64,000 bases of DNA, taken from NCBI RefSeq assembly GCF_015160855.1, contig NZ_CP063373.1, forward strand, positions 1,178,001 to 1,242,000, given 5' to 3'. This document shows, piece by piece, positions 1 to 64,000 of this stretch (its first letter is position 1; every line of letters starts with the position of its first letter). Position numbers and translations under genes: made by a program. This DNA comes from Streptomyces ferrugineus. GTDB lineage: Bacteria; Actinomycetota; Actinomycetes; Streptomycetales; Streptomycetaceae. The notes beneath the pieces were generated by a model. The model had not been told where the DNA came from. It did not search any database and was given only the letters and a program-made list of their open reading frames with translations.

Positions 1-2
1 CG

Positions 3-50
3 GCACTGCTGGACCGGTTCACGGAGATCTGGAGGGGGAGCGCGGCATGA
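3..50 (+). CDS. C-terminal end of an unidentified upstream gene (partial)
   Basis: Only the last 15 codons and a TGA stop are inside the window, so function cannot be told. The reading frame runs open from the left edge and ends at a TGA that overlaps the ATG of the next gene in an ATGA arrangement, the usual sign of translational coupling in this genome. That overlap is the only support; the frame could be fortuitous because it is so short. Confidence 0.4.
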   Translation, partial: ALLDRFTEIWRGSAA

Positions 51-907
51 GCGCGGACAGGAACACGGGCGGGACGGACAGCCCCGCCGCGCGACTTCAG
101 GCGCTCTTCGAGGGGCACCGGCTGACGCCGACCCAGCGGCGTATCGCGCACAGCATGGTGCGCCGGGCCGCCGACGTGCCGTTCCTGTCCAGCGTCGAGC
201 TGGCCGAGCTGGCCGGGGTCAGCCAGCCGTCCGTGACCCGCTTCGCCGTCGCCCTCGGCTTCGACGGCTACCCGGCGCTGCGCAGGCACCTGCGCGAGGT
301 CGCGCCCGTCGAGCCCGCGGCGGACACCGGCTCGTACAACGAGTACCAGCAGGCCGTCGAGGCCGAGATCGAGAACCTGCGGCATCTGGCGGAGGTGCTG
401 GCCGACCCGCGCCCGGTGCAGAAGGCCGGCCGCCTGCTCGCGGCCTCCCGCCCGCTGCCCGTGCTCGGCCTGCGCGCGGCGGCCTCCCAGGCGTACGGCT
501 TCTCGTACTTCGCCGCCAAGGTCCACCCGGACGTACGGCTGCTGCACGAGGGCGGCACGATGATCCACGACCGTATCGACGCCGCCGTACGGGCCGGCGC
601 GACGACCCTGCTCTGCTTCGCGCTGCCCCGGCATCCGCGCGAGGTCGTGGACACCCTCTCCTACGCCAAGGAGTCCGGGCTGACCGTGGTGACCGTGGCC
701 GACTCCGCGTTCGCGCCGGTCGCCAAGGTCTCCGACCTGCTGCTGCCCGCCGCCGTCGGCACCGGCCTCGCCTTCGACACGGCCTGCGCGCCGATGCTGC
801 TGGGCCGGGTCCTGCTGGAGGCCATGTGCGACGACCTGCCGGACGCGCAGGCGCGGCTGGAGGAGTTCGACGCGCGGGCGGCGGCGCGGGGGCTGTTCGT
901 CGAGTGA
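47..907 (+). CDS. MurR/RpiR family transcriptional regulator
   Basis: A 286-residue regulator with the two-domain RpiR plan. Residues about 14-88 form the N-terminal helix-turn-helix (TPTQRRIA, then ELAGVSQPSVTRFAVALGF). Residues about 125-265 form a SIS sugar-phosphate isomerase-like domain that in this family binds a phosphosugar or similar effector. A purine-rich GGAGGGGGAG lies upstream of the ATG, which overlaps the preceding frame by four bases. Known members repress or activate sugar-catabolic genes; the effector cannot be read here. The hut operon lies 4.5 kb downstream beyond oppositely oriented genes, so a link to histidine use is possible but unsupported. Confidence 0.85.
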   Translation: MSADRNTGGTDSPAARLQALFEGHRLTPTQRRIAHSMVRRAADVPFLSSVELAELAGVSQPSVTRFAVALGFDGYPALRRHLREVAPVEPAADTGSYNEYQQAVEAEIENLRHLAEVLADPRPVQKAGRLLAASRPLPVLGLRAAASQAYGFSYFAAKVHPDVRLLHEGGTMIHDRIDAAVRAGATTLLCFALPRHPREVVDTLSYAKESGLTVVTVADSAFAPVAKVSDLLLPAAVGTGLAFDTACAPMLLGRVLLEAMCDDLPDAQARLEEFDARAAARGLFVE

Positions 908-1003
908 GTTTCTGAGGGCGAGCGGGTTCTTAAGACTCGTCTCACGTTCGGTGGCTAGCGTGCGCGCACAGCAACTGGACAGATCGCAGACGGGAGGCTG
1001 GAC

Positions 1004-1591
1004 GTGGCACGCGGTGGAGGACAGGGGCTGGCTCGGGTGGCCGTCGTCGTACGGGCCGGGGCGGCGCCGCTGTGGTGGCTCGGGGTGTTCGCGGCGGGCA
1101 TCGGTGCGCTGGCGCCGGGGCTGACCGGCCGCAGGATCGGCGTCCTGGCCGGCGCCGCGCTGTTCATCGTCGCCGCGGCCGTGGTCGCGTACCTCCGCCG
1201 CAGGCGGTACACCGCCCTGATCGGCTCGGCCGCCCGCGCCGGCAAGCACGATGTGCTCCAGGACCGTGCCGTCGCCGTCCGCAACTGGCGCCGGGGTCAC
1301 CGCTGGTGGCTGCTGCTGTCGTTCCTCGCCGCCCTGGGCAGCGCGTTCGCGGTGCCGGCGGCCGGCGGGATGCTGCTGGCCGGATGCGGGGCGGGGCTCG
1401 GGCTCAAGGCGGCGTGGCTCGGGCGGCGGGAGCGGGCCGACGGTGTCCTGCTGTGGGTGCGGGTCGACTGGCTCGACGGCCGGGGTGGCCGCCCGGCGGG
1501 CAAGGCCGTGAAGGCCTACCGCAGTACCGGCATCGCCGCGGGCGACGCGGCCCCGGGCGGGGCCCGCCGTCGCACCGCGGCGCTGGTGTAG
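1004..1591 (+). CDS. small integral membrane protein, unknown function
   Basis: A 195-residue protein that I do not recognise as a named family. It has about three or four hydrophobic segments: residues about 16-36, 40-58, and a long stretch at about 100-145, with Arg-rich loops ([14 protein letters not shown]) that suggest cytoplasmic sides. The GTG start is chosen because a good ribosome site (GGGAGG, six bases away) precedes it. It follows the RpiR regulator after 96 bases on the same strand and converges with the roadblock operon, ending nine bases from it. Hypothetical membrane protein is the safest call. Confidence 0.65.
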   Translation: MARGGGQGLARVAVVVRAGAAPLWWLGVFAAGIGALAPGLTGRRIGVLAGAALFIVAAAVVAYLRRRRYTALIGSAARAGKHDVLQDRAVAVRNWRRGHRWWLLLSFLAALGSAFAVPAAGGMLLAGCGAGLGLKAAWLGRRERADGVLLWVRVDWLDGRGGRPAGKAVKAYRSTGIAAGDAAPGGARRRTAALV

Positions 1592-1600
1592 CCGGGCGGG

Positions 1601-1975
1601 TCAGACCTCCAGCTCCTCCTCGATCTTCTTCAGCTGGTGCCTGGCCATGGCCAGGTTGGCGCGCTTGACGTCGAGCACCAGGTACAGGAAGAGCCCGTTT
1701 CCGCCGCGCCCGCTGATCAGCCGGATCAGGTGGTACTGGTCGGTGAGGGTGATCAGGATGTCCTCGATGCCGCCCTTGAGGCCGAGGTGCTCCATCGTGC
1801 GCATCTTGGCGCGGACGACGTCGGTGTTGCCGGCGGCGGCGACATTGAGGTCGAAGCCCTTGCTGCCGCCGAGCGTGCCCAGCGCCATGCCGCTGGTGTA
1901 GTCGACGAGCGCGACGCCGGTCGCGCCCTCGATCGAGGACAGGCATTCCTTCAGTGCGGTCTCGGTGTTGGCCAT
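1601..1975 (-). CDS. roadblock/LC7 domain protein
   Basis: A 124-residue single-domain roadblock/LC7 protein (starting MANTETALKECL). The fold regulates small Ras-like GTPases (MglB in Myxococcus, CvnB in Streptomyces conservons) as a homodimer. Family signs are the GATGVALVDYTSGMALG strand-turn near the N-terminus and the C-terminal LFLYLVLDVKRANLAMAR segment. The ATG at 1975 is preferred over one six codons upstream because that is where family similarity begins. It is the last gene of a four-gene minus-strand operon in which no GTPase or sensor kinase is found, unlike a normal conservon. Partner therefore unknown. Confidence 0.85.
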   Translation of the reverse strand: MANTETALKECLSSIEGATGVALVDYTSGMALGTLGGSKGFDLNVAAAGNTDVVRAKMRTMEHLGLKGGIEDILITLTDQYHLIRLISGRGGNGLFLYLVLDVKRANLAMARHQLKKIEEELEV

Positions 1976-1989
1976 GGTGGGTCTCCCTC

Positions 1990-2490
1990 TCAACTTTCGG
2001 TAGCGGTACGCGCGTTGGCCGTGGTGGTGCGTGCGGCGCGCGCGGTTCTGGTGCGGGTGGGCATGGGTCCGGCGGACTCCTTGGCCGGGCTCTTGGCCGG
2101 GCCGCGGCGCGCGGGCGTCGCTTTCGCGTCCACGAGCTCCCCGATGCGGGCACCGGCGCGACGGCCCTCCAGATGCAGCCGGCCGACGTTGACGCCGTCG
2201 GTGGCGAGCAGGGTCAGCACGGCGGTGCGGCCCGCGGCGTACGTGGCGACATAGCCGTCCGTCCCGCGCAGGAGCAGTTCGCGGAAGTCGCCCCGGCCGG
2301 TCGCGTCCGTCACCCGCACCGCGACGCCGAGCGCGGCGGCGGTCAGTGCGGCGAGGCCGTCCGGTTCGACGCCCGGGGTGTCGTGGGCGAGGACGAGGCC
2401 GTCCACGCCGGCCGCGAGCGCTCCGGTCAGCTGGGGCACACGGGCTCTGAGCCGGCGGAACTCGTCGAGTATCGGGGCCTCGGCCGCCAT
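1990..2490 (-). CDS. roadblock-like regulatory protein with basic tail
   Basis: About 166 residues starting at MAAEAPILDEFRRL; an in-frame ATG 33 codons upstream would give a low-complexity Arg-rich extension and is not preferred. Residues about 1-115 look like a divergent roadblock/LC7 domain (VDGLVLAHDT, then a TDATGRGDFRELL region and a VLTLLATDGVNVGRLHLEGRR strand-helix). The last 40 residues are rich in Ala, Thr, Arg and Lys and probably disordered. It lies between a DUF4388 gene and a canonical roadblock gene, 14 bases from the latter. By analogy it could heterodimerise with its roadblock neighbours; this is inference. Confidence 0.65.
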   Translation of the reverse strand: MAAEAPILDEFRRLRARVPQLTGALAAGVDGLVLAHDTPGVEPDGLAALTAAALGVAVRVTDATGRGDFRELLLRGTDGYVATYAAGRTAVLTLLATDGVNVGRLHLEGRRAGARIGELVDAKATPARRGPAKSPAKESAGPMPTRTRTARAARTTTANARTATES

Positions 2491-2569
2491 CAGGTCTCTC
2501 CTCTCGGCTCGGGACCGCTGCCGCGGGCGAGGCGCCCCGGTCGGCTCGCGGTCCTCGAAGGGTTTGCGG

Positions 2570-3361
2570 TCAAAGGGCCTCCAGCGCATCCCTGACCCTC
2601 TTCAGCAGCGCGACGTAGGGATCGGCGGCGGCGTCGGGCGGGGGAGCGGGGGCGGGCGGCGGCTGCGCGGACACGAGCCCCGCCGCGGCCAGCCGCCGCA
2701 GGTGCACCAGCGTGTGGAACGCCGGTCTGCCCAGCTCCCGCGCGATGTCCACGGCCCTGCGCACGCCGTCCACCTGGGCCAGCACGGCGGCCTGCCGGGA
2801 CGGGACCGCCGGCGCCGCCACCGGGTCGGCCCGGATCAGGGGCGCGCCGTCGGTCGCCGGGTCGGGCCAGATACGGCGCAGCAGCGCGCGGCGGCGCAGC
2901 GTCTCGCGCTCCAGCTCGGCCACCGGCACCGGATGCACCGCGGCCAGCCAGTGCGCGGCGCCGTAGCGGAAGCGGCCCGGCGTGCTGCTGGGCGCGAGGG
3001 CGAAGTACGCGGCGTCGTACACCGCGCCGACCTGCGCCAGCTCCAGCGCGCCCGGCGTGACGCCGTACCGCCGCAGCCGCCCCTCGTCGGCGCTGTCCTC
3101 GACGTCCCGCCAGGTCTCGGCGTCGAGGGCGCCATGGGCCGTCAGGAGCACGCCGAGGCCGGGTGCGAGCGGGCTCTCGGCGTGCACGATCCGGCCCTCG
3201 GCCAGATGGAGCGTGCCGTGCTCGCGGTCCAGGACCCCGGTGGCCCGCTCCTCGGCGAGCCGGGTCAGCATCGGGGAGACGCCGCCCCCGCAGCGCACCC
3301 GGGCCGCCGTGCGGTCCCGGACCGGCAGGCGCGGTGGCGGGGTGGTTCCGACCGCGGTCAT
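2570..3361 (-). CDS. DUF4388 (PATAN-like) and winged-helix-like protein
   Basis: A 263-residue protein starting at MTAVGTTPPP; its ATG overlaps the stop of the upstream roadblock gene by four bases, indicating translational coupling. Residues about 30-75 match the DUF4388/PATAN pattern (LTRLAEERATGVLD, then HLAEGRIVHAESP). A C-terminal stretch at about 195-235 (VRRAVDIARELGRPAFHTLVHLRRL) looks like a winged helix, and the tail is Pro/Ala-rich. DUF4388 proteins in other bacteria accompany MglA/MglB polarity modules and response regulators. Here it is probably the adaptor or output component of the roadblock operon; no catalytic motif is visible. Confidence 0.65.
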   Translation of the reverse strand: MTAVGTTPPPRLPVRDRTAARVRCGGGVSPMLTRLAEERATGVLDREHGTLHLAEGRIVHAESPLAPGLGVLLTAHGALDAETWRDVEDSADEGRLRRYGVTPGALELAQVGAVYDAAYFALAPSSTPGRFRYGAAHWLAAVHPVPVAELERETLRRRALLRRIWPDPATDGAPLIRADPVAAPAVPSRQAAVLAQVDGVRRAVDIARELGRPAFHTLVHLRRLAAAGLVSAQPPPAPAPPPDAAADPYVALLKRVRDALEAL

Positions 3362-3750
3362 CCCAGCACCAGCCGTTCGGCCATCTCGCCGAGCCGGATG
3401 CGGGCCAGCGCGAGATTGCCGTCCGCGCGGGCCAGCCACAGATACAGGAACACGCTGCTGTCGAACGACGTCGGCACGAACCGCAGCACGTGGTAGCTGT
3501 CCCGGTTGCTGAGGATCACGTCCTCGACGGGCGGATCCGGGACGTCGGCGCCGTCCCCCGGCCCGAACGCCTGCTGCTCGGCGGCCAGCCGCGCCAGCTC
3601 CGCCGCCTCGGCCGCCGCCGTCTCGTGGTCGCCGCCCGGAGGATCGCCCACGGTGCCCAGGGCCAGTCCGCTCGTCCAGTCGACCAGTGCGGCGCCACGC
3701 GCACCTGGCAGCCGCATCGTCTCCAGCAGGCACTCGTCGATTCCGGGCAC
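3358..3750 (-). CDS. roadblock/LC7 domain protein, first gene of the operon
   Basis: A 130-residue roadblock/LC7 protein. The GTG at 3750 (VPGIDECLLETM) is chosen because a GGAGGGGAG ribosome site sits seven bases upstream; an ATG further upstream would add a non-family extension. The diagnostic ARGAALVDWTSGLALGTVG motif is present, followed by an insertion of about 20 Ala/Glu residues not found in the paralogue at 1601-1975, and VFLYLWLARADGNLALAR near the C-terminus. Its stop overlaps the DUF4388 start. Two canonical and one divergent roadblock proteins in one operon suggest hetero-oligomers. Confidence 0.85.
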   Translation of the reverse strand: MPGIDECLLETMRLPGARGAALVDWTSGLALGTVGDPPGGDHETAAAEAAELARLAAEQQAFGPGDGADVPDPPVEDVILSNRDSYHVLRFVPTSFDSSVFLYLWLARADGNLALARIRLGEMAERLVLG

Positions 3751-3867
3751 CGTCGCTCCCCTCCCGCCCTCGGGGTCCGGCTGAGTGACGGCCAAGCTAC
3801 GCAACGTGTGTGCGGCGAGTGAGCGTTCGGGCATTTTCCAGTGGAACATGCCCCGAGGGGCTAGGGT

Positions 3868-3881
3868 GGGTCAACTGACCC
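3868..3881. promoter_or_regulatory. 14 bp palindrome upstream of the roadblock operon
   Basis: GGGTCA-AC-TGACCC, a perfect six-base inverted repeat in the 183-base gap between the DAP-decarboxylase-like gene and the roadblock operon, about 120 bases upstream of the first roadblock start. It could be an operator for that operon; no regulator is assigned. Confidence 0.3.
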
Positions 3882-3933
3882 CGTTTTCACGTGACTTGAT
3901 CTCGTATGGTGTACGGCTCCGGATCGGCGTACG

Positions 3934-5334
3934 TCAACGCCGCCTCGGCGCGGGCAGGGTGGTGAGCGAGCCCGCGTGCGCCCCTCCCGATTCGGCCACG
4001 ATCTCGTCCAGCGACTGCGGCTCGCGCACCGTCGCGAAGGCGATGCCCCCGGCGTCGTCCGGCGCGAAGCCGTACACACCGGGCCGGGCGAGGGAGTTGT
4101 ACGCGTAGTGGTGCGCGAAGTAGTACGCCCCCGTGTCCAGCGCCGCCGCGTAGTCGCCCTGCGCCAGCAGCGGCAGCGCGCTCCCCTCGGCCAGCAGATC
4201 ACCCGAGAAGCAGGCCGGCCCGGCCACGTCCTGCACCACCGCCGGGCCCTCCTTCGGGCGCCCCTTGCCGTCGTAGGCGGCGATCCTCAGCGGCCAGCTC
4301 CCCGGCGCGTACACCGTCCGGGTCGCCACCTGCACACCCGCGTGCGTGACCGCCACCGGCCGGCCGCCGGCGCTCTTGGCGTACTCGACCCGCGCCACGA
4401 CCGTCCCGTGCTTGGCGAGCAGCGAGCGCCCGAACTCCGTGACCAGCCCGTAGCGCCCGTCGAACAGCCCCGGCACCGCCTCGCCCAGCAGCCGCGCGTA
4501 CTGCGCGTAGGTCGGCGTGGTCGCGTCCGACGCGAAGTTCACCGGCAGTCCACCGCCGATGTCGAGCGTGTCGATCTGCCGCCGCCCGATCCGCCGGTTG
4601 ATCTCCTCGGCCAGCGCGAACGCCTGCGCGACCCCTTGTGCCATCAGCGACAGCGGGATGCCCTGAGAGCCGGTGTGCGCATGCAGCCGGGTCAGCCACG
4701 GACGGTCCTGATACGCCCGTACGACCCACTCCCGCGCCCCCTCGTCGCGCAGCGCCACCCCGAACTTCGAGGTCGCCGTGGCCGTGGACGTCGCCTCGAT
4801 CGAACCCCCGCCGACCTGCGGATTCACCCGTATCCCGAGCGGTGAGCGACTCGCGGCCGACCTCATGAGAGCGTCGATGCGGTCCAGCTCCTGCGGGTTG
4901 TCCGCGTTGACCGCGACACCCAGCGCCAGCGCCTCGCGCAGCTCGGCCGGCGTCTTCGCGGGCGAGTCCAGGACCGTCCGCTCCGGGCGCAGCCCCGCCG
5001 CCCGCGCCAGCGCCAGCTCCCCCGGGCTCGCCACCTCCGCGCCGATGCCCTCGTCGCGCAGCAGCCGCAGCACCGGCACCAGCGGGGTCGCCTTCACCGC
5101 GAAGGCGTGCAGCACCGGTGTGCCCGGCGCCACCAGCGCGTCGAACGCCGCCCGCAGCGCCGCCGCGGACTCCCGGATGCCGGTGACGTCCAGCAGCCCG
5201 ACGATGGGTGAGTCCGGCCCGAGCAGCCCCTGCTCCACGGCCGCCCGCACCGCCTCGTCGCGCCGGGCCACCCGGCCGGCGTCGTACTCCGGTATTCCCA
5301 CAACATCCCCCGTCATGCCGTCGTCCGAGCTCAT
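3934..5334 (-). CDS. PLP-dependent decarboxylase, diaminopimelate decarboxylase family
   Basis: About 466 residues, fold-type III PLP enzyme of the LysA/ornithine-arginine decarboxylase superfamily. The Schiff-base lysine is K81 in HAFAVKATPL, counted from MSSDDG. Other family signs are HTGSQG, the glycine-rich phosphate loop DIGGGLPVNF, and the C-terminal GAYYFAHHYAYNS and PGVYGF segments. It is longer than a typical LysA by about 40 residues and lies outside a lysine or threonine gene context, so it may be a paralogue with another amino-acid substrate. It is divergent from hutU with 128 bases between, so the two promoters share a control region. Another start at MTGDVV, six codons in, is possible. 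Confidence 0.8.
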   Translation of the reverse strand: MSSDDGMTGDVVGIPEYDAGRVARRDEAVRAAVEQGLLGPDSPIVGLLDVTGIRESAAALRAAFDALVAPGTPVLHAFAVKATPLVPVLRLLRDEGIGAEVASPGELALARAAGLRPERTVLDSPAKTPAELREALALGVAVNADNPQELDRIDALMRSAASRSPLGIRVNPQVGGGSIEATSTATATSKFGVALRDEGAREWVVRAYQDRPWLTRLHAHTGSQGIPLSLMAQGVAQAFALAEEINRRIGRRQIDTLDIGGGLPVNFASDATTPTYAQYARLLGEAVPGLFDGRYGLVTEFGRSLLAKHGTVVARVEYAKSAGGRPVAVTHAGVQVATRTVYAPGSWPLRIAAYDGKGRPKEGPAVVQDVAGPACFSGDLLAEGSALPLLAQGDYAAALDTGAYYFAHHYAYNSLARPGVYGFAPDDAGGIAFATVREPQSLDEIVAESGGAHAGSLTTLPAPRRR

Positions 5335-5382
5335 GCATCCAGCCAAACACCCGGAACGCGACCGTGCTGGCGCACCGATGTA

Positions 5383-5411
5383 TTGACTAGCTCTATTCAG
5401 AGCGCCAGGAT
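5383..5411 (+). promoter_or_regulatory. candidate hutU promoter with internal palindrome
   Basis: TTGACT (5383-5388), 17 bases, CAGGAT (5406-5411) fits a vegetative sigma-70-type promoter for the hut operon, 52 bases before the hutU ATG. The spacer holds GCTCT-ATTC-AGAGC (5390-5403), an inverted repeat placed so that a bound repressor would block RNA polymerase. Inferred from sequence only; the regulator is unknown. Confidence 0.5.
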
Positions 5412-5462
5412 GTGAATATCCACCTCAACAGTCCGCAGTCACCGTCCGCTGGGAGGCAGACC

Positions 5463-7127
5463 ATGTCAGGACCCCGCCCCGTACGAGCACCGCGCGGTAC
5501 GGAACCGAGCGCCCTGGGATGGCAGCAGGAAGCCGCCCTGCGGATGCTCCAGAACAACCTCGACCCCGAGGTCGCCGAGCACCCCGACAAGCTCGTCGTC
5601 TACGGCGGCACCGGCAAGGCGGCCCGCGACTGGCGCTCCTTCGACGCGATGGTGCGCACCCTGAGGACCCTGAAGCAGGACGAGACGATGCTCGTCCAGT
5701 CCGGCCGCCCCGTCGGCGTCATGCAGACCCACGAGTGGGCCCCGCGCGTCCTGATCGCCAACTCCAACCTGGTCGGCGACTGGGCCAACTGGGAGGAGTT
5801 CCGCCGACTGGAACAGCTGGGCCTGACCATGTACGGCCAGATGACGGCCGGCTCCTGGATCTACATCGGCACCCAGGGCATCCTCCAGGGCACCTACGAG
5901 ACCTTCGCCGCCGTCGCCGCCAAGAAGTTCGGCGGCACCCTCGCCGGGACGATCACCCTCACCGCCGGCCTCGGCGGCATGGGCGGCGCCCAGCCGCTCG
6001 CCGTGACCATGAACGACGGCGTCGCCATCTGCGTCGACTGCGACCCGCGCGCCATCGAGCGGCGCATCGAGCACCGCTACCTGGACGTGAAGGCCGACTC
6101 CCTCGACCACGCCCTCCAACTGGCCACCGAGGCCCGCGACGCCCGCCGCCCGCTGTCCATCGGCGTCCTCGGCAACGCGGCCGAACTGGTGCCGCAGCTC
6201 CTCGCCATGGGCGCACCCATCGACATCGTGACCGACCAGACCTCGGCCCACGACCCGCTGGCCTACCTCCCGCTGGGCGTCGACTTCGACGAGATGGCCT
6301 CCTACGCCGCCAAGGACCCGGCGGGCTTCACGAGCCGGGCACGCGAGTCGATGGCGCGGCACGTCGAAGCCATGGTCGGCTTCATGGACGCCGGCGCCGA
6401 GGTCTTCGACTACGGCAACTCGATCCGCGGCGAGGCCCGACTCGCCGGCTACGACCGGGCCTTCGCCTTCCCCGGCTTCGTCCCCGCCTACATCCGCCCC
6501 CTCTTCTGCGAGGGCAAGGGCCCCTTCCGCTGGGCGGCCCTCTCGGGCGACCCGGCCGACATCGCCAGGACCGACAAGGCGATCCTGGAGCTGTTCCCGG
6601 AGAACGAGTCCCTCGCCCGCTGGATCAGGATGGCCGGCGAGCGGGTCCACTTCCAGGGCCTGCCCGCACGCATCTGCTGGCTCGGCTACGGCGAGCGGGA
6701 CAAGGCGGGCGAGCGCTTCAACGACATGGTCGCCAGCGGCGAGCTGACCGCGCCCCTGGCGATCGGCCGCGACCACCTCGACTGCGGGTCCGTCGCCTCG
6801 CCGTACCGCGAGACCGAGGCCATGCTCGACGGCTCCGACGCGATCGCCGACTGGCCGCTGCTGAACGCCATGGTCAATGTGGCCTCCGGGGCGTCCTGGG
6901 TGTCCATCCACCACGGCGGCGGGGTCGGCATGGGCCGGTCCCTCCACGCCGGCCAGGTGACGGTGGCCGACGGCACGAAGCTGGGCGGCGAGAAGATCCG
7001 CCGGGTGCTGACGAACGACCCGGGCATGGGCGTCATCCGGCACGTGGACGCGGGGTACGACATCGCGGAGTCGGTCGCCGACGAGCGCGGTGTGCGGGTC
7101 CCGATGCGTGAAGGTGACGACGCGTGA
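5463..7127 (+). CDS. hutU: urocanate hydratase
   Basis: A 554-residue urocanase, the usual family length, converting urocanate to 4-imidazolone-5-propionate with tightly bound NAD, the second step of histidine breakdown. The NAD-binding signature [10 protein letters not shown] lies about one third of the way in, and the C-terminal third carries the conserved [13 protein letters not shown] and [11 protein letters not shown] segments. The ATG at 5463 is preceded by GGGAGG at about eight bases; an in-frame ATG 17 codons earlier lacks that support. It is the first gene of the hut operon; its stop overlaps the next start by four bases. The histidine ammonia-lyase gene hutH is not in this window. 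Confidence 0.97.
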
Positions 7128-8341
7128 CCTTCCACAGCATGTGGGCGGAGCTGCTGCCGATCGGCCGCAGCTCCGCCTCCGGCGGCTACCGTCGCTACGC
7201 CTGGACCGGCGCCGACCTCGACTGCCGGGCCTGGTTCAAGCAGCAGGCGGAGTCCCGCGGGCTGACCTACGAGGTCGACCGGAACGGGAACCAGTGGGCC
7301 TGGCTCGGCGACCCCGCCGCCGGGGACGCCGTCGTCACCGGGTCGCATCTCGACTCCGTGCCGGACGGAGGGGCCTTCGACGGGCCCTTGGGCGTCGTGT
7401 CCTCCTTCGCGGCCCTCGACGAACTGCGCGGCAGGGGCGTGGACCTCGCCAAGCCCCTCGCCATCGTCAACTTCGGCGACGAGGAGGGCGCCCGCTTCGG
7501 GCTCGCCTGTGTCGGCTCCCGGCTCACCGCCGGGCAGCTCACCGTCGACGACGCCCACCGGCTGACCGACGGCGACGGCGTCAGCCTGCCCCACGCCATG
7601 GAGGCCGCCGGCTACGACCCCGGCTCCATCGGCCCCGACCCCGAGCGGCTCGGCCGCATCGGCGCCTTCGTCGAACTGCATGTCGAGCAGGGGCGGGCGC
7701 TGGACCTGTCCGGCGACCGGGTCGGCATCGCCAGCGCCATCTGGCCGCACGGCCGGTGGCGGTTCGACTTCCGGGGCGAGGCCAACCACGCGGGGACCAC
7801 CCGGCTCGTGGACCGGCGCGACCCCATGCTGACGTACGCCGAGACCGTGCTCGCCGCCCGCCGGGAGGCCGAACTCGCCGGTGCCGTCGCCACCTTCGGC
7901 AAGATCGCCGTCGAGCCCAACGGCGTCAACGCCATCCCCTCCCTGGTGCGCGGCTGGCTCGACTCCCGTGCCGAGGACCAGTCGAGCCTCGACGCCGTCG
8001 TCGGCGGCATCGAGAAGGCGGCCCGGCAGTACGCGGAGGCGCACGGCATCGACCTCGACGTCGTCCGGGAGTCCTTCACGCCCGTGGTCGAGTTCGACCA
8101 CGCCCTGCGCGACGAACTGGCCCGCATCCTGGTCAAGGACACCGACATCACCGTGCCCGTCCTGGGTACCGGTGCCGGACACGACGCCGGAATCCTCTCC
8201 GGCACGATTCCGACCGCCATGCTGTTCGTACGCAACCCCACGGGCGTCTCGCACTCCCCGGCCGAGTTCGCCGCCGAGGACGACTGCGTGGCCGGAGTCA
8301 TCGCCCTCGCCGACGTACTGGAAGGACTGGCCTGCACGTGA
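7124..8341 (+). CDS. M20-family Zn amidohydrolase (allantoate/carbamoyl-amino-acid hydrolase type)
   Basis: A 405-residue metal-dependent amidohydrolase of the M20 hydantoinase/carbamoylase group, usually annotated allantoate amidohydrolase. Metal ligand motifs are visible: [32 protein letters not shown], and [10 protein letters not shown] near the C-terminus. It lies inside the hut operon between hutU and hutF with four-base overlaps at both ends. HutF makes N-formylglutamate, and no HutG-type deformylase is present in the window, so the likely job is hydrolysis of N-formyl-L-glutamate to glutamate and formate. The family is sequence-supported; the substrate is inferred from context. Confidence 0.85.
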
Positions 8342-9687
8342 CGCCCACCGAGCGGACCCGTACGTACTGGCTGGAGCACGCCTGGCTCGAAACCCACGTC
8401 GAGCCGGGTGTCGCCCTGGAGGTGCGCGACGGCCGTATCGCCGCCGTCCGGACCGACGTCCCCGCCCCGCCCCCGGGAGCCGAGCCGCTGCGCGGACTGA
8501 CCCTCCCCGGCCTGGCGAACGCCCACAGCCACGCCTTCCACCGCGCCCTGCGCGGCACCGTCCAGGTCGGCTCGGGCACCTTCTGGACCTGGCGCGAGGT
8601 CATGTACGCCACCGCCGACCGGCTCACCCCGGAGACCTATCACGCCCTCGCCCGCGCCGTGTACGCCGAGATGGCGCTGGCCGGGATCACGGCGGTCGGC
8701 GAGTTCCACTACGTCCACCACGCGCCGGGCGGCACCCCCTACGCCGACCCCAACGCGATGGGCGAGGCCCTGATCGCGGCCGCCGCCGAAGCCGGCATCC
8801 GGATCACCCTCCTCGACACCGCCTACCTCTCCTCCGGCTTCGGACAGGCCCCCAACACCCACCAGCTCCGCTTCTCCGACGGGAACGCCGAGGCCTGGGC
8901 CGAACGCTGTTCAGTTCTCAAGGAACAAGATCACGCACGGATCGGGGCGGCCGTCCACTCCGTACGGGCCGTGCCCGCCGACCAGTTGGAGACCGTGGCG
9001 CGGTGGGCCGAGGAGCGGCGGGCCCCGCTCCATGTGCACCTGTCCGAGCAGACCGCCGAGAACGAGGCCTGTCTGGAGGTCCACGGCTGCACCCCGACCC
9101 AGCTCCTCGCCCTGCACGGCGTCCTCGGCCCGCGCACCACCGGCGTCCACAACACCCACCTCACCGCCGAGGACATCTCCCTGATCGGCGGCAGCGGCAC
9201 CGGCACCTGTATGTGCCCGACCACCGAGCGGGACCTCGCCGACGGCATCGGACCGGCCGCCGCCCTGCAGAACGAGGGCTCCCCGCTCTGTCTCGGCTCC
9301 GACAGCCACGCCGTGATCGACCTGCTCGAAGAGGCGCGCGCGATGGAGCTCAACGAGCGCCTGCGCACCCGCACCCGCGGTCACTGGACGGCGGCGGCCC
9401 TGCTGCGGGCGGCCTCCGCCGACGGCCACGCGGCGCTCGGCTGGGACGGCGCGGGCACCCTGGAGGCCGGCGCGCTCGCCGACTTCACGACGGTCGCGCT
9501 CGACTCGGTCAGGACGGCAGGGCCGCTTCCGCGGCTCGGGGCCGAGACGGCCGTATTCGCCGCGTCGGCAGCAGACGTGTCGCATACGGTCGTGGCAGGC
9601 CGGCACGTCGTGCGGGACGGGGCCCACACCCTCGTACCGGATGTGCCGCGAGCCCTCGCGGACGCCGTCGAAGCCCTGCGCGGATGA
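8338..9687 (+). CDS. hutF: formimidoylglutamate deiminase
   Basis: A 449-residue amidohydrolase-superfamily enzyme that deiminates N-formimino-L-glutamate to N-formyl-L-glutamate and ammonia. Visible metal-site motifs are [13 protein letters not shown] near residue 60, [14 protein letters not shown] around residue 235, and [15 protein letters not shown] around residue 320. The GTG at 8338 is chosen because it overlaps the TGA of the preceding gene (GTGA) and starts just before the family similarity; a much longer open frame upstream is only a shadow of the M20 gene. Its stop overlaps an ATG in the hutI frame. Presence of HutF implies the five-step histidine route through N-formylglutamate. 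Confidence 0.93.
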
Positions 9688-9764
9688 CCCCCGGCCGCCC
9701 GCCCGCGCGGCCCGCCTGCGCCCCCGAACCCGACCCCACCGCCGACCAGGCCACCAAGGACGCC

Positions 9765-10982
9765 ATGAGCAACGCGACGACCGACAGCCCCGCCCACTCC
9801 GCGAGCACCGCAAGCACGCTCATCACCAACATCGCCGCCCTGGTCACCAACGACCCCTCCCTGGGTGACAGTTCCCCCCTCGGACTGATCCAGGACGCGG
9901 CCGTCGTCATCGAAGGCGACCGCGTCGCGTGGACCGGTGATCAAAGCAAAGCACCCGCCACTGACAATCGGTTCGACGCAGGTGGCCGGGCCGTCATCCC
10001 CGGCTTCGTGGACTCCCACTCCCACCTCGTCTTCGCGGGCGACCGCACCCAGGAGTTCAACGCCCGGATGTCGGGGCGGCCGTACAGCGCCGGCGGCATC
10101 CGCACGACCGTCGCGGCCACACGGGCGGCGAGCGACGAGGAACTCGAAGCCAACCTCACCCACTACCTGCGCGAGGCCCTGCGCCAGGGCACCACCACCT
10201 TCGAGACCAAGTCCGGTTACGGCCTCACCGTCCGGGACGAGGCCCGGGCCCTGCGCATCGCCGCCGCCCACACCGACGAGGTCACCTACCTCGGCGCCCA
10301 CATCGTCTCCCCGGACCACGCCGACGACCCGGCGTCGTACGTCGCCCTCGTCACCGGCGAGATGCTCGACGCCTGCGCCCCGTACGCCCGTTGGATCGAC
10401 GTCTTCTGCGAGAAGGGCGCCTTCGACGGCGACCAGGCCCGCGCGATCCTGACGGCGGGCAAGGCGAAGGGGCTGCACCCCCGCATCCACGCCAACCAGC
10501 TCTCCTACGGCCCCGGCGTCCAGCTCGCCGTCGAACTGGACGCCGCCAGCGCCGACCACTGCACCCACCTCACCGACGCCGACGTCGACGCCCTCGCGAA
10601 CAGCCGTACCGTCGCCACCCTGCTTCCCGGCGCCGAGTTCTCCACCCGCGCAGAGTGGCCCGACGCCCGCCGCCTCCTCGACGCCGGTGTCACCGTCGCC
10701 CTGTCCACCGACTGCAACCCCGGCTCGTCCTTCACCTCCTCCGTCCCGTTCTGCATCGCGCTCGCGGTACGGGACATGGGGATGACCCCGGACGAGGCGC
10801 TCTGGTCGGCGACGGCGGGCGGCGCGGCGGCCCTGCGCCGCGACGACATCGGCCGCCTCACTCCGGGCTCCCGCGCCGACCTGCTCCTGCTCGACGCCCC
10901 GAGCCATGTCCACCTGGCGTACCGGCCGGGTGTGCCGCTGGTCGGCGGGGTCTGGCGGAAGGGCGCGCACGTAGGAAGCTGA
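9765..10982 (+). CDS. hutI: imidazolonepropionase
   Basis: A 405-residue amidohydrolase that opens 4-imidazolone-5-propionate to N-formimino-L-glutamate. Family motifs: [16 protein letters not shown] metal site, [26 protein letters not shown], and [10 protein letters not shown]. Two starts are possible. The ATG at 9765 has AAGGA five bases upstream and begins a normal-length protein. The in-frame ATG at 9684 overlaps the hutF stop as ATGA but adds 27 low-complexity Pro/Ala residues. I prefer 9765; the upstream ATG may still couple translation. It is the last hut gene, about 100 bases before a toxin-antitoxin-like pair. Confidence 0.95.
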
Positions 10983-11084
10983 TCCCCGCAGTTGTCCATC
11001 ACGACCGAATCGCGCTGGAGCAGCGTTGGTATGCGGGCCATGATCTCGAGCAAGTCATCGAGGCGGCCTGCCTCAGGTATTCAG

Positions 11085-11276
11085 ATGTATTCTCGCGCAT
11101 ACGTCGAGCGCATCCTCGCAGCGACGCCCACCGAGACCGAGCGGGCCGAGCGAACGGCCCGGGCCGTGGCCTATGTGCGCGCCCACCTGCGGGAAGACCT
11201 CACCGAGGACGATGTGCGGGACGCGCGGGAGAGGCGGGCGGCGATCACTGCCGGCCAAGTGGGAAGTCGCAGGTGA
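11085..11276 (+). CDS. small acidic/basic helical protein, antitoxin-like
   Basis: A 63-residue protein (starting MYSRAYVERIL) with heptad-like charged helices and many Arg and Glu residues. Its stop overlaps the GTG of the next gene (GTGA), the layout of antitoxin-toxin pairs. I see no clear DNA-binding fold, so the antitoxin label rests on size, order and the PIN-like partner. A longer frame reaches back to 10992, but its upstream part looks like shadow sequence. It could also be a small accessory protein unrelated to toxin systems. Confidence 0.5.
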   Translation: MYSRAYVERILAATPTETERAERTARAVAYVRAHLREDLTEDDVRDARERRAAITAGQVGSRR

Positions 11277-11644
11277 TCATTCTGGATCACACGGCGGTCC
11301 TTGCCCTCTGCCGCGGGCACCGGCTGCTCTCCGGGCTGGCCGTCGTAGAGGTTGACGATCCGGCCCGGCGTGCGCACGTTCCGGCCCTGTGCCTCGTCGC
11401 AGCCGGCCTGGAACGGCCTGGCGTGGCGGCGCATGTCGGAGCCTTGCCGGGTTTGGAGTTCCTGCCGCTCGATTTTGCAGGTACGGCCGCCGTCGAACAG
11501 GTGGTGTCCGCCGGGTTGGACTGGCCGTTCGGGCATGCGGTCTACGCCGCCGCCTCCGACACCGTTGAGGGGCGGATTCTGACGGCGACGCCCGAGGCCT
11601 ATGACGGTACGGGGGTATGGGTGGTGGACATCGGAAAGCCGTGA
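11273..11644 (+). CDS. PIN-like domain protein, possible degenerate toxin
   Basis: A 123-residue protein resembling PIN-domain ribonucleases at its N-terminus (VIILDHTAVLAL corresponds to the usual first-Asp strand and helix). The C-terminal region WPFGHAVYAAASD aligns by pattern with the PIN stretch that normally carries a catalytic Asp, but that position appears replaced by Gly/His. This suggests loss of nuclease activity or a divergent fold. It is translationally coupled to the upstream 63-residue protein. Function as a VapC-like toxin is possible; confidence in catalytic activity is low. Confidence 0.5.
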   Translation: MIILDHTAVLALCRGHRLLSGLAVVEVDDPARRAHVPALCLVAAGLERPGVAAHVGALPGLEFLPLDFAGTAAVEQVVSAGLDWPFGHAVYAAASDTVEGRILTATPEAYDGTGVWVVDIGKP

Positions 11645-11663
11645 CGGCTGCGTAAGAGGTCCG

Positions 11664-13223
11664 TCACGACGCCCCCGCCCGCCACCGCTGGTCCTCCCGC
11701 CCCGACTCCCGCACCAGGGACAGCGACTTGTCGTCCCCCGGTGTCAGCGCATGGTCCAGGGCGATCCCGGGGCGGACCACCCCGCGGGAATCCACCCAGA
11801 ACCTGAGGTTCTGCCCGTTGTATCCGTACACCGAGTCGCACGTCCAAATGCCGACGCCCCGGTACACGGAACCGCGGCTGTCCAGGCAGTAGTCGGGGTA
11901 GGCGTACGACTGCAGCACGCCGCGCGCGGAGTCGACGCGCCACCGTTGGTCGCGCGAGGACGTGCAGGTGGCCATGACCACGTTTGTGCCGTTCGCCGGG
12001 GCGCCGTCGATGTCCAGGCACAGGCCCGACGCGACGTTCACGACCTGGGCGTATGCACCGCCCGGCGGATATGTGGGGGAGGGCGGCGGCTTCGGGCGTG
12101 CCGTCTTCGTCGGCGTCGAACTCCGCGTGGGCGAGGGCGACTTGGAGCTCCGCGAGGGTGACGGCGACGAAGACGGTGACGGCGAGGACGCAGAGGCCGA
12201 TGGTGTGGCCGACACCGTCGTGGTCACGGTCACCGCGACCGGCGGCACGCTCGCCGCGGTGCTCGCCGCACCCACCGGATCCGGCGACGACGTGTCGCCC
12301 TGTGTCGCCAGGAACGCCACCAGCGCCGCCCCGAGCGCCGCCGACACCAGCACGACCCGGCGCCGGTCCAGCGGCCGGCCCCGCCCGGCAGCGAGGCCCC
12401 CGGCCACCCGCTCAGCCGTCTGTGCCGCGCCCCCGGCCGCATACGCCGTCCCGCCCCACGGCAACAACCCCTCCGCCAGCGCCGTGCGCGGAGTGTCCCG
12501 CAGGGCCGACAACTCCTCGTACGCCGTCGTGCAGTGCGGGCAGCGGGCCATGTGGGCGCGCAGATCAGTGCTGTCGCGGGGGCTGTCGGGCCGTACGGAC
12601 TCCTCGATGAGGCGGCCGAAGTCGCGGCAGGCGAGGTCGTCGGAGGCGGCGAGGCGGGCGCGCAGACACGCGCGGGAGAGCTGCTGGAGCGCCGGGTGGG
12701 TGCCGTAGGTGACGTCCTCGCGGGTGAGGCCGAGGAGAGCGGCCGTGCGCTCCGGTGGCTCCTGCTCCAGGACTCCGTACCAGATCAGGCCCTGGGTGCG
12801 CGGCGGCAGGGACTGGAACGCGGTGAGCATGGGCGGGACCGGGCCGGCGGGGCCGGCCGTGTTCAGCACGAGCAGCACGCTCGCGTCGAGGCCCGCCGCG
12901 CGCTCGTCCGTCGCCCAGGTCCCGGCCGACCGGGCGGTCAGCAGCAGGAGTTGGTGGCGCCAGGGGACGCCGGGGTCGATGCCGCGGGCCGTCTGGCGGG
13001 CCGCGAGGGTGAAGGACTGGGCCGCCAACTGCCGTGCCATGGAGTGGTTCGGGGTGCACAGACCGGCGTAGGCGAGGACGTGCGCGTGATGGCGGGTGCG
13101 CAGTTCCTGGAGTGCCGTGTACGCGGTGGACGTGTCGGAGCGCAGCAGTTCGGTCAGTCGCGCGTCGGACGCGCCCTCGTGCATGCCCCCGCCACGGTCC
13201 CCACGATCGTCGGACCGAGCCAT
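11664..13223 (-). CDS. sigma-like/zinc-finger membrane protein with C-terminal ricin-type lectin domain
   Basis: A 519-residue mosaic protein. Residues about 20-200 resemble the arrangement of an ECF sigma factor (LAAQSFTLAARQTARG, then SLPPRTQGLIWYGVLEQE and an HTH-like LLGLTREDV segment). At about 225-245 is a zinc-finger/anti-sigma-like HMARCPHCTTAYEEL. A single transmembrane segment (VVLVSAALGAALVAFLA) lies near residue 300, followed by a Ser/Pro/Thr-rich linker of about 80 residues. The last 125 residues are a ricin B-type beta-trefoil (NVASGLCLDI, CTSSRDQRWRV, EDQRWRAGAS). The predicted layout is sigma-like part in the cytoplasm, carbohydrate-binding part outside. It may be a membrane-bound sensor; whether the sigma-like part binds RNA polymerase is unknown. 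Confidence 0.75.
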   Translation of the reverse strand: MARSDDRGDRGGGMHEGASDARLTELLRSDTSTAYTALQELRTRHHAHVLAYAGLCTPNHSMARQLAAQSFTLAARQTARGIDPGVPWRHQLLLLTARSAGTWATDERAAGLDASVLLVLNTAGPAGPVPPMLTAFQSLPPRTQGLIWYGVLEQEPPERTAALLGLTREDVTYGTHPALQQLSRACLRARLAASDDLACRDFGRLIEESVRPDSPRDSTDLRAHMARCPHCTTAYEELSALRDTPRTALAEGLLPWGGTAYAAGGAAQTAERVAGGLAAGRGRPLDRRRVVLVSAALGAALVAFLATQGDTSSPDPVGAASTAASVPPVAVTVTTTVSATPSASASSPSPSSSPSPSRSSKSPSPTRSSTPTKTARPKPPPSPTYPPGGAYAQVVNVASGLCLDIDGAPANGTNVVMATCTSSRDQRWRVDSARGVLQSYAYPDYCLDSRGSVYRGVGIWTCDSVYGYNGQNLRFWVDSRGVVRPGIALDHALTPGDDKSLSLVRESGREDQRWRAGAS

Positions 13224-13388
13224 CCCCCATGCCTCCTTGCGGCCGTGCGACCCGCTCGGACTTCTGTCCTACCGGCGGGTATGACGGCTCATAGTGGAGG
13301 AAGGGGAGCCCTGGGGAAAGGGTTTCTGTGGGTAACCCGTGAGCAGCCGGTGAAAGATCCGATCGAATCCGAACGCACCGTGCCCGAA

Positions 13389-13444
13389 CGCACTGTGCCC
13401 GGTGCCCTGCCGACAGAATTCGGCGGGGTACCGGGCACAGTGCG
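13389..13444 (-). terminator. strong 25 bp hairpin terminator after the sigma factor gene
   Basis: Arms 13389-13413 and 13420-13444 pair over all 25 positions, with two G-U wobbles in RNA, and enclose a six-base loop (CAGAAT). It begins 35 bases past the sigma factor stop on the minus strand. No T-run follows, which is usual for Streptomyces terminators. Confidence 0.75.
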
Positions 13445-13478
13445 GGTCGGCGCGGCGGAGAGGGCGCTCCGCGGCCGG

Positions 13479-14432
13479 TCACTCCTCGATCGTCAGACCC
13501 TTTCTGAGTCTGATCAGGGTCCGCGACAGCAGGCGCGACACATGCATCTGGGAGATGCCGAGTTCCTCGCCGATCTCCGACTGGGTCATGCCCGCGACGA
13601 ACCTCAGGGAGAGGATCTTCCGGTCCCGCGGCGGGAGTTCGGCGATGAGCGGCTTCAACGACTCGACGTACTCGATGCCCTCGATGCCGTGGTCCTCGTA
13701 GCCGATCCGGTCGGCCAGCGCGCCCTCGGCGTCGTCCTCCTCAGGCTGGGCGTCCAGCGACGAGGCGGTGTAGGCGTTCGACGCCGCCATGCCCTCGACG
13801 ACCTCGTCGTTGGTCAGGCCCAGGCGCTCGGCCAGTTCCGCCACCGTGGGCGCGCGGTCGAGTCGCTGGGCCAGCTCGTCACCGGCCTTGGCCAGGTCGA
13901 GCCGCAGCTCCTGAAGCCGGCGCGGCACCCGTACCGACCACGACGTGTCGCGGAAGAAGCGCTTTATCTCGCCGATGATCGTCGGCATCGCGAAGGTGGG
14001 GAACTCCACGCCGCGGCTGAGCTCGAAGCGGTCGATCGCCTTGATCAGGCCGATGGTGCCGACCTGGATGATGTCCTCCATCGGCTCGCTGCGCGAGCGG
14101 AAGCGGGAGGCGGCGAACTTGACCAGCGCGAGGTTGAGTTCGACGAGCGTGTTGCGGACGTACGAGTATTCGTGGGTCCCTTCCTCCAGCGACTCCAGCC
14201 GCTCGAAGAGGGTCTTGGACAGGGCCCGTGCGTCCACCGGCCCCACCTCGTCGTACGGGGGGATGTCCGGAAGCCCGGCGAGTGCGTCGTCGTGGCCCAA
14301 GTCATGCCCCAAGTCATTCTCGAAGGCATGCTCGGAACCTGCGTCGCTGCTGCGCTCGATGGGATCCAGCTGTTCCGGTAGGGATGCCGACGTCGCGCTC
14401 TGGGTATGCGATGCGTCGAGCCGGGGTGACAT
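13479..14432 (-). CDS. RNA polymerase sigma factor, SigB/SigF/SigG family (SigI-like)
   Basis: About 317 residues. It has region 2 (LVKFAASRF, MEDIIQVGTIGLIKAIDRFE, FPTFAMPTIIGEIKRFFRD), region 3 (RLQELRLDLAKAGDEL) and region 4 with a C-terminal HTH (GMTQSEIGEELGISQMHVSR). There is an acidic N-terminal extension of about 70 residues. The ATG at 14432 is chosen because GGAGGA lies just upstream. The gene is divergent from a STAS anti-sigma antagonist, with a HATPase anti-sigma gene beyond, so activity is probably set by partner switching. From memory, S. coelicolor sigI lies near hutI with PrsI and ArsI partners; this gene is the probable orthologue, but the paralogue (several SigB-type factors exist) cannot be fixed by eye. 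Confidence 0.9.
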   Translation of the reverse strand: MSPRLDASHTQSATSASLPEQLDPIERSSDAGSEHAFENDLGHDLGHDDALAGLPDIPPYDEVGPVDARALSKTLFERLESLEEGTHEYSYVRNTLVELNLALVKFAASRFRSRSEPMEDIIQVGTIGLIKAIDRFELSRGVEFPTFAMPTIIGEIKRFFRDTSWSVRVPRRLQELRLDLAKAGDELAQRLDRAPTVAELAERLGLTNDEVVEGMAASNAYTASSLDAQPEEDDAEGALADRIGYEDHGIEGIEYVESLKPLIAELPPRDRKILSLRFVAGMTQSEIGEELGISQMHVSRLLSRTLIRLRKGLTIEE

Positions 14433-14681
14433 GATGTCCTCCATCGTTCTCGGCATATGGCTGCCGAAGCCTGTCGTGCACTGCGGTGTGCGGCGCCTCC
14501 AAGCCGGCCGAGTCGGTTACGTGTCTCTACTAGCCCTACCCGCTTTCCCGAGCCCACCGCAAGTGCGCTCTGGTCCGAAATGTCCGATTCTGTGTAGATG
14601 TTCGGGTGTTGGAGGGCGTAGGGAAGGCGTAGTGTTCGAGAGCGTCAGTCAGCAGCCACGACGTCGGGAGTGAGACACGGC

Positions 14682-15068
14682 ATGGACCGCGGGACGGTCG
14701 GCAGCGCACAGTCTGGCCGACTTCTGGTCGAGGTGCGGGAAGAGGGCTCCAGTGCCGTCGTGACCCCGGCGGGTGAGTTGGATCACCACACCGCCGATTT
14801 GTTGCGTGAGCCACTCGAGGACTGCCTCGACAAAGGCTTCAGTCGGCTGGTCGTCGACTGCTCGCGGCTCGAGTTCTGTGACTCCACGGGGTTGAACGTG
14901 CTGCTCGGGGCGCGCCTGAAAGCGGAGGCGGCCGGGGGCGGGGTGCATCTCGCGGGCATGCTGCCCGTGGTCGCCCGAGTGTTCGAGATCACAGGGGCCG
15001 AGGCCGTCTTCACGGTCCACGACTCGCTCGAAGCCGCGCTGGCCGACGGATCCGGCGGCGCCGGCTGA
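14682..15068 (+). CDS. STAS-domain anti-sigma factor antagonist
   Basis: A 128-residue STAS protein of the SpoIIAA/RsbV type. The phosphorylatable serine lies in the conserved CDSTGLNVLLGA loop, after GELDHHTADLL. When unphosphorylated such proteins bind the anti-sigma kinase and release the sigma factor. The ATG at 14682 is preferred over a GTG four codons earlier because the GGGAG at 14666-14670 overlaps that GTG and sits about 11 bases from the ATG. It is divergent from the sigma gene (249 bases between) and followed after 238 bases by the HATPase gene, which supports a partner-switching set. Confidence 0.88.
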   Translation: MDRGTVGSAQSGRLLVEVREEGSSAVVTPAGELDHHTADLLREPLEDCLDKGFSRLVVDCSRLEFCDSTGLNVLLGARLKAEAAGGGVHLAGMLPVVARVFEITGAEAVFTVHDSLEAALADGSGGAG

Positions 15069-15306
15069 CCCCGCACGTCAGCCGCTGCATCAGACGTCAC
15101 ATCATTCGGCCCGAATACAGGGGTGTTCCCTCGGCCGGGTCGGGCAGGAGACATCCTGAACCTGTCGGCTGTGACGTCGGCCACCGGGGGTGGGGGGACT
15201 GTGACCGACGTATCGGGCAAGGAACGTGTAACGACGTACTGACTCCGCGTACTGACTTCTGAATCGTGTGAACGTTGAACTGGTGAATCGGTGAGGTGAA
15301 GCGCTG

Positions 15307-15879
15307 ATGAGCACCACCCGGCCTTTCCCGCCGGGCGACCGCGGCCCTGAGCCCAGCGGCGCTTCCGGGGCGTCCGAGGAGGGCGTGTCAGGGGCGGGAA
15401 CGTCCGACGGGGGCGCCGTGCCGGCCCTGCGGCCCAGCGGGCCCGAGGCGTCCGCCGAGGCCGCGACGGGGCGCCAGGTCCGCCGACTGGCCTTCGAGGG
15501 CCAGAGCGGGGTCGTACCGCTCGCCCGGGACTTCGCCCGGCAGGCTCTGTACGCCTGGGGCTGGCTGCCCGCCGCCACCGCCGACCAGCGGGCCGCGGCC
15601 GAGGATGTGCTGCTCGTGGTCTCCGAGCTGGTCACCAACGCCTGTCTGCACGCCGAGGGCCCGGACGAGATGTGGATCGCCTGCGACAACAAGGTCATCC
15701 GCCTCGAGGTCTCCGACAAGGGCACCGGCCAGCCGGCGCCGCGCACCCCGCACCGCGCGGGGCGCCCCGGCGGCCATGGCATGTTCATCGTGCAGCGGCT
15801 GTGCCTGGACTGGGGCGTCATGCGCACGCCGGGAGTCGCGGGCAAGACGGTGTGGGCGGAGCTCGGCGCCCCGGCGTAA
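15307..15879 (+). CDS. HATPase (RsbW-type) anti-sigma regulatory kinase
   Basis: A 190-residue GHKL ATPase-fold protein without a histidine-phosphotransfer domain. Residues 1-55 are a Gly/Ser/Ala-rich, probably disordered leader. The ATP site shows the N-box SELVTNACLHA, the G1-box VSDKGTG and the G2-like GGHGMFIVQRL. Such proteins bind SigB-type factors and phosphorylate the STAS antagonist. GAGGTGAAG lies a short distance before the ATG. Its natural partners would be the adjacent STAS protein and sigma factor, inferred from context. Confidence 0.85.
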   Translation: MSTTRPFPPGDRGPEPSGASGASEEGVSGAGTSDGGAVPALRPSGPEASAEAATGRQVRRLAFEGQSGVVPLARDFARQALYAWGWLPAATADQRAAAEDVLLVVSELVTNACLHAEGPDEMWIACDNKVIRLEVSDKGTGQPAPRTPHRAGRPGGHGMFIVQRLCLDWGVMRTPGVAGKTVWAELGAPA

Positions 15880-16207
15880 ATCGTTTTTGCTGGGAGGGGC
15901 CCGGCGGGCCTCCTCCGTCATCATGCGCCCGCCTGCGCCCCGAGGGGCCACCCGGGCTGGAGCGCACACCGTGCTCGACCCACCGGCCGGCCGCTCCCCG
16001 CGATCTTGAAGCCTGACTCAGAAGTCCGACCCCGAAGTCCGACCCCGAAGTCCGACCCCGAACCCCGACCCGGGTTACCCAGGGTCACCCCCTCCACTCG
16101 GTGCACTCCGGATCGCCACAACTCCGGCGTGCGCCGTGTCTTCCTTCCTCAAGGCCCCAGGCGTACCTTGACGGCCGATCTGATATGCCGTCAGGAATGA
16201 GGGGACC
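15880..16207. other. 328-base intergenic region between anti-sigma and surface-protein genes
   Basis: No gene seen. It contains a 13 bp tandem repeat (16021-16072) and presumably the promoter of the surface-protein operon; no clear -35/-10 pair was recognised. Confidence 0.6.
16021..16072. repeat. 13 bp tandem direct repeat, three exact copies and one degenerate
   Basis: GAAGTCCGACCCC occurs at 16021-16033, 16034-16046 and 16047-16059, followed by a degenerate fourth copy to 16072. It lies about 136 bases upstream of the LPQTG protein gene. It may be a slippage product or a set of protein-binding sites. Confidence 0.8.
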
Positions 16208-16897
16208 GTGTCGAAGCAGAAGCGAACCGCCGCGCTCGCGACCGCCGCGGCCCTGGCCGGCTCGGCGGTGCTGATGGCCGCCCCCGCGGCCCGGGCCGAG
16301 GTCGTCGACGTCAACTACGCCTGCAAGACGCCGATCGGCGACAAGAGCGCCGTCTCGCCCATCGACATCAAGGGCGTCAAGAGCGGCGGCGGCTACAAGA
16401 TCACCATGTCCTGGCAGAAGGGCGTCTCGTCCAGCCCCGTCGAACTCGGCAAGGGCGCGATGAACCCGAGCGCCACCATCAAGCTGGGCGGCGCCGACAG
16501 CGGCACCATGAACGTGACCGGCCCGGCCAACCAGGAGGCGATCCCCGCCAACACCCCCATCAAGATCAACGACTTGACGGGCACCTACACCCCGAAGAAG
16601 ACCGGCGAGGTCACCTTCACCGCGGGTGTCCTCACCATCAAGGCCCTCGGCACGACCACCACGTGCACGCCCACCAACGACCCCGGGCCGTCGCTGAGCC
16701 TCGACGTCACGGCGGCGAGCGGTGGCGGCGGAGCCGACAGCGGAACCCAGAGCGGCTCCGGCTCGGGCGACGAGCTTCCGCAGACCGGCCCCGAGGACTC
16801 CGCGATCGCCCTCGGCACCCTCGGCGGCACGGTCCTGCTCGCGGGCGCGGCAGGCGCGCTGTGGCTGACCCGCAGGGGGCAGGCAGTACGCCGCTGA
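16208..16897 (+). CDS. secreted surface protein with LPQTG sortase signal
   Basis: A 229-residue exported protein. Residues 1-30 are a signal peptide ending in AARA. Residues about 36-158 form a domain (YACKTPIGDK to TTTTCTPT) with one Cys at each end that could make a disulfide. A Gly/Ser linker leads to LPQTG at 190-194, a hydrophobic segment and an Arg-rich tail, so sortase anchoring to peptidoglycan is expected. GAGGGGACC precedes the GTG start. The domain recurs in the C-terminal half of the product at 18849-20240, three genes downstream, so the operon encodes paralogous surface proteins. The domain is not one I can name. Confidence 0.8.
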   Translation: MSKQKRTAALATAAALAGSAVLMAAPAARAEVVDVNYACKTPIGDKSAVSPIDIKGVKSGGGYKITMSWQKGVSSSPVELGKGAMNPSATIKLGGADSGTMNVTGPANQEAIPANTPIKINDLTGTYTPKKTGEVTFTAGVLTIKALGTTTTCTPTNDPGPSLSLDVTAASGGGGADSGTQSGSGSGDELPQTGPEDSAIALGTLGGTVLLAGAAGALWLTRRGQAVRR

Positions 16898-16927
16898 CCG
16901 CCCCGTACTGAGCCGCTGGAGCCGCCG

Positions 16928-17779
16928 ATGTCGTCAGCCGCCCGTGTCCTGTGCCTGCCCCTGCTGCTACCGCTCCTGCTGGCGGCCGCCCCCGCGGCGA
17001 CCGCCGCCGAGTCCTGGTCCGTCGCGCCCACCGGCGGCGGTCGCCCGTCGTTCTACACCGAGGGCGGGCCCGGCACGGTCCAGCGGGACACGGTGTCCGT
17101 GACGAACCGGGGCGAGAAGCCGGTCACCGTACGCCTGCACGGCACCGGCGTCCCCGTCGCCTTCGCCGAGAGCCGGGTGCGGATCCCGGCCCGCACCCGC
17201 GCCGAGGTCCCGTTCACGGTGACCGTCCCGACGGGCACGGCCCCCGGCGACCGCTCCGGCGAGATCGTCGCCCGCGACACCGACGGCCGCGCCGAGACCG
17301 TCGGGCTCCGCCTGCGCGTCACCGGCCCCGAACTGTCCGCGCTGACCGTCGAGCGGGTGGCGGTGCGCACCGACGGCATCACCTACGAGCTGGTCAACCG
17401 CGGCACGACCCCCCTCACCCCGACCCTCGCGGTCCGCGCCGACGGCGTCTTCGGCCGCCTCCTCGACCGCGCCCCGCGCACCCTCCCCGTCGATCTGCCG
17501 CCCGGCAGCCGTACCAAGCTCACCGAGCCCTGGCCCGACCGCCCCGCCCTCGACGCGGTCGACGTCCGGCTGACGGTGACGGCGACGGGCGGCGCGCGCG
17601 ACACGGCACAGGCGTCGGCGCGGTTCGTGGACCGGGGCGCGGTGGCGGGGACCGCAGGGGCGATGGCGGCGGTGGGCGCCCTGTTCGTCGTACGACATCG
17701 CAGGCGCCGTGGGCCGGGCGTCGCCGAGGAGCCCCAACGACCGCTGGAACAAGCCGAACTGACGGGAGCGGGGACGTGA
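16928..17779 (+). CDS. secreted membrane-anchored DUF916-like surface protein
   Basis: A 283-residue protein with a signal peptide (LLLPLLLAAAPAATA) and beta-rich extracellular domains. The first (about 30-130) resembles COG1470/DUF916 Ig-like domains (TVQRDTVSVTNRGEKPVTVRL, then PFTVTVPTGTAPGDRSGEIVA). A C-terminal transmembrane helix (AGTAGAMAAVGALFVV) is followed by a basic cytoplasmic tail. In Firmicutes, DUF916 proteins work with WxL surface proteins; here the neighbours are sortase substrates. It lies 30 bases after the LPQTG gene and its stop overlaps the next GTG by four bases, so it is within the operon. Confidence 0.75.
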   Translation: MSSAARVLCLPLLLPLLLAAAPAATAAESWSVAPTGGGRPSFYTEGGPGTVQRDTVSVTNRGEKPVTVRLHGTGVPVAFAESRVRIPARTRAEVPFTVTVPTGTAPGDRSGEIVARDTDGRAETVGLRLRVTGPELSALTVERVAVRTDGITYELVNRGTTPLTPTLAVRADGVFGRLLDRAPRTLPVDLPPGSRTKLTEPWPDRPALDAVDVRLTVTATGGARDTAQASARFVDRGAVAGTAGAMAAVGALFVVRHRRRRGPGVAEEPQRPLEQAELTGAGT

Positions 17780-18852
17780 GCGCCAAGGTGCGGATCGTGG
17801 CGTTGCTGGCCGTGCTGGCGCTGCTGTCGCCGGCGGCGACCGCGTCGGCGGCCGACGACCCGCCCTCCGTGAAGCTGTCCAAGGCCCAGGCGGGGACGGG
17901 CGGTTCGATCACCGTGACCGGCGGCGGCTGGCGGCCGCGTGCCCTGCTGATGCTCCTGATCTGCGGCCAGTCCGTGCCGTCGACCGGGGTGACCGGTGGC
18001 ACCAACTCCTGCGCCAACGCGGACGGCAGGGCCGTGACGACGGACGCCGAGGGCCGCTTCAGCCGGAAGCTGCCGGTGGCCGAGCCGCCCGTGCCGTGCC
18101 CGTGCGTGGTGCATGTGGCGACGGTGACCGGAGCGAAGGCCGAGGCCGACGCCATCTTCCAGGTCGCCGGGCACGCGGTCGAGCCGCTGCCCGCGGAGCC
18201 GGCGGGCGGCCGCCTGTCGGTGCTCACCGACACCCGGCTGGACGGCTCCAGCGGCCTGCTCACCTGGTTCGGCGCGCCGCCGGCGCGGACGCTGGTCTTC
18301 ACCGTGGGCAACGTCGGCACCTCCGCCGTCAAGAACCCGCTCTTCCAAGTCGGCACCTCCCACGGCGTGTTCGCCCCGCAGTGGCAGGAGCAGCAGTGGC
18401 GCGGCACGATCCAGCCGGGGCGCAAGGCGCGGATCGAGCTGCCGGTGGAGCTCGCCGCCGGGGCGCACGGCGACTACACCGTCTCCCTGAAGTACGGCGG
18501 CAAGGTGATGGCCGAACAGCCCTGGGGCGTGGGCCGGCCCTGGGGCGTGACGCTGTTCTGGATCCTGGTCGGCCTGGTCGTCCCGGCGGCGCTGTTCCGC
18601 GTCGGGATGGCGGTGGTGGACCGGATACGGCCGCGGCAGCCGGCCCGCCGTCGCGGCCTGCGCCTGCCCGAAGTCGCCCTTCGACTGCCGGGGTTGAGGC
18701 CCCGGGAAGAGGCGAGGCACGCGGCTTCCCCCTCCTCGACCCTGCCGTGGTTCGCCCCGGACAACGACCCGGGTACGGCCGGCCGGCTCTCCGCACCGCA
18801 CGACGACAGCCCGACGAGTCCTACGACTCCGACCAGGAAGGGACCCCCGTGA
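17776..18852 (+). CDS. secreted membrane-anchored protein of the surface-protein operon
   Basis: A 358-residue protein. The signal peptide ends near ATASA. An extracellular region contains an Ig-like first part (SVKLSKAQAGTGGSITVTGGGW) with Cys pairs (LLICGQS, NSCANA, CPCVVHV) and a second beta-rich part (FTVGNVGTSAVKNPLFQVG). A transmembrane helix (LFWILVGLVVPAALFRVGMAV) at about 255-275 is followed by a cytoplasmic tail of about 80 residues rich in Arg and Pro. GTGA overlaps at both ends tie it to its neighbours. I do not recognise a named family; a scaffold or adhesion role is a guess. Confidence 0.7.
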   Translation: MSAKVRIVALLAVLALLSPAATASAADDPPSVKLSKAQAGTGGSITVTGGGWRPRALLMLLICGQSVPSTGVTGGTNSCANADGRAVTTDAEGRFSRKLPVAEPPVPCPCVVHVATVTGAKAEADAIFQVAGHAVEPLPAEPAGGRLSVLTDTRLDGSSGLLTWFGAPPARTLVFTVGNVGTSAVKNPLFQVGTSHGVFAPQWQEQQWRGTIQPGRKARIELPVELAAGAHGDYTVSLKYGGKVMAEQPWGVGRPWGVTLFWILVGLVVPAALFRVGMAVVDRIRPRQPARRRGLRLPEVALRLPGLRPREEARHAASPSSTLPWFAPDNDPGTAGRLSAPHDDSPTSPTTPTRKGPP

Positions 18853-20240
18853 GCAAGCGAAGGAGAGTCATACCGGCCATGCCCGGGAGAGCGAGTGCGG
18901 CGGGCGTCGCCCTGATGCTCGGCGGCGCGGGCGTCCTGCTCGGCGTGTCCGCCGGGACCGCCCAGGCGGCGGAGGTGGCGTACGCGACCGAGTGCATCCC
19001 GCCCGCCATCTCCGGGCTGCCGCCGGTCCAGGGCACCACGAAGGTGGAGGTCACCGCGCCCGCCGAGGCGAAGGTCGGCGACGAGGTGGAGATCGTCTGG
19101 AAGTTCGTCCAGGCGGCGTCCAAGAACCCCGACATCCTCGACCTGGGCGAGAACACCGTCCGGCCGACGGGAACCCTGAAGGCGGCCGGCGCGCAGACGG
19201 CGGACGTCGCCATGGAGGGCCCCCGGGAGAACCCGCCGATCCCCAAGGGCAGCGACATGAAGCTGTCCGACATGAAGGGCAAGCTGAAGCTGACGGCGCC
19301 GGGCGAGGTGACGCTGACGCCGGACGCGTACGACATCAACGTCAACCAGCCGATCTCCACGGACACCAAGTGCTCGCCGAAGGAGACGGTGCAGAAGGCG
19401 GCGACGATCAAGGTGACGGACGGGAGCGGAGGCTCGGGCGGCACGACCGGCGGACTGCCCACGGTCGTGCCGACCCTGCCGACGAGCGTGCCGACCGGCC
19501 TGCCCACGGGCTCCTCCGATCCGACGCCGAGTGAGAGCGAGACGGGCGGCACGGACACCGGCGGCACGAGTGCCGGCGGCACCAGCACCGGTGGCGGCGA
19601 CGGCGGCCAGACCGACTTCACCGGCAAGGAGGTCCAGGTCCCCTACGAGTGCAAGACGCCCATCGGCGACAAGGAGGCGACCTCGCCGGTCCAGATCGAC
19701 GCCAAGAAGAACGGCGGCGGCTTCGACCTGACGGTCCAGTTCAAGAAGTCGGTGATGGACAGCCCCGCCGACATCCCCAAGGACTCGGTCAAGCCGTCGA
19801 TGGAGGTCGTCCTGGGCGGCGCGGACAAGGGCACGGTCCATGTCGAGGGCCCGACCAACTCCGAGGCCATCAAGGCGGGCGACCCGATCGAGATCCCCGA
19901 CCTCAAGGGCACCTACAAGCCGGGCGCGAGCGGCGAGTCGACCCTGTCGCCGGGCGTGCTGACGGTGAAGGCCCTGGGTACGACGACGACCTGCACGCCC
20001 ACGAAGACCGAGGTCTCCCTGACCCTGGACACCACGGAACAGGCGAGCGGCGCGTCCGGCGGCGGCTCGACCGGCGGTTCGGCGGGAGGCTCCGCCGGCG
20101 GCTCGTCGACGGACGGCGGTTTGGCGGCGACGGGCGCGGAGGACCACGGTGCCTTGAAGGCCCTGGGCCTGGTCGCGGGAACTGCGCTGCTGCTCGGGGG
20201 AGCGGTGTTCACGTTCATGCCAAGGCGGAGGACGCGCTGA
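18849..20240 (+). CDS. secreted surface protein with LAATG sortase signal and two related domains
   Basis: A 463-residue exported protein. The signal peptide spans residues 1-40 (cleavage near AQA). Domain 1 (about 46-190) and domain 2 (about 265-385) are both beta-rich with terminal Cys residues and a GTL/GVL-type end. Domain 2 (YECKTPIGDKEATSP to TTTTCTPT) is clearly paralogous to the product at 16208-16897; domain 1 looks like a more distant copy. Low-complexity Thr/Gly/Pro/Ser linkers separate the domains. The C-terminus is LAATG (425-429), hydrophobic helix, RRRTR: a class E-type sortase signal, unlike LPQTG in the first gene. Start is a GTG overlapping the previous stop. Confidence 0.8.
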   Translation: MSKRRRVIPAMPGRASAAGVALMLGGAGVLLGVSAGTAQAAEVAYATECIPPAISGLPPVQGTTKVEVTAPAEAKVGDEVEIVWKFVQAASKNPDILDLGENTVRPTGTLKAAGAQTADVAMEGPRENPPIPKGSDMKLSDMKGKLKLTAPGEVTLTPDAYDINVNQPISTDTKCSPKETVQKAATIKVTDGSGGSGGTTGGLPTVVPTLPTSVPTGLPTGSSDPTPSESETGGTDTGGTSAGGTSTGGGDGGQTDFTGKEVQVPYECKTPIGDKEATSPVQIDAKKNGGGFDLTVQFKKSVMDSPADIPKDSVKPSMEVVLGGADKGTVHVEGPTNSEAIKAGDPIEIPDLKGTYKPGASGESTLSPGVLTVKALGTTTTCTPTKTEVSLTLDTTEQASGASGGGSTGGSAGGSAGGSSTDGGLAATGAEDHGALKALGLVAGTALLLGGAVFTFMPRRRTR

Positions 20241-20245
20241 CATCT

Positions 20246-20302
20246 TCAGGGGCGCGGGGCTGTATCAATTTGCGGCTCCGCCGCGCGGGCGCACAGCGGC
20301 AA
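20246..20302. repeat. Streptomyces-type intergenic repeat fragment
   Basis: The stretch just after the operon (GGGGCGCGGGGCTGTATC, then TTTGCGGCTCCGCCGCG) matches, from memory, a motif found in many copies between Streptomyces genes. It contains a small GCGGC-TCC-GCCGC hairpin. Copy number in this genome cannot be checked here. Confidence 0.45.
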
Positions 20303-20309
20303 AGCCAAC

Positions 20310-20343
20310 GGGGCCGTCGCACCCACGTAGGTGCAACGGCCCC
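20310..20343. terminator. bidirectional terminator hairpin
   Basis: A 14-base stem (20310-20323 with 20330-20343, one mismatch) with loop CACGTA lies between the convergent surface-protein operon and the peptide transporter gene, 70 bases past one stop and 25 past the other. It could terminate both. Confidence 0.8.
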
Positions 20344-20367
20344 GAATCGGCTCAAGCAAGCGCAGCG

Positions 20368-21864
20368 CTAGCGTACGTCGCCCATGAGTTCCTTGACCTT
20401 CCGGCGGTACATCCACACCGCGGCACCGGCCAGGACGGCGAGCGTGGCCTCCAGGGCCACGATGTTCGTCTTGTTCAGGTCGACCCCGGCGATGGAGAGC
20501 AGACCGGTCGTCGCGTCACCCGCGGTGACGGCGAGGAACCAGACGCCCATCATCTGCGAGGCGTACTTCGCGGGAGCCATCTTCGTCGTCACCGACAGAC
20601 CCACCGGCGACAGCAGCAGCTCACCCACGGTCTGCGTGAAGTAGATCGCCACCAGCCACATCGCGGCCGCCTTGTGACCGCCCTCGGCGATCGTCAGCGG
20701 GGCCAGGAAGAGGAAGAAGGACGCGCCGACCAGGACCAGACCCGAGCCGAACTTCACGATCGTGCTCGGCTCCTTGCCGCGCCGGTTCAGCGCCAGCCAG
20801 AACCAGGCGAAGACCGGGGCCAGCGCCATGATCAGGACCGGGTTGACCGACTGGTACCAGGAGACCGGGAAGGCCCAGCCGAAGACGCTGTTGTCGGCGG
20901 AGGACTCGGCGAAGATCGACAGCGTCGAGCCGCCCTGGTCGTAGATCATCCAGAACACGGCCGCGGCCACGAAGAACCAGATGTACGCGGACATCTTGGA
21001 CTGCTCGGGGCGGTCCAGGTCCTTGTCGCGCTTGATGCGGACCAGAACCATGGTCGGGATGATGACGCCGAGCAGCGTCAGCGGCACCAGGATCCAGTTC
21101 AGCGTGTAGTTGCCGGAGAAGCCGACGATCGCGTAGACGACGACCGCGATACCGGCCCAGATCGCCGCCTTGCGCAGCGTCGAGGACTTCTCCTCGGCGG
21201 ACAGCGGCGTCGGGACGACGCTGGAGCGGTCGGCCAGGTGGCGCGAGCCGATCAGGAACTGGACGAGGCCCAGCGCCATGCCGAGCGCGGCGAGCGCGAA
21301 GCCGAGGTGCCAGTTGACGTTCTCACCGATGGTGCCGATGATCAGCGGGGCCGCGAAGGCGCCGAGGTTGATGCCCATGTAGAAGACGGTGAAGCCGCCG
21401 TCGCGGCGCGGGTCGTCCGGCCCGTCGTAGAGGTGGCCGACCATCGTCGAGATGTTGGCCTTCAGCAGACCCGAACCGATGGCGACCAGGCCGAGACCGG
21501 CGTAGAACGTGCCGGAGGAGGGCAGGGCCAGGGTGAGGTGGCCGAGCATGATGATGCCGCCCGCGATGGCGACGGTCTTGCGCGGACCCCAGACCCGGTC
21601 ACCGAACCAGCCGCCGGGCATGGTGAGCAGGTACACCAGCGACACGTACACGGAGTAGATCGCGGTCGCCGTCCCCGCGTTGAGGTGCAGGCCGCCCGGA
21701 GCGACGAGGTACAGCGGGAGCAGGGCCCTCATGCCGTAGTAGGAGAAACGCTCCCACATCTCGGTCATGAAGAGAGTGGCCAGTCCGCGGGGGTGGCCGA
21801 AGAAGGTCTTCTCGGAGCCGGGGGTGCCCGGGCGGGCCGAGTCCTTCGTCAGGCTGGACGCCAT
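20368..21864 (-). CDS. POT-family proton-dependent oligopeptide transporter
   Basis: A 498-residue MFS protein of the POT/PTR family that imports di- or tripeptides with protons. Signature motifs are present: EMWERFSYYGMRALLPLYL in helix 1 (containing the ExxERFxYY-type motif) and FTVFYMGINLGAF (the PTR2 signature) in helix 5. Around 12-14 hydrophobic segments are visible and the length is normal. It stands alone on the minus strand, convergent with the surface operon, with a 392-base region to the divergent two-component genes. Substrate range is unknown. Confidence 0.92.
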   Translation of the reverse strand: MASSLTKDSARPGTPGSEKTFFGHPRGLATLFMTEMWERFSYYGMRALLPLYLVAPGGLHLNAGTATAIYSVYVSLVYLLTMPGGWFGDRVWGPRKTVAIAGGIIMLGHLTLALPSSGTFYAGLGLVAIGSGLLKANISTMVGHLYDGPDDPRRDGGFTVFYMGINLGAFAAPLIIGTIGENVNWHLGFALAALGMALGLVQFLIGSRHLADRSSVVPTPLSAEEKSSTLRKAAIWAGIAVVVYAIVGFSGNYTLNWILVPLTLLGVIIPTMVLVRIKRDKDLDRPEQSKMSAYIWFFVAAAVFWMIYDQGGSTLSIFAESSADNSVFGWAFPVSWYQSVNPVLIMALAPVFAWFWLALNRRGKEPSTIVKFGSGLVLVGASFFLFLAPLTIAEGGHKAAAMWLVAIYFTQTVGELLLSPVGLSVTTKMAPAKYASQMMGVWFLAVTAGDATTGLLSIAGVDLNKTNIVALEATLAVLAGAAVWMYRRKVKELMGDVR

Positions 21865-22225
21865 GGTCGATCCTTGCTGGTCGGGACGCGTGTGCCTGAG
21901 CGGTGCCCACGGGGAGTTCCGCTCCGGGTCACGAAGCGGCGGACGGCGCGGGGCCGGCGCGTACCGGCCCGCACATGAAAGAGACCCCCAGCGTCAAGTG
22001 CGCCGAAGGTCCCTGCAGTGCTACAGGCGTGGATTCACCATACGTCAGGACACCGCCGGATATGGAAGGACTTGAGACCCGAATCACAGGTGTCGAGGGA
22101 ACCGCAACACCTTTTCCATGGTCCTTTCAGGATCGCACCTCGCAGGCATAGGTCTGTACCACAGCAGATGAAGGTAAGAGACACACCAAAGGCCGGTGAG
22201 AATCGGGGCGGCCGATCACCCTCCA

Positions 22226-22240
22226 GCTCTTGTCAAGAGC
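22226..22240. promoter_or_regulatory. 15 bp perfect palindrome, operator candidate
   Basis: GCTCTTG-T-CAAGAGC is perfectly symmetric, starts 31 bases before the response regulator ATG and ends four bases before a TACCAT hexamer. That placement suits an operator overlapping the promoter, possibly for autoregulation. Confidence 0.5.
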
Positions 22241-22244
22241 GGAC

Positions 22245-22250
22245 TACCAT
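22245..22250 (+). promoter_or_regulatory. -10-like TACCAT suggesting a leaderless transcript
   Basis: TACCAT fits the actinobacterial TANNNT -10 pattern and ends six bases before the response regulator ATG. No ribosome site precedes that ATG, so transcription may start at or next to it. No convincing -35 was found. Confidence 0.4.
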
Positions 22251-22256
22251 CAGCTC

Positions 22257-22934
22257 ATGACCCGAGTACTGCTCGCCGAGGACGACGCGTCCATTTCGGA
22301 GCCGCTGGCCCGCGCACTGCGCCGGGAAGGGTACGAGGTCGAGGTGCGCGAGGACGGCCCCACCGCGCTCGACGCAGGAATGAAGGGCGGAGTCGACCTG
22401 GTCGTGCTGGACCTCGGCCTGCCCGGCATGGACGGACTGGAGGTGGCACGCCGGCTGCGTGCCGACGGTCACACCGTGCCGATCCTCATCCTGACCGCGC
22501 GCGCCGACGAGGTGGACACCGTCGTGGGTCTGGACGCGGGCGCCGACGACTACGTCACCAAGCCGTTCCGGCTCGCCGAGCTGCTCGCCCGGGTGCGGGC
22601 GCTGCTGCGGCGCGGGGCGGCGGAGCCGCAGCAGCCGCCGGCCACGCACGGGGTGCGCATCGACGTCGAGTCGCACCGGGCGTGGATGGGCGACGAGGAG
22701 CTCCAGCTCACGGCGAAGGAGTTCGACCTGCTGCGGGTGCTGGTGCGGGACGCCGGCCGGGTCGTGACCCGCGACCAGCTGATGCGGGAGGTCTGGGACA
22801 CGACCTGGTGGTCGTCGACCAAGACGCTCGACATGCACATCTCCTGGCTGCGCAAGAAGCTGGGCGACGACGCGGCGAACCCCCGTTACATCGCGACGGT
22901 ACGAGGCGTGGGCTTCCGCTTCGAGAAGAGCTGA
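22257..22934 (+). CDS. OmpR-family response regulator
   Basis: A 225-residue two-domain regulator. The receiver (1-115) has acidic pocket DD at 9-10, phospho-acceptor D52 (VVLDLGLPGMDG), the Thr in LILTARAD and Lys in DDYVTKPF. The winged-helix DNA-binding domain (130-225) has the transactivation loop after TAKEFDLL and the recognition-helix region SSTKTLDMHISWLRKKLG. The ATG at 22257 is preferred over a frame extension to 22230 because the receiver begins with MTRVLLAEDD. The partner kinase follows after 46 bases. The signal and targets are unknown; the nearby POT gene is a candidate because of the shared upstream region. Confidence 0.93.
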   Translation: MTRVLLAEDDASISEPLARALRREGYEVEVREDGPTALDAGMKGGVDLVVLDLGLPGMDGLEVARRLRADGHTVPILILTARADEVDTVVGLDAGADDYVTKPFRLAELLARVRALLRRGAAEPQQPPATHGVRIDVESHRAWMGDEELQLTAKEFDLLRVLVRDAGRVVTRDQLMREVWDTTWWSSTKTLDMHISWLRKKLGDDAANPRYIATVRGVGFRFEKS

Positions 22935-22980
22935 GCCTCGAAGAACCGAGCCCCGGGGCCGTACAGGTAAGTAAGAGGAC

Positions 22981-24252
22981 ATGCGCCGCCGACTGATCCA
23001 GTCCACCCTCGCCGTCGTGCTCGTCGTGATCGCCGTCTTCGGGGTGTCGCTCGTCATCGTCGAGACGCGGACGATCACCAACACCGCGCAGGAGCGGGTG
23101 GACACCGAGGCCGTCCGGCTGGCCAGCATCGTGGACAGCCGGCTGCTCGGCGACGAGACCGTGGACGCAGCGGTGCTGCGGGACCAGATCCAGGGGGATC
23201 GCTACGCCGAGATCCGGATCCCGCAGAAGCCGGTGATCGAGGTGGGCGCCAAGCCGAGCGGCGACGTCATCAGCGCCACGGAGACGGGCGAGGAGGGCGA
23301 GACCGTCACCGTGCAGGAGCCGCGCTCGTCGGTGACGCGGGAGGTCGGCCGTACGCTGCTGATCATCGGTGCGGTGGCGCTGCTTGCGGTGATCGCGGCG
23401 GTGCTGCTCGCCGTCCGCCAGGCGAACCGTCTCGCCTCCCCGCTCACCGACCTCGCGGAGACGGCCGAACGCCTCGGCTCCGGCGATCCCCGCCCCCGGC
23501 ACAAGCGCTACGGCGTCCCCGAGCTGGACCGGGTGGCGGATGTACTGGACTCCTCGGCGGAGCGCATCGCGCGCATGCTCACGGCCGAACGCCGCCTGGC
23601 GGCGGACGCCTCCCACCAGCTGCGCACCCCCCTCACCGCGCTCTCCATGCGCCTGGAGGAGATCACCCTCACCGAGGATCTCGACACCGTGAAGGACGAG
23701 GCGACCATCGCCCTGACGCAGGTGGAACGCCTCACGGACGTCGTCGAGCGCCTTCTGACCAACTCCCGCGACCCGCGCAACGGCTCCGCTGTCACCTTCG
23801 ACCTCGACGAGGTCATCCAGCAGCAGCTCGCCGAGTGGCGGCCGGCGTACCGCAGTGTGGGCAGGGCGATCGTGAGCTCGGGCAAGCGCCATCTGGAGGC
23901 GGTGGGTACTCCGGGCGCGGTGGCCCAGGTCCTGGCGGCCCTGATCGAGAACTCCCTCATGCACGGCGGCGGCACCGTGGCCCTGCGCACCCGTGTCACC
24001 GGCAACCAGGCGGTGATCGAGGTCACCGACGAGGGCCCCGGCATCCCGCCCGACCTCGGCGCCCGCATCTTCGAGCGCGCGATCAGCGGCCGCAACTCCA
24101 CGGGCATCGGCCTGGCGGTGGCCCGCGACCTGGCGGAGGCGGACGGCGGCCGCCTGGAGATGCTGCAGACGAAGCCCCCGGTCATAGCCCTGTTCCTGTC
24201 CCGGACCCCGCCGCCGAAGAAGGCACAGGAGTCGGGGCTGACGGTCAGGTAG
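22981..24252 (+). CDS. sensor histidine kinase
   Basis: A 423-residue membrane kinase. TM1 is at about 7-27, an extracytoplasmic sensor of about 95 residues follows, TM2 is at about 125-147, then HAMP. HisKA carries H212 in ASHQLRTPLTAL. The ATPase domain has N-box IENSLMHGGG, G1 DEGPGIPPD and G2 STGIGLAVAR. It is the presumed partner of the response regulator 46 bases upstream. The sensor region has no Cys and no recognised ligand-binding fold, so the stimulus is unknown. It ends 18 bases from the convergent GtrA gene. Confidence 0.93.
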   Translation: MRRRLIQSTLAVVLVVIAVFGVSLVIVETRTITNTAQERVDTEAVRLASIVDSRLLGDETVDAAVLRDQIQGDRYAEIRIPQKPVIEVGAKPSGDVISATETGEEGETVTVQEPRSSVTREVGRTLLIIGAVALLAVIAAVLLAVRQANRLASPLTDLAETAERLGSGDPRPRHKRYGVPELDRVADVLDSSAERIARMLTAERRLAADASHQLRTPLTALSMRLEEITLTEDLDTVKDEATIALTQVERLTDVVERLLTNSRDPRNGSAVTFDLDEVIQQQLAEWRPAYRSVGRAIVSSGKRHLEAVGTPGAVAQVLAALIENSLMHGGGTVALRTRVTGNQAVIEVTDEGPGIPPDLGARIFERAISGRNSTGIGLAVARDLAEADGGRLEMLQTKPPVIALFLSRTPPPKKAQESGLTVR

Positions 24253-24270
24253 GCGACGCCGGGCGCCGGG

Positions 24271-24825
24271 TCAGCCCACCCGCTGGCCGACCCTCGGCTC
24301 CCGCGCCGCGGGCCGGCGCTCCAGGAACGATTCGGCTGGCGGGGCCGGCTCCTCGACCGGGAGCGCGCGGAACACCCAGGTGCGGTACGACCAGAACCGG
24401 AACAGCGTCGCGATGCCGATGCCGAGGAACTTGAAGATGTTGCTCTGCAGCGGGCTGTCCCAGCCGAAGCCGTACGTCGCCGCGTACAGCACGCCGTTCT
24501 CGATGACCAGGCCGACCACGCTGAACAGCAGGAACAGCCCGAGTTCCCTGGTGCGCCGGCTCTTGTCGCGGTCCCGGTAGGTGAAGTACCGGAAGCCGAG
24601 GTAGTTGAAGATGATCGCCACGACCGTCGCGATGACGCTCGCCCGCACCACCTGGAGGTCGGTCACCTGCCGCACCAGGTTGAACACGAGGAGGTTGACC
24701 AGGAGTCCCGCTCCACCCACCGCACCGAACTTGGCGACCTCACGCACCAACTGGTCGAGACGCTGCCGTATGGCGCTGCGAGTCGCCGGAGGCGTCGCCT
24801 GAAGCCCCGAGGAACCTCGTCCCAT
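24271..24825 (-). CDS. GtrA family membrane protein
   Basis: A 184-residue protein with four hydrophobic helices typical of GtrA-like proteins, which take part in lipid-linked sugar translocation or polysaccharide modification. Characteristic segments are FGAVGGAGLLVNLLVFNLV in helix 1, VVAIIFNYLGFRYFTYR, and the fourth helix near NIFKFLGIGIATLFRFWSYR. N- and C-terminal basic tails flank them. It is single on the minus strand between the kinase and purK. The wall-polymer genes start only 5 kb away, so an envelope role is plausible but unproven. Confidence 0.85.
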   Translation of the reverse strand: MGRGSSGLQATPPATRSAIRQRLDQLVREVAKFGAVGGAGLLVNLLVFNLVRQVTDLQVVRASVIATVVAIIFNYLGFRYFTYRDRDKSRRTRELGLFLLFSVVGLVIENGVLYAATYGFGWDSPLQSNIFKFLGIGIATLFRFWSYRTWVFRALPVEEPAPPAESFLERRPAAREPRVGQRVG

Positions 24826-25023
24826 GGTTGTGAAGGCTCCTGTCGGTCGATTTGTCGGTTGGGTTTCGTCAACGCAGCCATGCTAACCACCCCCCTTCGC
24901 GATTGCCTGTGCGTGAGCTCATACGTCAGGGAAGAGACGGGGATGAGAGGGGGAAGAGAAGGGGGAAGAGAGGGGCAGAGACCCGGAAAAAGTCCGGTAA
25001 GAGGGTCGCCCCGGAGCGGCCGA

Positions 25024-25029
25024 TACCCT
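25024..25029 (+). promoter_or_regulatory. -10-like TACCCT for leaderless purK
   Basis: TACCCT lies six bases before the purK GTG; the only purine run (AGGGG) is too close to the start to act as a ribosome site. A leaderless mRNA is therefore likely. Confidence 0.4.
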
Positions 25030-25035
25030 AGGGGC

Positions 25036-26175
25036 GTGACGTTCCCGGTAGTCGGCATGGTCGGCGGGGGCCAGCTCGCTCGTATGACACACGAAGCAGG
25101 CATCCCGCTGGGCATCAGGTTCAAGCTTCTCAGTGACACCCCGCAGGATTCCGCGGCGCAGGTCGTCAGCGATGTCGTCGTCGGCGACTATCGCGACCTC
25201 GACACGCTTCGCGAGTTCGCCCGAGGGTGCGATGTGATCACTTTCGATCACGAACATGTACCCACCGAGCACCTCAGGGCGCTCGAGGCGGACGGCATCC
25301 CCGTACGCCCCGGCCCCGACGCGCTCGTACACGCCCAGGACAAGGGTGTGATGCGCGCGAAGCTCGACGCGATCGGCGTGCCGTGTCCGCGGCACCGCAT
25401 CGTCAGCGACCCGGGCGACGTGGCCGCTTTCGCGGCGGAGGGCGACGGTTTCCCGGTGGTCCTCAAGACGGTCCGCGGCGGCTACGACGGCAAGGGCGTC
25501 TGGGTCGTCGACTCCGTCGAGGAGGCCGCCGAGCCGTTCCGCGCCGGTGTCCCGGTCCTCGCCGAGGAGAAGGTCGACTACGTCCGCGAGCTCGCCGCCA
25601 ACGTCGTACGCTCCCCGCACGGCCAGGCCGTCGCCTATCCGGTGGTCGAGTCCCAGCAGGTGGGCGGCGTCTGCGACACGGTCATCGCCCCCGCGCCCGA
25701 CCTCGACGAGTCCCTCGCCCTTAAGGCCGAGGAGATGGCTCTGACCATCGCCAAGGAACTCGGCGTCGTCGGCCACCTCGCCGTCGAGCTGTTCCAGACC
25801 CGCGACGGCCGCATCCTCGTCAACGAACTGGCGATGCGCCCGCACAACTCGGGCCACTGGAGCCAGGACGGCGCCATCACCTCGCAGTTCGCCAACCACG
25901 TCCGGGCCGTCCTCGACCTCCCCCTCGGCGACCCGCGCCCGCGTGCCGAGTGGACAGTCATGGTCAACGTCCTCGGCGGCGACTACCCGGACATGTACTC
26001 CGCGTACCTGCACTGCATGGCCCGCGACCCCCAGCTCAAGATCCACATGTACGGCAAGGACGTGAAGCCCGGCCGCAAGGTCGGTCACGTCAACACCTAC
26101 GGCGACGACCTGGACGACGTGCTGGAGCGCGCCCGTCACGCTGCCGGCTACCTGAGAGGGACCATCACCGAATGA
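25036..26175 (+). CDS. purK: 5-(carboxyamino)imidazole ribonucleotide synthase
   Basis: A 379-residue ATP-grasp enzyme that carboxylates AIR with ATP and bicarbonate to N5-CAIR in purine synthesis. It begins with the dinucleotide-type loop [13 protein letters not shown] and carries the ATP-grasp motif [15 protein letters not shown] and the [14 protein letters not shown] active-site segment. The GTG at 25036 is chosen because family similarity starts there; the frame upstream is Gly/Arg-rich shadow sequence. The stop overlaps the purE start (ATGA), so the two enzymes that act in sequence are translationally coupled. Confidence 0.96.
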
Positions 26176-26699
26176 GCCCCGTTGTAGGCATCGTCATGGG
26201 GTCGGACTCCGACTGGCCCGTCATGGAGGCCGCCGCCCAGGCTCTCGACGAGTTCGAGATCGACTACGAGGTCGACGTCGTCTCCGCGCACCGTATGCCG
26301 CGCGAGATGGTCGCGTACGGCGAGCAGGCCGCCGAGCGGGGCCTGAAGGTGATCATCGCGGGCGCCGGGGGAGCCGCCCACCTGCCCGGCATGCTCGCCT
26401 CCGTCACGCCGCTGCCGGTCATCGGCGTGCCCGTCCCGCTGAAGTACCTCGACGGCATGGACTCGCTGCTCTCCATCGTGCAGATGCCGGCCGGCGTCCC
26501 GGTCGCCACCGTCTCGGTCGCCGGCGCGCGCAACGCCGGCCTGCTCGCCGCCCGTATCCTCGCCGCCCACGACGAGGACCTGCTGCAGCGGATGCGGGAG
26601 TTCCAGCAGGACCTGAACGACCAGGCCACCGAGAAGGGCAAGCGCCTGCGCGCCAAGGTCGAGGGATCGAACGGCTTCGGCTTCGGCACGGGGAAGTGA
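26172..26699 (+). CDS. purE: 5-(carboxyamino)imidazole ribonucleotide mutase
   Basis: A 175-residue class I PurE that converts N5-CAIR to CAIR. Motifs are [13 protein letters not shown] at the N-terminus, [11 protein letters not shown] with the conserved His, and [15 protein letters not shown]. Length is normal, with a Lys/Gly-rich C-terminal tail. It overlaps purK by four bases and is followed five bases later by a dipeptidase ATG, so the three may be co-transcribed. Confidence 0.97.
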
Positions 26700-26704
26700 C
26701 GCCG

Positions 26705-27904
26705 ATGACCTCCGCTTCGTTGGAGGCAGCACGGGAACTCCTGCGCGAGTTCCCGGTCGTCGACGGCCACAACGACCTCCCGTGGGCCCTGCGCCAACAG
26801 GTCCGCTACGACCTCGACGCCCGCGACATCGCCGGCGACCAGGGCGCCCATCTGCACACCGACATCCCCCGCCTGCGCGAGGGCGGCGTCGGTGCGCAGT
26901 TCTGGTCGGTGTACGTCCGCTCCGACTACGCCGGCGACAAGGCGGTCAGCGCCACCCTCGAGCAGATCGACTGCGTACGGCAGCTGCTGGCGCGCCATCC
27001 GCGGGATCTGCGCCCGGCGCTGACGGCGGCCGACATGGAGGCCGCCCGATCCGAGGGCCGTATCGCGTCGTTGATGGGCGCCGAGGGCGGCCACTCCATC
27101 GCGAACTCCCTCGCCACCCTGCGCGCCCTGTACGCGCTCGGGGTCCGCTACATGACCCTCACCCACAACGACAACATCGCGTGGGCCGACTCGGCGACGG
27201 ACGCACCGAAGGTCGGCGGCCTGTCCGCCTTCGGCCGCGAGGTGGTGCGGGAGATGAACCGCGAGGGCATGCTCGTCGACCTCTCGCACGTGGCGGCCAC
27301 GACGATGCGCGACGCGCTGGACACCTCCACCGCCCCGGTGATCTTCTCCCACTCCTCCTCCCGCGCGGTCTGCGACCACCCGCGCAACATCCCGGACGAC
27401 GTCCTGGAGCGCCTCCCCGGCAACGGCGGCGTCGCCATGGTGACCTTCGTGCCGAAGTTCGTGCTCCAGGCGGCCGTCGACTGGACGGTCGCGGCCGACG
27501 AGAACATGCGCGCCCACGGCTTCCACCATCTCGACACCACCGCCGAGGCGATGAAGGTGCACCGCGCCTTCGAGGAGACCCACCCGCGCCCGATCGCCAC
27601 GGTGTCCACGGTCGCCGACCACCTGGACCACATGCGCGAGGTCGTCGGCGTCGACCACCTCGGCATCGGCGGCGACTACGACGGCACCGCCTTCACCCCC
27701 GACGGCCTCAGCGACGTCTCCGGCTACCCCAACCTCATCGCCGAACTCCTGGACCGGGGCTGGTCCAGGCCCGACCTGGCCAAGCTGACCTGGCGGAACG
27801 CGGTACGGGTGCTGGGCGCGGCCGAGGACGTGGCCCGCGACCTTCAGACGACGCGGGGCCCGTCCAACGCGGCCATCGAGGAACTGGACGGACTGGACAA
27901 CTGA
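26705..27904 (+). CDS. membrane dipeptidase (renal dipeptidase family M19)
   Basis: A 399-residue zinc dipeptidase of the M19 family; no signal peptide is visible, so it is probably cytoplasmic. Metal and active-site motifs: [13 protein letters not shown] at the N-terminus, [10 protein letters not shown] with the bridging Glu, [25 protein letters not shown], and GIGGDYDG near the C-terminus. The ATG at 26705 is preferred, with GGGGAAG eight bases upstream; a GTG at 26696 overlapping the purE stop is also in frame. Substrates in this family range from L,D- and D-dipeptides to beta-lactams; not resolvable here. Confidence 0.92.
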
Positions 27905-27923
27905 GCGCCTCAGGTCGGTCGGC

Positions 27924-28331
27924 TCACCGCCAGTCGGTCAACCGGCGCGGTGGATCGATCCGGCAGAGGCAGAACGGATGCCCCGCCGGATCGGCGTACA
28001 CCCGGAAGTCCTCCTTGTCCTCCGCGTGCAGCAACCGCGCGCCCAACCCCAGCACCTGCTCCTGAGCCGCCTCGACCTCCTCCCATGTGGACCCGGCGTC
28101 GAAGTCGAGGTGGATCTGCTGTGAGTTCCGGTCGGCGCGCGGCCACTCGGGCGGGGTGTACTCGGGGGCCAGCTGGAAGGCGAGCCGTGGGCCTCCCGGC
28201 AGCATGAGCACGACCCAGTCGGGGTCGTCGTCCTCGGGCGTACCGCCGGCGACCGCGGCGTAGAAGCGGGCGAGGGCGCGCGGGTCGGGGCAGTCGATGG
28301 CGACGGTGCGCAGGCGGGCGATGGGTGCCAT
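27924..28331 (-). CDS. VOC family (glyoxalase-fold) protein
   Basis: A 135-residue vicinal-oxygen-chelate protein starting MAPIARLRTVAIDCPDP with the usual beta-alpha-beta-beta-beta repeats: PDPRALARFYAAVAGG, DWVVLMLPGG, QIHLDFDAGSTWEEVE and FRVYADPAGHPFCL. Such small proteins may be dioxygenases, resistance-type binding proteins or isomerases; no specific class is evident. It is strongly similar in pattern to the next gene, 34 bases upstream in the same operon, so the pair arose by duplication. It ends 19 bases from the convergent dipeptidase gene. Confidence 0.88.
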   Translation of the reverse strand: MAPIARLRTVAIDCPDPRALARFYAAVAGGTPEDDDPDWVVLMLPGGPRLAFQLAPEYTPPEWPRADRNSQQIHLDFDAGSTWEEVEAAQEQVLGLGARLLHAEDKEDFRVYADPAGHPFCLCRIDPPRRLTDWR

Positions 28332-28365
28332 GGGTCCTCCCGGTGGTCAGTCGGTCAGGGGGCGA

Positions 28366-28725
28366 TCAGCAGGCGCACAGACAGAACGGGTGCCCTGCGG
28401 GATCGGCGTAAACCCGGAAGCTGCGCGAGCGGTCCCCGGCGTCCAGCGGCTTCGCGCCCAGGGCCAGCACCCCTTCCTCGGCCGCGTCCAGGTCCTTGAC
28501 GGTCAGGTCGAGATGGAACTGCTGCGAGTGATCGGGCGCGGGCCACTGCGGCGGTACGAACCCGGGGGCGGCCTGGAAGGCCAGTGCCGGCCCGCCGGGC
28601 ACCTTCAGGTCCACCCAGTCCCCCTCGCCCTCGACGCTGCCGCCGAGCGCGCGGGCGTAGAAGTCGGCGAGGGCGCGGGGGTCGGGACAGTCCAGGACGA
28701 CGGCGCCCAGTTCGGCGATGGCCAT
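28366..28725 (-). CDS. VOC family (glyoxalase-fold) protein, paralogue
   Basis: A 119-residue VOC protein starting MAIAELGAVVLDCPDP, first gene of a two-gene operon with the previous paralogue. It shares PDPRALADFYARALGG, DWVDLKVPGG, QFHLDLTV and SFRVYADPAGHPFCLC. The two copies keep the same fold but differ in the loop around residue 40, so substrate specificity may differ. It is divergent from the CGNR regulator gene (122 bases apart), which is a possible control link. Confidence 0.88.
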   Translation of the reverse strand: MAIAELGAVVLDCPDPRALADFYARALGGSVEGEGDWVDLKVPGGPALAFQAAPGFVPPQWPAPDHSQQFHLDLTVKDLDAAEEGVLALGAKPLDAGDRSRSFRVYADPAGHPFCLCAC

Positions 28726-28847
28726 GACTTCCTCCTCGGAGTCCGGTTACCCATGAAGCGCGTCAACGGGTAACGCTGTTACCTCATGGTCCAGCATTGG
28801 GAGTAACGTCGCAAGGGATTTCGAGAAGCGAGGGATAGCGTGCAGTC

Positions 28848-29348
28848 ATGAGTGAGAGATCGCCCGCGCCCGGAGGCCTGGAGCTGGTCGAGTCCCTGGT
28901 CAACACGGTGGACCTGGAGTCGGGGGCGGACTCGCTGGACACGCCGGAGGGCAGGGCGCGCTTCGGGCTGGCCGAGGAGGACCTGCCCGGGGCGCGGGAG
29001 CTGCGGGAGTCGCTGCGGGTGGCGCTCCTCGCCCATGCCGGGCATCCGCCGCACCGCGCGGTGACCCCGCTCGGCGATCTGCTGACGGCGAGCCCGCTGG
29101 TGGTCGCGGTCGACGCCGCCGACGGTTCGGCCGTGCTCGCCCCGGCCGAGGAGGGCCCGCTGCTCTCCCGCGTGGCCGCGGCCATCGCCCAGGCCCTGGT
29201 CGAGGGCACCTGGACCCGGCTGAAGGCCTGCGAGGCGGCCGACTGCCACTGGGCGTACTACGACCGCAGTCCGGCGGGGCGGGGTCGCTGGTGCTCGATG
29301 CAGGTGTGCGGGGCGCGCGCGAAGATGCGGCGCTACCGAGCGAAGTGA
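28848..29348 (+). CDS. CGNR/ABATE zinc-finger transcriptional regulator
   Basis: A 166-residue protein of the ABATE-CGNR type. The N-terminal ABATE-like part (LVESLVNTVDLESG, LRESLRVALLAHAG) is followed by a C-terminal zinc-binding motif (ACEAADCHWAYYD, then RWCSMQVCGARAKMRRYR). The name-giving CGNR tetrapeptide reads CGAR here. These proteins are thought to be stress-linked DNA-binding regulators. The gene is divergent from the VOC pair, which may be its target. A 17 bp hairpin terminator follows 65 bases after the stop. Confidence 0.85.
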   Translation: MSERSPAPGGLELVESLVNTVDLESGADSLDTPEGRARFGLAEEDLPGARELRESLRVALLAHAGHPPHRAVTPLGDLLTASPLVVAVDAADGSAVLAPAEEGPLLSRVAAAIAQALVEGTWTRLKACEAADCHWAYYDRSPAGRGRWCSMQVCGARAKMRRYRAK

Positions 29349-29413
29349 GCCATTTCGAAAGGTTGTTGAAGATTCATGGGGCGCGCTGCGGCGGTGTGCG
29401 GCAGAATGCGAAG

Positions 29414-29454
29414 GACGCCGTTTCGGCCGACTGAGCCTCGGCCGAAACGGCGTC
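29414..29454. terminator. 17 bp perfect hairpin, bidirectional terminator
   Basis: Arms 29414-29430 and 29438-29454 are perfectly complementary over 17 bases with a seven-base loop, between the convergent CGNR regulator and UDP-glucose dehydrogenase genes. Confidence 0.85.
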
Positions 29455-29533
29455 ACCCGTGTCGGGGGCGGCGGCCCGATCCGCTGTCAGGCGTGCCGCA
29501 GCTTGGCCGCGTGCCGATGGTCGGCTTCCTCAC

Positions 29534-30877
29534 CTAGGCCGTCGGTCGGCCCATCGCCCGGTAGGTCCAGCCGGCCTCGCGCCACAGCTCGGGGTCGAGG
29601 GCGTTGCGGCCGTCCAGGATGACGCGGACCGCGGCGGCCTCGCCGAGCGCCTTCGGGTCCAGCTCGCGGAACTCCCGCCACTCGGTCAGATGCAGGACGA
29701 CATCGGCGCCGCGCACCGCCTCGACCGCGCTGTCGGCGTAGCCGAGGGTCGGGAAGAGGCGGCGGGCGTTGTCCATGCCCTTGGGGTCGTAGACCGTGAC
29801 CTGGCCGCCCTGGAGGTGGATCTGCCCGGCGACGTTCAGCGCGGGCGAGTCCCGTACGTCGTCGGAGTCGGGCTTGAAGGTGGCGCCGAGCACCGCGACC
29901 CGCTTGCCGAGGAACGGCCCGCCGCCCAGCGCCTGCCGCGTCAGCTCCACCATCTGCCCGCGCTGGCGCATGTTGATCGAGTCGATCTCGCGCAGGAAGG
30001 TGAGCGCCTGGTCCGCGCCCAGCTCGCCGGCGCGCGCCATGAAGGCGCGGATGTCCTTCGGCAGGCAGCCGCCGCCGAAGCCGATCCCCGCCCGCAGGAA
30101 CTTCTTGCCGATCCGGTCGTCGTGCCCGATGGCCTCCGCGAGCTTGGCGACGTCGCCGCCCGCGGCCTCGCACACCTCCGCCATCGCGTTGATGAAGGAG
30201 ATCTTGGTGGCGAGGAACGAGTTCGCCGAGGTCTTCACCAGCTCGGCGGTGGGGAAGTCGGTGGCGACGAACGGGGAGCCGTCGGCGATCGGCGTCGCGT
30301 ACACCTCGCGCAGCAACTCCTCGGCCCGCTCGCTGCGCACGCCGACCACGATCCGGTCCGGGTGCAGGGTGTCCTGGACGGCGAAGCCCTCGCGCAGGAA
30401 CTCCGGGTTCCAGGCCAGCTCCACCTCGCCGCCGCCCGGGGCCAGCTCCAGGATGCGGGCCGCGAGCCGGTCCGCGCTGCCCACCGGCACCGTCGACTTG
30501 CCGACGACCAGGTTGGGCCCCCGCAGGTGCTTGGCGAGCGACTCGACGGCCGAGTCGACGTACGACATGTCGCACGCGTACTCACCGTGCTTCTGCGGGG
30601 TGTTCACGCAGACGAAGTGCACGTCGCCGAACTCGGCGACCTCCGCCCAGTCCATCGTGAAGCGCAGCCGCCCGGTGGAGCCCTCGATACCGGCCACGTG
30701 CTTGCGCAGCAGCTCCTCCAGCCCCGGCTCGAACATCGGGACCTGGCCCCGGCCGAGCATCTCGATCTTCTCGGGCACGACATCGAGCCCCAGCACCTCG
30801 AACCCGAGCTCGGCCATGGCCGCGGCGTGGGTGGCGCCGAGATAGCCGGTGCCGATCACGGTGATCTTGAGGGCCAT
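29534..30877 (-). CDS. UDP-glucose/GDP-mannose dehydrogenase family protein (UDP-glucose 6-dehydrogenase)
   Basis: A 447-residue enzyme that oxidises UDP-glucose twice to UDP-glucuronate with NAD. The N-terminal Rossmann motif is VIGTGYLGATHAAAMAELG; the catalytic cysteine is in GFGGGCLPKDIRAF; FKPDSDDVRDSPAL marks the C-terminal sugar-nucleotide domain. The ATG at 30877 is chosen for its GGAG site about nine bases upstream and because similarity starts at MALKITVIG. UDP-glucuronate would feed wall glycopolymers, in line with the LCP and glycosyltransferase genes downstream. GDP-mannose dehydrogenase is the main alternative. Confidence 0.92.
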   Translation of the reverse strand: MALKITVIGTGYLGATHAAAMAELGFEVLGLDVVPEKIEMLGRGQVPMFEPGLEELLRKHVAGIEGSTGRLRFTMDWAEVAEFGDVHFVCVNTPQKHGEYACDMSYVDSAVESLAKHLRGPNLVVGKSTVPVGSADRLAARILELAPGGGEVELAWNPEFLREGFAVQDTLHPDRIVVGVRSERAEELLREVYATPIADGSPFVATDFPTAELVKTSANSFLATKISFINAMAEVCEAAGGDVAKLAEAIGHDDRIGKKFLRAGIGFGGGCLPKDIRAFMARAGELGADQALTFLREIDSINMRQRGQMVELTRQALGGGPFLGKRVAVLGATFKPDSDDVRDSPALNVAGQIHLQGGQVTVYDPKGMDNARRLFPTLGYADSAVEAVRGADVVLHLTEWREFRELDPKALGEAAAVRVILDGRNALDPELWREAGWTYRAMGRPTA

Positions 30878-30990
30878 GGGGGACTCCAGGAAGGGGGATG
30901 GGGCATGCGGGCCCGAGCATAGTCGGAGGGTCTGACGGGCAGCTTCCCCGCTGTCGCCAAGCTCACGTATCACTCCCGTGGGCCGACCCC

Positions 30991-31017
30991 TAAAATTTGA
31001 GTTACTTAACGGTAATT
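30991..31017. promoter_or_regulatory. AT-rich island with TTAC-N6-GTAA dyad before the acyl-CoA dehydrogenase gene
   Basis: In a very GC-rich region this 27-base stretch is mostly A and T and contains TTAC (31002-31005) and GTAA (31012-31015) as an inverted repeat. It lies between the divergent UDP-glucose dehydrogenase and acyl-CoA dehydrogenase genes, about 50 bases before the latter. It probably marks promoter and operator sequence; the regulator is not known. Confidence 0.4.
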
Positions 31018-31066
31018 AGCACCGGCATCACACCTGCCACCCAGCGTCCTTGGAGCGTGAGAGACC

Positions 31067-32224
31067 TTGGCCGGATCGGCTGACTTCGACCTGTACCGCC
31101 CGTCCGAGGAGCACGACATGCTCCGTGACGCCATCCGCTCCCTGGCCGAGGCGAAGATCGCGCCGTACGCCGCCGCGGTGGACGAGGAGGCCCGCTTCCC
31201 GCAGGAGGCGCTCCAGGCCCTGGTCGCGGGCGACCTGCACGCCGTCCACGTCCCCGAGGAGTACGGCGGCGCGGGTGCCGACGCCCTCGCCACGGTGATC
31301 GTGATCGAGGAGGTGGCCCGCGTCTGCGCGTCCTCCTCCCTCATCCCCGCCGTGAACAAGCTGGGCTCGCTGCCGGTGATCCTCTCCGGCTCCGAGGAGC
31401 TGAAGAAGAAGTACATGACCCCGCTCGCCAAGGGCGACGGCATGTTCTCGTACTGCCTGTCCGAGCCCGACGCCGGCTCCGACGCGGCCGGCATGAAGAC
31501 CAAGGCCGTCCGCGACGGCGACCACTACGTGCTGAACGGCGTGAAGCGCTGGATCACCAACGCGGGCGTCTCCGACTACTACACGGTGATGGCGGTCACC
31601 GACCCGTCCAAGCGCTCCAAGGGCATCTCGGCCTTCGTCGTCGAGAAGTCCGACGAGGGCGTCTCCTTCGGTGCCCCGGAGAAGAAGCTGGGCATCAAGG
31701 GCTCCCCGACCCGCGAGGTCTACCTGGACAACGTTCGCATCCCGGCGGACCGCATGATCGGCGAGGAGGGCACCGGCTTCGCCACCGCGATGAAGACGCT
31801 GGACCACACCCGCATCACCATCGCCGCCCAGGCCCTCGGCATCGCCCAGGGCGCCCTCGACTACGCCAAGGGCTACGTCCAGGAGCGCAAGCAGTTCGGC
31901 AAGCCGATCGCCGACTTCCAGGGCATCCAGTTCATGCTCGCCGACATGGCCATGAAGATCTCGGCCGCCCGCGCCCTGACCTACCAGGCCGCCGCCGCCT
32001 CCGAGCGCGGCGACGCCGACCTCACCTACCAGGGCGCCGCCGCCAAGTGCTTCGCCTCGGACGTGGCGATGGAGGTCACCACGGACGCCGTGCAGCTCCT
32101 CGGCGGCTACGGCTACACGCGTGACTACCCGGTCGAGCGCATGATGCGCGACGCCAAGATCACGCAGATCTACGAGGGCACGAACCAGGTCCAGCGCATC
32201 GTCATGGCACGGAACCTGCCGTAA
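31067..32224 (+). CDS. acyl-CoA dehydrogenase
   Basis: A 385-residue FAD enzyme of standard length that introduces a double bond at the alpha-beta position of acyl-CoA. Motifs: YCLSEPDAGSDAAGMKT and KRWITNAG for FAD and substrate binding, QFGKPIADFQGIQFMLADM, and the C-terminal QIYEGTNQVQRIVMAR with the expected catalytic Glu. The start is a TTG at 31067, with no better ATG before the conserved YRPSEEHDMLRDAIR. Chain-length or branched-chain specificity is not clear. A hairpin terminator follows. Confidence 0.95.
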   Translation: MAGSADFDLYRPSEEHDMLRDAIRSLAEAKIAPYAAAVDEEARFPQEALQALVAGDLHAVHVPEEYGGAGADALATVIVIEEVARVCASSSLIPAVNKLGSLPVILSGSEELKKKYMTPLAKGDGMFSYCLSEPDAGSDAAGMKTKAVRDGDHYVLNGVKRWITNAGVSDYYTVMAVTDPSKRSKGISAFVVEKSDEGVSFGAPEKKLGIKGSPTREVYLDNVRIPADRMIGEEGTGFATAMKTLDHTRITIAAQALGIAQGALDYAKGYVQERKQFGKPIADFQGIQFMLADMAMKISAARALTYQAAAASERGDADLTYQGAAAKCFASDVAMEVTTDAVQLLGGYGYTRDYPVERMMRDAKITQIYEGTNQVQRIVMARNLP

Positions 32225-32256
32225 CGACCCGCAGCGACCCATAACGCCGCCTCGCG

Positions 32257-32286
32257 GAAGCCCCGGCCCGGTCGAGCCGGGGCTTC
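32257..32286 (+). terminator. hairpin terminator after the acyl-CoA dehydrogenase gene
   Basis: Arms 32257-32267 and 32276-32286 form an 11 bp stem (GAAGCCCCGGC type) with an eight-base loop, 32 bases past the stop and followed by TT. Confidence 0.8.
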
Positions 32287-32377
32287 TTCGGCTCCGATCA
32301 CTCCTCGCGTCACCCCTCGCGCCCGGCCGAGTCCCGTTCCTGTGGCGTCGCGCCGCGATCCTGCCGAGGATCTGACC

Positions 32378-33370
32378 ATGGCCCGCCGCACCGCCTCCCG
32401 CACCCGCCGGATCACCGGCGGCGGCCAAGGACGGCCCACATGGCTGTGGGGCACGGCGGGCTTTCTGGCGCTGGCGGCGCTGGTGGCCACCGGGATCGGC
32501 CTCTATCTCAACGAGCGGGACGTCCGACAGCGCCCCCTCACCGCGGGCAGCTCCGGCCACGGCCGGATCAACGTGCTGGCCGATGTGCAGAAGACGGACC
32601 CCGACCAGCGCACGGCCACCATCCACATGGCTGTGACGGCGACCGGCGCGTACGCCGACCCGGACGGTATGGGCTCCCCGGCCAAGGACGTCACCGTCTT
32701 CACCAACTCCGCGCTCCAGCCCGAGGTCGCCTTCAGCGCGGAGGGCATCGACGCGGTCAAGAGCGTGGTGGTTCCGCTGGAGTCGGGCACGGCGTCGGAC
32801 TATCCCTTCGACCGCTACCGGGCCAGCCTCGTTGTCGTCGCCGCCGTCGGCGACACCCTGGTCCCCACCCGCCTGGTGGTGCGCGACCAGGATCCCCGCT
32901 TCACGCTGCGCCAGGCCGCGGCCGGCTACAAGGACCGTGCCGCGGCCGTGCGGGTGCAGGCGCAGCGGTCGCGCAGCACCTTCATCCTGGCCTGGTTCAT
33001 GATCGCCGCCATGTGGGCCATCGCGCTGGCCGTTCTGGTGGCGTGCCATCTCGTCGTACGCCAGCGCCGCGGCCTGGTCTGGGGTGCCCTCGGCTGGATG
33101 GCGGGCACCCTCTTCGCACTGGTCGGCCTCCGCAACGCCGCACCGGGCAACCCTCCCAACGGCTGCCTGCTGGATTACGCGGCCTTCTACTGGGCCGAGG
33201 CCCTGATCGCGCTGAGCCTGACCCTGCTCGTCTTCCACGGCATCCTGGTCGAGTACCGCCACGGCGGGCCGCTGCCCGAGCCGGCTCCCGGGGGACGCCG
33301 GACGCCGTCGCGCAGCCGCCGTCCCATGCGGCCACGCGGGGGTGTGCGGCGCCCCGGCCGGCGGAGGTGA
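32378..33370 (+). CDS. DUF4436 family membrane protein
   Basis: About 330 residues. One N-terminal transmembrane helix (WGTAGFLALAALVATGIGLYL) is followed by an extracytoplasmic domain of about 160 residues (INVLADVQKTDPDQRTATIHM, YPFDRYRASLVVVAAVGD). Three further helices at the C-terminus (FMIAAMWAIALAVLVACHLVV, GWMAGTLFALVGL, EALIALSLTLLVFHG) precede an Arg/Pro-rich tail. This layout matches DUF4436, whose function is unknown. The ATG at 32378 has GAGGA seven bases upstream and is favoured over a GTG at 32342. Confidence 0.75.
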   Translation: MARRTASRTRRITGGGQGRPTWLWGTAGFLALAALVATGIGLYLNERDVRQRPLTAGSSGHGRINVLADVQKTDPDQRTATIHMAVTATGAYADPDGMGSPAKDVTVFTNSALQPEVAFSAEGIDAVKSVVVPLESGTASDYPFDRYRASLVVVAAVGDTLVPTRLVVRDQDPRFTLRQAAAGYKDRAAAVRVQAQRSRSTFILAWFMIAAMWAIALAVLVACHLVVRQRRGLVWGALGWMAGTLFALVGLRNAAPGNPPNGCLLDYAAFYWAEALIALSLTLLVFHGILVEYRHGGPLPEPAPGGRRTPSRSRRPMRPRGGVRRPGRRR

Positions 33371-33485
33371 GGCGTGGGGAGCGGGCACCGCACCGGGTTC
33401 TCGGCAGGTGATTCCTCCCGAATTCGCCTATTGTCGTGTTCGGGTCGTGATCGCCATGAACGCGCACGGCAGGGAGGTGCGAGGC

Positions 33486-34355
33486 ATGCACCGGATCGTC
33501 GCGCCCACGCTGGCCGTCGCCGCCGTCCTGGCGGTCGCCGCCGGGAACGTACCGGCCGGCACCCCGAGCGGTGAGCCGGCGATCAGCACGGTGACGTTCA
33601 CCGCGGCCGAGCGCCGCGAGACGCTCGCGTACTGGACGGCGGACCGGATGCGGGACGTCGGTGCCGCCGAGCTCGGGCACGACGCCGCGTCCGTCCGGCC
33701 ATGGCGCGGCCCCGCGATGAAGACCGTGGGACGGCTCTTCTTCACCAACGAAAAGGGCCAGGACACGTACTGCACCGCCACCGCGGTCCGGAGCGGGAAC
33801 CGCTCCACGGTGATGACGGCCGGACACTGCGTGCAACTGCCCGCCTCCCCGGACAACCACTACAGCAACATGGTCTTCGCGCCGGGTTACGGCGACGGCG
33901 AGCGCCCGTACGGCGTGTTCGCGGTCCGGGCGGTCGCCATGCCGCGCAGTTGGGCCCAGGACGCGCGGAACGACGTCGCCGCGGTCGTGGTCGACCAGGG
34001 GGACGAGGCCCTGACCGACGCGGTCGGCGCGCAGGCCGTGGCCTTCGACCGGAAGCCGGGTGGCGCGGTGACCGTCTTCGGGTATCCCGACAGCCAGGAG
34101 CAGCGCGGCGAGCACCTGATGTACTGCGCGGGCACCACGTCGGCGACCCCCGACGGCAAACAGAGCGTTCGCTGCCCGATGGAGGGAGGGTCGAGCGGTG
34201 GGCCGTGGCTGGCCGGCTTCGACCGGAAGTCGGGCCGGGGCACGCTGGTGTCCGTGAACAGCTTCGGCGACGCGGCGGAGAACGGCACGGCCATGGAGGG
34301 CGAGGTGCTGGGCGCGGTGGCGGACCAAGTGCTCGCGCGGGCCGAGAAGTTGTGA
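33486..34355 (+). CDS. secreted trypsin-like serine peptidase
   Basis: A 289-residue exported protease of the chymotrypsin/glutamyl-endopeptidase type. The signal peptide (MHRIVAPTLAVAAVLAVAAG) starts at the ATG at 33486, which has a GGGAGG site. The catalytic triad is visible: His in VMTAGHC, Asp in ARNDVAAVVV, and Ser in GGSSGGPWL. A pro-region of about 70 residues precedes the catalytic domain, and Cys pairs (TYCTATA with GHC; MYCAG with VRCPM) suggest disulfides. In-frame upstream Met codons lack ribosome sites. It ends 22 bases from the convergent DUF4344 gene. Confidence 0.87.
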   Translation: MHRIVAPTLAVAAVLAVAAGNVPAGTPSGEPAISTVTFTAAERRETLAYWTADRMRDVGAAELGHDAASVRPWRGPAMKTVGRLFFTNEKGQDTYCTATAVRSGNRSTVMTAGHCVQLPASPDNHYSNMVFAPGYGDGERPYGVFAVRAVAMPRSWAQDARNDVAAVVVDQGDEALTDAVGAQAVAFDRKPGGAVTVFGYPDSQEQRGEHLMYCAGTTSATPDGKQSVRCPMEGGSSGGPWLAGFDRKSGRGTLVSVNSFGDAAENGTAMEGEVLGAVADQVLARAEKL

Positions 34356-34377
34356 ACGTCGGTCCTCGGCCCCTCGC

Positions 34378-35271
34378 TCAGGTCCTGAGGTAGGGCCCGA
34401 GCAGCGTGCCCCAGGCATGAGCGATCTTCGCGTACTCGTCGGGGCAGCGCTCGGCCCGCTCCTCGGGGAGCACGCCGTCCGGGTTGCCGTCGCTCCGCAC
34501 GATCTCCTTGTACGCGGCGGGGTCCGAACCGTACAGCCAGCAGGACCAGTTGTAGAACCGCTGGATGTCCAGGGAGTGCTCGTCGGCGTACGCGTCGTCG
34601 GTGACGCCCCCGGCCGCGTCCGCCTCCGCGAGTCCGCCCCAGGCGTTGATCGTGTCGATCGCGTACTGCTGGTGTTCGTCGTCACCGCCGGCCAGCAGCA
34701 GTGCGGACAGCTGGTCGACGGCGTCCTCCTCCTCGCCGGTGGCGGGCAGGTCGTACATGGCGATGAGGCCGTGGCCGAGTTCGTGCAGCAGGACGCCGTT
34801 GGTCAGGCCGATGAGGTCCTGCTCCACGGCGGCGGCCCGCTGCCCGGCGCCGCCCTCGGTCTCCTGCTTCTCGTAGATCGGCCTGAGGGCGTCGACGAAC
34901 TCGTAGCAGTACGTGATGTCCTTCGTCTCGGGATTCCAGAAGGCGTTGGCCTCTCCGCAGCTCTTCGCGCGCAGCGGCACGTCGTACGGGAGCCTGATGA
35001 TCGCGTCGGCGTAACTCGCCACGCCCTCAAGGGCCTTGGTACGTCTGAGGAATGCCTCGGCCTGCCGGTCCGCGGCCTTCTTCGGCTTCTCGTACGACAC
35101 CACGAGGGAGCCGGAGACGGATGGGGAGGCGGTGGCCCTGACCGGCCGCACCGCGTCCCCGGTCCTCGCCGTCGCTTCGTCGGAGCCGGTCGAGCAGCCG
35201 CTGACGGCGGTGAGGGCAGCCCCGACGAGTGCGGCGCCGGTCCGGACGTACGAACTCCGCGCTGCGGTCAC
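34378..35271 (-). CDS. DUF4344-type metallopeptidase-like lipoprotein
   Basis: A 297-residue exported protein with a lipobox-like VSGCSTG after the N-terminal hydrophobic segment, so probably a lipoprotein. The zincin motif HELGH is present in GVLLHELGHGLIAMYDLP, followed by a Glu-rich loop (TGEEEDAVDQLSALLL) as in DUF4344 proteins. Cys residues in KSCGEANAFW and DITYCYEF, and NWSCWLYG with ERCPDEY, could form two disulfides. The start is a GTG at 35271. The substrate is unknown. The neighbouring secreted protease is convergent, so not in one operon. Confidence 0.82.
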   Translation of the reverse strand: MTAARSSYVRTGAALVGAALTAVSGCSTGSDEATARTGDAVRPVRATASPSVSGSLVVSYEKPKKAADRQAEAFLRRTKALEGVASYADAIIRLPYDVPLRAKSCGEANAFWNPETKDITYCYEFVDALRPIYEKQETEGGAGQRAAAVEQDLIGLTNGVLLHELGHGLIAMYDLPATGEEEDAVDQLSALLLAGGDDEHQQYAIDTINAWGGLAEADAAGGVTDDAYADEHSLDIQRFYNWSCWLYGSDPAAYKEIVRSDGNPDGVLPEERAERCPDEYAKIAHAWGTLLGPYLRT

Positions 35272-35392
35272 CAGGGATCACCTCTCACGGTGCGGTCGGA
35301 TGCGGAGCGCCTCCGCGTCCACCCTGGCCACGGGCCTTGTGCCGGGCAAACGGCGTGGGCCGAACGGGTGGCCGGCCGCACCGGCCGAGGCT

Positions 35393-35950
35393 TCAGTCCT
35401 CGTACCCCTCCGCCGCCCGCTTCTCCCGCAGCTCCTTGATCGCGCGCCGCCGGGCCAGCCGGTGCGTCCGCCTGATCTGGGCCTCCTGGTAGCGCCGCTT
35501 GTCCCGCTCGGTCTCCGGTATCACCGGCGGCACCCGGCGCGGCTTGCCGTCCGCGTCCACCGCCGCGAACACCAGGTAGGCCGAGCCGACCTGCGTGGGC
35601 GGTGCCGATTCGTTCCAGCGCTCGGCCAGGACCCGTACGCCCACCTCCATCGAGGTCCGGCCGGTCCAGTTGACCTGGGCCTTCACATGCACGAGGTCGC
35701 CGACGCGGACCGGCTCCAGAAAGACCATCTCGTCCATGGACGCGGTGACGGCGGGGCCGCCGGAGTGGCGTCCGGCCACGGCGCCGGCCGCGTCGTCGAC
35801 GAGTTTCATGATCACACCGCCGTGCACCGTCCCCAGCAGGTTGGTGTCGTTGTGGGTCATGATGTGGCTGAGGGTGGTGCGGGATGCCGACGTCGGCTTG
35901 CCCGGGATATCCGGAGTGCCCGACTCCGCGTCGGTGACCTGGTCTGTCAT
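35393..35950 (-). CDS. acyl-CoA thioesterase (hotdog fold)
   Basis: A 185-residue single-hotdog acyl-CoA hydrolase of the cytosolic BFIT/YciA-like type. The active-site region is MTHNDTNLLGTVHGGVIMKLVDDAAG, followed by VTASMDEMVFLEPVRVGDLVHV and TSMEVGVRVLAE. The C-terminal 40 residues are rich in Arg and Glu and form a charged helix (RRYQEAQIRRTHRLARRRAI), longer than in many homologues. The ATG at 35950 has GGAGG just upstream; a Met nine codons earlier is less likely. It is divergent from the first LCP gene. Confidence 0.9.
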   Translation of the reverse strand: MTDQVTDAESGTPDIPGKPTSASRTTLSHIMTHNDTNLLGTVHGGVIMKLVDDAAGAVAGRHSGGPAVTASMDEMVFLEPVRVGDLVHVKAQVNWTGRTSMEVGVRVLAERWNESAPPTQVGSAYLVFAAVDADGKPRRVPPVIPETERDKRRYQEAQIRRTHRLARRRAIKELREKRAAEGYED

Positions 35951-36069
35951 GACCTCCACCTTATGCCGAGCTGACATTCGCGGACTTTGTGTTGGGTTCG
36001 CAACAGGCGTGCCCCTATTTTCCGCCGAACCTTGTAAGACACCTGGCCGAGCCCTGCACACTAAGGCGC

Positions 36070-37362
36070 ATGAATGACTGGCCCCAGGGATGGTCCGACG
36101 ATGACCGCGGCAACCGTTACGGACGCGGCAGCGCGAGCGCACAGCCCGAGAGCGCGCGCGTGATGCGCCAGGTCCGCCGCGGTCCGGCGGCGCCGCCCGG
36201 CCAGGGCTACGGCGGGGTGCCCCGGCAGCAGTCGTATGTGAACGGCCAGGGCCACGGCGGCTACGGCGGTGACCCGTCCTACGACGGCGCGTACGACAGC
36301 GACTACAACACCGGCCAGGTCTACGGCCGCGGGGGTGGCTCGGGCGGCCCCGGCGGCCCGGGGATGGGCGAGCCACGGCCCGCGCCGAACTGGCGGCGCC
36401 GTTTCAAGGTGGCCACCATCACCCTCGTGACGGTGCTGCTCGTGACGACCGTCGGCACCTACTTCTGGGCCGACTCTAAGCTCAACCGCGACGTCGACCT
36501 GTCCAAGGTCATCGACCGGCCGGAGGCGGGCGAGGGCACCAACTACCTGATCGTCGGCTCCGACAGCCGTGAGGGCATGTCGGCCGAGGAGAAGAAGAAG
36601 CTGCACACCGGGTCCGCCGACGGCAAGCGCACCGACTCCATGATGCTGCTGCACGTCGGCAGCAACGGCGACACGCTGATCTCCCTGCCCCGTGACTCGG
36701 ACGTGGAGATCCCGACGTACGTGGGCTCCGAGTCCGGCAAGACCTTCAAGGGCACGGGCCGGCACACGAAGCTGAACGCGGCGTACTCGGAGGACGGGCC
36801 CACGCTCCTGGTCCGCACCGTCGAGTTCAACACCGGTCTGCACATCGACCACTACGTCGAGATCGGCTTCGCCGGCTTCGCCAACATCGTGGACGCGGTC
36901 GGCGGCGTCGAGATGGACATCCCGCGGGACATCAAGGACTCCAAGTCCGGCGCGGACTTCAAGAAGGGCAAGCAGACCCTGAACGGCGAGGAGGCCCTCG
37001 CGTTCGTCCGCACCCGGTACGCGCTGCCCGGCTCCGACCTGGACCGTACGCAGAACCAGCAGAAGTTCCTCAACGCGCTCGCCAACCAGGTGGCCACGCC
37101 GAGCACGGTCCTCAACCCCTTCAAGCTCTACCCCACGATGGGCGCCGGCCTCGACTCCCTGATCGTCGACAAGGACATGAGCCTGTGGGACCTGGCCTCC
37201 ATGTTCTGGGCGATGAAGGGCGTGAACGGCGGCGACGGCAAGTCCATGAACATGCCGACCGCCGGCTCCAGTGGAGGCAACCTCCTGTGGGACAAGGCGA
37301 AGGTGAAGCAGCTGGTGGAGGAGCTGAAGAACGACCAGAAGGTGACCGTCTCGGACAAGTGA
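36070..37362 (+). CDS. LytR-CpsA-Psr (LCP) family phosphotransferase 1
   Basis: A 430-residue membrane enzyme predicted to transfer lipid-linked glycopolymers to peptidoglycan. Residues 1-110 are a cytoplasmic Gly/Tyr/Gln-rich segment, then one transmembrane helix (ITLVTVLLVTTVGTYF). The LCP domain has NYLIVGSDSREG, TDSMMLLHV, ISLPRDSDVEIP, the KLNAAYSEDGPTLLVRTVE stretch, and ALAFVRTRYALPGSDLDRTQ with conserved Asp/Arg residues. It lacks the C-terminal LytR_C domain seen in paralogues at 38712, 41360 and 43344. The ATG at 36070 is preceded by AAGG. Terminator hairpin follows. Confidence 0.92.
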   Translation: MNDWPQGWSDDDRGNRYGRGSASAQPESARVMRQVRRGPAAPPGQGYGGVPRQQSYVNGQGHGGYGGDPSYDGAYDSDYNTGQVYGRGGGSGGPGGPGMGEPRPAPNWRRRFKVATITLVTVLLVTTVGTYFWADSKLNRDVDLSKVIDRPEAGEGTNYLIVGSDSREGMSAEEKKKLHTGSADGKRTDSMMLLHVGSNGDTLISLPRDSDVEIPTYVGSESGKTFKGTGRHTKLNAAYSEDGPTLLVRTVEFNTGLHIDHYVEIGFAGFANIVDAVGGVEMDIPRDIKDSKSGADFKKGKQTLNGEEALAFVRTRYALPGSDLDRTQNQQKFLNALANQVATPSTVLNPFKLYPTMGAGLDSLIVDKDMSLWDLASMFWAMKGVNGGDGKSMNMPTAGSSGGNLLWDKAKVKQLVEELKNDQKVTVSDK

Positions 37363-37368
37363 GCCGAC

Positions 37369-37392
37369 AAGGGCACCCTCTCGGGTGCCCTT
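37369..37392. terminator. 10 bp perfect hairpin, bidirectional
   Basis: AAGGGCACCC (37369-37378), loop TCTC, GGGTGCCCTT (37383-37392), between the convergent LCP1 and copper-storage-like genes. Both arms end in A/T pairs, giving a short T-tract on each strand. Confidence 0.85.
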
Positions 37393-37414
37393 GATCCCGG
37401 CCGGCCCGCAGACG

Positions 37415-37774
37415 TCACATCGTGGCGCCCGCCATCGAGCGGCAGGACTCGGCGCAGCGCCGACACGCCTCGGCGCAGCGCATCATCTGCGGGTCGTCCG
37501 GCATGGACATACACGCCTCGGCGCACATCTCGCAGGCCTTGGCGCACATCGCGCACATCTCCGCCGACATGGGCGAGCGGCGCATCATCATGTCCGCGCA
37601 CATACGGGTCGTCTCGGCGCAGTCCATGAGCGTGCGCATGATCTGCATCTGGGCCTGACCGCCCATCTGCATGCAGGCGCTCATGGTCTCCTCGCACACG
37701 CTGTGGCAGTTCATGCACGCCTCGACGCAGTCCTGCATCTCCTTGCTCATCGTCGTGGTTCCGGGCTGGGTCAT
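37415..37774 (-). CDS. Cys/Met-rich four-helix copper-storage (Csp-like) protein
   Basis: A 119-residue protein with 16 Cys and 24 Met residues. Cys residues repeat with helical spacing (DCVEACMNCHSVCEETMSAC; MCAMCAKACEMCAEAC; CAEACRRCAESC), the pattern of the Csp four-helix bundle (DUF326-type), in which thiolates line the inside and hold many Cu(I) ions. There is no signal peptide, so it should be cytosolic like Csp3. It is monocistronic, convergent with LCP1. A CGGGGC-GG-GCCCCG palindrome 25 bases upstream of the start could be an operator, but it does not look like a known copper-repressor site. Confidence 0.88.
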   Translation of the reverse strand: MTQPGTTTMSKEMQDCVEACMNCHSVCEETMSACMQMGGQAQMQIMRTLMDCAETTRMCADMMMRRSPMSAEMCAMCAKACEMCAEACMSMPDDPQMMRCAEACRRCAESCRSMAGATM

Positions 37775-38077
37775 GGCTCCTCCTGGTGGTGCGGGAGCCC
37801 GGGGCGGGCCCCGTGCCCTTCCGTCCTACGCCCACCCGCCGCCCCGCGCCATCGGGCGGACGCAAACATTCCGCGGAGCCGGGCCATTGGAGTCACGGCG
37901 TCGCATGCCGGGTCCCGGTGACCTGCCGTCGGCGCGTGGCGCAAGTCGCCGGGCGTGCGGGGCAGTTGACGCGCGGGCCTTCGGCAGGTCTCCGGCGGCG
38001 ACCTCATCGAGAGCGGCAACGGCGGCCCGCTCCACAGGTCGGCTGGGGCGCGGGGACGTCCGTGGCATGATGCGGCG
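37775..38077. other. 303-base divergent intergenic region
   Basis: No gene seen between the Csp-like gene (minus) and the GNAT gene (plus). The only feature noted is the 14 bp palindrome CGGGGC-GG-GCCCCG at 37800-37813. Confidence 0.6.
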
Positions 38078-38710
38078 ATGATCCACCACACGCCGGACAC
38101 CCACGGCGCGCCCATACCGGCCGTCGTCCCCGCAGGCCGGATGGCCCTGAGCGACCAGCCCGTACTGCCCCTGTCCCGCGGCCGGGAGCTGCGCCCCTGG
38201 CTCCCGGCCGACGCCGGCGCCCTGGTGGCCGCCGGCCAGGACCCGGCGATCCGGCAGTGGAACCTCCTGACAGTGGAGTCGGCGCGGGACGCGCGCCGCA
38301 GGATCGAGCGGATGCACGAGCGCTGGCGGGCCGAACAGGGCGCCGTCTGGGCCATCGCCGGGCAGGACGGCGGCGCGGCCGTCGGGCTCATCGGCTTCAA
38401 CGACGTCGATCTCGCGGGCGGCAGCGCCGAGATCATCTACTGGGTGCTGCCCGAGGCACGCGGCGCAGGCGTGGTCGTCGAGGCGGTCGAGCGCCTCAGC
38501 CGCTGGGCACTGGACGATCTCGGCCTGCACCGGCTGCGGCTGTGCCACTCGGTGGCCAACCCGGCCTCCTGCCGTGTGGCGGAGAAGGCCGGGTACGCCT
38601 TCGAGGGCACCATGCGCGGGGCGCTGCTGCATGCGGACGGATGGCACGACCAGCATCTGCACGCGCTGGTCCGGGGGGACGCCGCGGCCGCGCGGGCGCA
38701 CCAGGACTGA
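38078..38710 (+). CDS. GNAT family N-acetyltransferase (RimJ/RimL type)
   Basis: A 210-residue acetyltransferase using acetyl-CoA. The N-terminal strand GRELRPWLPADAGAL, the central IIYWVLPEARGAGVVVEAVERLSRW with the pyrophosphate-binding region (here RGAGV), and HSVANPASCRVAEKAGYAFEG are typical of ribosomal-protein-type GNATs. Another start at residue 22 (MALSDQP) is possible. The acceptor substrate is unknown. Its stop lies one base from the convergent LCP2 stop, so the 3 prime ends of the two transcripts must overlap. Confidence 0.9.
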   Translation: MIHHTPDTHGAPIPAVVPAGRMALSDQPVLPLSRGRELRPWLPADAGALVAAGQDPAIRQWNLLTVESARDARRRIERMHERWRAEQGAVWAIAGQDGGAAVGLIGFNDVDLAGGSAEIIYWVLPEARGAGVVVEAVERLSRWALDDLGLHRLRLCHSVANPASCRVAEKAGYAFEGTMRGALLHADGWHDQHLHALVRGDAAAARAHQD

Positions 38711-38711
38711 G

Positions 38712-40166
38712 CTACGAGCAGCCCGTCTCGTCCCCGCGCACCACCGTGGAGTGACCGTCCGCCGGATCCTCGGCCCGTACCTTCCGCACCTGCTCGAAGT
38801 CCGACCCCACGATCACCTTCAGCGTCGGACCCAGCCCCTTCACCACCCGCAGCTCACTGCCGGGCAGCGCGGCCGCCAGGGACTTCGCCGAGCGGTCCCA
38901 GCCGGGGTCGTGAGCGACGACCGTGCGCTTCAGGTCGCGGTCCGCCGCGAACACAGGGCTGCCCGTGGTGCGGAAACCGGTCTTCGCCAGCGCGGTGTCG
39001 ACGCGCTCGCCGAGGCCGTTCTCCTTCGTGCCGTTCTCCACCTGGACCTGGATCTGCCGAGGGTCGACCTCCACGGGGACGGTCCTGCGCTTCGGGCGGT
39101 GCTTGGCGAGCGGCTCGTCCTCGCGCAGGGCCCGGAAGAGACGCTCGGCCTGCGCGGTGTCCCACTTCACGGTGGAACCGATGCCCTTCACGTCGTATTC
39201 GAGGTCCCCGATCGGCACGGTCGTGAACTCCGAGGACGACGGCGAGAAGTTCCGCATCGCCCGCCCGAGGTCGAGCAACTCACCCGTGCCGAACCCCTTG
39301 TCGGCCCGCACCGACCCCAGCACCGCCCGCGTCACGTCCCGGAACCGCATCGGGTTCAGCAGGATCCCGGACGACGTGGCCCGCTCGACCAGCGCCGCCA
39401 TGAACCGCTGCTGACGCTGCACCCGCCCCAGGTCGGAGTCGCTGTCGACGTGCCGCGCCCGCACGAACTGCAGTGCCTCGCCGCCCATCAGCCGGTGGCT
39501 GCCGGCCGGCAGGTCGAGGCCGGTGTAGGAGTCCTTCAGCGGCTCGGCGGTGCAGATCTGCACGCCGCCGAGGACGTCCACCGTCTTCATGAAGCTGGTG
39601 AAGTCGACCTCCAGATAGTGGTCGATCTTGACGTGGGTCATGTGCTCGACGGTGCGCACGGTGAGGTTCGGACCGCCCTCGGCGTACGCCGCGTTGATCT
39701 TGATGGGGTGTGCCTTGCGCCCTTCGCCCTCCGGCACCTCGGCGTACGAGTCGCGCGGCAGGCTCACCACGCTGGCCCGCTCCCGGTCCGCCGAGATGTG
39801 CACGATCATGATCGTGTCCGTGCAGTGACAGGGCGCGCCGCCCAGCCGGTACTTGCGCCGCTCCTCCTCGGTGATGCGGTCGCGGCCGTCCGTGCCGACG
39901 AGCAGCACGTTCATCCCGTGCCCGGCCTGCGGCCGGTTCTTCATGTCCTTGAACGGGTCCACGCGCTCGATCTTCGCGTCCAGGCTGGTGACCACCGCGT
40001 GCCCGATCCCGGCCGAGGCGAGCACCACGACGGACAGCGTCGTCACCGCCCGCATGGCCCAGCGTGGCCGCCTGCGCCGCACGGGCGCGACCGGCCGCTC
40101 CCCGCCGCGGGACGGCTGCGGGCGTCGCTGCGCGGGGGCGGGGGAGCGGCGGGGCGGCGTGGGCAT
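38712..40166 (-). CDS. LCP family protein 2 with LytR_C domain
   Basis: A 484-residue LCP enzyme. Short Arg/Pro-rich cytoplasmic N-terminus, one transmembrane helix (AVTTLSVVVLASAGIGHAVV). The LCP domain has NVLLVGTDGRDRI, CTDTIMIVHI, VSLPRDSYAEVP and QFVRARHVDSDSDLGRVQRQ. Residues about 375-470 form a LytR_C domain (IQVQVENGTKENGLGERV), thought to bind or position substrate. A CHC motif in the LCP domain (GGAPCHCTDT) is unusual. The ATG at 40166 has GGAGG nine bases upstream; an earlier in-frame Met at 40256 is rejected. Confidence 0.92.
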   Translation of the reverse strand: MPTPPRRSPAPAQRRPQPSRGGERPVAPVRRRRPRWAMRAVTTLSVVVLASAGIGHAVVTSLDAKIERVDPFKDMKNRPQAGHGMNVLLVGTDGRDRITEEERRKYRLGGAPCHCTDTIMIVHISADRERASVVSLPRDSYAEVPEGEGRKAHPIKINAAYAEGGPNLTVRTVEHMTHVKIDHYLEVDFTSFMKTVDVLGGVQICTAEPLKDSYTGLDLPAGSHRLMGGEALQFVRARHVDSDSDLGRVQRQQRFMAALVERATSSGILLNPMRFRDVTRAVLGSVRADKGFGTGELLDLGRAMRNFSPSSSEFTTVPIGDLEYDVKGIGSTVKWDTAQAERLFRALREDEPLAKHRPKRRTVPVEVDPRQIQVQVENGTKENGLGERVDTALAKTGFRTTGSPVFAADRDLKRTVVAHDPGWDRSAKSLAAALPGSELRVVKGLGPTLKVIVGSDFEQVRKVRAEDPADGHSTVVRGDETGCS

Positions 40167-40309
40167 GAGGCGATACCTCCGCTGGGGCTTGCCCTGGGGG
40201 GGTGACGGGGGATCCGAGTAGCACCGTACGGCCATACGATCGGCTGCCCGGAGCACCGGACCCGGCGGGGCGCACCGGTGTCCCCCGTTCGCGGTAACGT
40301 GAGGCCCCT

Positions 40310-41338
40310 ATGAACGCCAATCCCGACGTGCAGCTCCCCGCCGTGTCCGTCATCATGCCCGTCCTCGACGAGGAGCGGCATCTGCGCGGAGCCGTCCAAG
40401 CGATCCTCGCGCAGCAGTACGCCGGCGAGATGGAGGTCGTGATCGCCCTGGGTCCGTCCACGGACCGCACGGACGAGATCGCCGCCGAGCTCGTGGCCGA
40501 AGACCCTCGCGTGCACACCGTCCCGAACCCCACCGGCCGCACGCCCGCCGCCCTCAACGCCGCGATCAAGGCCTCCCGGCACCCGATCGTCGTCCGCGTC
40601 GACGGCCACGGCATGCTCTCGCCGAACTACATCGCCACCGCCGTACGGCTCCTGGAGGAGACCGGCGCGCAGAACGTCGGCGGCATCATGCACGCCGAGG
40701 GCGAGAACGACTGGGAGCACGCCGTCGCCGCGGCGATGACCTCGAAGATCGGGGTCGGCAACGCCGCCTTCCACACCGGTGGCGAGGCCCAGCCGGCCGA
40801 GACCGTCTACCTCGGTGTCTTCCGGCGCGAGGCGCTGGAGCAACAGGGCGGGTACAACGAGGAGTTCATCCGCGCCCAGGACTGGGAGCTCAACTTCCGC
40901 ATCCGCGAGGCGGGCGGGCTGATCTGGTTCTCGCCCGAGCTGAAGGTGTCGTACCGCCCGAGGCCGTCGGTGAAGGCCCTCGCCAAGCAGTACAAGGACT
41001 ACGGCCGGTGGCGGCACGTCGTCGCCCGCTACCACTCCGGCTCCATCAACCTGCGCTACCTCGCCCCGCCGACGGCGGTGTGCGCGATCGCGGCGGGCCT
41101 GGTGCTCGGTGCCCTGGTCACCCCGTGGGCCCTGCTGGTCCCGGGCGGCTACCTCGCGGCGATCGTCGCCGGGTCCGTCCCCGCCGGCAAGGGGCTGCCG
41201 CTCAAGGCCCGGCTCCAGATCCCCGTCGCCCTGGCCACCATGCACATGTCCTGGGGCTACGGCTTCCTGACCAGCCCCCGCGCCCTGGCCCGGAAGGTCA
41301 TCGCCTCCCGCCGCCCGGCGGTGCTCAGCACCAACTGA
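40310..41338 (+). CDS. family 2 glycosyltransferase with C-terminal membrane helices
   Basis: A 342-residue GT2 enzyme. The nucleotide-sugar site shows VSVIMPVLDEERHL, ALGPSTDRTDEIA and the DxD-like VRVDGHG; the acceptor side shows AQDWELNFRIREAGG. Two or three helices at 255-300 (AVCAIAAGLVLGALVTPWALLV) anchor it to the membrane. This resembles ExoA/succinoglycan-type transferases. It stands between two LCP genes and could build the glycopolymer that these enzymes attach; no sugar specificity can be read. Confidence 0.9.
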   Translation: MNANPDVQLPAVSVIMPVLDEERHLRGAVQAILAQQYAGEMEVVIALGPSTDRTDEIAAELVAEDPRVHTVPNPTGRTPAALNAAIKASRHPIVVRVDGHGMLSPNYIATAVRLLEETGAQNVGGIMHAEGENDWEHAVAAAMTSKIGVGNAAFHTGGEAQPAETVYLGVFRREALEQQGGYNEEFIRAQDWELNFRIREAGGLIWFSPELKVSYRPRPSVKALAKQYKDYGRWRHVVARYHSGSINLRYLAPPTAVCAIAAGLVLGALVTPWALLVPGGYLAAIVAGSVPAGKGLPLKARLQIPVALATMHMSWGYGFLTSPRALARKVIASRRPAVLSTN

Positions 41339-41359
41339 GCCCACCGGGCGGGGCGGGTG

Positions 41360-42982
41360 TCACCAGGTGAAGTCCGGGTCCACCTTCATGCACGCCTTGG
41401 TGTCGGAGGCGTTCAGGGCCTCGGCGGTCTCCGGCGTCCTGTCGTCCTGCTTCGGGGCCTTGTACGTGGTGCCCTCCCGCCAGTCGGCGCCGACGACGAG
41501 GGTGACGCCGGAGACGTCCGTGGACTTGTCCACCGCGTCGGCCGGGATGCCGAGGGCCTTGGCGACCCGCTGGGCGTCGCCCTGGAGGTCGGCGCTCGGG
41601 TAGCGGACGACCGTCGTGTCCGTGGTCGGCGCCGCCGAGGAGTCCGCCACGGCCTGTGTGAAGCCCTTGCCGGCCAGCAGCCCGGCGACGGTGCTCGCGC
41701 GGCCGGAGACCGGGGCGAGGACGTCCGTGCGGGTGCCGTTCTGCACCTGTACGGCGATCTCGTCGTCCGCCGCGGCCGGATCGGCGGACGGCTTCTCCTC
41801 CGTGGCCTTCTTCTTGTCCTTGTCGTCCTTGCCGTCCAGCGCGATGTCCTCGCGCACCAGCCGGAACAGCTTGCTCGCGTCCTCGGTGGGCACCACCCGG
41901 CCGGTCTGGATCGGGTCGTACTCGTTCGGCATCGTCGTCATCGTGATGCGCGACGTCGGCACCTTCTTGAGCTCGCCCGCCAGGTCGTAGAGCTTCGCGA
42001 CCGTGCCCAGTCCCGGGTCGACGGTGAGCGCCCTGGTGGCCGCCTCGGCGAGGGCGCGCAGCTTGCCCGGGTTGCTCAGCTTGGCGTTCTTGCGCAGCTC
42101 ACGGACCATCGAGTTCATGTACATGTGCTGCGCCTTGGCGCGGGCCAGGTCGCTGCCGTCCTCGAAGCCGTACCGGGTGCGCAGCCACTGCAGGGCCTGC
42201 TCGCCCTTGACGTACGTCGTGCCCTTCTCCAGCTTCAGCCCGGAGCCGTGGCCCTGGCTGTCCTTGGAGTGGATATTGGCGTTGACGCAGACCGGCACGC
42301 CGCCGATCGCGTCCGCCATCGACACCACACCCGAGAAGTCGATCATCATGAAGTGGTCGATGTGGATGTCGGTCAGCTTCTCCCACGTCGCCACCGTGCA
42401 CCCCGGACCGCCGCGGCCCAGCGACTTGTTCGTCATCTGGCGCTCGCGGGCCTCGTAGACGTCCCCGCTGTCCGGGTCCGTGCACTTGGGCATGTCGACC
42501 AGCGTGTCGCGCGGCATGCTCACGACCGACATGTTGGTGCGGTCGGCGGAGACGTGCAGCAGCATCTGGACGTCGGCGAGCGGCGTGCCGCCGAACGTCT
42601 CCTTCGCGCCGCCGAGCTTCTGGTTCTCCTTGGTGTCCCGCGCGTCCGAGCCGATCAGCAGGATGTTCAACGGCGTCTGGCCGGCCGCGTTCGCCTCGGT
42701 CCTGGCGGCGCGGTCCTTCTCGTCTCCGATGTTGAGGTCGTCCTTCTTCAGATTGCCGTTGAGGTGCTGGTAGTAGAGATACCCGGCACCCGCGGTGCCC
42801 AGTATCACCACTGCCAGAACCGTCGCCGACCAGCGCAGCGCCCGCCGTCTGCGGCGTCTGCCGTCGGCTCCCCGTCCGCCCCCGCGTCCTGCGCCCCCGC
42901 GTCCCCCGCCGCTGTGCCGGCCGGCCTGGTCGGCCGGCGTGTCCTGGTCGGCCCGCGGGGTGAGAGACATGGTGTCGTCCAC
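41360..42982 (-). CDS. LCP family protein 3 with LytR_C domain
   Basis: A 540-residue LCP enzyme. Gly/Arg-rich cytoplasmic N-terminus, one transmembrane helix (ATVLAVVILGTAGAGYLYY). LCP motifs are NILLIGSDARDT, ADVQMLLHV, VSMPRDTLVDMP and WLRTRYGFEDGSDLARAK. The catalytic domain contains Cys-bearing loops (PKCTDPDSG, GPGCTV, VPVCVN). A Lys/Asp-rich linker (KDDKDKKKATEEK) leads to LytR_C (IAVQVQNGTRTDVL). The GTG at 42982 (VDDTMSLTPR) is preferred because GGGGAGG lies eight bases upstream; the ATG four codons later lacks a good site. Confidence 0.9.
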   Translation of the reverse strand: MDDTMSLTPRADQDTPADQAGRHSGGGRGGAGRGGGRGADGRRRRRRALRWSATVLAVVILGTAGAGYLYYQHLNGNLKKDDLNIGDEKDRAARTEANAAGQTPLNILLIGSDARDTKENQKLGGAKETFGGTPLADVQMLLHVSADRTNMSVVSMPRDTLVDMPKCTDPDSGDVYEARERQMTNKSLGRGGPGCTVATWEKLTDIHIDHFMMIDFSGVVSMADAIGGVPVCVNANIHSKDSQGHGSGLKLEKGTTYVKGEQALQWLRTRYGFEDGSDLARAKAQHMYMNSMVRELRKNAKLSNPGKLRALAEAATRALTVDPGLGTVAKLYDLAGELKKVPTSRITMTTMPNEYDPIQTGRVVPTEDASKLFRLVREDIALDGKDDKDKKKATEEKPSADPAAADDEIAVQVQNGTRTDVLAPVSGRASTVAGLLAGKGFTQAVADSSAAPTTDTTVVRYPSADLQGDAQRVAKALGIPADAVDKSTDVSGVTLVVGADWREGTTYKAPKQDDRTPETAEALNASDTKACMKVDPDFTW

Positions 42983-43228
42983 CGCGGCGGCCTCCCCTCG
43001 CACACTGCTCCGCGCCAACTCTCCGCCCTTCCCCACCCTTTGCCCCGACACGGCCGCGCTCCGCGCCGGACCTCCCTGTCCGGTGCGGAGCGAACCATGT
43101 CAGGCCACCCTGTCCGACGCCCCTTCGCAACCCTTCAGACCGCTGTGGGGCCGAGCCAGGTTGGCCACGCGTCGGCAAAATTCACGCCAGGTACGGCCGC
43201 ACGGTGTCGGCCAACACGGCTGACACCC

Positions 43229-43260
43229 GTGCCGCGTGTCAGACGTGCCGTGTGTCAGAC
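43229..43260. repeat. 16 bp tandem direct repeat (two copies)
   Basis: GTGCCG(C/T)GTGTCAGAC occurs at 43229-43244 and 43245-43260 with one difference. It lies about 250 bases upstream of the LCP3 start on the minus strand. Confidence 0.75.
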
Positions 43261-43291
43261 CAACGAGCGCCGGGGACAGTTGCGTTCCCCG

Positions 43292-43329
43292 CCGGAGATT
43301 CCGAAAAGAGCCGGAGATTCCGAAAAGAG
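43292..43329. repeat. 19 bp perfect tandem direct repeat (two copies)
   Basis: CCGGAGATTCCGAAAAGAG occurs at 43292-43310 and 43311-43329, starting 15 bases past the LCP4 stop on the minus strand. Confidence 0.8.
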
Positions 43330-43343
43330 CCGGCGGCGCTGCC

Positions 43344-45128
43344 TCACTTCGCGCACTCGACCTTGTCCGCCGTGGACTTCTCCACGTCGGGCGCCTTCGT
43401 CGGAGCGGTGAGCGAGACACCCGCGCCCTTGAAGTCCTTGCCCAGGGTCAGCGTCATCGTGGGCAGGCCCTGGGCGTTGGTCACGCTCTTGCCGGGCTTC
43501 ATCGCGGCCCCGGACAGGCCCATGATGTCGGCGAGCCGGCGTGCCTGGTCCGCCTGGTCCGGCGCGTACTCCAGCGTCGTCTTCGCCAGCGTCGCCGGGG
43601 CGTTGCCCGCGTTCTCCGACTTGGACACGCCCTCCTCGGTCTGCAGCCAGGTCAGGGTCTCCTGGGCGCTGCCCGCGGGTGCCCCGCCGTTGAAGACCTG
43701 CACCCGCACCTCGGAGGCGTCGGCCTTGGTGCCCTTGAGCCGGGCGGCCACGGCGGCCGCCTCCTGCTTCTTCTGCTGCTTGACCTCAGTGAAGGAGACG
43801 TCGTTCTGGATCGCCTGGAAGACCCCGGGTGCCGTCGTCTCGTTCAGTACGACGGTCGTCTTCACCTTCTCCGCCGGGTTGTCGATCACCGGAACCGTGG
43901 TGAAGGTCAGGTTCTTGGTGTCGAGCTTGCCCAGCTCCAGACCGAGGTCCTTCAGCTTGTCGATGCTGTCGAGCTGGGAGTCGACGGTCAGCGCCTTGGT
44001 GCCCGCCTCGGCCAGCTTGATCATCTTGGTCGGGCTGGTGAGGGTGTCGTTCGACTTCAGTTTGCGCATCAGCGCGCTGAGGAACTGCTGCTGCAGCCCG
44101 ATCCGGCTCAGGTCACCGCCGAAACCGACGGAGTGCCGGGTGCGGACGAAGGCCAGCGCGTCCTCGCCCTCGATCGTGTGCTTGCCCTTGGTGAGGTTGA
44201 GTTTGGAGTCGCGGTCGTTGATGTCCTTGGCCAGGCACACCTCGACGCCGCCGACCGCCGTCGTCAGCGTCTTCACGGCGTTGAAGTCGGCCACCATGAA
44301 GTTGTCCGGCTTGACCCCGGTCAGCTCGGTGACCGTGCGTGCGGTGCAACTGGGCGTACGGCCCTCCTGGCCGAGGCTGGTGTTGAACCGGACGCCGGTC
44401 TCGCCCGCGATGACCTTCTGGGAGCCGTCCTCCTGCTGGGTCGGGCAGTCCGGGATGTCGACGATCAGGTCGCGCGGGATGCTCAGCGCGGTCGCGTTCG
44501 AGCGGTCCTTGGAGACGTGCAGCAGGATCGTGGTGTCGGCGTGCCCCTCGCTGCCCTGGTCGCCGTACTTGTCGTTGCCCGCCCCCGTGCGCTTGTCCGT
44601 GCCGATGAGCAGGATGTTGATGGCCTTGTCCTTGCTGAAGCCACCGGTGCTCGCGCCGTCGTCGGAGACGGACTGGATGTTGTCGTTGAGGTGCTCGATG
44701 TAGAGGTACGCGCCGGCCGCGGCGGCGACCACCACGAACGCCATGATGCCGCCGGTCCAGAGCACGGCCTTCTTCGCCTTGCTCTTCTTCTTCACCGGCC
44801 GCCGGCCGCGCCGCCCCGGCAGGGGCTCCTCGGGCGCACCCCTGCGCCGGCGCTGCGGCGGGACCTCGCGGCCCGGCGCATGCCGCGTCTCCCGCCCCGG
44901 CGCGGCGCTCCGATGGCGCACCGCGCCCCCGGCGCCCGCGGTCTGGGTACCGGTACCGGCCGCGCGCGCGGCGGCGCCGGCCCGGGAAGCCGCTCTGCGG
45001 GGACCCGGAACCGCTGACTGCGCTGCGGAAGCATTCAGTCGCAGTTCGTATTCACCGGTGTTCGGATTGAGTACCCACTGGTCTGCGGGATCGATGTCGT
45101 CCGCCCGCCCACGGCCTTGCGCGTCCAC
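43344..45128 (-). CDS. LCP family protein 4 with LytR_C domain
   Basis: A 594-residue LCP enzyme, the longest of the five. Cytoplasmic region of about 120 residues begins with VDAQGRGRADDIDPADQWV and a motif also common in Streptomyces LCP proteins (LNPNTGEYELRL), then Ala/Arg-rich sequence. A transmembrane helix (TGGIMAFVVVAAAAGAYLYI) is followed by the LCP domain: NILLIGTDKRTG, ADTTILLHV, LSIPRDLIVDIP, AFVRTRHSVGFGGDLSRIG. LytR_C is at about 490-585 (VRVQVFNGGAPAGSA). The GTG start at 45128 has GGAGG at 12 bases, longer than usual, so the start is less certain than the domains. Confidence 0.9.
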   Translation of the reverse strand: MDAQGRGRADDIDPADQWVLNPNTGEYELRLNASAAQSAVPGPRRAASRAGAAARAAGTGTQTAGAGGAVRHRSAAPGRETRHAPGREVPPQRRRRGAPEEPLPGRRGRRPVKKKSKAKKAVLWTGGIMAFVVVAAAAGAYLYIEHLNDNIQSVSDDGASTGGFSKDKAINILLIGTDKRTGAGNDKYGDQGSEGHADTTILLHVSKDRSNATALSIPRDLIVDIPDCPTQQEDGSQKVIAGETGVRFNTSLGQEGRTPSCTARTVTELTGVKPDNFMVADFNAVKTLTTAVGGVEVCLAKDINDRDSKLNLTKGKHTIEGEDALAFVRTRHSVGFGGDLSRIGLQQQFLSALMRKLKSNDTLTSPTKMIKLAEAGTKALTVDSQLDSIDKLKDLGLELGKLDTKNLTFTTVPVIDNPAEKVKTTVVLNETTAPGVFQAIQNDVSFTEVKQQKKQEAAAVAARLKGTKADASEVRVQVFNGGAPAGSAQETLTWLQTEEGVSKSENAGNAPATLAKTTLEYAPDQADQARRLADIMGLSGAAMKPGKSVTNAQGLPTMTLTLGKDFKGAGVSLTAPTKAPDVEKSTADKVECAK

Positions 45129-45354
45129 GGTTGTCTGAATCCTCCGTCGGGGCCACGCGGCGCCTTCCCCCTCCAAGGCGCTCGGGTCTCTCGGTCAAAC
45201 AGTGCGCAAGCCTAACTACGGCAGGGAGCACCAGATCGCTCACACTATCCGCCCAGTTCAGCGTGGAGCGAGGACGGTGACAAATTCCACGTCCCTACAA
45301 CTGGGCAATCCGTCGCATTTCTTTGAACTGGGGTTCACCGGCTTGGCGAGTGCT

Positions 45355-46515
45355 TTACCCACAGGGCTTCTCGGCGGCGGTGCTGCCGCGGAACGTGGGT
45401 GCCGGGGAAGTGGGGTCGGAGGGCGAAGGACGTGAGGAGTTGTGTGACGAACCGGGGTGCATTCCGGACGAATCGCTGACTTCCACCGGGGTGTCGGTGC
45501 GCAGTCGCTCGAAGAGGCGCTCGGCCTCCGGCTCCACGAGTTGGTCGCGATTGGAGTTGTAGATGTACGACTCCCTGGGAACCGTGAGGAATTGCACGCG
45601 TTCGGTAGGGATGTCGCGCACTCCTCGCGCGAGTTCGTACAAACCACGCAAGCTGGCCAGGGCCGGGTCGGTGGTGAGGGACGATGTGGCGGCGTCCAGG
45701 ACGGGGTAGAGCCTGACCGGATTGAGCAGTACGTCGTTGCTCTGCACCTTGTGCACGAGTGCGGCCAGGAAGCGCTGCTGGCGTTCCATGCGGTCGGTGT
45801 CGCTGCCGTTGCCGAGGGATTTGCGGGCACGGACGTAGCCGAGGGCCTGCTCGCCGTTGAGGGTGACTTTTCCGGCCGGGAGCCTGAGCTTGGCGGCCTT
45901 GTCGGCGATGGGTTTCCTGAGACAGATCTCGACGCCGTCGAGGGCGTCGACCATCTTCTTGAAGCCGTGGAAGTCGATGACGACGTGGTGGTCCATACGG
46001 ATGTTCGTGAGCCGCTCCACGGTGCGGATGGTGCAGGCCGAACCGCCCACCTGGAAGGCGTAGTTGAACATCGCGAACATGGGGTCGCTGCGGGTGCCGT
46101 CGGGGCGGCGGCAGCCGGGGACGTCGACCATGAGGTCGCGGGGTAGGGAGACGGCGGTGGCGCTGCGGCGGTTGGCCGAGAGGTGCAACAGGATGGTGGT
46201 GTCGGAGCGCTCGGTCCCGGAGTCGCGGCCGTAGCGGCGGTTCTTGCTGCCGGCGCGGGTGTCCGAGCCGATGACGAGAATGTTCTGCGCGCCGCGGACC
46301 AGTGAGGTGGGGCGCTCCTTCTCGTACCGGGCGAGTTCGGCGGCGGCGGCCTCGTCCGGGGTGATGTTGGAGTCGAGCTTGGCGTAGACGGCCCAGCCGA
46401 CCCCGCCGGCGACGAGCACCAGAAGCCCGACCCCCAGGGCTCCCCGCCGAGCCCATCGCCGCATCCCCCTCTTACTGGCCGACGCCCCCCGGCGCGCAGG
46501 TGCGGTGTCGGTCAC
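45355..46515 (-). CDS. LCP family protein 5, no LytR_C domain
   Basis: A 386-residue LCP enzyme. N-terminal Arg-rich stretch, one transmembrane helix (LGVGLLVLVAGGVGWAVY), then NILVIGSDTRAG, SDTTILLHL, VSLPRDLMVDVPGC, YVRARKSLGNGSDTDRME. It ends in a Ser/Pro-rich tail without LytR_C. The GTG at 46515 (VTDTAPARRG) has GGGGTGGA seven bases upstream; the GTG at 46527 has no spacing for a ribosome site. It lies upstream of LCP4 on the same strand, with 226 bases between. Confidence 0.9.
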   Translation of the reverse strand: MTDTAPARRGASASKRGMRRWARRGALGVGLLVLVAGGVGWAVYAKLDSNITPDEAAAAELARYEKERPTSLVRGAQNILVIGSDTRAGSKNRRYGRDSGTERSDTTILLHLSANRRSATAVSLPRDLMVDVPGCRRPDGTRSDPMFAMFNYAFQVGGSACTIRTVERLTNIRMDHHVVIDFHGFKKMVDALDGVEICLRKPIADKAAKLRLPAGKVTLNGEQALGYVRARKSLGNGSDTDRMERQQRFLAALVHKVQSNDVLLNPVRLYPVLDAATSSLTTDPALASLRGLYELARGVRDIPTERVQFLTVPRESYIYNSNRDQLVEPEAERLFERLRTDTPVEVSDSSGMHPGSSHNSSRPSPSDPTSPAPTFRGSTAAEKPCG

Positions 46516-46821
46516 GGCTGGGTCCACCCCTCAGTGCGTGCTGCGTGTGGTGTGGGCTGCTGTTACGACCATGGCCTGGATGAGGGGCGAGGGGTGTGTG
46601 GTGGTGGGCTGAACGGGTGACGGGTGCCTGCGGCGGTGGGGCCTGGGGGTGCGTTGTGCGTCGGGGACGTGGCGGGAGTCCGCTTCGCCTCGGCTGCGGG
46701 CATGCGTGCCGCATGGGGCGGCTCCCGACCCGCAGAAGGCGGCACCCCGTCGCGCCGGGCTGCGCACCCACCCCGCCCGGCCCTCACGCCGGGTGCCTGC
46801 CCGGCGGGGCGGTGCTCGGCG
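46516..46821. other. 306-base intergenic region holding an interspersed element
   Basis: No gene seen between LCP5 and the TIGR03089 gene. Most of it (46617-46806) matches an element seen again at 61551-61862. Confidence 0.6.
46617..46806. repeat. interspersed intergenic element, copy A
   Basis: Shares ordered blocks with 61551-61862: TGACGGGTG, CCTGCGGCG, GTCGGGGACG, TCCGCTTC, CTGCGGGCA..CGTGCCGC, GGCACCCCG, CGCCGGGC..GCGC and a closing TGCCTG. Copy A is shorter, missing the long hairpin of copy B. From memory the CTGCGGGCA-CGTGCCGC core is common between Streptomyces genes. Confidence 0.6.
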
Positions 46822-47577
46822 TCACCGTGCGGTCGTCGTCACCCGCTCCGCGTCGATGCGCTGTGCCACGGCCTCTTCCGTCAGGGCGTCGAGGTGGCGG
46901 CACAGGACCACCGAACCGCCGGTCGCGAGCGCCGCGTACAGGCCGGCGTTGAGGCCGTGCCAGGTGTCGTACGGCAGGGCGGAGAGGATCCGTGAACCCG
47001 GGCCCGTGAGGCCGAGGGCCGGTGCCTCCGCCTGGGCGCGCTCGACCAGTTCGGCCGCGCTGAACTCCCGGCCCGCCACGATCAGCGCCGGGTCCTCGGG
47101 GTCGACCGGCGCGTACGGTGCGAAGTGGTCGCCCTGGCTGGGGACCTCCACCGCGTAGTCGGCGAAGCCGGGCGGCGGTTGTGGGAAACGGCCCCCCAGA
47201 GGGCGGAGCGCCAAGGCGACCCGCTCACCCCGGCACGCGGCCGCGGCCTCCAGACCCTCCGGCCCGCTGACGACCACGTCCGCCGTCGCCGGATCCCCGC
47301 CCACGTCCGCGATCGCGCCCACCGACGAACACGCCAGCAGCCACACCGCCGTCTGCCAGTGCGCGGGCAGCAACAGCGTGACCCGGTCACCCGGCCCGGC
47401 CCCGAGGTCGCCCTGGAGCAGATTCGCGGTCTTGGCCACCCAATTGGCGAAGGTGGCCACGGACAATTCGACACGTTCCCCGGTGGCGTCGTCGTAGAAG
47501 GTCACCAGGGGACGCCCGGCGTCCGCGGCGAGCGCGGAACGCAGCAGGTCGGCAGGGGTGCGGTCGGTGGCATTCAC
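46822..47577 (-). CDS. TIGR03089 family protein (truncated adenylate-forming-like)
   Basis: A 251-residue protein resembling only the N-terminal part of acyl-CoA synthetases/AMP-binding enzymes: FYDDATGERVELSVATFANWVAKTAN, GPGDRVTLLLPAHWQTAVWLLA and ALPYDTWHGLNAGLYAALATGG. The P-loop-like adenylation motif and the C-terminal domain are missing, as is usual for TIGR03089, an actinobacterial family of unknown role. The start is a GTG at 47577 with no ribosome site but a TACCCT seven bases upstream. It is divergent from the secreted amidase gene. Probably not an active ligase. Confidence 0.8.
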   Translation of the reverse strand: MNATDRTPADLLRSALAADAGRPLVTFYDDATGERVELSVATFANWVAKTANLLQGDLGAGPGDRVTLLLPAHWQTAVWLLACSSVGAIADVGGDPATADVVVSGPEGLEAAAACRGERVALALRPLGGRFPQPPPGFADYAVEVPSQGDHFAPYAPVDPEDPALIVAGREFSAAELVERAQAEAPALGLTGPGSRILSALPYDTWHGLNAGLYAALATGGSVVLCRHLDALTEEAVAQRIDAERVTTTAR

Positions 47578-47584
47578 CCGCGCA

Positions 47585-47590
47585 AGGGTA
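47585..47590 (-). promoter_or_regulatory. -10-like TACCCT for a leaderless TIGR03089 transcript
   Basis: On the minus strand TACCCT lies seven bases before the GTG start and no Shine-Dalgarno is present. Confidence 0.35.
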
Positions 47591-47693
47591 CGCGCAGACG
47601 CGGCCGCGCACCGCCCTGCGGGCCGTGGGGACGCCACCGGTTCGGCGGAGCCACGGGCCGACACGGCGTCAGTTTCCCAATGGACAGGTTTGT

Positions 47694-49184
47694 ATGGCTA
47701 TGTTCAACATCGGGAGCATGCGTGGATTCCTAGCTTCTTCGATCGGTGTCACGTGCGCGGCCGCTCTCGTCCTACCGCTCGCCCCGCCCGCCGTCGCGGC
47801 GCCCGGAGCGGAAGCCGCCGCTGGCCGGGGGACGGCGGCCGGGCCGGTGGTGCGGCGTGCGGACGCCGAGGCCTACGTCCCCGGCAGCACCCAGTCGCTG
47901 CCCCTCGCCCCCCTCACTCGTGACCGTGCCGCCGGAGCCCCCGCCGAACAGGGGCTGTCCCGCCGGGACGTAGATCACTTCTCCCTCGTCGGCGTCGTCT
48001 GGGACGACCCGGCCACCGAACTGCACGGCCGTGTCCAGGTCCGCACCCGCGCGGTCGGCACCGGCACCTGGTCCGGCTGGCAGGATGTCGAGACGCACAA
48101 CTCCGAGCACGCGGCCGACCCGGACACCCCCGAAGGCGCCTCCCCATCGGTGCGCGGCGGCACGGCGCCCCTGTGGGTCGGCGAGTCGGACGGCGTGGAG
48201 GTGCGGGTCACCGCGCAGCCCGCCGAACCCCGGCCCGAGGAGAGCGAAAGCGAACCGAACGGTGACGACTCGGCGGTGACCGCTGCCGCCATCACTCCGC
48301 TGCCCGACGGCCTCCACCTCGAACTCGTCGACCCGGGCGACCCCGCCCCCGTGCAGGGCGACCCCGGCTCCGGTACGGGCGGACTGAACCCCGGGACCAG
48401 CGGCGCGGCCGGAACCGGTGGCATCGCCGTGTCCGCCGACGCCCTCGCCGCCTCCGCCGCCAACGCCGAACTCACGTCCCTGGGCGCCGCCGAGATCCCC
48501 GAGCTCGGCCGCATCGAGACCGAACGGGAACTGCTGGCCCTGCGCGGCAGCGAACTGACGCAGGAGCAGCGGGCCAAGCCGTACATCGGGCCGCGGCCGC
48601 GCATCGTCACACGGCGCGGATGGGGCGCCAACGAGAGCTGGCGGGAGCGGCGGTTCGCCTACACGAAGAAGGTGAAGGCGGCCTTCGTGCACCACACGGC
48701 GACCGGCAGCTACTGGTGCAAGCAGTCTCCCTCACTCATTCGCGGTATCTACCGCTACCACGTCAAGAGCATGCGCTGGCGCGACATCGGCTACAACTTC
48801 GTCATCGACCGGTGCGGAAGGATCTACGAGGGGCGCGCCGGGGGAGTGGCCAAGCCCGTCATGGGTGCCCACACACTCGGTTTCAACTCCAACAGCATGG
48901 GGATCGCCGTTCTCGGCAACTACGGCACCAGGAAGCCGACGGTCAGGGCGGTGAAGGCCATCGCCCGGCTCACGGCCTGGAAACTGGGGCTCTACGGCGC
49001 CAATCCGCGTGGAAAGACATACCTGAGGTCCGGGGGTGGCAATCTCTACCGAAAGGGAAAGAACGTACGACTGAACGTGATCTCCGGCCATCGGGACGGC
49101 TACTCCACGTCGTGCCCCGGATGGCAGCTCTACCGCAAGCTCGGCTCGGCCCGCTCCTCGGCGGCCCGCTACCAGGGACGTTGA
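47694..49184 (+). CDS. secreted PGRP-type N-acetylmuramoyl-L-alanine amidase
   Basis: A 496-residue exported cell-wall hydrolase. The signal peptide covers GFLASSIGVTCAAALVLPLA. A middle region of about 270 residues has a beta-type segment (VDHFSLVGVVWDDPATELHGRVQVRTR) and a Gly-rich linker. The C-terminal amidase_2/PGRP domain begins at RIVTRRGWGANESW and holds the zinc ligands in AFVHHTATG and ISGHRDGYSTSCPG, with YNFVIDRCGRIYEGR between. It should cleave the bond between MurNAc and L-Ala. Several in-frame Met codons occur at the start; 47694 has GGACAGG upstream. It is followed by a hairpin and the nucleotidyltransferase gene. Confidence 0.9.
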   Translation: MAMFNIGSMRGFLASSIGVTCAAALVLPLAPPAVAAPGAEAAAGRGTAAGPVVRRADAEAYVPGSTQSLPLAPLTRDRAAGAPAEQGLSRRDVDHFSLVGVVWDDPATELHGRVQVRTRAVGTGTWSGWQDVETHNSEHAADPDTPEGASPSVRGGTAPLWVGESDGVEVRVTAQPAEPRPEESESEPNGDDSAVTAAAITPLPDGLHLELVDPGDPAPVQGDPGSGTGGLNPGTSGAAGTGGIAVSADALAASAANAELTSLGAAEIPELGRIETERELLALRGSELTQEQRAKPYIGPRPRIVTRRGWGANESWRERRFAYTKKVKAAFVHHTATGSYWCKQSPSLIRGIYRYHVKSMRWRDIGYNFVIDRCGRIYEGRAGGVAKPVMGAHTLGFNSNSMGIAVLGNYGTRKPTVRAVKAIARLTAWKLGLYGANPRGKTYLRSGGGNLYRKGKNVRLNVISGHRDGYSTSCPGWQLYRKLGSARSSAARYQGR

Positions 49185-49205
49185 GGGGCGGTCTGCATAG
49201 ACTGG

Positions 49206-49229
49206 CCGGCCGAAAGACAGTTCGGCCGG
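49206..49229 (+). terminator. 9 bp hairpin between amidase and nucleotidyltransferase genes
   Basis: CCGGCCGAA (49206-49214), loop AGACAG, TTCGGCCGG (49221-49229), 21 bases past the amidase stop and 25 before the next start. Likely a terminator or attenuator. Confidence 0.6.
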
Positions 49230-49254
49230 TCCCGGCAGGAAGCAGAGACGACAG

Positions 49255-50337
49255 GTGACAGAAGCGATCCTCCTGGTCGGCGGCAAGGGCACTCGGCTGC
49301 GTCCGCTCACCGTGCACACGCCGAAGCCCATGGTCCCGGCGGCCGGGGTGCCGTTCCTCACGCACCAGTTGGCGAGAGCGAGAGCGGCGGGGGTCGAGCA
49401 CATCGTGCTCGCGACGTCGTACCTGGCCGAGGTCTTCGAGCCGTACTTCGGCGACGGCTCGGCGCTCGGGCTCCATCTGGAGTACGTCACCGAGGAGGAG
49501 CCCCTCGGCACGGGCGGCGCGATCCGCAACGTGGCGTCGCGTCTCCACTCCGCGCCGGACGACCCGGTGCTGATCTTCAACGGGGACATCCTGACGGGGC
49601 TGGACATCAGGGCGCTGGTCCGCACCCACGAGACGACGGGCGCGGACGTCTCCCTGCACCTCACCAAGGTGACGGACCCAAGGGCGTACGGCCTGGTCCC
49701 CACGGACGGCACGGGCCGGGTGACGGCGTTCCTGGAGAAGCCCCAGACCCCCGAGGAGATCGTCACCGACCAGATCAACGCGGGCGCGTACGTCTTCCGC
49801 CGCTCGATCATCGACACGATCCCGGCGGGCCGTCCCGTCTCGGTGGAGCGCGAGACCTTCCCGGACCTCCTGTCGGCCGGGGCACACCTCCAGGGCATGG
49901 TCGACTCGACGTACTGGCTCGACCTGGGCACGCCGGCGGCGTTCGTCCGCGGCTCGGCCGACCTGGTTCTGGGCCGGGCCCCATCTCCTGCCGTGCCCGG
50001 CCGCTGCGGCGACCGCCTGATCCTCCCCACGGCCCGGGTGGCACCGGACGCCAAGCTGACCGGTGGCACGGTGGTCGGAGAGGGCGCGTTCGTGGCCGAG
50101 GGCGCACGGGTCTTCGGCAGCACGATCCTCCCGGGCGCCGTCATCGAGCCCGGCGCCGTCATCACCGACTCCCTGATCGGCACCCGCGCCCGCGTGGGCG
50201 AACGCTCGATCCTCACCGGCACGGTCATCGGCGACGGCGCGGTGATCGGCGCGGACAACGAGCTGAAGGAGGGCGCGCGGGTGTGGTGCGATGCGCGGAT
50301 ACCGGCAGGCGCGGTGAGGTTCTCACCAGATCTCTGA
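49255..50337 (+). CDS. NDP-sugar pyrophosphorylase (mannose-1-phosphate guanylyltransferase-like)
   Basis: A 360-residue nucleotidyltransferase with the signature ILLVGGKGTRLRPLT and lysine in TPKPMVPAAG, GTGGAIRNV, FNGDILTGLD, and a C-terminal left-handed beta-helix of hexapeptide repeats (about 255-355). This matches bacterial GDP-mannose or glucose-1-phosphate nucleotidyltransferases; the mycobacterial whiB2 region holds a manC/manB gene at the same position, favouring GDP-mannose. The start is a GTG. Product would feed mannosyl or related glycans made by the neighbouring envelope genes. Confidence 0.88.
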   Translation: MTEAILLVGGKGTRLRPLTVHTPKPMVPAAGVPFLTHQLARARAAGVEHIVLATSYLAEVFEPYFGDGSALGLHLEYVTEEEPLGTGGAIRNVASRLHSAPDDPVLIFNGDILTGLDIRALVRTHETTGADVSLHLTKVTDPRAYGLVPTDGTGRVTAFLEKPQTPEEIVTDQINAGAYVFRRSIIDTIPAGRPVSVERETFPDLLSAGAHLQGMVDSTYWLDLGTPAAFVRGSADLVLGRAPSPAVPGRCGDRLILPTARVAPDAKLTGGTVVGEGAFVAEGARVFGSTILPGAVIEPGAVITDSLIGTRARVGERSILTGTVIGDGAVIGADNELKEGARVWCDARIPAGAVRFSPDL

Positions 50338-50387
50338 ACGACGCCGCTACGCCCACCCCCAACCGGCACATCCCAGCCCACCCGGCC

Positions 50388-51095
50388 TCTTCTGATTACC
50401 GGTCGGCACCCTCCGGCCTGTCGGGCGTTCGAGGCCGAGGCCAGGCCGCCCCGAGCCCCCACCCGCCCGCAGGGGGCTCCGCTTCTGATTGCCGGTTGGC
50501 GCGCCCTCCGGTCTGTCGGGTGTTCGAGGATGAGGCCAGGCCGTCCCGGGCCCTCGCCCGCCCGCAGGGGGCTCCGCTTCTGGATGCCGGTCGGCACCCT
50601 CCGGCCTGTCGGGCGTTCGAGGCCGAGGCCAGGCCGCCCCGAGCCCCCACCCGCCCGCAGTGGGCTCCGCTTCTGATTGCCGGTCGGCGCCCCCTGGTCT
50701 GTCGGGTGTTCGAGGATGAGGCCAGGCCGTCCCGAGCCCCCACCCGCCCGCAGTGGGCTCCGCTTCTGATTGCCGGTCGGCGCCCCCTGGTCTGTCGGGT
50801 GTTCGAGGATGAGGCCACGCCGTCCCGAGCCCCCACCCACCCGCCGGGGCCGCCACCTTCCAGCGTCAGCCCGTGCCTCTGAGCCCGTCGGGCGTTCGAG
50901 GACGAGGCCACGCCGTCCCGAGCCCCCACCCGCCCGCAGAGGGCTCCGCTTCTGAATGCCGGTCGGCGCGCCCTCCGGTCTGTCGGGTGTTCGAGGATGA
51001 GGCCACGCCGTCCCAAACCCCCACCCACCCGCAAGGGGCTCCACTTCTCAACGCCGGTCCGCACCCTCCAGCCCGTCCGGCGTTTGAGGACAAGG
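50388..51095. repeat. 93 bp tandem repeat array, about eight copies
   Basis: The core TCGGG(C/T)GTTCGAGG starts at 50421, 50516, 50609, 50702, 50795, 50888, 50983 and, degenerate, 51076: spacings of 95, 93, 93, 93, 93, 95 and 93 bases. Each unit continues with a GAGGCC-GCCG(C/T)CC block, CCCCACCCGCCCGCAG, GGGCTCCGCTTCTGA and GCCGGTCGGC. Two subtypes (CGTTCGAGGCCGAG and TGTTCGAGGATGAG) partly alternate. The period is divisible by three, so long frames stay open on both strands without being genes. It fills most of the 910-base gap between the nucleotidyltransferase and glycosylase genes. Confidence 0.9.
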
Positions 51096-51247
51096 CCCCT
51101 TAAGGGCCGGAGCGGGGGTCTGGGGGCGCAGCCCCCAGAGGCGCCCGGGGTCGAAGGGGCGGAGCCCCTGGAGGATGGGACGGGTAGGGGCGGCGGGGGC
51201 GAGAAGACCCGGCGGCGACCACAGGGAGGCCAGTCAGCCCTCGGGCG
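51096..51247. repeat. Streptomyces-type intergenic GC-rich tail
   Basis: Region after the tandem array with hairpin-forming blocks (CTGGGGGC-GCA-GCCCCCAG and GGGGC-GGA-GCCCC). From memory the GGGGGTCTGGGGGC and GACGGGTAGGGGCGGC strings recur widely between Streptomyces genes. It may act as transcription end for both flanking genes. Confidence 0.5.
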
Positions 51248-52249
51248 TCACAACCGCCCGATATCGCCCCGCGGCATCCGCGGCGCCCGCCGCCCCGGCA
51301 CCCGCCCACTCAACAAGATCAACCGAGCCGCCCGATGCCGCTGCCCCGCATACGGCTCCAGCAACTCCAGCATCACGGAGTCGTCCGCATCCCGGTCCCC
51401 CGCAAGCGCGAACCCCACAATCCCCGGCAGATGCAGATCCCCCACGGTCACCGCATCCGCCGCCCCATGACTACGCTGCACAACCTCCGCAGACGTCCAC
51501 GGCCCGATCCCCGGCACCACCTCCAACCGAGCCTGCGCCTCAGCCGGAGGCATCCGCACGGCCTCCTCCATCCGCGCAGCGACCCGCACCGCCCGCAGAA
51601 TCGTCGACGCCCGCTTGTTGTCGACCCCGGCCCGATGCCACTCCCAGGACGGAATCAACGCCCAGGTCCGCGCATCCGGCATCACACACATCCGCCCGGG
51701 CGCGGGCCCCGGCGCCGGCTCGCCGTACTTCCGTACCAGCAACCGCCACGCCCGATACGCCTCATCGGTCGTGACCTTCTGCTCCAGTACCGACGGAATC
51801 AACGACTCCATCACCAGCCCGGTCCGCGTCAGCCTGAGCCCCGGCCGCCGATGCCGAGCCATCGCCACCACCCGGTGCCGAGGCACGAACACGGACGGAT
51901 CGTCGGCGGCCCCGAGCAACTCGGGCAACCGCTCCAGCAGCCACTCGGAACCCGGCCCCCACGCCTCGCCCCGCACCTCCGCCCCACGCGCACTGACCCG
52001 CAGCGTCCCGGGCCCGGCAGGCGTGAGACTGGCCCGCCACACCGACCCGTCCGGCATCGCCCGGAACGTCGGATCCCCCGGCCCACGCCGCAGGGGCCCC
52101 AGCACCAGCCCGAGATCGAGCGGCCCCTGCGGCACCCACGTACGCACCCGCCCGGGCGCCGCGGCCTGCCGCGGTATCCCCGCGGACACGGCGACATGCC
52201 CACCGCGCACAGTGGTACGCGTGGGCCGCGGAGCGAAACGTCCTGCCAC
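51248..52249 (-). CDS. DNA-3-methyladenine glycosylase/AlkA-like HhH-GPD protein
   Basis: A 333-residue base-excision-repair glycosylase. The C-terminal HhH-GPD domain has the helix-hairpin-helix VVPGIGPWTSAEVV and, after it, the GD of VTVGDLHLPG with the catalytic Asp. PSVLEQKVTTDEAYRAWRLLVRKYG matches the AlkA/Ogg-like core. The N-terminal 120 residues are a beta-rich domain (PLDLGLVLGPLRRGPGDPTF) as in AlkA. It starts at a GTG at 52249. It is unrelated in function to the F420 genes next to it. Confidence 0.88.
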   Translation of the reverse strand: MAGRFAPRPTRTTVRGGHVAVSAGIPRQAAAPGRVRTWVPQGPLDLGLVLGPLRRGPGDPTFRAMPDGSVWRASLTPAGPGTLRVSARGAEVRGEAWGPGSEWLLERLPELLGAADDPSVFVPRHRVVAMARHRRPGLRLTRTGLVMESLIPSVLEQKVTTDEAYRAWRLLVRKYGEPAPGPAPGRMCVMPDARTWALIPSWEWHRAGVDNKRASTILRAVRVAARMEEAVRMPPAEAQARLEVVPGIGPWTSAEVVQRSHGAADAVTVGDLHLPGIVGFALAGDRDADDSVMLELLEPYAGQRHRAARLILLSGRVPGRRAPRMPRGDIGRL

Positions 52250-52369
52250 GGTTGAGGTCCTAGCGGTCTGGAGGCTACGAGCGTAAGCACCTGGAGAGCG
52301 CGCCCGCAGACGCGCACCACCGCAGGCGCCCTACGAGCGTAGGCGCCCCACGGCGCGGATCAGCGCGGA

Positions 52370-53680
52370 TCAGCGCACCTCGATGAAAGCCCCCGCATCC
52401 CGCTCCGGCCGCGGCCGAGGCTCCTGAGCCGGATGACCGACCGCCACCGCCCCCATCGGATCCCAGTCCTCCGGCAGCCCCAGCACCTCGCGCACCACAT
52501 CCCGGCAGAACATCGTCGACGACACCCACGCCGAGCCCAGCCGCTCCCCGGCCAGCGCGACCAGGAAGTTCTGCACCCCGGCCCCGGCGGCGACGACGAA
52601 CATCTCCCGCTCGGCCCCGTCCCGCCGCACGTCGCCATAGGTGTGCGAGCCGTCCATGACCAGACACGGCACCACGAGATACGGCGCGTTGCGCAGCACG
52701 TCCCCACGCCGCACCCGCTTCGCGATCGACTCCTCGCTCTTGCCGTCCCGGCGCAGATCGGCGATCCAGGCGTCGCGCATCGCGTCGAGCAGCCGCGTCC
52801 GCGACTCCGCGGACTCCAGCAGCACGAACCGCCACGGCGTCGTGTGGTGCGGCGCCGGCGCCGTGACCGCCGCCGCGACCGCTCTTCGTACGGCCCCGGA
52901 GTCGACGGGCTCGTCGGTGAACGCCCGTACCGTACGGCGCTGGGTCACCGCCTCCCGTACCGCCTCCGACGTGCCCAGCCGGAACATGTCGTCACGCGCC
53001 CCGCGCACCAACGTCCGCGCCCCCTCCCCGTGGTCCTCGGTCACCGTGTCCGCCAGGCCGCGCACGACGGCGACAGGCAGCCCGGCGGCCTTGCCCTTGA
53101 CCAGGTCACCGGCGGCGGCGAGTTCGTCGGCGGTCGCCACGACGGTCGCGCTGAGCGGATTGCCGTGCGCATCGGTGCCCCCGCGTAGATCGTCGAGCAC
53201 GCGGACACCGGCGGCGCCGATCGCGACGTCGGTGAGCCCGGAGCGCCAAGGGCGCCCGAAGGTGTCGGTGACGACGACGCCGACCTCGACGCCGAGAGCG
53301 TCCCGCAGGCCGTCGCGGATCGCCCGCGCGGACGCGTCCGGCTCCTCGGGCAGCAACAGCACGGTCCCGGCGGGGGTGTTGGAGGCGTCGACCCCGGCGG
53401 CGGCCATCACCAGGCCCTGCCGGTTCTCGACGATGCGCAGCGCGCCGCGGCGCGCCACGACCCGTACCGTCTCCGCGTCGATCGCGGCCTCCCGGTCCGC
53501 CGCCTCGACGATCCGCCCCTCCGCCTTGGAGACGATCTTCGAGGTGACCAGGAGCACGTCCCCGTCGGCGAGCGCGGGTTCGGCGGCGGCGATCAGCTTG
53601 GCGAGGTCGTCGCCCTGCCGGACCTCGGGCATCCCGGAGACGGCCCAGACCCGGTAGCCGTCGGCAGAGACCTCGCTCAA
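52370..53680 (-). CDS. fbiB: coenzyme F420:L-glutamate ligase with nitroreductase-like domain (FbiB)
   Basis: A 436-residue two-domain enzyme. Residues 1-245 are the CofE-like ligase that adds glutamates to F420-0 with GTP ([51 protein letters not shown]). Residues 255-436 are an FMN-binding nitroreductase-like domain ([34 protein letters not shown]), which in actinobacteria reduces dehydro-F420-0. The start is a TTG whose TTGA overlaps the fbiA stop, so the pair is coupled. The fused form is standard for actinobacteria. Confidence 0.95.
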
Positions 53681-54636
53681 GCTCCCCGCACCTCCTCCGC
53701 CAGCGCCAGCGCCTCACGGGCCATCTGCGCCGCGGCGTCGAGGTCGGTCATCATCAGCGGCACGGCCCGGCAGCGGATCCCGGCCGCCTCGACGCGCTCC
53801 ACGGTGCCCGCGTCCACGGTGTCCACGAGCCAGCCGTCGAGGAGCCCGGAGCCGTAGTGCTCGGCGACCGCCGCGGCCGTCGACTCCACGCCGACCGCCG
53901 CGAGCACCTTGTCGGCCATCCCGCGCACGGGCGCGTCCCCGACGATGGGGGACAGGCCCACCACCGGCACGCCCGCGTCGGCGATCGCCTCGCGGATGCC
54001 GGGCACGGCGAGGATCGTGCCGACCGAGACGACCGGGTTGGACGGCGGGAAGACGATGACGTCCGCCTCGGAGATCGCCTCCAGGACACCCGGCGCCGGC
54101 TTCGCCTGCTCGGCCCCGACCGGCACGATCGCCTCCGCCGGCACCGAGGCCCGCAGCCGTACCCAGTACTCCTGGAAGTGGACCGCTCTGCGCTCGCCGT
54201 CCACCTCGACCGCCACATGGGTCTCCACACGGTCGTCCGTCATGGGGATCAGGCGGACGCCCGGCTTCCAGCGGTCGCAGAGCGCCTCCGTCACCGCGCT
54301 GAGCGGATAGCCCGCGCCGATCATCTGCGTCCGCACGATGTGCGTGGCGAAGTCCCGGTCGCCGAGCCCGAACCACTCCGGCCCCACGCCGTACGCCGCG
54401 AGCTCCTCCTTGAGATGGAAGGTCTCGTCGGCCCGGCCCCAGCCCTGCTCCTCGTTGATACCGCCGCCCAGCGTGTACATCACGGTGTCGAGGTCCGGGC
54501 AGACCTTCAGCCCGAAGAGGTGGATGTCGTCCCCGGTGTTGCCGATGACCGTGATGTCCGCGTCCGGCGCGGCCCGCTTCAGACCACGCAGGAACCGGGC
54601 ACCACCGATGCCGCCTGCCAGAACCACAATGCGCAT
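53677..54636 (-). CDS. fbiA: 2-phospho-L-lactate (phosphoenolpyruvate) transferase (FbiA/CofD)
   Basis: A 319-residue enzyme that joins the activated phospho-acid to the deazaflavin Fo to make (dehydro)F420-0. Motifs: [17 protein letters not shown] at the N-terminus, [21 protein letters not shown], and [18 protein letters not shown]. The ATG at 54636 begins the conserved MRIVVLAGG; an upstream Met is not needed. It is the first gene of the fbiA-fbiB operon, next to whiB as in mycobacteria. Confidence 0.96.
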
Positions 54637-54670
54637 GGGAGTAAGTCTGGCAGGCGGGTACGACAACCGG

Positions 54671-55177
54671 TCAGGCAGTCACCGGACGCGGTTCCGTGCG
54701 CGCCTCGCACGCCGAGGCCGTGTGCATCGGCATCTCCGTCAGGCCCGGGTAGTACACGTGCAGGCTCACCGCCGGCTCCAGCGCGTCGTTGACGACCTCA
54801 TGGGCGTACCCCGGCGCGAACACCCGCTGCGCGCCCGCCGCCAACGCGCGCGTGCCGCGCTCGGTGCGCTCGCTCAGCGTGCCGTCCAGGACGGTCAGTA
54901 CGCCGGAGGAGGGGCCGTGGTCGTGCAGTCCGCTGCCCTGGCCGGGGACCCAGGACAGCAGCCACACCTCGTAGCCGGGTCCCGTGCGCAGCCGGTGGTA
55001 CCAGCGCGTGGTGGCGTCGTACCGGACGAGGTGCTCCCACTGGGAGCGGTCGGCGGCGATGGCGCGGGCCAGGCCGGCGAACTCGGCGACGGTGGCCGGG
55101 TGCTCGCGCGGTGCCTGGAGGAGGTGCGGGACTTCGAGGATGTCGCCGGCGATCTGCAGGTCGCTGTCGCTGTTCAT
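54671..55177 (-). CDS. cysteine dioxygenase family protein
   Basis: A 168-residue cupin of the cysteine dioxygenase type, which oxidises cysteine to cysteine sulfinate with non-haem iron. The first cupin motif is SGLHDHGPSSGVLTVLDG and the second GYAHEVVNDALEPAVSLHVY, giving the three His ligands. Residues YEVWLLSWVPGQ precede the iron site. 3-mercaptopropionate dioxygenase is an alternative in the same family. It lies 34 bases upstream of fbiA on the same strand and could share its transcript. Confidence 0.88.
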   Translation of the reverse strand: MNSDSDLQIAGDILEVPHLLQAPREHPATVAEFAGLARAIAADRSQWEHLVRYDATTRWYHRLRTGPGYEVWLLSWVPGQGSGLHDHGPSSGVLTVLDGTLSERTERGTRALAAGAQRVFAPGYAHEVVNDALEPAVSLHVYYPGLTEMPMHTASACEARTEPRPVTA

Positions 55178-55824
55178 GGGTGGGGTGGTTCCTCAGTGAA
55201 AGAAGGTCAGAGGGAACTGAAGCCGAGAGACGGGTGACTCGGCCCACAGCTGGAGCAGGTGGGGCTCAACAGCTGGGACAGCAACAGCTACAGCGAGCGC
55301 GGGCAGCACCGTGGGACCCGGCGGTGCGGGTCGAGGTGAGTGCCGAGTTCGCGAGCATGCCCACAAGGACATCGGTTCACACCGTGAGTGTCAACTCGAC
55401 GCCCGCCTTGTGGGACGGGTTTCACCTCATCCGGTTCATCTCTATGGCGAAAGGTTTGTTCATGGGGCGGCCGGGACACATGGCGCACAACCGGGCGCAC
55501 GAGCGTCGTTGTGATCCTGTGATCCGACTGTGATCCGGTTCGCATCCGCGTGTGTGTGCAACGAGATCGAACTTCTGGGCGTCCTTGTCCGTACAGGCTC
55601 TGCGCGGGGGCGGTGTCCCTCCTGGGTCTCGTCTGCTTGTCAAGGTTTAGGCCGATTTGAACACTTTCCGCTAGGCCTTGGTTCCGCAGAGTGAATAAGG
55701 GGCTCAATAGCAGATCTCGGCTTGACTCGCCCGGAGCAGCACACTTGTAATTTCACTCGTGTCGTTCAGCCGAAATCGGTAACGGCTACATCACGGGGAC
55801 GCGAAAGACAGACGAGGGGCGCAC
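55178..55824. other. 647-base control region between cysteine dioxygenase and whiB
   Basis: No gene supported. It is less GC-rich than its surroundings in the right half and holds a strong promoter at 55722-55751. Streptomyces whiB is known to be expressed from two promoters, one developmentally timed, which fits the length of this region. The left part must hold the promoter of the minus-strand cysteine dioxygenase gene. Confidence 0.6.
55722..55751 (+). promoter_or_regulatory. promoter for whiB
   Basis: TTGACT (55722-55727), 18-base spacer, TGTAAT (55746-55751), close to consensus and ending 73 bases before the whiB ATG. Probably one of the two promoters known for whiB; which one is not decided here. 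Confidence 0.65.
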
Positions 55825-56088
55825 ATGACCGAGCTGGTGCAGCAACTGCTGGTCGACGACGCGGACGAGGAACTCGGCTGGCAGGAGCGCGCGCTGTGCG
55901 CCCAGACCGACCCCGAGTCCTTCTTCCCCGAGAAGGGCGGCTCCACCCGCGAGGCCAAGAAGGTCTGCCTCGCCTGTGAGGTCCGCTCCGAGTGCCTCGA
56001 ATACGCCCTCGCCAACGACGAGCGCTTCGGCATCTGGGGCGGCCTGTCCGAACGCGAGCGCCGTCGGCTGAAGAAGGCGGCCGTCTGA
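55825..56088 (+). CDS. whiB: iron-sulfur transcription factor WhiB
   Basis: An 87-residue protein that I recognise as WhiB, needed for sporulation septation in Streptomyces aerial hyphae, where it acts with WhiA. Four cysteines (25, 48, 51, 57) bind a 4Fe-4S cluster; the G(I/V)WGG turn is GIWGG at 69-73, followed by the basic C-terminus RERRRLKKAAV. In current models Wbl proteins bind region 4 of the principal sigma factor. GAGGGG precedes the ATG. A long upstream region and a near-consensus promoter are present. Confidence 0.97.
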   Translation: MTELVQQLLVDDADEELGWQERALCAQTDPESFFPEKGGSTREAKKVCLACEVRSECLEYALANDERFGIWGGLSERERRRLKKAAV

Positions 56089-56185
56089 CCGCAGCGCCGG
56101 GTGGCGAGGTCGGCACACCCGCAATCCGCACGTACATCCGCTGCATACGTCTCGAACAGGTCTCGAACGGCCCGTCGCAGGTGGG

Positions 56186-56194
56186 TTATCCACA
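56186..56194 (+). other. single consensus DnaA box
   Basis: TTATCCACA, a perfect match to the classical DnaA-binding consensus, about 100 bases past whiB. It is solitary; replication origins carry clusters, so this is at most a regulatory or titration site. Confidence 0.45.
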
Positions 56195-56208
56195 GGCGGC
56201 GGGCCGCC
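56195..56208 (+). terminator. short GC hairpin after whiB
   Basis: GGCGG (56195-56199), loop CGGG, CCGCC (56204-56208), directly after the DnaA-like box in the 222-base gap between whiB and the large glycosyltransferase gene. Short, so only a possible terminator. Confidence 0.35.
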
Positions 56209-56310
56209 GTGATGCCCAGCCGATAGTGTGGTCGCTCGTCCGAGACGCCCCGCTGTCCCCCGGGGGCACAGGCGTCCACCGCAGTCCATCGAACCGGGGC
56301 CCGTACCTCG

Positions 56311-59300
56311 ATGTCCGTGCACAGCCACACGGCAGCCCATCACGACTCCGCTGCCACCCCTGAGTTTCCGCGTCATGTGGTGACGGCGGTGCTCGTCTCC
56401 CACGACGGCGCCCGCTGGCTGCCCGACGTGCTCGCCGGGCTGCTCGGCCAGGAGCGCCCCGTCCAGTTCGCCGTCGCCGCCGACACCGGCAGCGCGGACC
56501 ACTCCGCGCAACTGGTCACCGACGCCCTCGGCGCCGACCGGGTACTGCACCTCGCCCGGCGCACCGGGTTCGGCCAGGCCGTCGAGGAGGCCAACCGCAC
56601 CGCCCCCGTCCTCACCCCGGACGAGCTGACGTATCTGAAGCGGCCCAGCGGCTGGGACCCGGTCACGCGCACATGGCGCGACGACGCCTACGACATGCCC
56701 GAACTCCCCCACGGGGAGCCGCTCCAGTGGCTGTGGCTGCTGCACGACGACTGCGCCCCCGACCCCGACGCCCTGGCCCAGCTGCTGCGCGTCGTGGAGA
56801 ACGAGCTGGAGCTGGGCCGCGACGACGTCGCCGTCGTGGGCCCCAAGCTGCGCGGCTGGTACGACCGCCGCCAGCTCCTCGAGGTCGGCGTCACCATCGC
56901 CAACTCCGGCCGCCGCTGGACCGGCCTCGACCGCCGCGAACAGGACCAGGGCCAGCACGACCACGTGCGGTCCGTGCTGTCCGTGTCCACCGCCGGCATG
57001 CTGATCCGGCGCGATGTCTTCGACGAACTCGGCGGCTTCGACCGGCGACTGCCCCTCATGCGGGACGACGTCGACCTGTGCTGGCGCGCCACCGCCGCCG
57101 GCCACCGCGTCCTCGTCGCCCCCGAGGCGGTCGTACGACACGCCGAGGCGTCCTCCCGCGAGCGCCGCACCGTCGACTGCGTGGGCCGCACCGCCGCCTC
57201 CCCGCACAAGGTCGACAAGGCCGGCGCCGCCTACACCCTGCTCGTCAACACCCGTACGGCCGCGCTGCCCTGGGTGCTGCTGCGCCTCGTGCTCGGCACC
57301 GTCCTGCGGACCCTCGCCTACCTCGTGGGCAAGGTCCCCGGCCAGGCCCTCGACGAGATCCGCGGCCTCATGGGCACCCTGCTGCGCCCGGAGCGGATCA
57401 TCGCCGGGCGGCGCAGGCGCGGGCGTCCCGTCATCGACAAGGGAGAGCTGCGGGCGCTGTTCCCGCCGCCCGGCGCGACCGTGCGGGCCACCGTCGAACA
57501 GGTCGCGAGCAACCTCGTCGGCCGCTCCGACCCCGAGGTCGCCTCCGGCGCGGGACGGCACGGCGGCGCGGTCGAGTCCGGACCCGGCGGCGACGACGCC
57601 GACTTCCTGGAGATAGAACAGTTCGCGCGCCTGAAGCGCATCGCCCGCAACCCCGGCCCGATGCTCTTCCTGGGGCTGCTGTTCGTCGCGCTGATCGCGT
57701 GCCGCCAACTCCTCGGCGGCGGCGCCCTCGCGGGCGGCGCGCTCCTGCCCGCCCCGGCCGAGGCCGGCGAGCTGTGGTCCCGCTACCTGGACGCCTGGCA
57801 TCCGGTGGGCGCCGGTGGCACCCCGTCCGCGCCGCCGTACCTCGCCATCGTGGCGATGCTCGCCGGCGCCCTGCTCGGCTCCACCGGGCTCGCGGTCACC
57901 GTCCTGCTGGTCTGCTCGGTGCCGCTGGCCGGATTCACCGCCTACTTCGCCTCCCGCCCACTCGTGGAGTCGCGCCTCCTGCGCGCATGGGCCGCCGTCG
58001 TCTACGCCTTCCTGCCCGCGGCCACCGGCGCCCTCGCCGGCGGCCGCATCGGCACCGCCGTACTCGCCATCCTGCTGCCGCTCATCGCGCGCGCGGGCAT
58101 CGCGGCCAGCGGCCTGGCGAACAGCGCGGGCGTGCGCGGCAGCTGGCGCGCGACCTGGGCATACGCCCTGCTGCTGACGATCGTCACGGCCTTCACGCCC
58201 ATCGTCTGGCCGATCGCGCTGATCCTCGGCATCGGACTGCTCGCGGTGCGGCGCACCGACATCACCGCGTACGGCCTGCGCTTCCTGGCCCAGCTCGGCG
58301 TGCCCCTGCTGGTCCTCGCGCCCTGGTCGCTGTCACTGCTCCCGTTCGGCTTCTTCCAGGAGGCCGGCCTGGAGTACGGCGCCTCGACCGCGTCCGCCCT
58401 GGACCTGCTCGGCGCCAGCCCCGGCGGGCCCGGCACCGTCAGCGGACTGATGCTCATCGGCGTCGTGCTGGCCGCGCTCGCCGCCCTGCTGCGCTCCGAG
58501 CGTCAGTTGGGCATCCGCACGGCCTGGGCGGTCGCCCTGCTGGGCTTCGTCTTCGCCGTCCTGTCCAACAGCTCCGCCTGGGCCGGTCCCGCCACCCTCG
58601 TCTACGGCATCGCCCTGCTGGCCGCCGCCCTGCTCGGCGCCGACGGGGCACGCTCGCGGGTCGCCGAGCAGAGCTTCGGCTGGCGCCAGCCGGTCGCCGC
58701 GCTGATCGCCTTCTCCGCCGCGGCGGGCCCGCTGCTGGTCGCCGCCGGCTGGATGATCCGCGGCGCCGACGGGCCGCTGGAGCGGCGCGACCCCGTGCAG
58801 GTGCCCGCGTTCGTCGCCGAGGAGAGCGGCACCCGCGACCAGGCCCGCACCCTCGTCCTCGACAGCGACTCCCAGGCCCATGTCGGCTACATGCTCGTCC
58901 GTGGCTCCGGCGCCCGCCTCGGCGACGCCGAACTCGCCGTGGCCGACGGGGAGAACGCCAAGCTCGACAAGATCGTCGCCAACCTCGTCGCCGGCTCCGG
59001 CGCCGACCAGGCGGACCAGCTCGGCGCGTTCGCGGTGCGTTACGTCCTCATCCACAAGGGAGCGCCGCGCGAGGTCGCGCGCGTACTGGACGCCACGCCC
59101 GGGCTGTCGCGGCTGAGCGAGCAGAACGGCAGCGCGCTGTGGCGGGTCGACCGGCAGGTGTCGCGGGCGGCCATCGTCGCGGGGGAGGGGTCCGGAGCGG
59201 GCTCTGCGGCGGGCTCCGGTGAGCCCGAGCCGGTCGCCGCCGGGCCCGTCGAGATCCACACCGAGATCCCGAGCGGCCCCGACGGGCGGGTACTGCGGCT

Positions 59301-60039
59301 CGCCGACAGTGCCGACGACGGGTGGACGGCCACCCTGGACGGCAAGCCGCTCACCCCGACCACCCTCGACGGCTGGGCGCAGGGCTTCGAACTGCCCACC
59401 GGGGGCGGCAGGCTGGACGTCACCTACGACGACCCGATCGGGCACACCGCCTGGCTGTGGACGCAGGGCTTCCTCGCCCTGGTGCTCGTCGTGATGGCGC
59501 TGCCGGGACGTCGGCGCGACGTCGACGACGACCTGCCCGAGGAGGCGCCCGTGCCGGCCGAGGCCATGGCGGGCGACGGGCGACGGGCCCGCCGGCTGCG
59601 CGCCCAGGCCGAGGCCGAGGCAGAGCCCGAAGAGGGCGGTCAGGGCGGCGGCTTCCCGCCGCCTCCTTCGCAGGTGCCGTCCGCGGGGATTCCCCAGCAG
59701 TCGCCCTATGGAGAGTGGGACACGCCCAACTACACGGGAGCCGACTACGGCGGTTACGGCGGCGGCGAGCAGTACCAGGGCGGCCAGCAGTATCCGGCGG
59801 GCGGCGCCTACGACCAGGCGTATCAGGCGGATCCCTATCAGGGCGGCCAGTACGACCCGTACGCGTACGGCGGGCAGTCGCAGGCGGGGACGCCGGGGGC
59901 ACCGGGTGCGCCGGGGGCGTACGACCCGTCGTACGACCAGACGTTCCAGCAGGGATACGACCAGGGTTACGACGGCACGTACGACCCGGCGCAGCAGCAT
60001 CCGCACGGCAGTGAGCGTTCCGACGGGAGCCAGCAGTGA
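56311..60039 (+). CDS. large membrane family 2 glycosyltransferase with Tyr/Gly/Gln-rich tail
   Basis: A 1242-residue protein. Residues about 20-330 are a GT2 domain (VVTAVLVSHDGARWLPDVL, WLLHDDCAPDPDAL with the DD acidic site, LMRDDVDLCWRATAAGH). Around 435-860 there are about ten or more transmembrane helices (LFLGLLFVALIACRQLL, VTVLLVCSVPLAGFTAY and others). An extracytoplasmic domain of about 200 residues follows, then a last helix (GFLALVLVVMAL). The final 180 residues are Ala/Glu- then Tyr/Gly/Gln/Pro-rich, apparently disordered. The stop overlaps the next GTG (GTGA). It probably makes or exports an envelope glycan; the sugar and acceptor are unknown. Confidence 0.85.
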   Translation: MSVHSHTAAHHDSAATPEFPRHVVTAVLVSHDGARWLPDVLAGLLGQERPVQFAVAADTGSADHSAQLVTDALGADRVLHLARRTGFGQAVEEANRTAPVLTPDELTYLKRPSGWDPVTRTWRDDAYDMPELPHGEPLQWLWLLHDDCAPDPDALAQLLRVVENELELGRDDVAVVGPKLRGWYDRRQLLEVGVTIANSGRRWTGLDRREQDQGQHDHVRSVLSVSTAGMLIRRDVFDELGGFDRRLPLMRDDVDLCWRATAAGHRVLVAPEAVVRHAEASSRERRTVDCVGRTAASPHKVDKAGAAYTLLVNTRTAALPWVLLRLVLGTVLRTLAYLVGKVPGQALDEIRGLMGTLLRPERIIAGRRRRGRPVIDKGELRALFPPPGATVRATVEQVASNLVGRSDPEVASGAGRHGGAVESGPGGDDADFLEIEQFARLKRIARNPGPMLFLGLLFVALIACRQLLGGGALAGGALLPAPAEAGELWSRYLDAWHPVGAGGTPSAPPYLAIVAMLAGALLGSTGLAVTVLLVCSVPLAGFTAYFASRPLVESRLLRAWAAVVYAFLPAATGALAGGRIGTAVLAILLPLIARAGIAASGLANSAGVRGSWRATWAYALLLTIVTAFTPIVWPIALILGIGLLAVRRTDITAYGLRFLAQLGVPLLVLAPWSLSLLPFGFFQEAGLEYGASTASALDLLGASPGGPGTVSGLMLIGVVLAALAALLRSERQLGIRTAWAVALLGFVFAVLSNSSAWAGPATLVYGIALLAAALLGADGARSRVAEQSFGWRQPVAALIAFSAAAGPLLVAAGWMIRGADGPLERRDPVQVPAFVAEESGTRDQARTLVLDSDSQAHVGYMLVRGSGARLGDAELAVADGENAKLDKIVANLVAGSGADQADQLGAFAVRYVLIHKGAPREVARVLDATPGLSRLSEQNGSALWRVDRQVSRAAIVAGEGSGAGSAAGSGEPEPVAAGPVEIHTEIPSGPDGRVLRLADSADDGWTATLDGKPLTPTTLDGWAQGFELPTGGGRLDVTYDDPIGHTAWLWTQGFLALVLVVMALPGRRRDVDDDLPEEAPVPAEAMAGDGRRARRLRAQAEAEAEPEEGGQGGGFPPPPSQVPSAGIPQQSPYGEWDTPNYTGADYGGYGGGEQYQGGQQYPAGGAYDQAYQADPYQGGQYDPYAYGGQSQAGTPGAPGAPGAYDPSYDQTFQQGYDQGYDGTYDPAQQHPHGSERSDGSQQ

Positions 60040-61547
60040 ACCGCACCACCCTGTCCCTGTTCGCCGGAGCCGGCGCCCTCGCCGTGATCACCGGGCTCGC
60101 GACGCTGACGTCGCCGGACGCGTCCGGCGCGGACACGGCGAAGGCGGCCGCCGAGTTGCCGGTGGAGCGTACGAGTCTGGTGTGCCCGGCGCCGAGCATC
60201 TCGGACCTCGCCGAGACCACGTACACCTCGTTCACGCCGGTCACCAAGGGGACGGGGAGTGACGGGAAGACGGAGCTGCTGCCCGGTGCGGGCAAGGGGG
60301 GCAAGGGGGATGAGGGGAACAAGGGGGACAAAGGGAGCAAAGCCGGGAAGGCCGGGAAGCCTCTTCTGGAGGTGAAGGAGCCGGGGGCGCCGGTCACCGG
60401 GGACGCCTCCGGGGCCGACTCGCCGGCGCTGATCGGGACCGCCGACGGGAAGTTCGCGCCCGGGTGGACCGTGCAGGAGACGACCGAGGTCGCGGCGGGC
60501 ACCGGGCGTGGGCTGCAGGGGGTCAACTGCACCGCGCCCGACACGGAGTTCTGGTTCCCGGGGGCCAGTACGGCTGCCGACCGGACCGACTACGTGCATC
60601 TGACGAACCCCGATGACTCCGCCGCCGTCGTCGACATTGAGCTGTACGGCAAGGACGGGGCGCTGGAGACCACGGTGGGGGAGGGGATCACGGTTCCGCC
60701 GAACTCGGGTGAGTCGATACTCCTGTCCACGCTCATCGGTGAGAAGCAGGACAACGTGACCGTGCATGTGAGTGTGCGCAGCGGTCGGGTGGGTGCGTCG
60801 GTGCAGGCGCTGGACGACAAGCTGGGCGGCGACTGGCTGGCGGCGTCGACCGATCCCGCGGGGAGCCTGGTGCTGCCGGGTGTGCCGAAGGACGCCACGT
60901 CCGTGCGGCTGGTCGCGTTCACGCCGGGGGAGTCGGATGCGGATCTGAAGGTGCGGCTCGCTTCGCCGTCCGGGCTGATCACGCCTGCCGGGAATGAGAC
61001 GCTGCACGTCAAGGCCGGGATGACGAGTGCGGTGGATCTCGGGGACGTGATGCGGGGTGAGACGGGGTCGCTGGTGCTGACGCCCACGGGTCAGTCCGTG
61101 CCGGTGGTCGCGGCGTTGCGGGTGGTGCGGGGGAAGGGCGCCAAGCAGGAGACGGCGTTCATTCCGGCTACCCGGGCCGTCGGTGCGCGCGCGACGGTGG
61201 CGGACAACCGGGAGAAGGGCACGACGCTTTCCGTGACGGCGCCGTTCCGTGCGGCGGAGGTCAAGGTGACGGCGTCGGCGGGGAGCGAGGGCGGTACGGC
61301 GGCGTCGAAGACGTACACGATCAAGTCCGGCACCACCGAGGATGTCGAGGTGCCGGTGCCGAGCGGTCTGAAGGGCACGTACGCGCTGACGGTGGAGACG
61401 GTGTCGGGCGGTCCGGTGTACGCGTCCCGGACGCTGGCGGTGACGGAGGACGGGGTGTCCGGGTTCACCGTGCAGACGTTGCCGGATGATCGGGGGATGG
61501 TGGCTGTGCCCGAGGCGGACGAGGATCTGTCGGTGTTGCAGAAGTAG
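60036..61547 (+). CDS. secreted DUF5719 family protein
   Basis: A 503-residue exported protein with an N-terminal signal or anchor segment (LFAGAGALAVITGLATLT). A Lys/Gly-rich stretch at about 75-115 (GAGKGGKGDEGNKGDKGSK) is unusual. The rest is beta-rich in repeated modules (TEFWFPGASTAADRTDYVHLTN, SVRLVAFTPGESDADLKV, AAEVKVTASAGSEGG) as in DUF5719. The GTG overlaps the glycosyltransferase stop by four bases, so the two proteins are made together and may act as one envelope unit. Biochemical role unknown. Confidence 0.8.
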   Translation: MNRTTLSLFAGAGALAVITGLATLTSPDASGADTAKAAAELPVERTSLVCPAPSISDLAETTYTSFTPVTKGTGSDGKTELLPGAGKGGKGDEGNKGDKGSKAGKAGKPLLEVKEPGAPVTGDASGADSPALIGTADGKFAPGWTVQETTEVAAGTGRGLQGVNCTAPDTEFWFPGASTAADRTDYVHLTNPDDSAAVVDIELYGKDGALETTVGEGITVPPNSGESILLSTLIGEKQDNVTVHVSVRSGRVGASVQALDDKLGGDWLAASTDPAGSLVLPGVPKDATSVRLVAFTPGESDADLKVRLASPSGLITPAGNETLHVKAGMTSAVDLGDVMRGETGSLVLTPTGQSVPVVAALRVVRGKGAKQETAFIPATRAVGARATVADNREKGTTLSVTAPFRAAEVKVTASAGSEGGTAASKTYTIKSGTTEDVEVPVPSGLKGTYALTVETVSGGPVYASRTLAVTEDGVSGFTVQTLPDDRGMVAVPEADEDLSVLQK

Positions 61548-61550
61548 AGG

Positions 61551-61862
61551 TGACGGGTGGGGATGCCTGCGGCGCCTGTGCGGGTTCGGTGGGGGTGCGC
61601 GTAGCGCCTGCGGGTGGGGTGTGGGTCGGGGACGGGGCGGGGGTGTCCGTCCTCGGACCGGCGGCTGGAGTCGGGCAGGGTGCTGAGCGTTTCTTGACGC
61701 CGGCCACTGCGGGCGGACACCCCCCGCCCCGTCCCCTTCCCGCCGTACGCGACTGCGGGTCCACTCCGCTTCAGCTGCGGGCAGTCGTGCCGCTGGGGGC
61801 TCAGGCGGCACCCCGCTAGCGCCGGGCCGCGCGACCCACCCCTGCCCAGCCTCCGAGTGCCT
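61551..61862. repeat. interspersed intergenic element, copy B
   Basis: Fills the gap between the convergent DUF5719 and zincin genes. It shares ordered blocks with 46617-46806 (TGACGGGTG, CCTGCGGCG, GTCGGGGACG, CTGCGGGCA..CGTGCCGC, GGCACCCCG, CGCCGGGC, TGCCTG) and adds a long inverted repeat at 61628-61736. Confidence 0.6.
61628..61736. terminator. long inverted repeat (22/23 bp arms) between convergent genes
   Basis: Left arm 61628-61649 and right arm 61714-61736 are complementary except for a one-base bulge, enclosing 64 bases. It can form a very stable hairpin and may terminate both flanking genes; it is inside the interspersed element. Confidence 0.6.
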
Positions 61863-61863
61863 G

Positions 61864-62313
61864 TCAGTCCTCCCCGTAGCGGGGGTCCACCGTCTCCGGC
61901 GTGAGGCCCAGCAACTCGGCGACCTGCTCCACGACCACCTCGTGGACGAGAGCCGCCCGCTCGTCGCGGCCCTTGGTGCGGATCTCCACCGGGCGGCGGT
62001 AGATGACCACCCGCGCGGGTCGGCCCTCGCGGGCGGGGATCGTGCCGCCCAGGGGGACCGCCTCGTCGTTCCAGGTGCGGCCGGGGCCGTCCAGGCGGGG
62101 GACCTCCAGGACCAGGAAATCGATGTCGGTCAGCTGCGGCCAGCGGCGTTCGAGGCGTTCCACCGAGTCCTGGACCAGGTCGGCGAAGACATCGGCGCGG
62201 CTGGCGGCGAGCGGTACCTGGGGTGGTGCGATCGGGCCGCGCATGCCCCGTCCGTGGCGATCACGACGGCGGGGCCCGGGGCCGGCGGCACGGGGCGGTA
62301 CAGGGGTGTCCAT
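61864..62313 (-). CDS. metallopeptidase (zincin-like, PF06262) family protein with degenerate metal motif
   Basis: A 149-residue protein like mycobacterial Rv3259, next to whiB-linked genes as in mycobacteria. The fold signs are DLVQDSVERLERRWPQLTDIDFLVLEVPRLDG and RVVIYRRPVEIRTKGRDE. The metal-site helix reads LVHEVVVEQVAELLG: HE is kept but the second His of HExxH is Val, so the usual zinc site is incomplete. Start is the ATG at 62313, with a GTG directly before it also possible. A non-peptidase role is likely. Confidence 0.8.
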   Translation of the reverse strand: MDTPVPPRAAGPGPRRRDRHGRGMRGPIAPPQVPLAASRADVFADLVQDSVERLERRWPQLTDIDFLVLEVPRLDGPGRTWNDEAVPLGGTIPAREGRPARVVIYRRPVEIRTKGRDERAALVHEVVVEQVAELLGLTPETVDPRYGED

Positions 62314-62656
62314 CACTGACGAAGCGTAGTCCTCACGGCCGGTGTGTGTCCGATCGCCGTCGGGCGGTGGGAGCGGCGTTCTCCCGTGCGTACGGCATGT
62401 CGGCAGATGACCATTCCAGCCAAGCTTGGGCTCGATTCCGTATGTCTCCGAGACCGTCGAAGTCGAGGTAATTGATGGGATTTGGGGTGAGTGGTGACCG
62501 GATCTGTGAGGGCTCGGGATATCGGAGTGAGGCTTTTGGGCAGGTCAGAGGGGTGGGGCGAAAGGGGTGTGTGGGGTGATTCACAACACGACACGGTGGG
62601 GTGACCTGGGGGAGAGTCGTCGCGGCCCGGTCAAGAGTGCGGTACCGTCCAACGTC
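62314..62656. other. 343-base divergent intergenic region
   Basis: No gene seen between the zincin-like gene (minus) and DUF3499 (plus). The right half is G/T-rich and less GC-rich than coding sequence; a TACCGT -10-like hexamer near the right end is the only clear signal. Confidence 0.55.
62643..62648 (+). promoter_or_regulatory. -10-like TACCGT for leaderless DUF3499
   Basis: TACCGT fits TANNNT and lies eight bases before the GTG at 62657, with no ribosome site between. Confidence 0.4.
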
Positions 62657-63034
62657 GTGAGCCCTGTACGTCGCTGTTCGCGCACCGCTTGCGGCCGTCC
62701 CGCCGTCGCGACGCTGACGTACGTCTACGCCGACTCGACCGCGGTCCTCGGCCCGCTCGCCACCTACGCCGAACCCCACTGCTACGACCTGTGCGCCGAG
62801 CACTCCGAGCGCCTCACCGCGCCTCGCGGGTGGGAGGTCGTGCGGCTGCTCGACGGTTCGGCTCCGGCCCGTCCCAGCGGCGATGACCTGGAAGCGCTCG
62901 CCAACGCTGTGCGCGAGGCGGCCCGTCCGCAGGAGCGCGCGGCCGAGGCCGGCGGGGGCGGGGGCCGTGGGGCCGACCCGATGGAGGTCGCGCGGCGTGG
63001 ACATCTGCGGGTGCTTCGGTCGCCCGACAACTGA
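62657..63034 (+). CDS. DUF3499 family protein
   Basis: A 125-residue protein of an actinobacterial family of unknown function, equivalent to Rv3258c next to whiB2 in mycobacteria. Paired Cys/His residues (RRCSRTACGRPA near the start, HCYDLCAEHSERL about 40 residues later) look like a zinc-binding treble-clef-type site. The C-terminal part is Gly/Ala-rich with a final MEVARRGHLRVLR. The GTG at 62657 is chosen because it lies at the expected distance from a TACCGT hexamer and just before the first Cys; the longer frame to 62567 is not supported. Confidence 0.82.
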   Translation: MSPVRRCSRTACGRPAVATLTYVYADSTAVLGPLATYAEPHCYDLCAEHSERLTAPRGWEVVRLLDGSAPARPSGDDLEALANAVREAARPQERAAEAGGGGGRGADPMEVARRGHLRVLRSPDN

Positions 63035-63187
63035 CGGTCGTCTTTCTTGCGCGTCCTGCGTTCGTTTCGTTGAGTGATGCACAGTCATTGATGCACAGCC
63101 ATTGACGTGCCCTTGTCGCGGACACGACCATTCCGTATGCCGGAACGAGAAATCGCTTTCCGCATGGCGGAATCCGGGGAGGCGCCT

Positions 63188-64000
63188 GTGTACGTCCAGG
63201 AACTGGAGCCCGTAGCCGGCTCACTGGGACTGTCCGCCCTCGTGGCGGCCCTGCCGCTCGTGATCGTGCTCGTCCTACTCGGCGGCGTCCGGCTGAAGGC
63301 GCACCTGGCGGGGCTCACGGGGCTTCTGGCGGCCGTACTCGTCGCCTGGCTCGCGTACGGCATGCCGCTCGGGCAGACCCTCTCCGGCGCCGTCCAGGGA
63401 GCCGTCTTCGGGCTCTTCCCCATCCTGTGGATCGTCGTCAACGCCCTGTGGGTGTACCGGATGACCGTCCGGACACGGCACTTCGACATCCTCCGGCGGT
63501 CGTTCGGGCGGCTGTCCGACGATCCGCGCATCCAGGCCCTCGTCGTCGCCTTCTGCTTCGGGGCCCTCCTGGAGGCCCTCGCCGGGTTCGGGGCGCCCGT
63601 CGCGATCTGCTCGGTCATGCTGGTGGCGCTCGGGTTCGAGCCGGTGCGCGCGGCCGTCGTCGCCCTGGTCGCTAATACGGCGCCCGTCGCCTTCGGCGCG
63701 ATGGGCACGCCCGTGGTGACGCTCGCCCAGGTCACCGGGCTGCCCCTGGATGACGTGGCCTCCGTGGTCGGACGTCAGACGCCCCTGCTGGCCCTGGTCG
63801 TGCCGCTCGTGCTCGTCGGCCTGGTGGACGGGCGGCGCGGCCTGCGGGAGACCTGGGTGCCCGCCGTGGTGTGCGGAGTCGCCTTCGCCGTCGCCCAGTT
63901 CGCCGCCTCCAACTATGTCTCCGCGCAACTCGCCGACATCGGCGCCGCCTTGGCCGGTGCGGGCGCCCTGGTCGCCGTACCGCACGCGCGCGTGCCCGCC
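63188..64000 (+). CDS. L-lactate permease, LctP family (3 prime end outside the window)
   Basis: The first 271 codons of an integral membrane transporter of the lactate permease family. It has about eight hydrophobic helices so far and the family segments FGLFPILWIVVNALWVYRMT, FGALLEALAGFGAPVAI and NTAPVAFGAMGTPV. The GTG at 63188 is chosen for the GGGGAGG five bases upstream; in-frame ATGs at 63164 and 63137 are alternatives. Glycolate is another known substrate of the family. The frame continues past the window edge. Confidence 0.88.
   Translation, partial: MYVQELEPVAGSLGLSALVAALPLVIVLVLLGGVRLKAHLAGLTGLLAAVLVAWLAYGMPLGQTLSGAVQGAVFGLFPILWIVVNALWVYRMTVRTRHFDILRRSFGRLSDDPRIQALVVAFCFGALLEALAGFGAPVAICSVMLVALGFEPVRAAVVALVANTAPVAFGAMGTPVVTLAQVTGLPLDDVASVVGRQTPLLALVVPLVLVGLVDGRRGLRETWVPAVVCGVAFAVAQFAASNYVSAQLADIGAALAGAGALVAVPHARVPA

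Follow-up and report, generated by a model that had tools for sequence, protein, structure and literature searches.

WxL surface proteins are reported mainly from Firmicutes (>91% of 938 sequences), mostly gut commensals, in PMC9772566, and PMC10599100 names the WxL domain as the partner of WxLIP in other bacteria. Judged by titles and abstract openings, the papers retrieved for WxL together with Streptomyces (PMC12537917 included) treat no Streptomyces WxL system. Here, we examined a 64,000-nucleotide stretch of Streptomyces ferrugineus DNA (the window), for which a sequence-only reading had proposed a four-gene sortase-substrate operon with a domain common to the first and fourth genes. Both elements of this proposal were confirmed, and the four genes (g1 to g4) are co-directional on the forward strand, with translational overlaps linking g2 to g3 and g3 to g4.

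The product of g1 (16208..16897) is an exported protein with one copy of the shared domain, herein domain A (approximately residues 31-170, with Cys39 and Cys153), followed by an LPQTG sorting signal, a transmembrane helix, and a basic tail. In g2 (16928..17779), a signal peptide precedes a WxLIP (DUF916)-like ectodomain and a C-terminal transmembrane helix, this being a hydrophobic stretch at residues 236-256 by hydropathy, after which come basic residues. The g3 protein (17776..18852) has a signal peptide, a neocarzinostatin-like domain (28-131), an Ig-like domain (146-253), and a transmembrane helix (257-284), beyond which a probably cytoplasmic tail carries a conserved LPWF motif. Lastly, g4 (18849..20240) encodes a signal peptide, two copies of domain A (36-193 and 255-398) joined by a low-complexity linker, and, at its C-terminal end, an LAATG sorting signal, a transmembrane helix, and a basic tail. 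The domain inventory of the sequence-only reading was right about domain A, but had overlooked that g4 holds this domain twice and that g3 includes a neocarzinostatin-like domain. The neighboring genes at 13479..15879 were read from their ORFs as a sigma factor (reverse strand), an anti-sigma antagonist-like protein, and an anti-sigma kinase-like protein (both forward strand), and of 20 loci fetched, 18 have all three on the upstream side of g1. These syntenic genes are possible regulators outside the complex.

Among 121 genomes of the family, g1, g3, and g4 co-occur in 49, against single totals of 51, 50, and 50, respectively. With ORFs taken from stop to stop and each assigned to whichever of five profiles scored highest, the order g1-g2-g3-g4 was seen in 64 of the 80 named Streptomyces loci, genes truncated at an edge or frameshifted being scored as absent or split (e.g. 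L191, L203, and L224). By the same procedure, 49 family loci divided into g1-g2-g3-g4 (24), g1-WxL-g2-g3-g4 (12), and other orders (13). This order set covers 48 of the 50 g3-bearing genomes (G020 and G038 were left out and G029 was counted twice), and it overlaps slightly with the named set (L040 = L154 and L041 = L160). The lack of joint conservation had earlier been named as grounds for refuting the four-gene proposal, and such an objection does not apply because the four are retained as a group, allowing for the loss of g2 in some loci. In fact, g2 alone is absent from 11 of the 80 named loci and is therefore not essential to the role of g1, g3, and g4. It is also the least constrained of the genes, with a dN/dS of 0.415 versus 0.17-0.23 for the others in one genome pair.

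A Pfam scan of 21 g1 proteins returned only the anchor motif, plus one weak CshA repeat (E 0.17), and that of g4 gave nothing at E 1. The N- and C-terminal copies in g4 match each other in hhalign (99.2%, E 2.3e-19), and the AlphaFold2 model of g4 has per-block pLDDT values of 87-97 across residues 41-190 and 261-390. Here, the modelled domains of g4 and g3 are predicted to be beta-sandwiches, which are common among surface proteins. Two candidate relatives of domain A, DUF6801 and HtaA, did not turn up in the domain scans. Nor did domain A appear to be a diverged WxL domain, as the profiles of both g4 copies and of g1 gave just 0.2-0.4% against the WxL C-domain. A fold comparison with g4, in which only residues 31-196 were well covered, had no WxL structure among the 50 matches listed, which does not speak against a resemblance. 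Domain A is present in other genera among the 121 family genomes, and in a set of 396 phylum genomes it was matched in 8, all belonging to one genus, with no match outside that genus. The description of this domain as unnamed holds for Pfam, yet it corresponds to the N-terminal module of a WxL protein in relatives, and the operon now supplies a context for it.

This WxL protein of relatives has approximately 440 residues and combines domain A, a neocarzinostatin-like domain, and a WxL domain. In 16 of the 49 family loci, g1 and g2 flank its gene, which is as a rule present once rather than twice, and the gene adjoining it encodes a WxLIP. Profile comparisons matched the N-terminal module to the N-terminal copy in g4 (100%, E 1e-44) and to g1 (99.0%, E 8e-18), and the middle module to the first domain of g3 (95.9%, E 5e-9). 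Because of this architecture and the WxLIP neighbor, we regard g1/g4, g3, and g2 as corresponding to modules, or else partners, within a single WxL system. A G-W-x-L motif (x being S or T) is invariant in all 18 aligned WxL proteins, and WxL family matches above the Pfam cut-off occur in 23 of the 121 family genomes. Scanned one by one, just 2 of 14 WxL-type proteins reach the WxL cut-off, the set having been chosen by hand from divergent lineages and second loci. As for the window genome, a PF13731 search gave 0 WxL candidates, and the WxL-protein profile (A5) matched only the three copies of domain A. At the phylum level, the A5 profile finds a match somewhere in 42 of 396 genomes, many of them weak or over the middle domain only, and the WxL C-domain itself is also present outside this family.

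The two middle genes had been read as membrane-anchored proteins, one of them DUF916-like, and this proved sound at the level of the g2 family. Although window g2 scores 13.4 bits against WxLIP_PGBD (PF06030), below the cut-off of 27.3, 9 of 10 relatives or paralogues (likewise hand-chosen from divergent lineages and second loci) are above it, with 29.9-35.0 bits, and matches with an E of 0.1 or lower were obtained for 10 of 19 g2 proteins from the operon. By these matches, g2 is a member of a family with WxLIP members. Many g2-type relatives already carry the database labels DUF916 or WxL peptidoglycan-domain. Moreover, EfmWxLIP1 is matched by the profile of g2 relatives (A6; E 0.0011), but by that of the operon g2 family (A3) only at E 0.33. 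A kinship of g2 with the Ig-like domain of g3 was also considered and discarded (11.3% by profile comparison).

Both g1 and g4 have the features of sortase substrates, namely a pentapeptide, a hydrophobic helix, a basic tail, and a signal peptide, with the helix and signal peptide assigned by hydropathy only. The two differing sorting signals pointed out earlier are a conserved trait, with LPxTG in 77 of 78 g1 ORFs and LAxTG in 77 of 80 g4 ORFs from the named loci, but the split is not absolute, and exceptions to it were found in other genera. The split may reflect two sortase classes, one of the alternatives in the sequence-only reading. The window genome has 10 sortase matches, 7 of which were classified into class E and class F, and 3 of which are unclassified. 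According to PMC5148588, LPxTG is not the preferred signal of SrtE1.

Upstream of the operon, a conserved element with an inverted repeat (TGACGGC, an 11-base gap, and GCCGTCA) occupies positions 16168..16197 of the forward strand and ends 10 bases before the start of g1. When 31 upstream regions were aligned (that of the window and those of 30 named loci), the element proved at least 90% alike in most columns, the inverted-repeat pattern is found in 24, and the whole element, with one A/G change allowed, in 23. The pattern occurs once in the window, and in a wider locus set with 91 g1 genes, 58 matches lay close to g1 and 1 lay elsewhere. The element is a possible operator or promoter region. 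As a regulon marker, the palindrome was rejected; no regulon is shown, because its 10 exact genome matches compare with 6 for a reversed control.

Taken together, we think it probable that the four gene products form a wall-spanning surface complex that stems from a WxL/WxLIP system of actinobacteria but lacks the WxL subunit. Assembly of g1, g4, g3, and g2 is what we infer because the same modules are fused in one protein elsewhere. In such a complex, g2 and g3 would sit in the membrane and extend into the wall, while g1 and g4 would be covalently attached to peptidoglycan, probably along separate sortase routes for LPxTG and LAxTG, the latter being served by a class E sortase. The result would be a membrane-to-surface scaffold of beta-sandwich domains, to which the LPWF motif in the probable cytoplasmic tail of g3 may link an internal partner. 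The complex probably either organizes the surface of the hyphae or captures some external polymer, and the choice between these is a guess. A bolder version, which we offer only tentatively, is that the WxL subunit was dropped in Streptomyces evolution while two of its modules, the N-terminal and the middle one, survived as independent proteins, leaving a complex anchored at the membrane, an LPxTG site, and an LAxTG site; one operon and two sortase classes would then yield a single membrane-to-surface assembly. Such an operon allows a test of whether one assembly is served by two sortase classes, and the variant without WxL shows which parts are separable.

Some of the same observations can be read as a co-expressed surface-coat operon, in which Ig-like modules are shared by duplication and the proteins act independently without forming a complex. 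Having modelled domains that are all predicted beta-sandwiches, as is common in surface proteins, along with a g2 that is dispensable in some loci, is consistent with this, and the shared modules could have been drawn from a stock of Ig-like domains common to surface proteins, with no assembly implied. However, g1, g3, and g4 co-occur almost without exception, genes of the operon overlap in translation, and one WxL protein carries the same modules fused together. All this argues for joint action, and we judge the surface-coat explanation rather unlikely. More improbable still is that g3 acts as a chromoprotein-type binder or sensor of small molecules that signals via its LPWF tail (kept in 119 of the 128 g3 ORFs with a score of at least 200), with g1 and g4 as accessory wall proteins. 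Here, the model of the first g3 domain does match the predicted fold to that of neocarzinostatin apoprotein, but neocarzinostatin is absent from the best 50 matches of the g3 Foldseek search itself, and model residues 66-82 have a pLDDT below 50. Likewise, g3 scores 30.4 bits against the chromoprotein family, with its cut-off of 86, and 21.2 against PF00960, with its cut-off of 25. Moreover, a related module lies within the WxL protein and therefore suggests a structural role for the g3 module.

As to a pilus-like structure of g1 and g4 subunits polymerized by sortase, the sorting motifs and the tandem beta-sandwich domains of g4 would suit it. Still, none of the 10 sortase matches lies in the window, and no class C enzyme is among the 7 that were classified, which makes polymerization very improbable.

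Regarding fold, the third structure by E-value in the Foldseek list, after two arrestin-type chains, was 3lso, a putative membrane-anchored protein from Corynebacterium diphtheriae, with 14% identity and no detectable sequence match; in the literature searched, this code came up only in a Cryptosporidium context. Neocarzinostatin-type chromoproteins resemble the first domain of g3 in fold and in part of the sequence, whereas g3 is membrane-anchored, multi-domain, and under the family cut-off; a literature search for 'neocarzinostatin family protein' and Streptomyces found no paper. Compared with the Streptomyces substrates of class E sortases (chaplins and others), g4 is similar in its LAxTG, hydrophobic stretch, and basic tail, whereas g1 differs in having LPxTG. 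Passages of PMC13251363, PMC10924467, and PMC3123327, which concern actinobacterial sortase substrates, do not name g1-g4. With EfmWxLIP1 (PDB IDs: 9i1y and 9i25), in which WxLIP comprises DUF916-DUF3324, g2 shares the C-terminal transmembrane helix, and its relatives match the DUF916 part. In contrast, DUF3324 was not listed at E 0.01 for the 10 g2 relatives, some of which match DUF7507 in that region, and window g2 itself is sub-threshold.

The closest likeness proposed from the sequence, that to the WxL/DUF916 complexes of Firmicutes, turned out stronger than suggested, given g2 relatives that pass WxLIP_PGBD and a WxL gene in 16 of the 49 family loci. The WxL/Csc clusters (cscA-cscD) are similarly operons of exported surface proteins with a membrane-anchored DUF916-type protein and a sortase-anchored one, and some relatives of the window locus also have WxL beside WxLIP. 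Differences are that no WxL was found in the window genome, that there are two domain-A proteins with differing sorting signals, and that a neocarzinostatin-like membrane protein is included; g1 is also longer (229 residues) than CscD (90-140 residues, PMC1534035). A WxL-related system is thereby found in Streptomycetaceae, where it mostly sits at a single conserved place on the chromosome. As for the suggested undescribed apparatus, what stands is a variant without WxL, but one derived from a known kind of system.

The sequence-only reading had placed four co-directional genes here, and this placement was borne out. These were g1 (16208-16897, + strand), with its stop 30 bases 5' of g2, then g2 (16928-17779, +) and g3 (17776-18852, +), each joined to the following gene by a GTGA overlap, and g4 (18849-20240, +) as the final gene. 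Hydropathy gave one N-terminal and one C-terminal hydrophobic stretch in every encoded protein, and the two differing sorting signals were likewise as claimed, with g1 ending in an LPQTG-helix-basic tail and g4 in an LAATG-helix-basic tail. Directly upstream of g1 lies an inverted repeat (16168-16197), kept in 24 of 31 aligned upstream regions and showing little genome-wide excess (10 matches vs. 6 for the control).

Conservation of the four genes together had been proposed as a test, and the order g1-g2-g3-g4 was indeed found in 64 of 80 named Streptomyces loci (g1-g3-g4 in 11, the remaining 5 partial or split) and in 24 of 49 g3-carrying loci from a Streptomycetaceae genome set (the family loci), where g1-WxL-g2-g3-g4 occurs in 12 and another arrangement in 13. 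Among the 121 family genomes, g3, g1, and g4 were present in 50, 51, and 50, respectively, and jointly in 49 when the lists were compared. G116 is the one genome with g3 but neither g1 nor g4, and two have weak matches only (G016, g1-like; G021, g1- and g4-like). The g1 and g4 matches of the most divergent genera are likewise weak and may be other proteins with domain A, the module found once in g1 and twice in g4 (g4N and g4C). Upstream of the operon are a sigma-factor gene and two anti-sigma-type genes (18/20 fetched loci), and downstream a response regulator and histidine kinase (20/20) and a POT transporter (19/20). Adjoining the sigma-factor gene, the gene at 11664-13223 (- strand; present in 6/20 fetched loci) encodes a 519-residue protein whose C-terminal sequence looks like a ricin-type lectin.

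As for the sorting signals, LPQTG or LPKTG is found in 77 of 78 g1 ORFs and LAxTG in 77 of 80 g4 ORFs of the named loci, the four motif-less ORFs being a g4 with LAESG (L156), one cut at a contig edge (L165), and two fragments (both L191). In the family loci, counting only ORFs scoring ≥200, the 43 labelled g1 carry LPxTG (39), LAxTG (3, one of which, in L224, probably represents the end of a g4 ORF that is split), or LSQTG (1), and the 41 labelled g4 carry LAxTG (39), LPNTG (1), or no motif (1). By these counts, the LPxTG/LAxTG split holds strongly in Streptomyces and has exceptions in other genera. For SrtE1 of S. coelicolor, a preference for LAxTG is described (PMC5148588). None of the ten sortase matches in the window's genome, a single 9.96 Mb contig, lies within the window, and the seven scanned comprise four of class E and three of class F.

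Sixteen of the 49 family loci have a WxL-type gene in the g1-g2 interval, a match of 570-667 bits in 15 of them and a weaker one in L229. Other Streptomyces genomes have a WxL + WxLIP locus at a second chromosomal place, apart from the four-gene operon (L109-L116), with a WxL-type gene beside a g2-like gene in 8/8 fetched loci. In one of these (L112:7412-9277, - strand), a 621-codon open frame begins with a WxLIP_PGBD match and ends with a match to a GTPase with a KH domain; the two are either genuinely fused or joined by a sequence error. An expanded array of WxL genes is seen in another Streptomycetaceae genus (L117, 1-14977; L119, 1-13928), where seven ORFs of domain-A/WxL type lie on the same strand with no more than two short ORFs of other kinds between them. 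In another actinobacterial family, two short WxL-type frames side by side and a third, longer frame (L241, G398:C12; 2137-2580, 2861-3304, and 6773-7441) look like small and large WxL proteins in close proximity. Against the Pfam WxL cut-off of 25 bits, single scans of 14 WxL-type proteins placed two above it (L124, 26.5 bits; L117:12094, 33.1 bits), ten below it, and two without a match; above-cut-off matches occur in 23 of the 121 family genomes. The 18 aligned WxL-type proteins share an invariant G-W-x-L (x = S or T) within DxRGxxxGWxLxxxxxxF and an invariant C-terminal L-T-L. Firmicutes WxL domains are described with two W-x-L motifs (PMC1534035, PMC10599100), and each of 16 inspected WxL-type proteins has one; the L-T-L might mark the place of the second.

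When the WxL-type profile was divided in three and each part compared with the operon domains, the N-terminal module matched g4N (E 1e-44), g1 (E 8e-18), and g4C (E 4e-17), and the middle module the neocarzinostatin-like domain of g3 (95.9%, E 5e-9), while the WxL module matched neither domain A nor the g3 domain. The chromoprotein model was also matched by 3 of the 18 aligned proteins. The window's genome itself is without a detectable WxL domain: a PF13731 profile search gave no candidates, and a 439-column WxL profile hit three places, all domain A (g4N, g1, and g4C).

Membrane-anchored g2, the WxLIP (DUF916)-like protein, is the genome's sole match to the g2 profile. Its dN/dS is the highest of the four genes (0.415 vs. 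0.17-0.23, one pair of genomes), and this, with its loss in 11/80 loci, fits a WxLIP left without a WxL partner. As expected for deletion, g1 stop to g3 stop spans 1204-1376 bases in 12 g2-less loci vs. 1946-2031 in three keeping g2. Yet at least one genome (G089) has lost g2 at the operon and kept a WxL-WxLIP pair elsewhere.

Modules fused into a single protein give a recognised hint that their separate versions act together. Such fusion and the shared operon support a complex of g1, g4, g3, and g2, which we consider moderately likely. Beyond the observed homologies, conservation, and lack of a detectable WxL domain, the operon proteins would assemble with one another, g1 and g4 would take two anchoring routes, and the LPWF motif in the g3 tail may have a partner; as a guess, the complex might serve the architecture of the hyphal surface or capture a polymer.

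Overall, the operon is real, conserved, and largely as the sequence-only reading viewed it. The likeness to WxL/DUF916 complexes stood, with WxL-type modules homologous to domain A and the g3 domain, whereas an undescribed apparatus explains the operon less well than a WxL-derived, WxL-less variant. Annotation already records the family link, many of the 120 g2-type Streptomyces relatives listed being named 'DUF916' or 'WxL protein peptidoglycan domain-containing'; titles and abstract openings revealed no treatment of a Streptomyces WxL-derived system. Firmicutes Csc/WxL clusters are described as a DUF916 protein (CscA), WxL proteins (CscB, CscC), and a short LPxTG protein (CscD) (PMC1534035). 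The Streptomyces operon keeps the CscA-like and sortase-anchored components but is without WxL, and therefore falls outside the published definition; it would function like a WxL cluster only if its proteins assemble.
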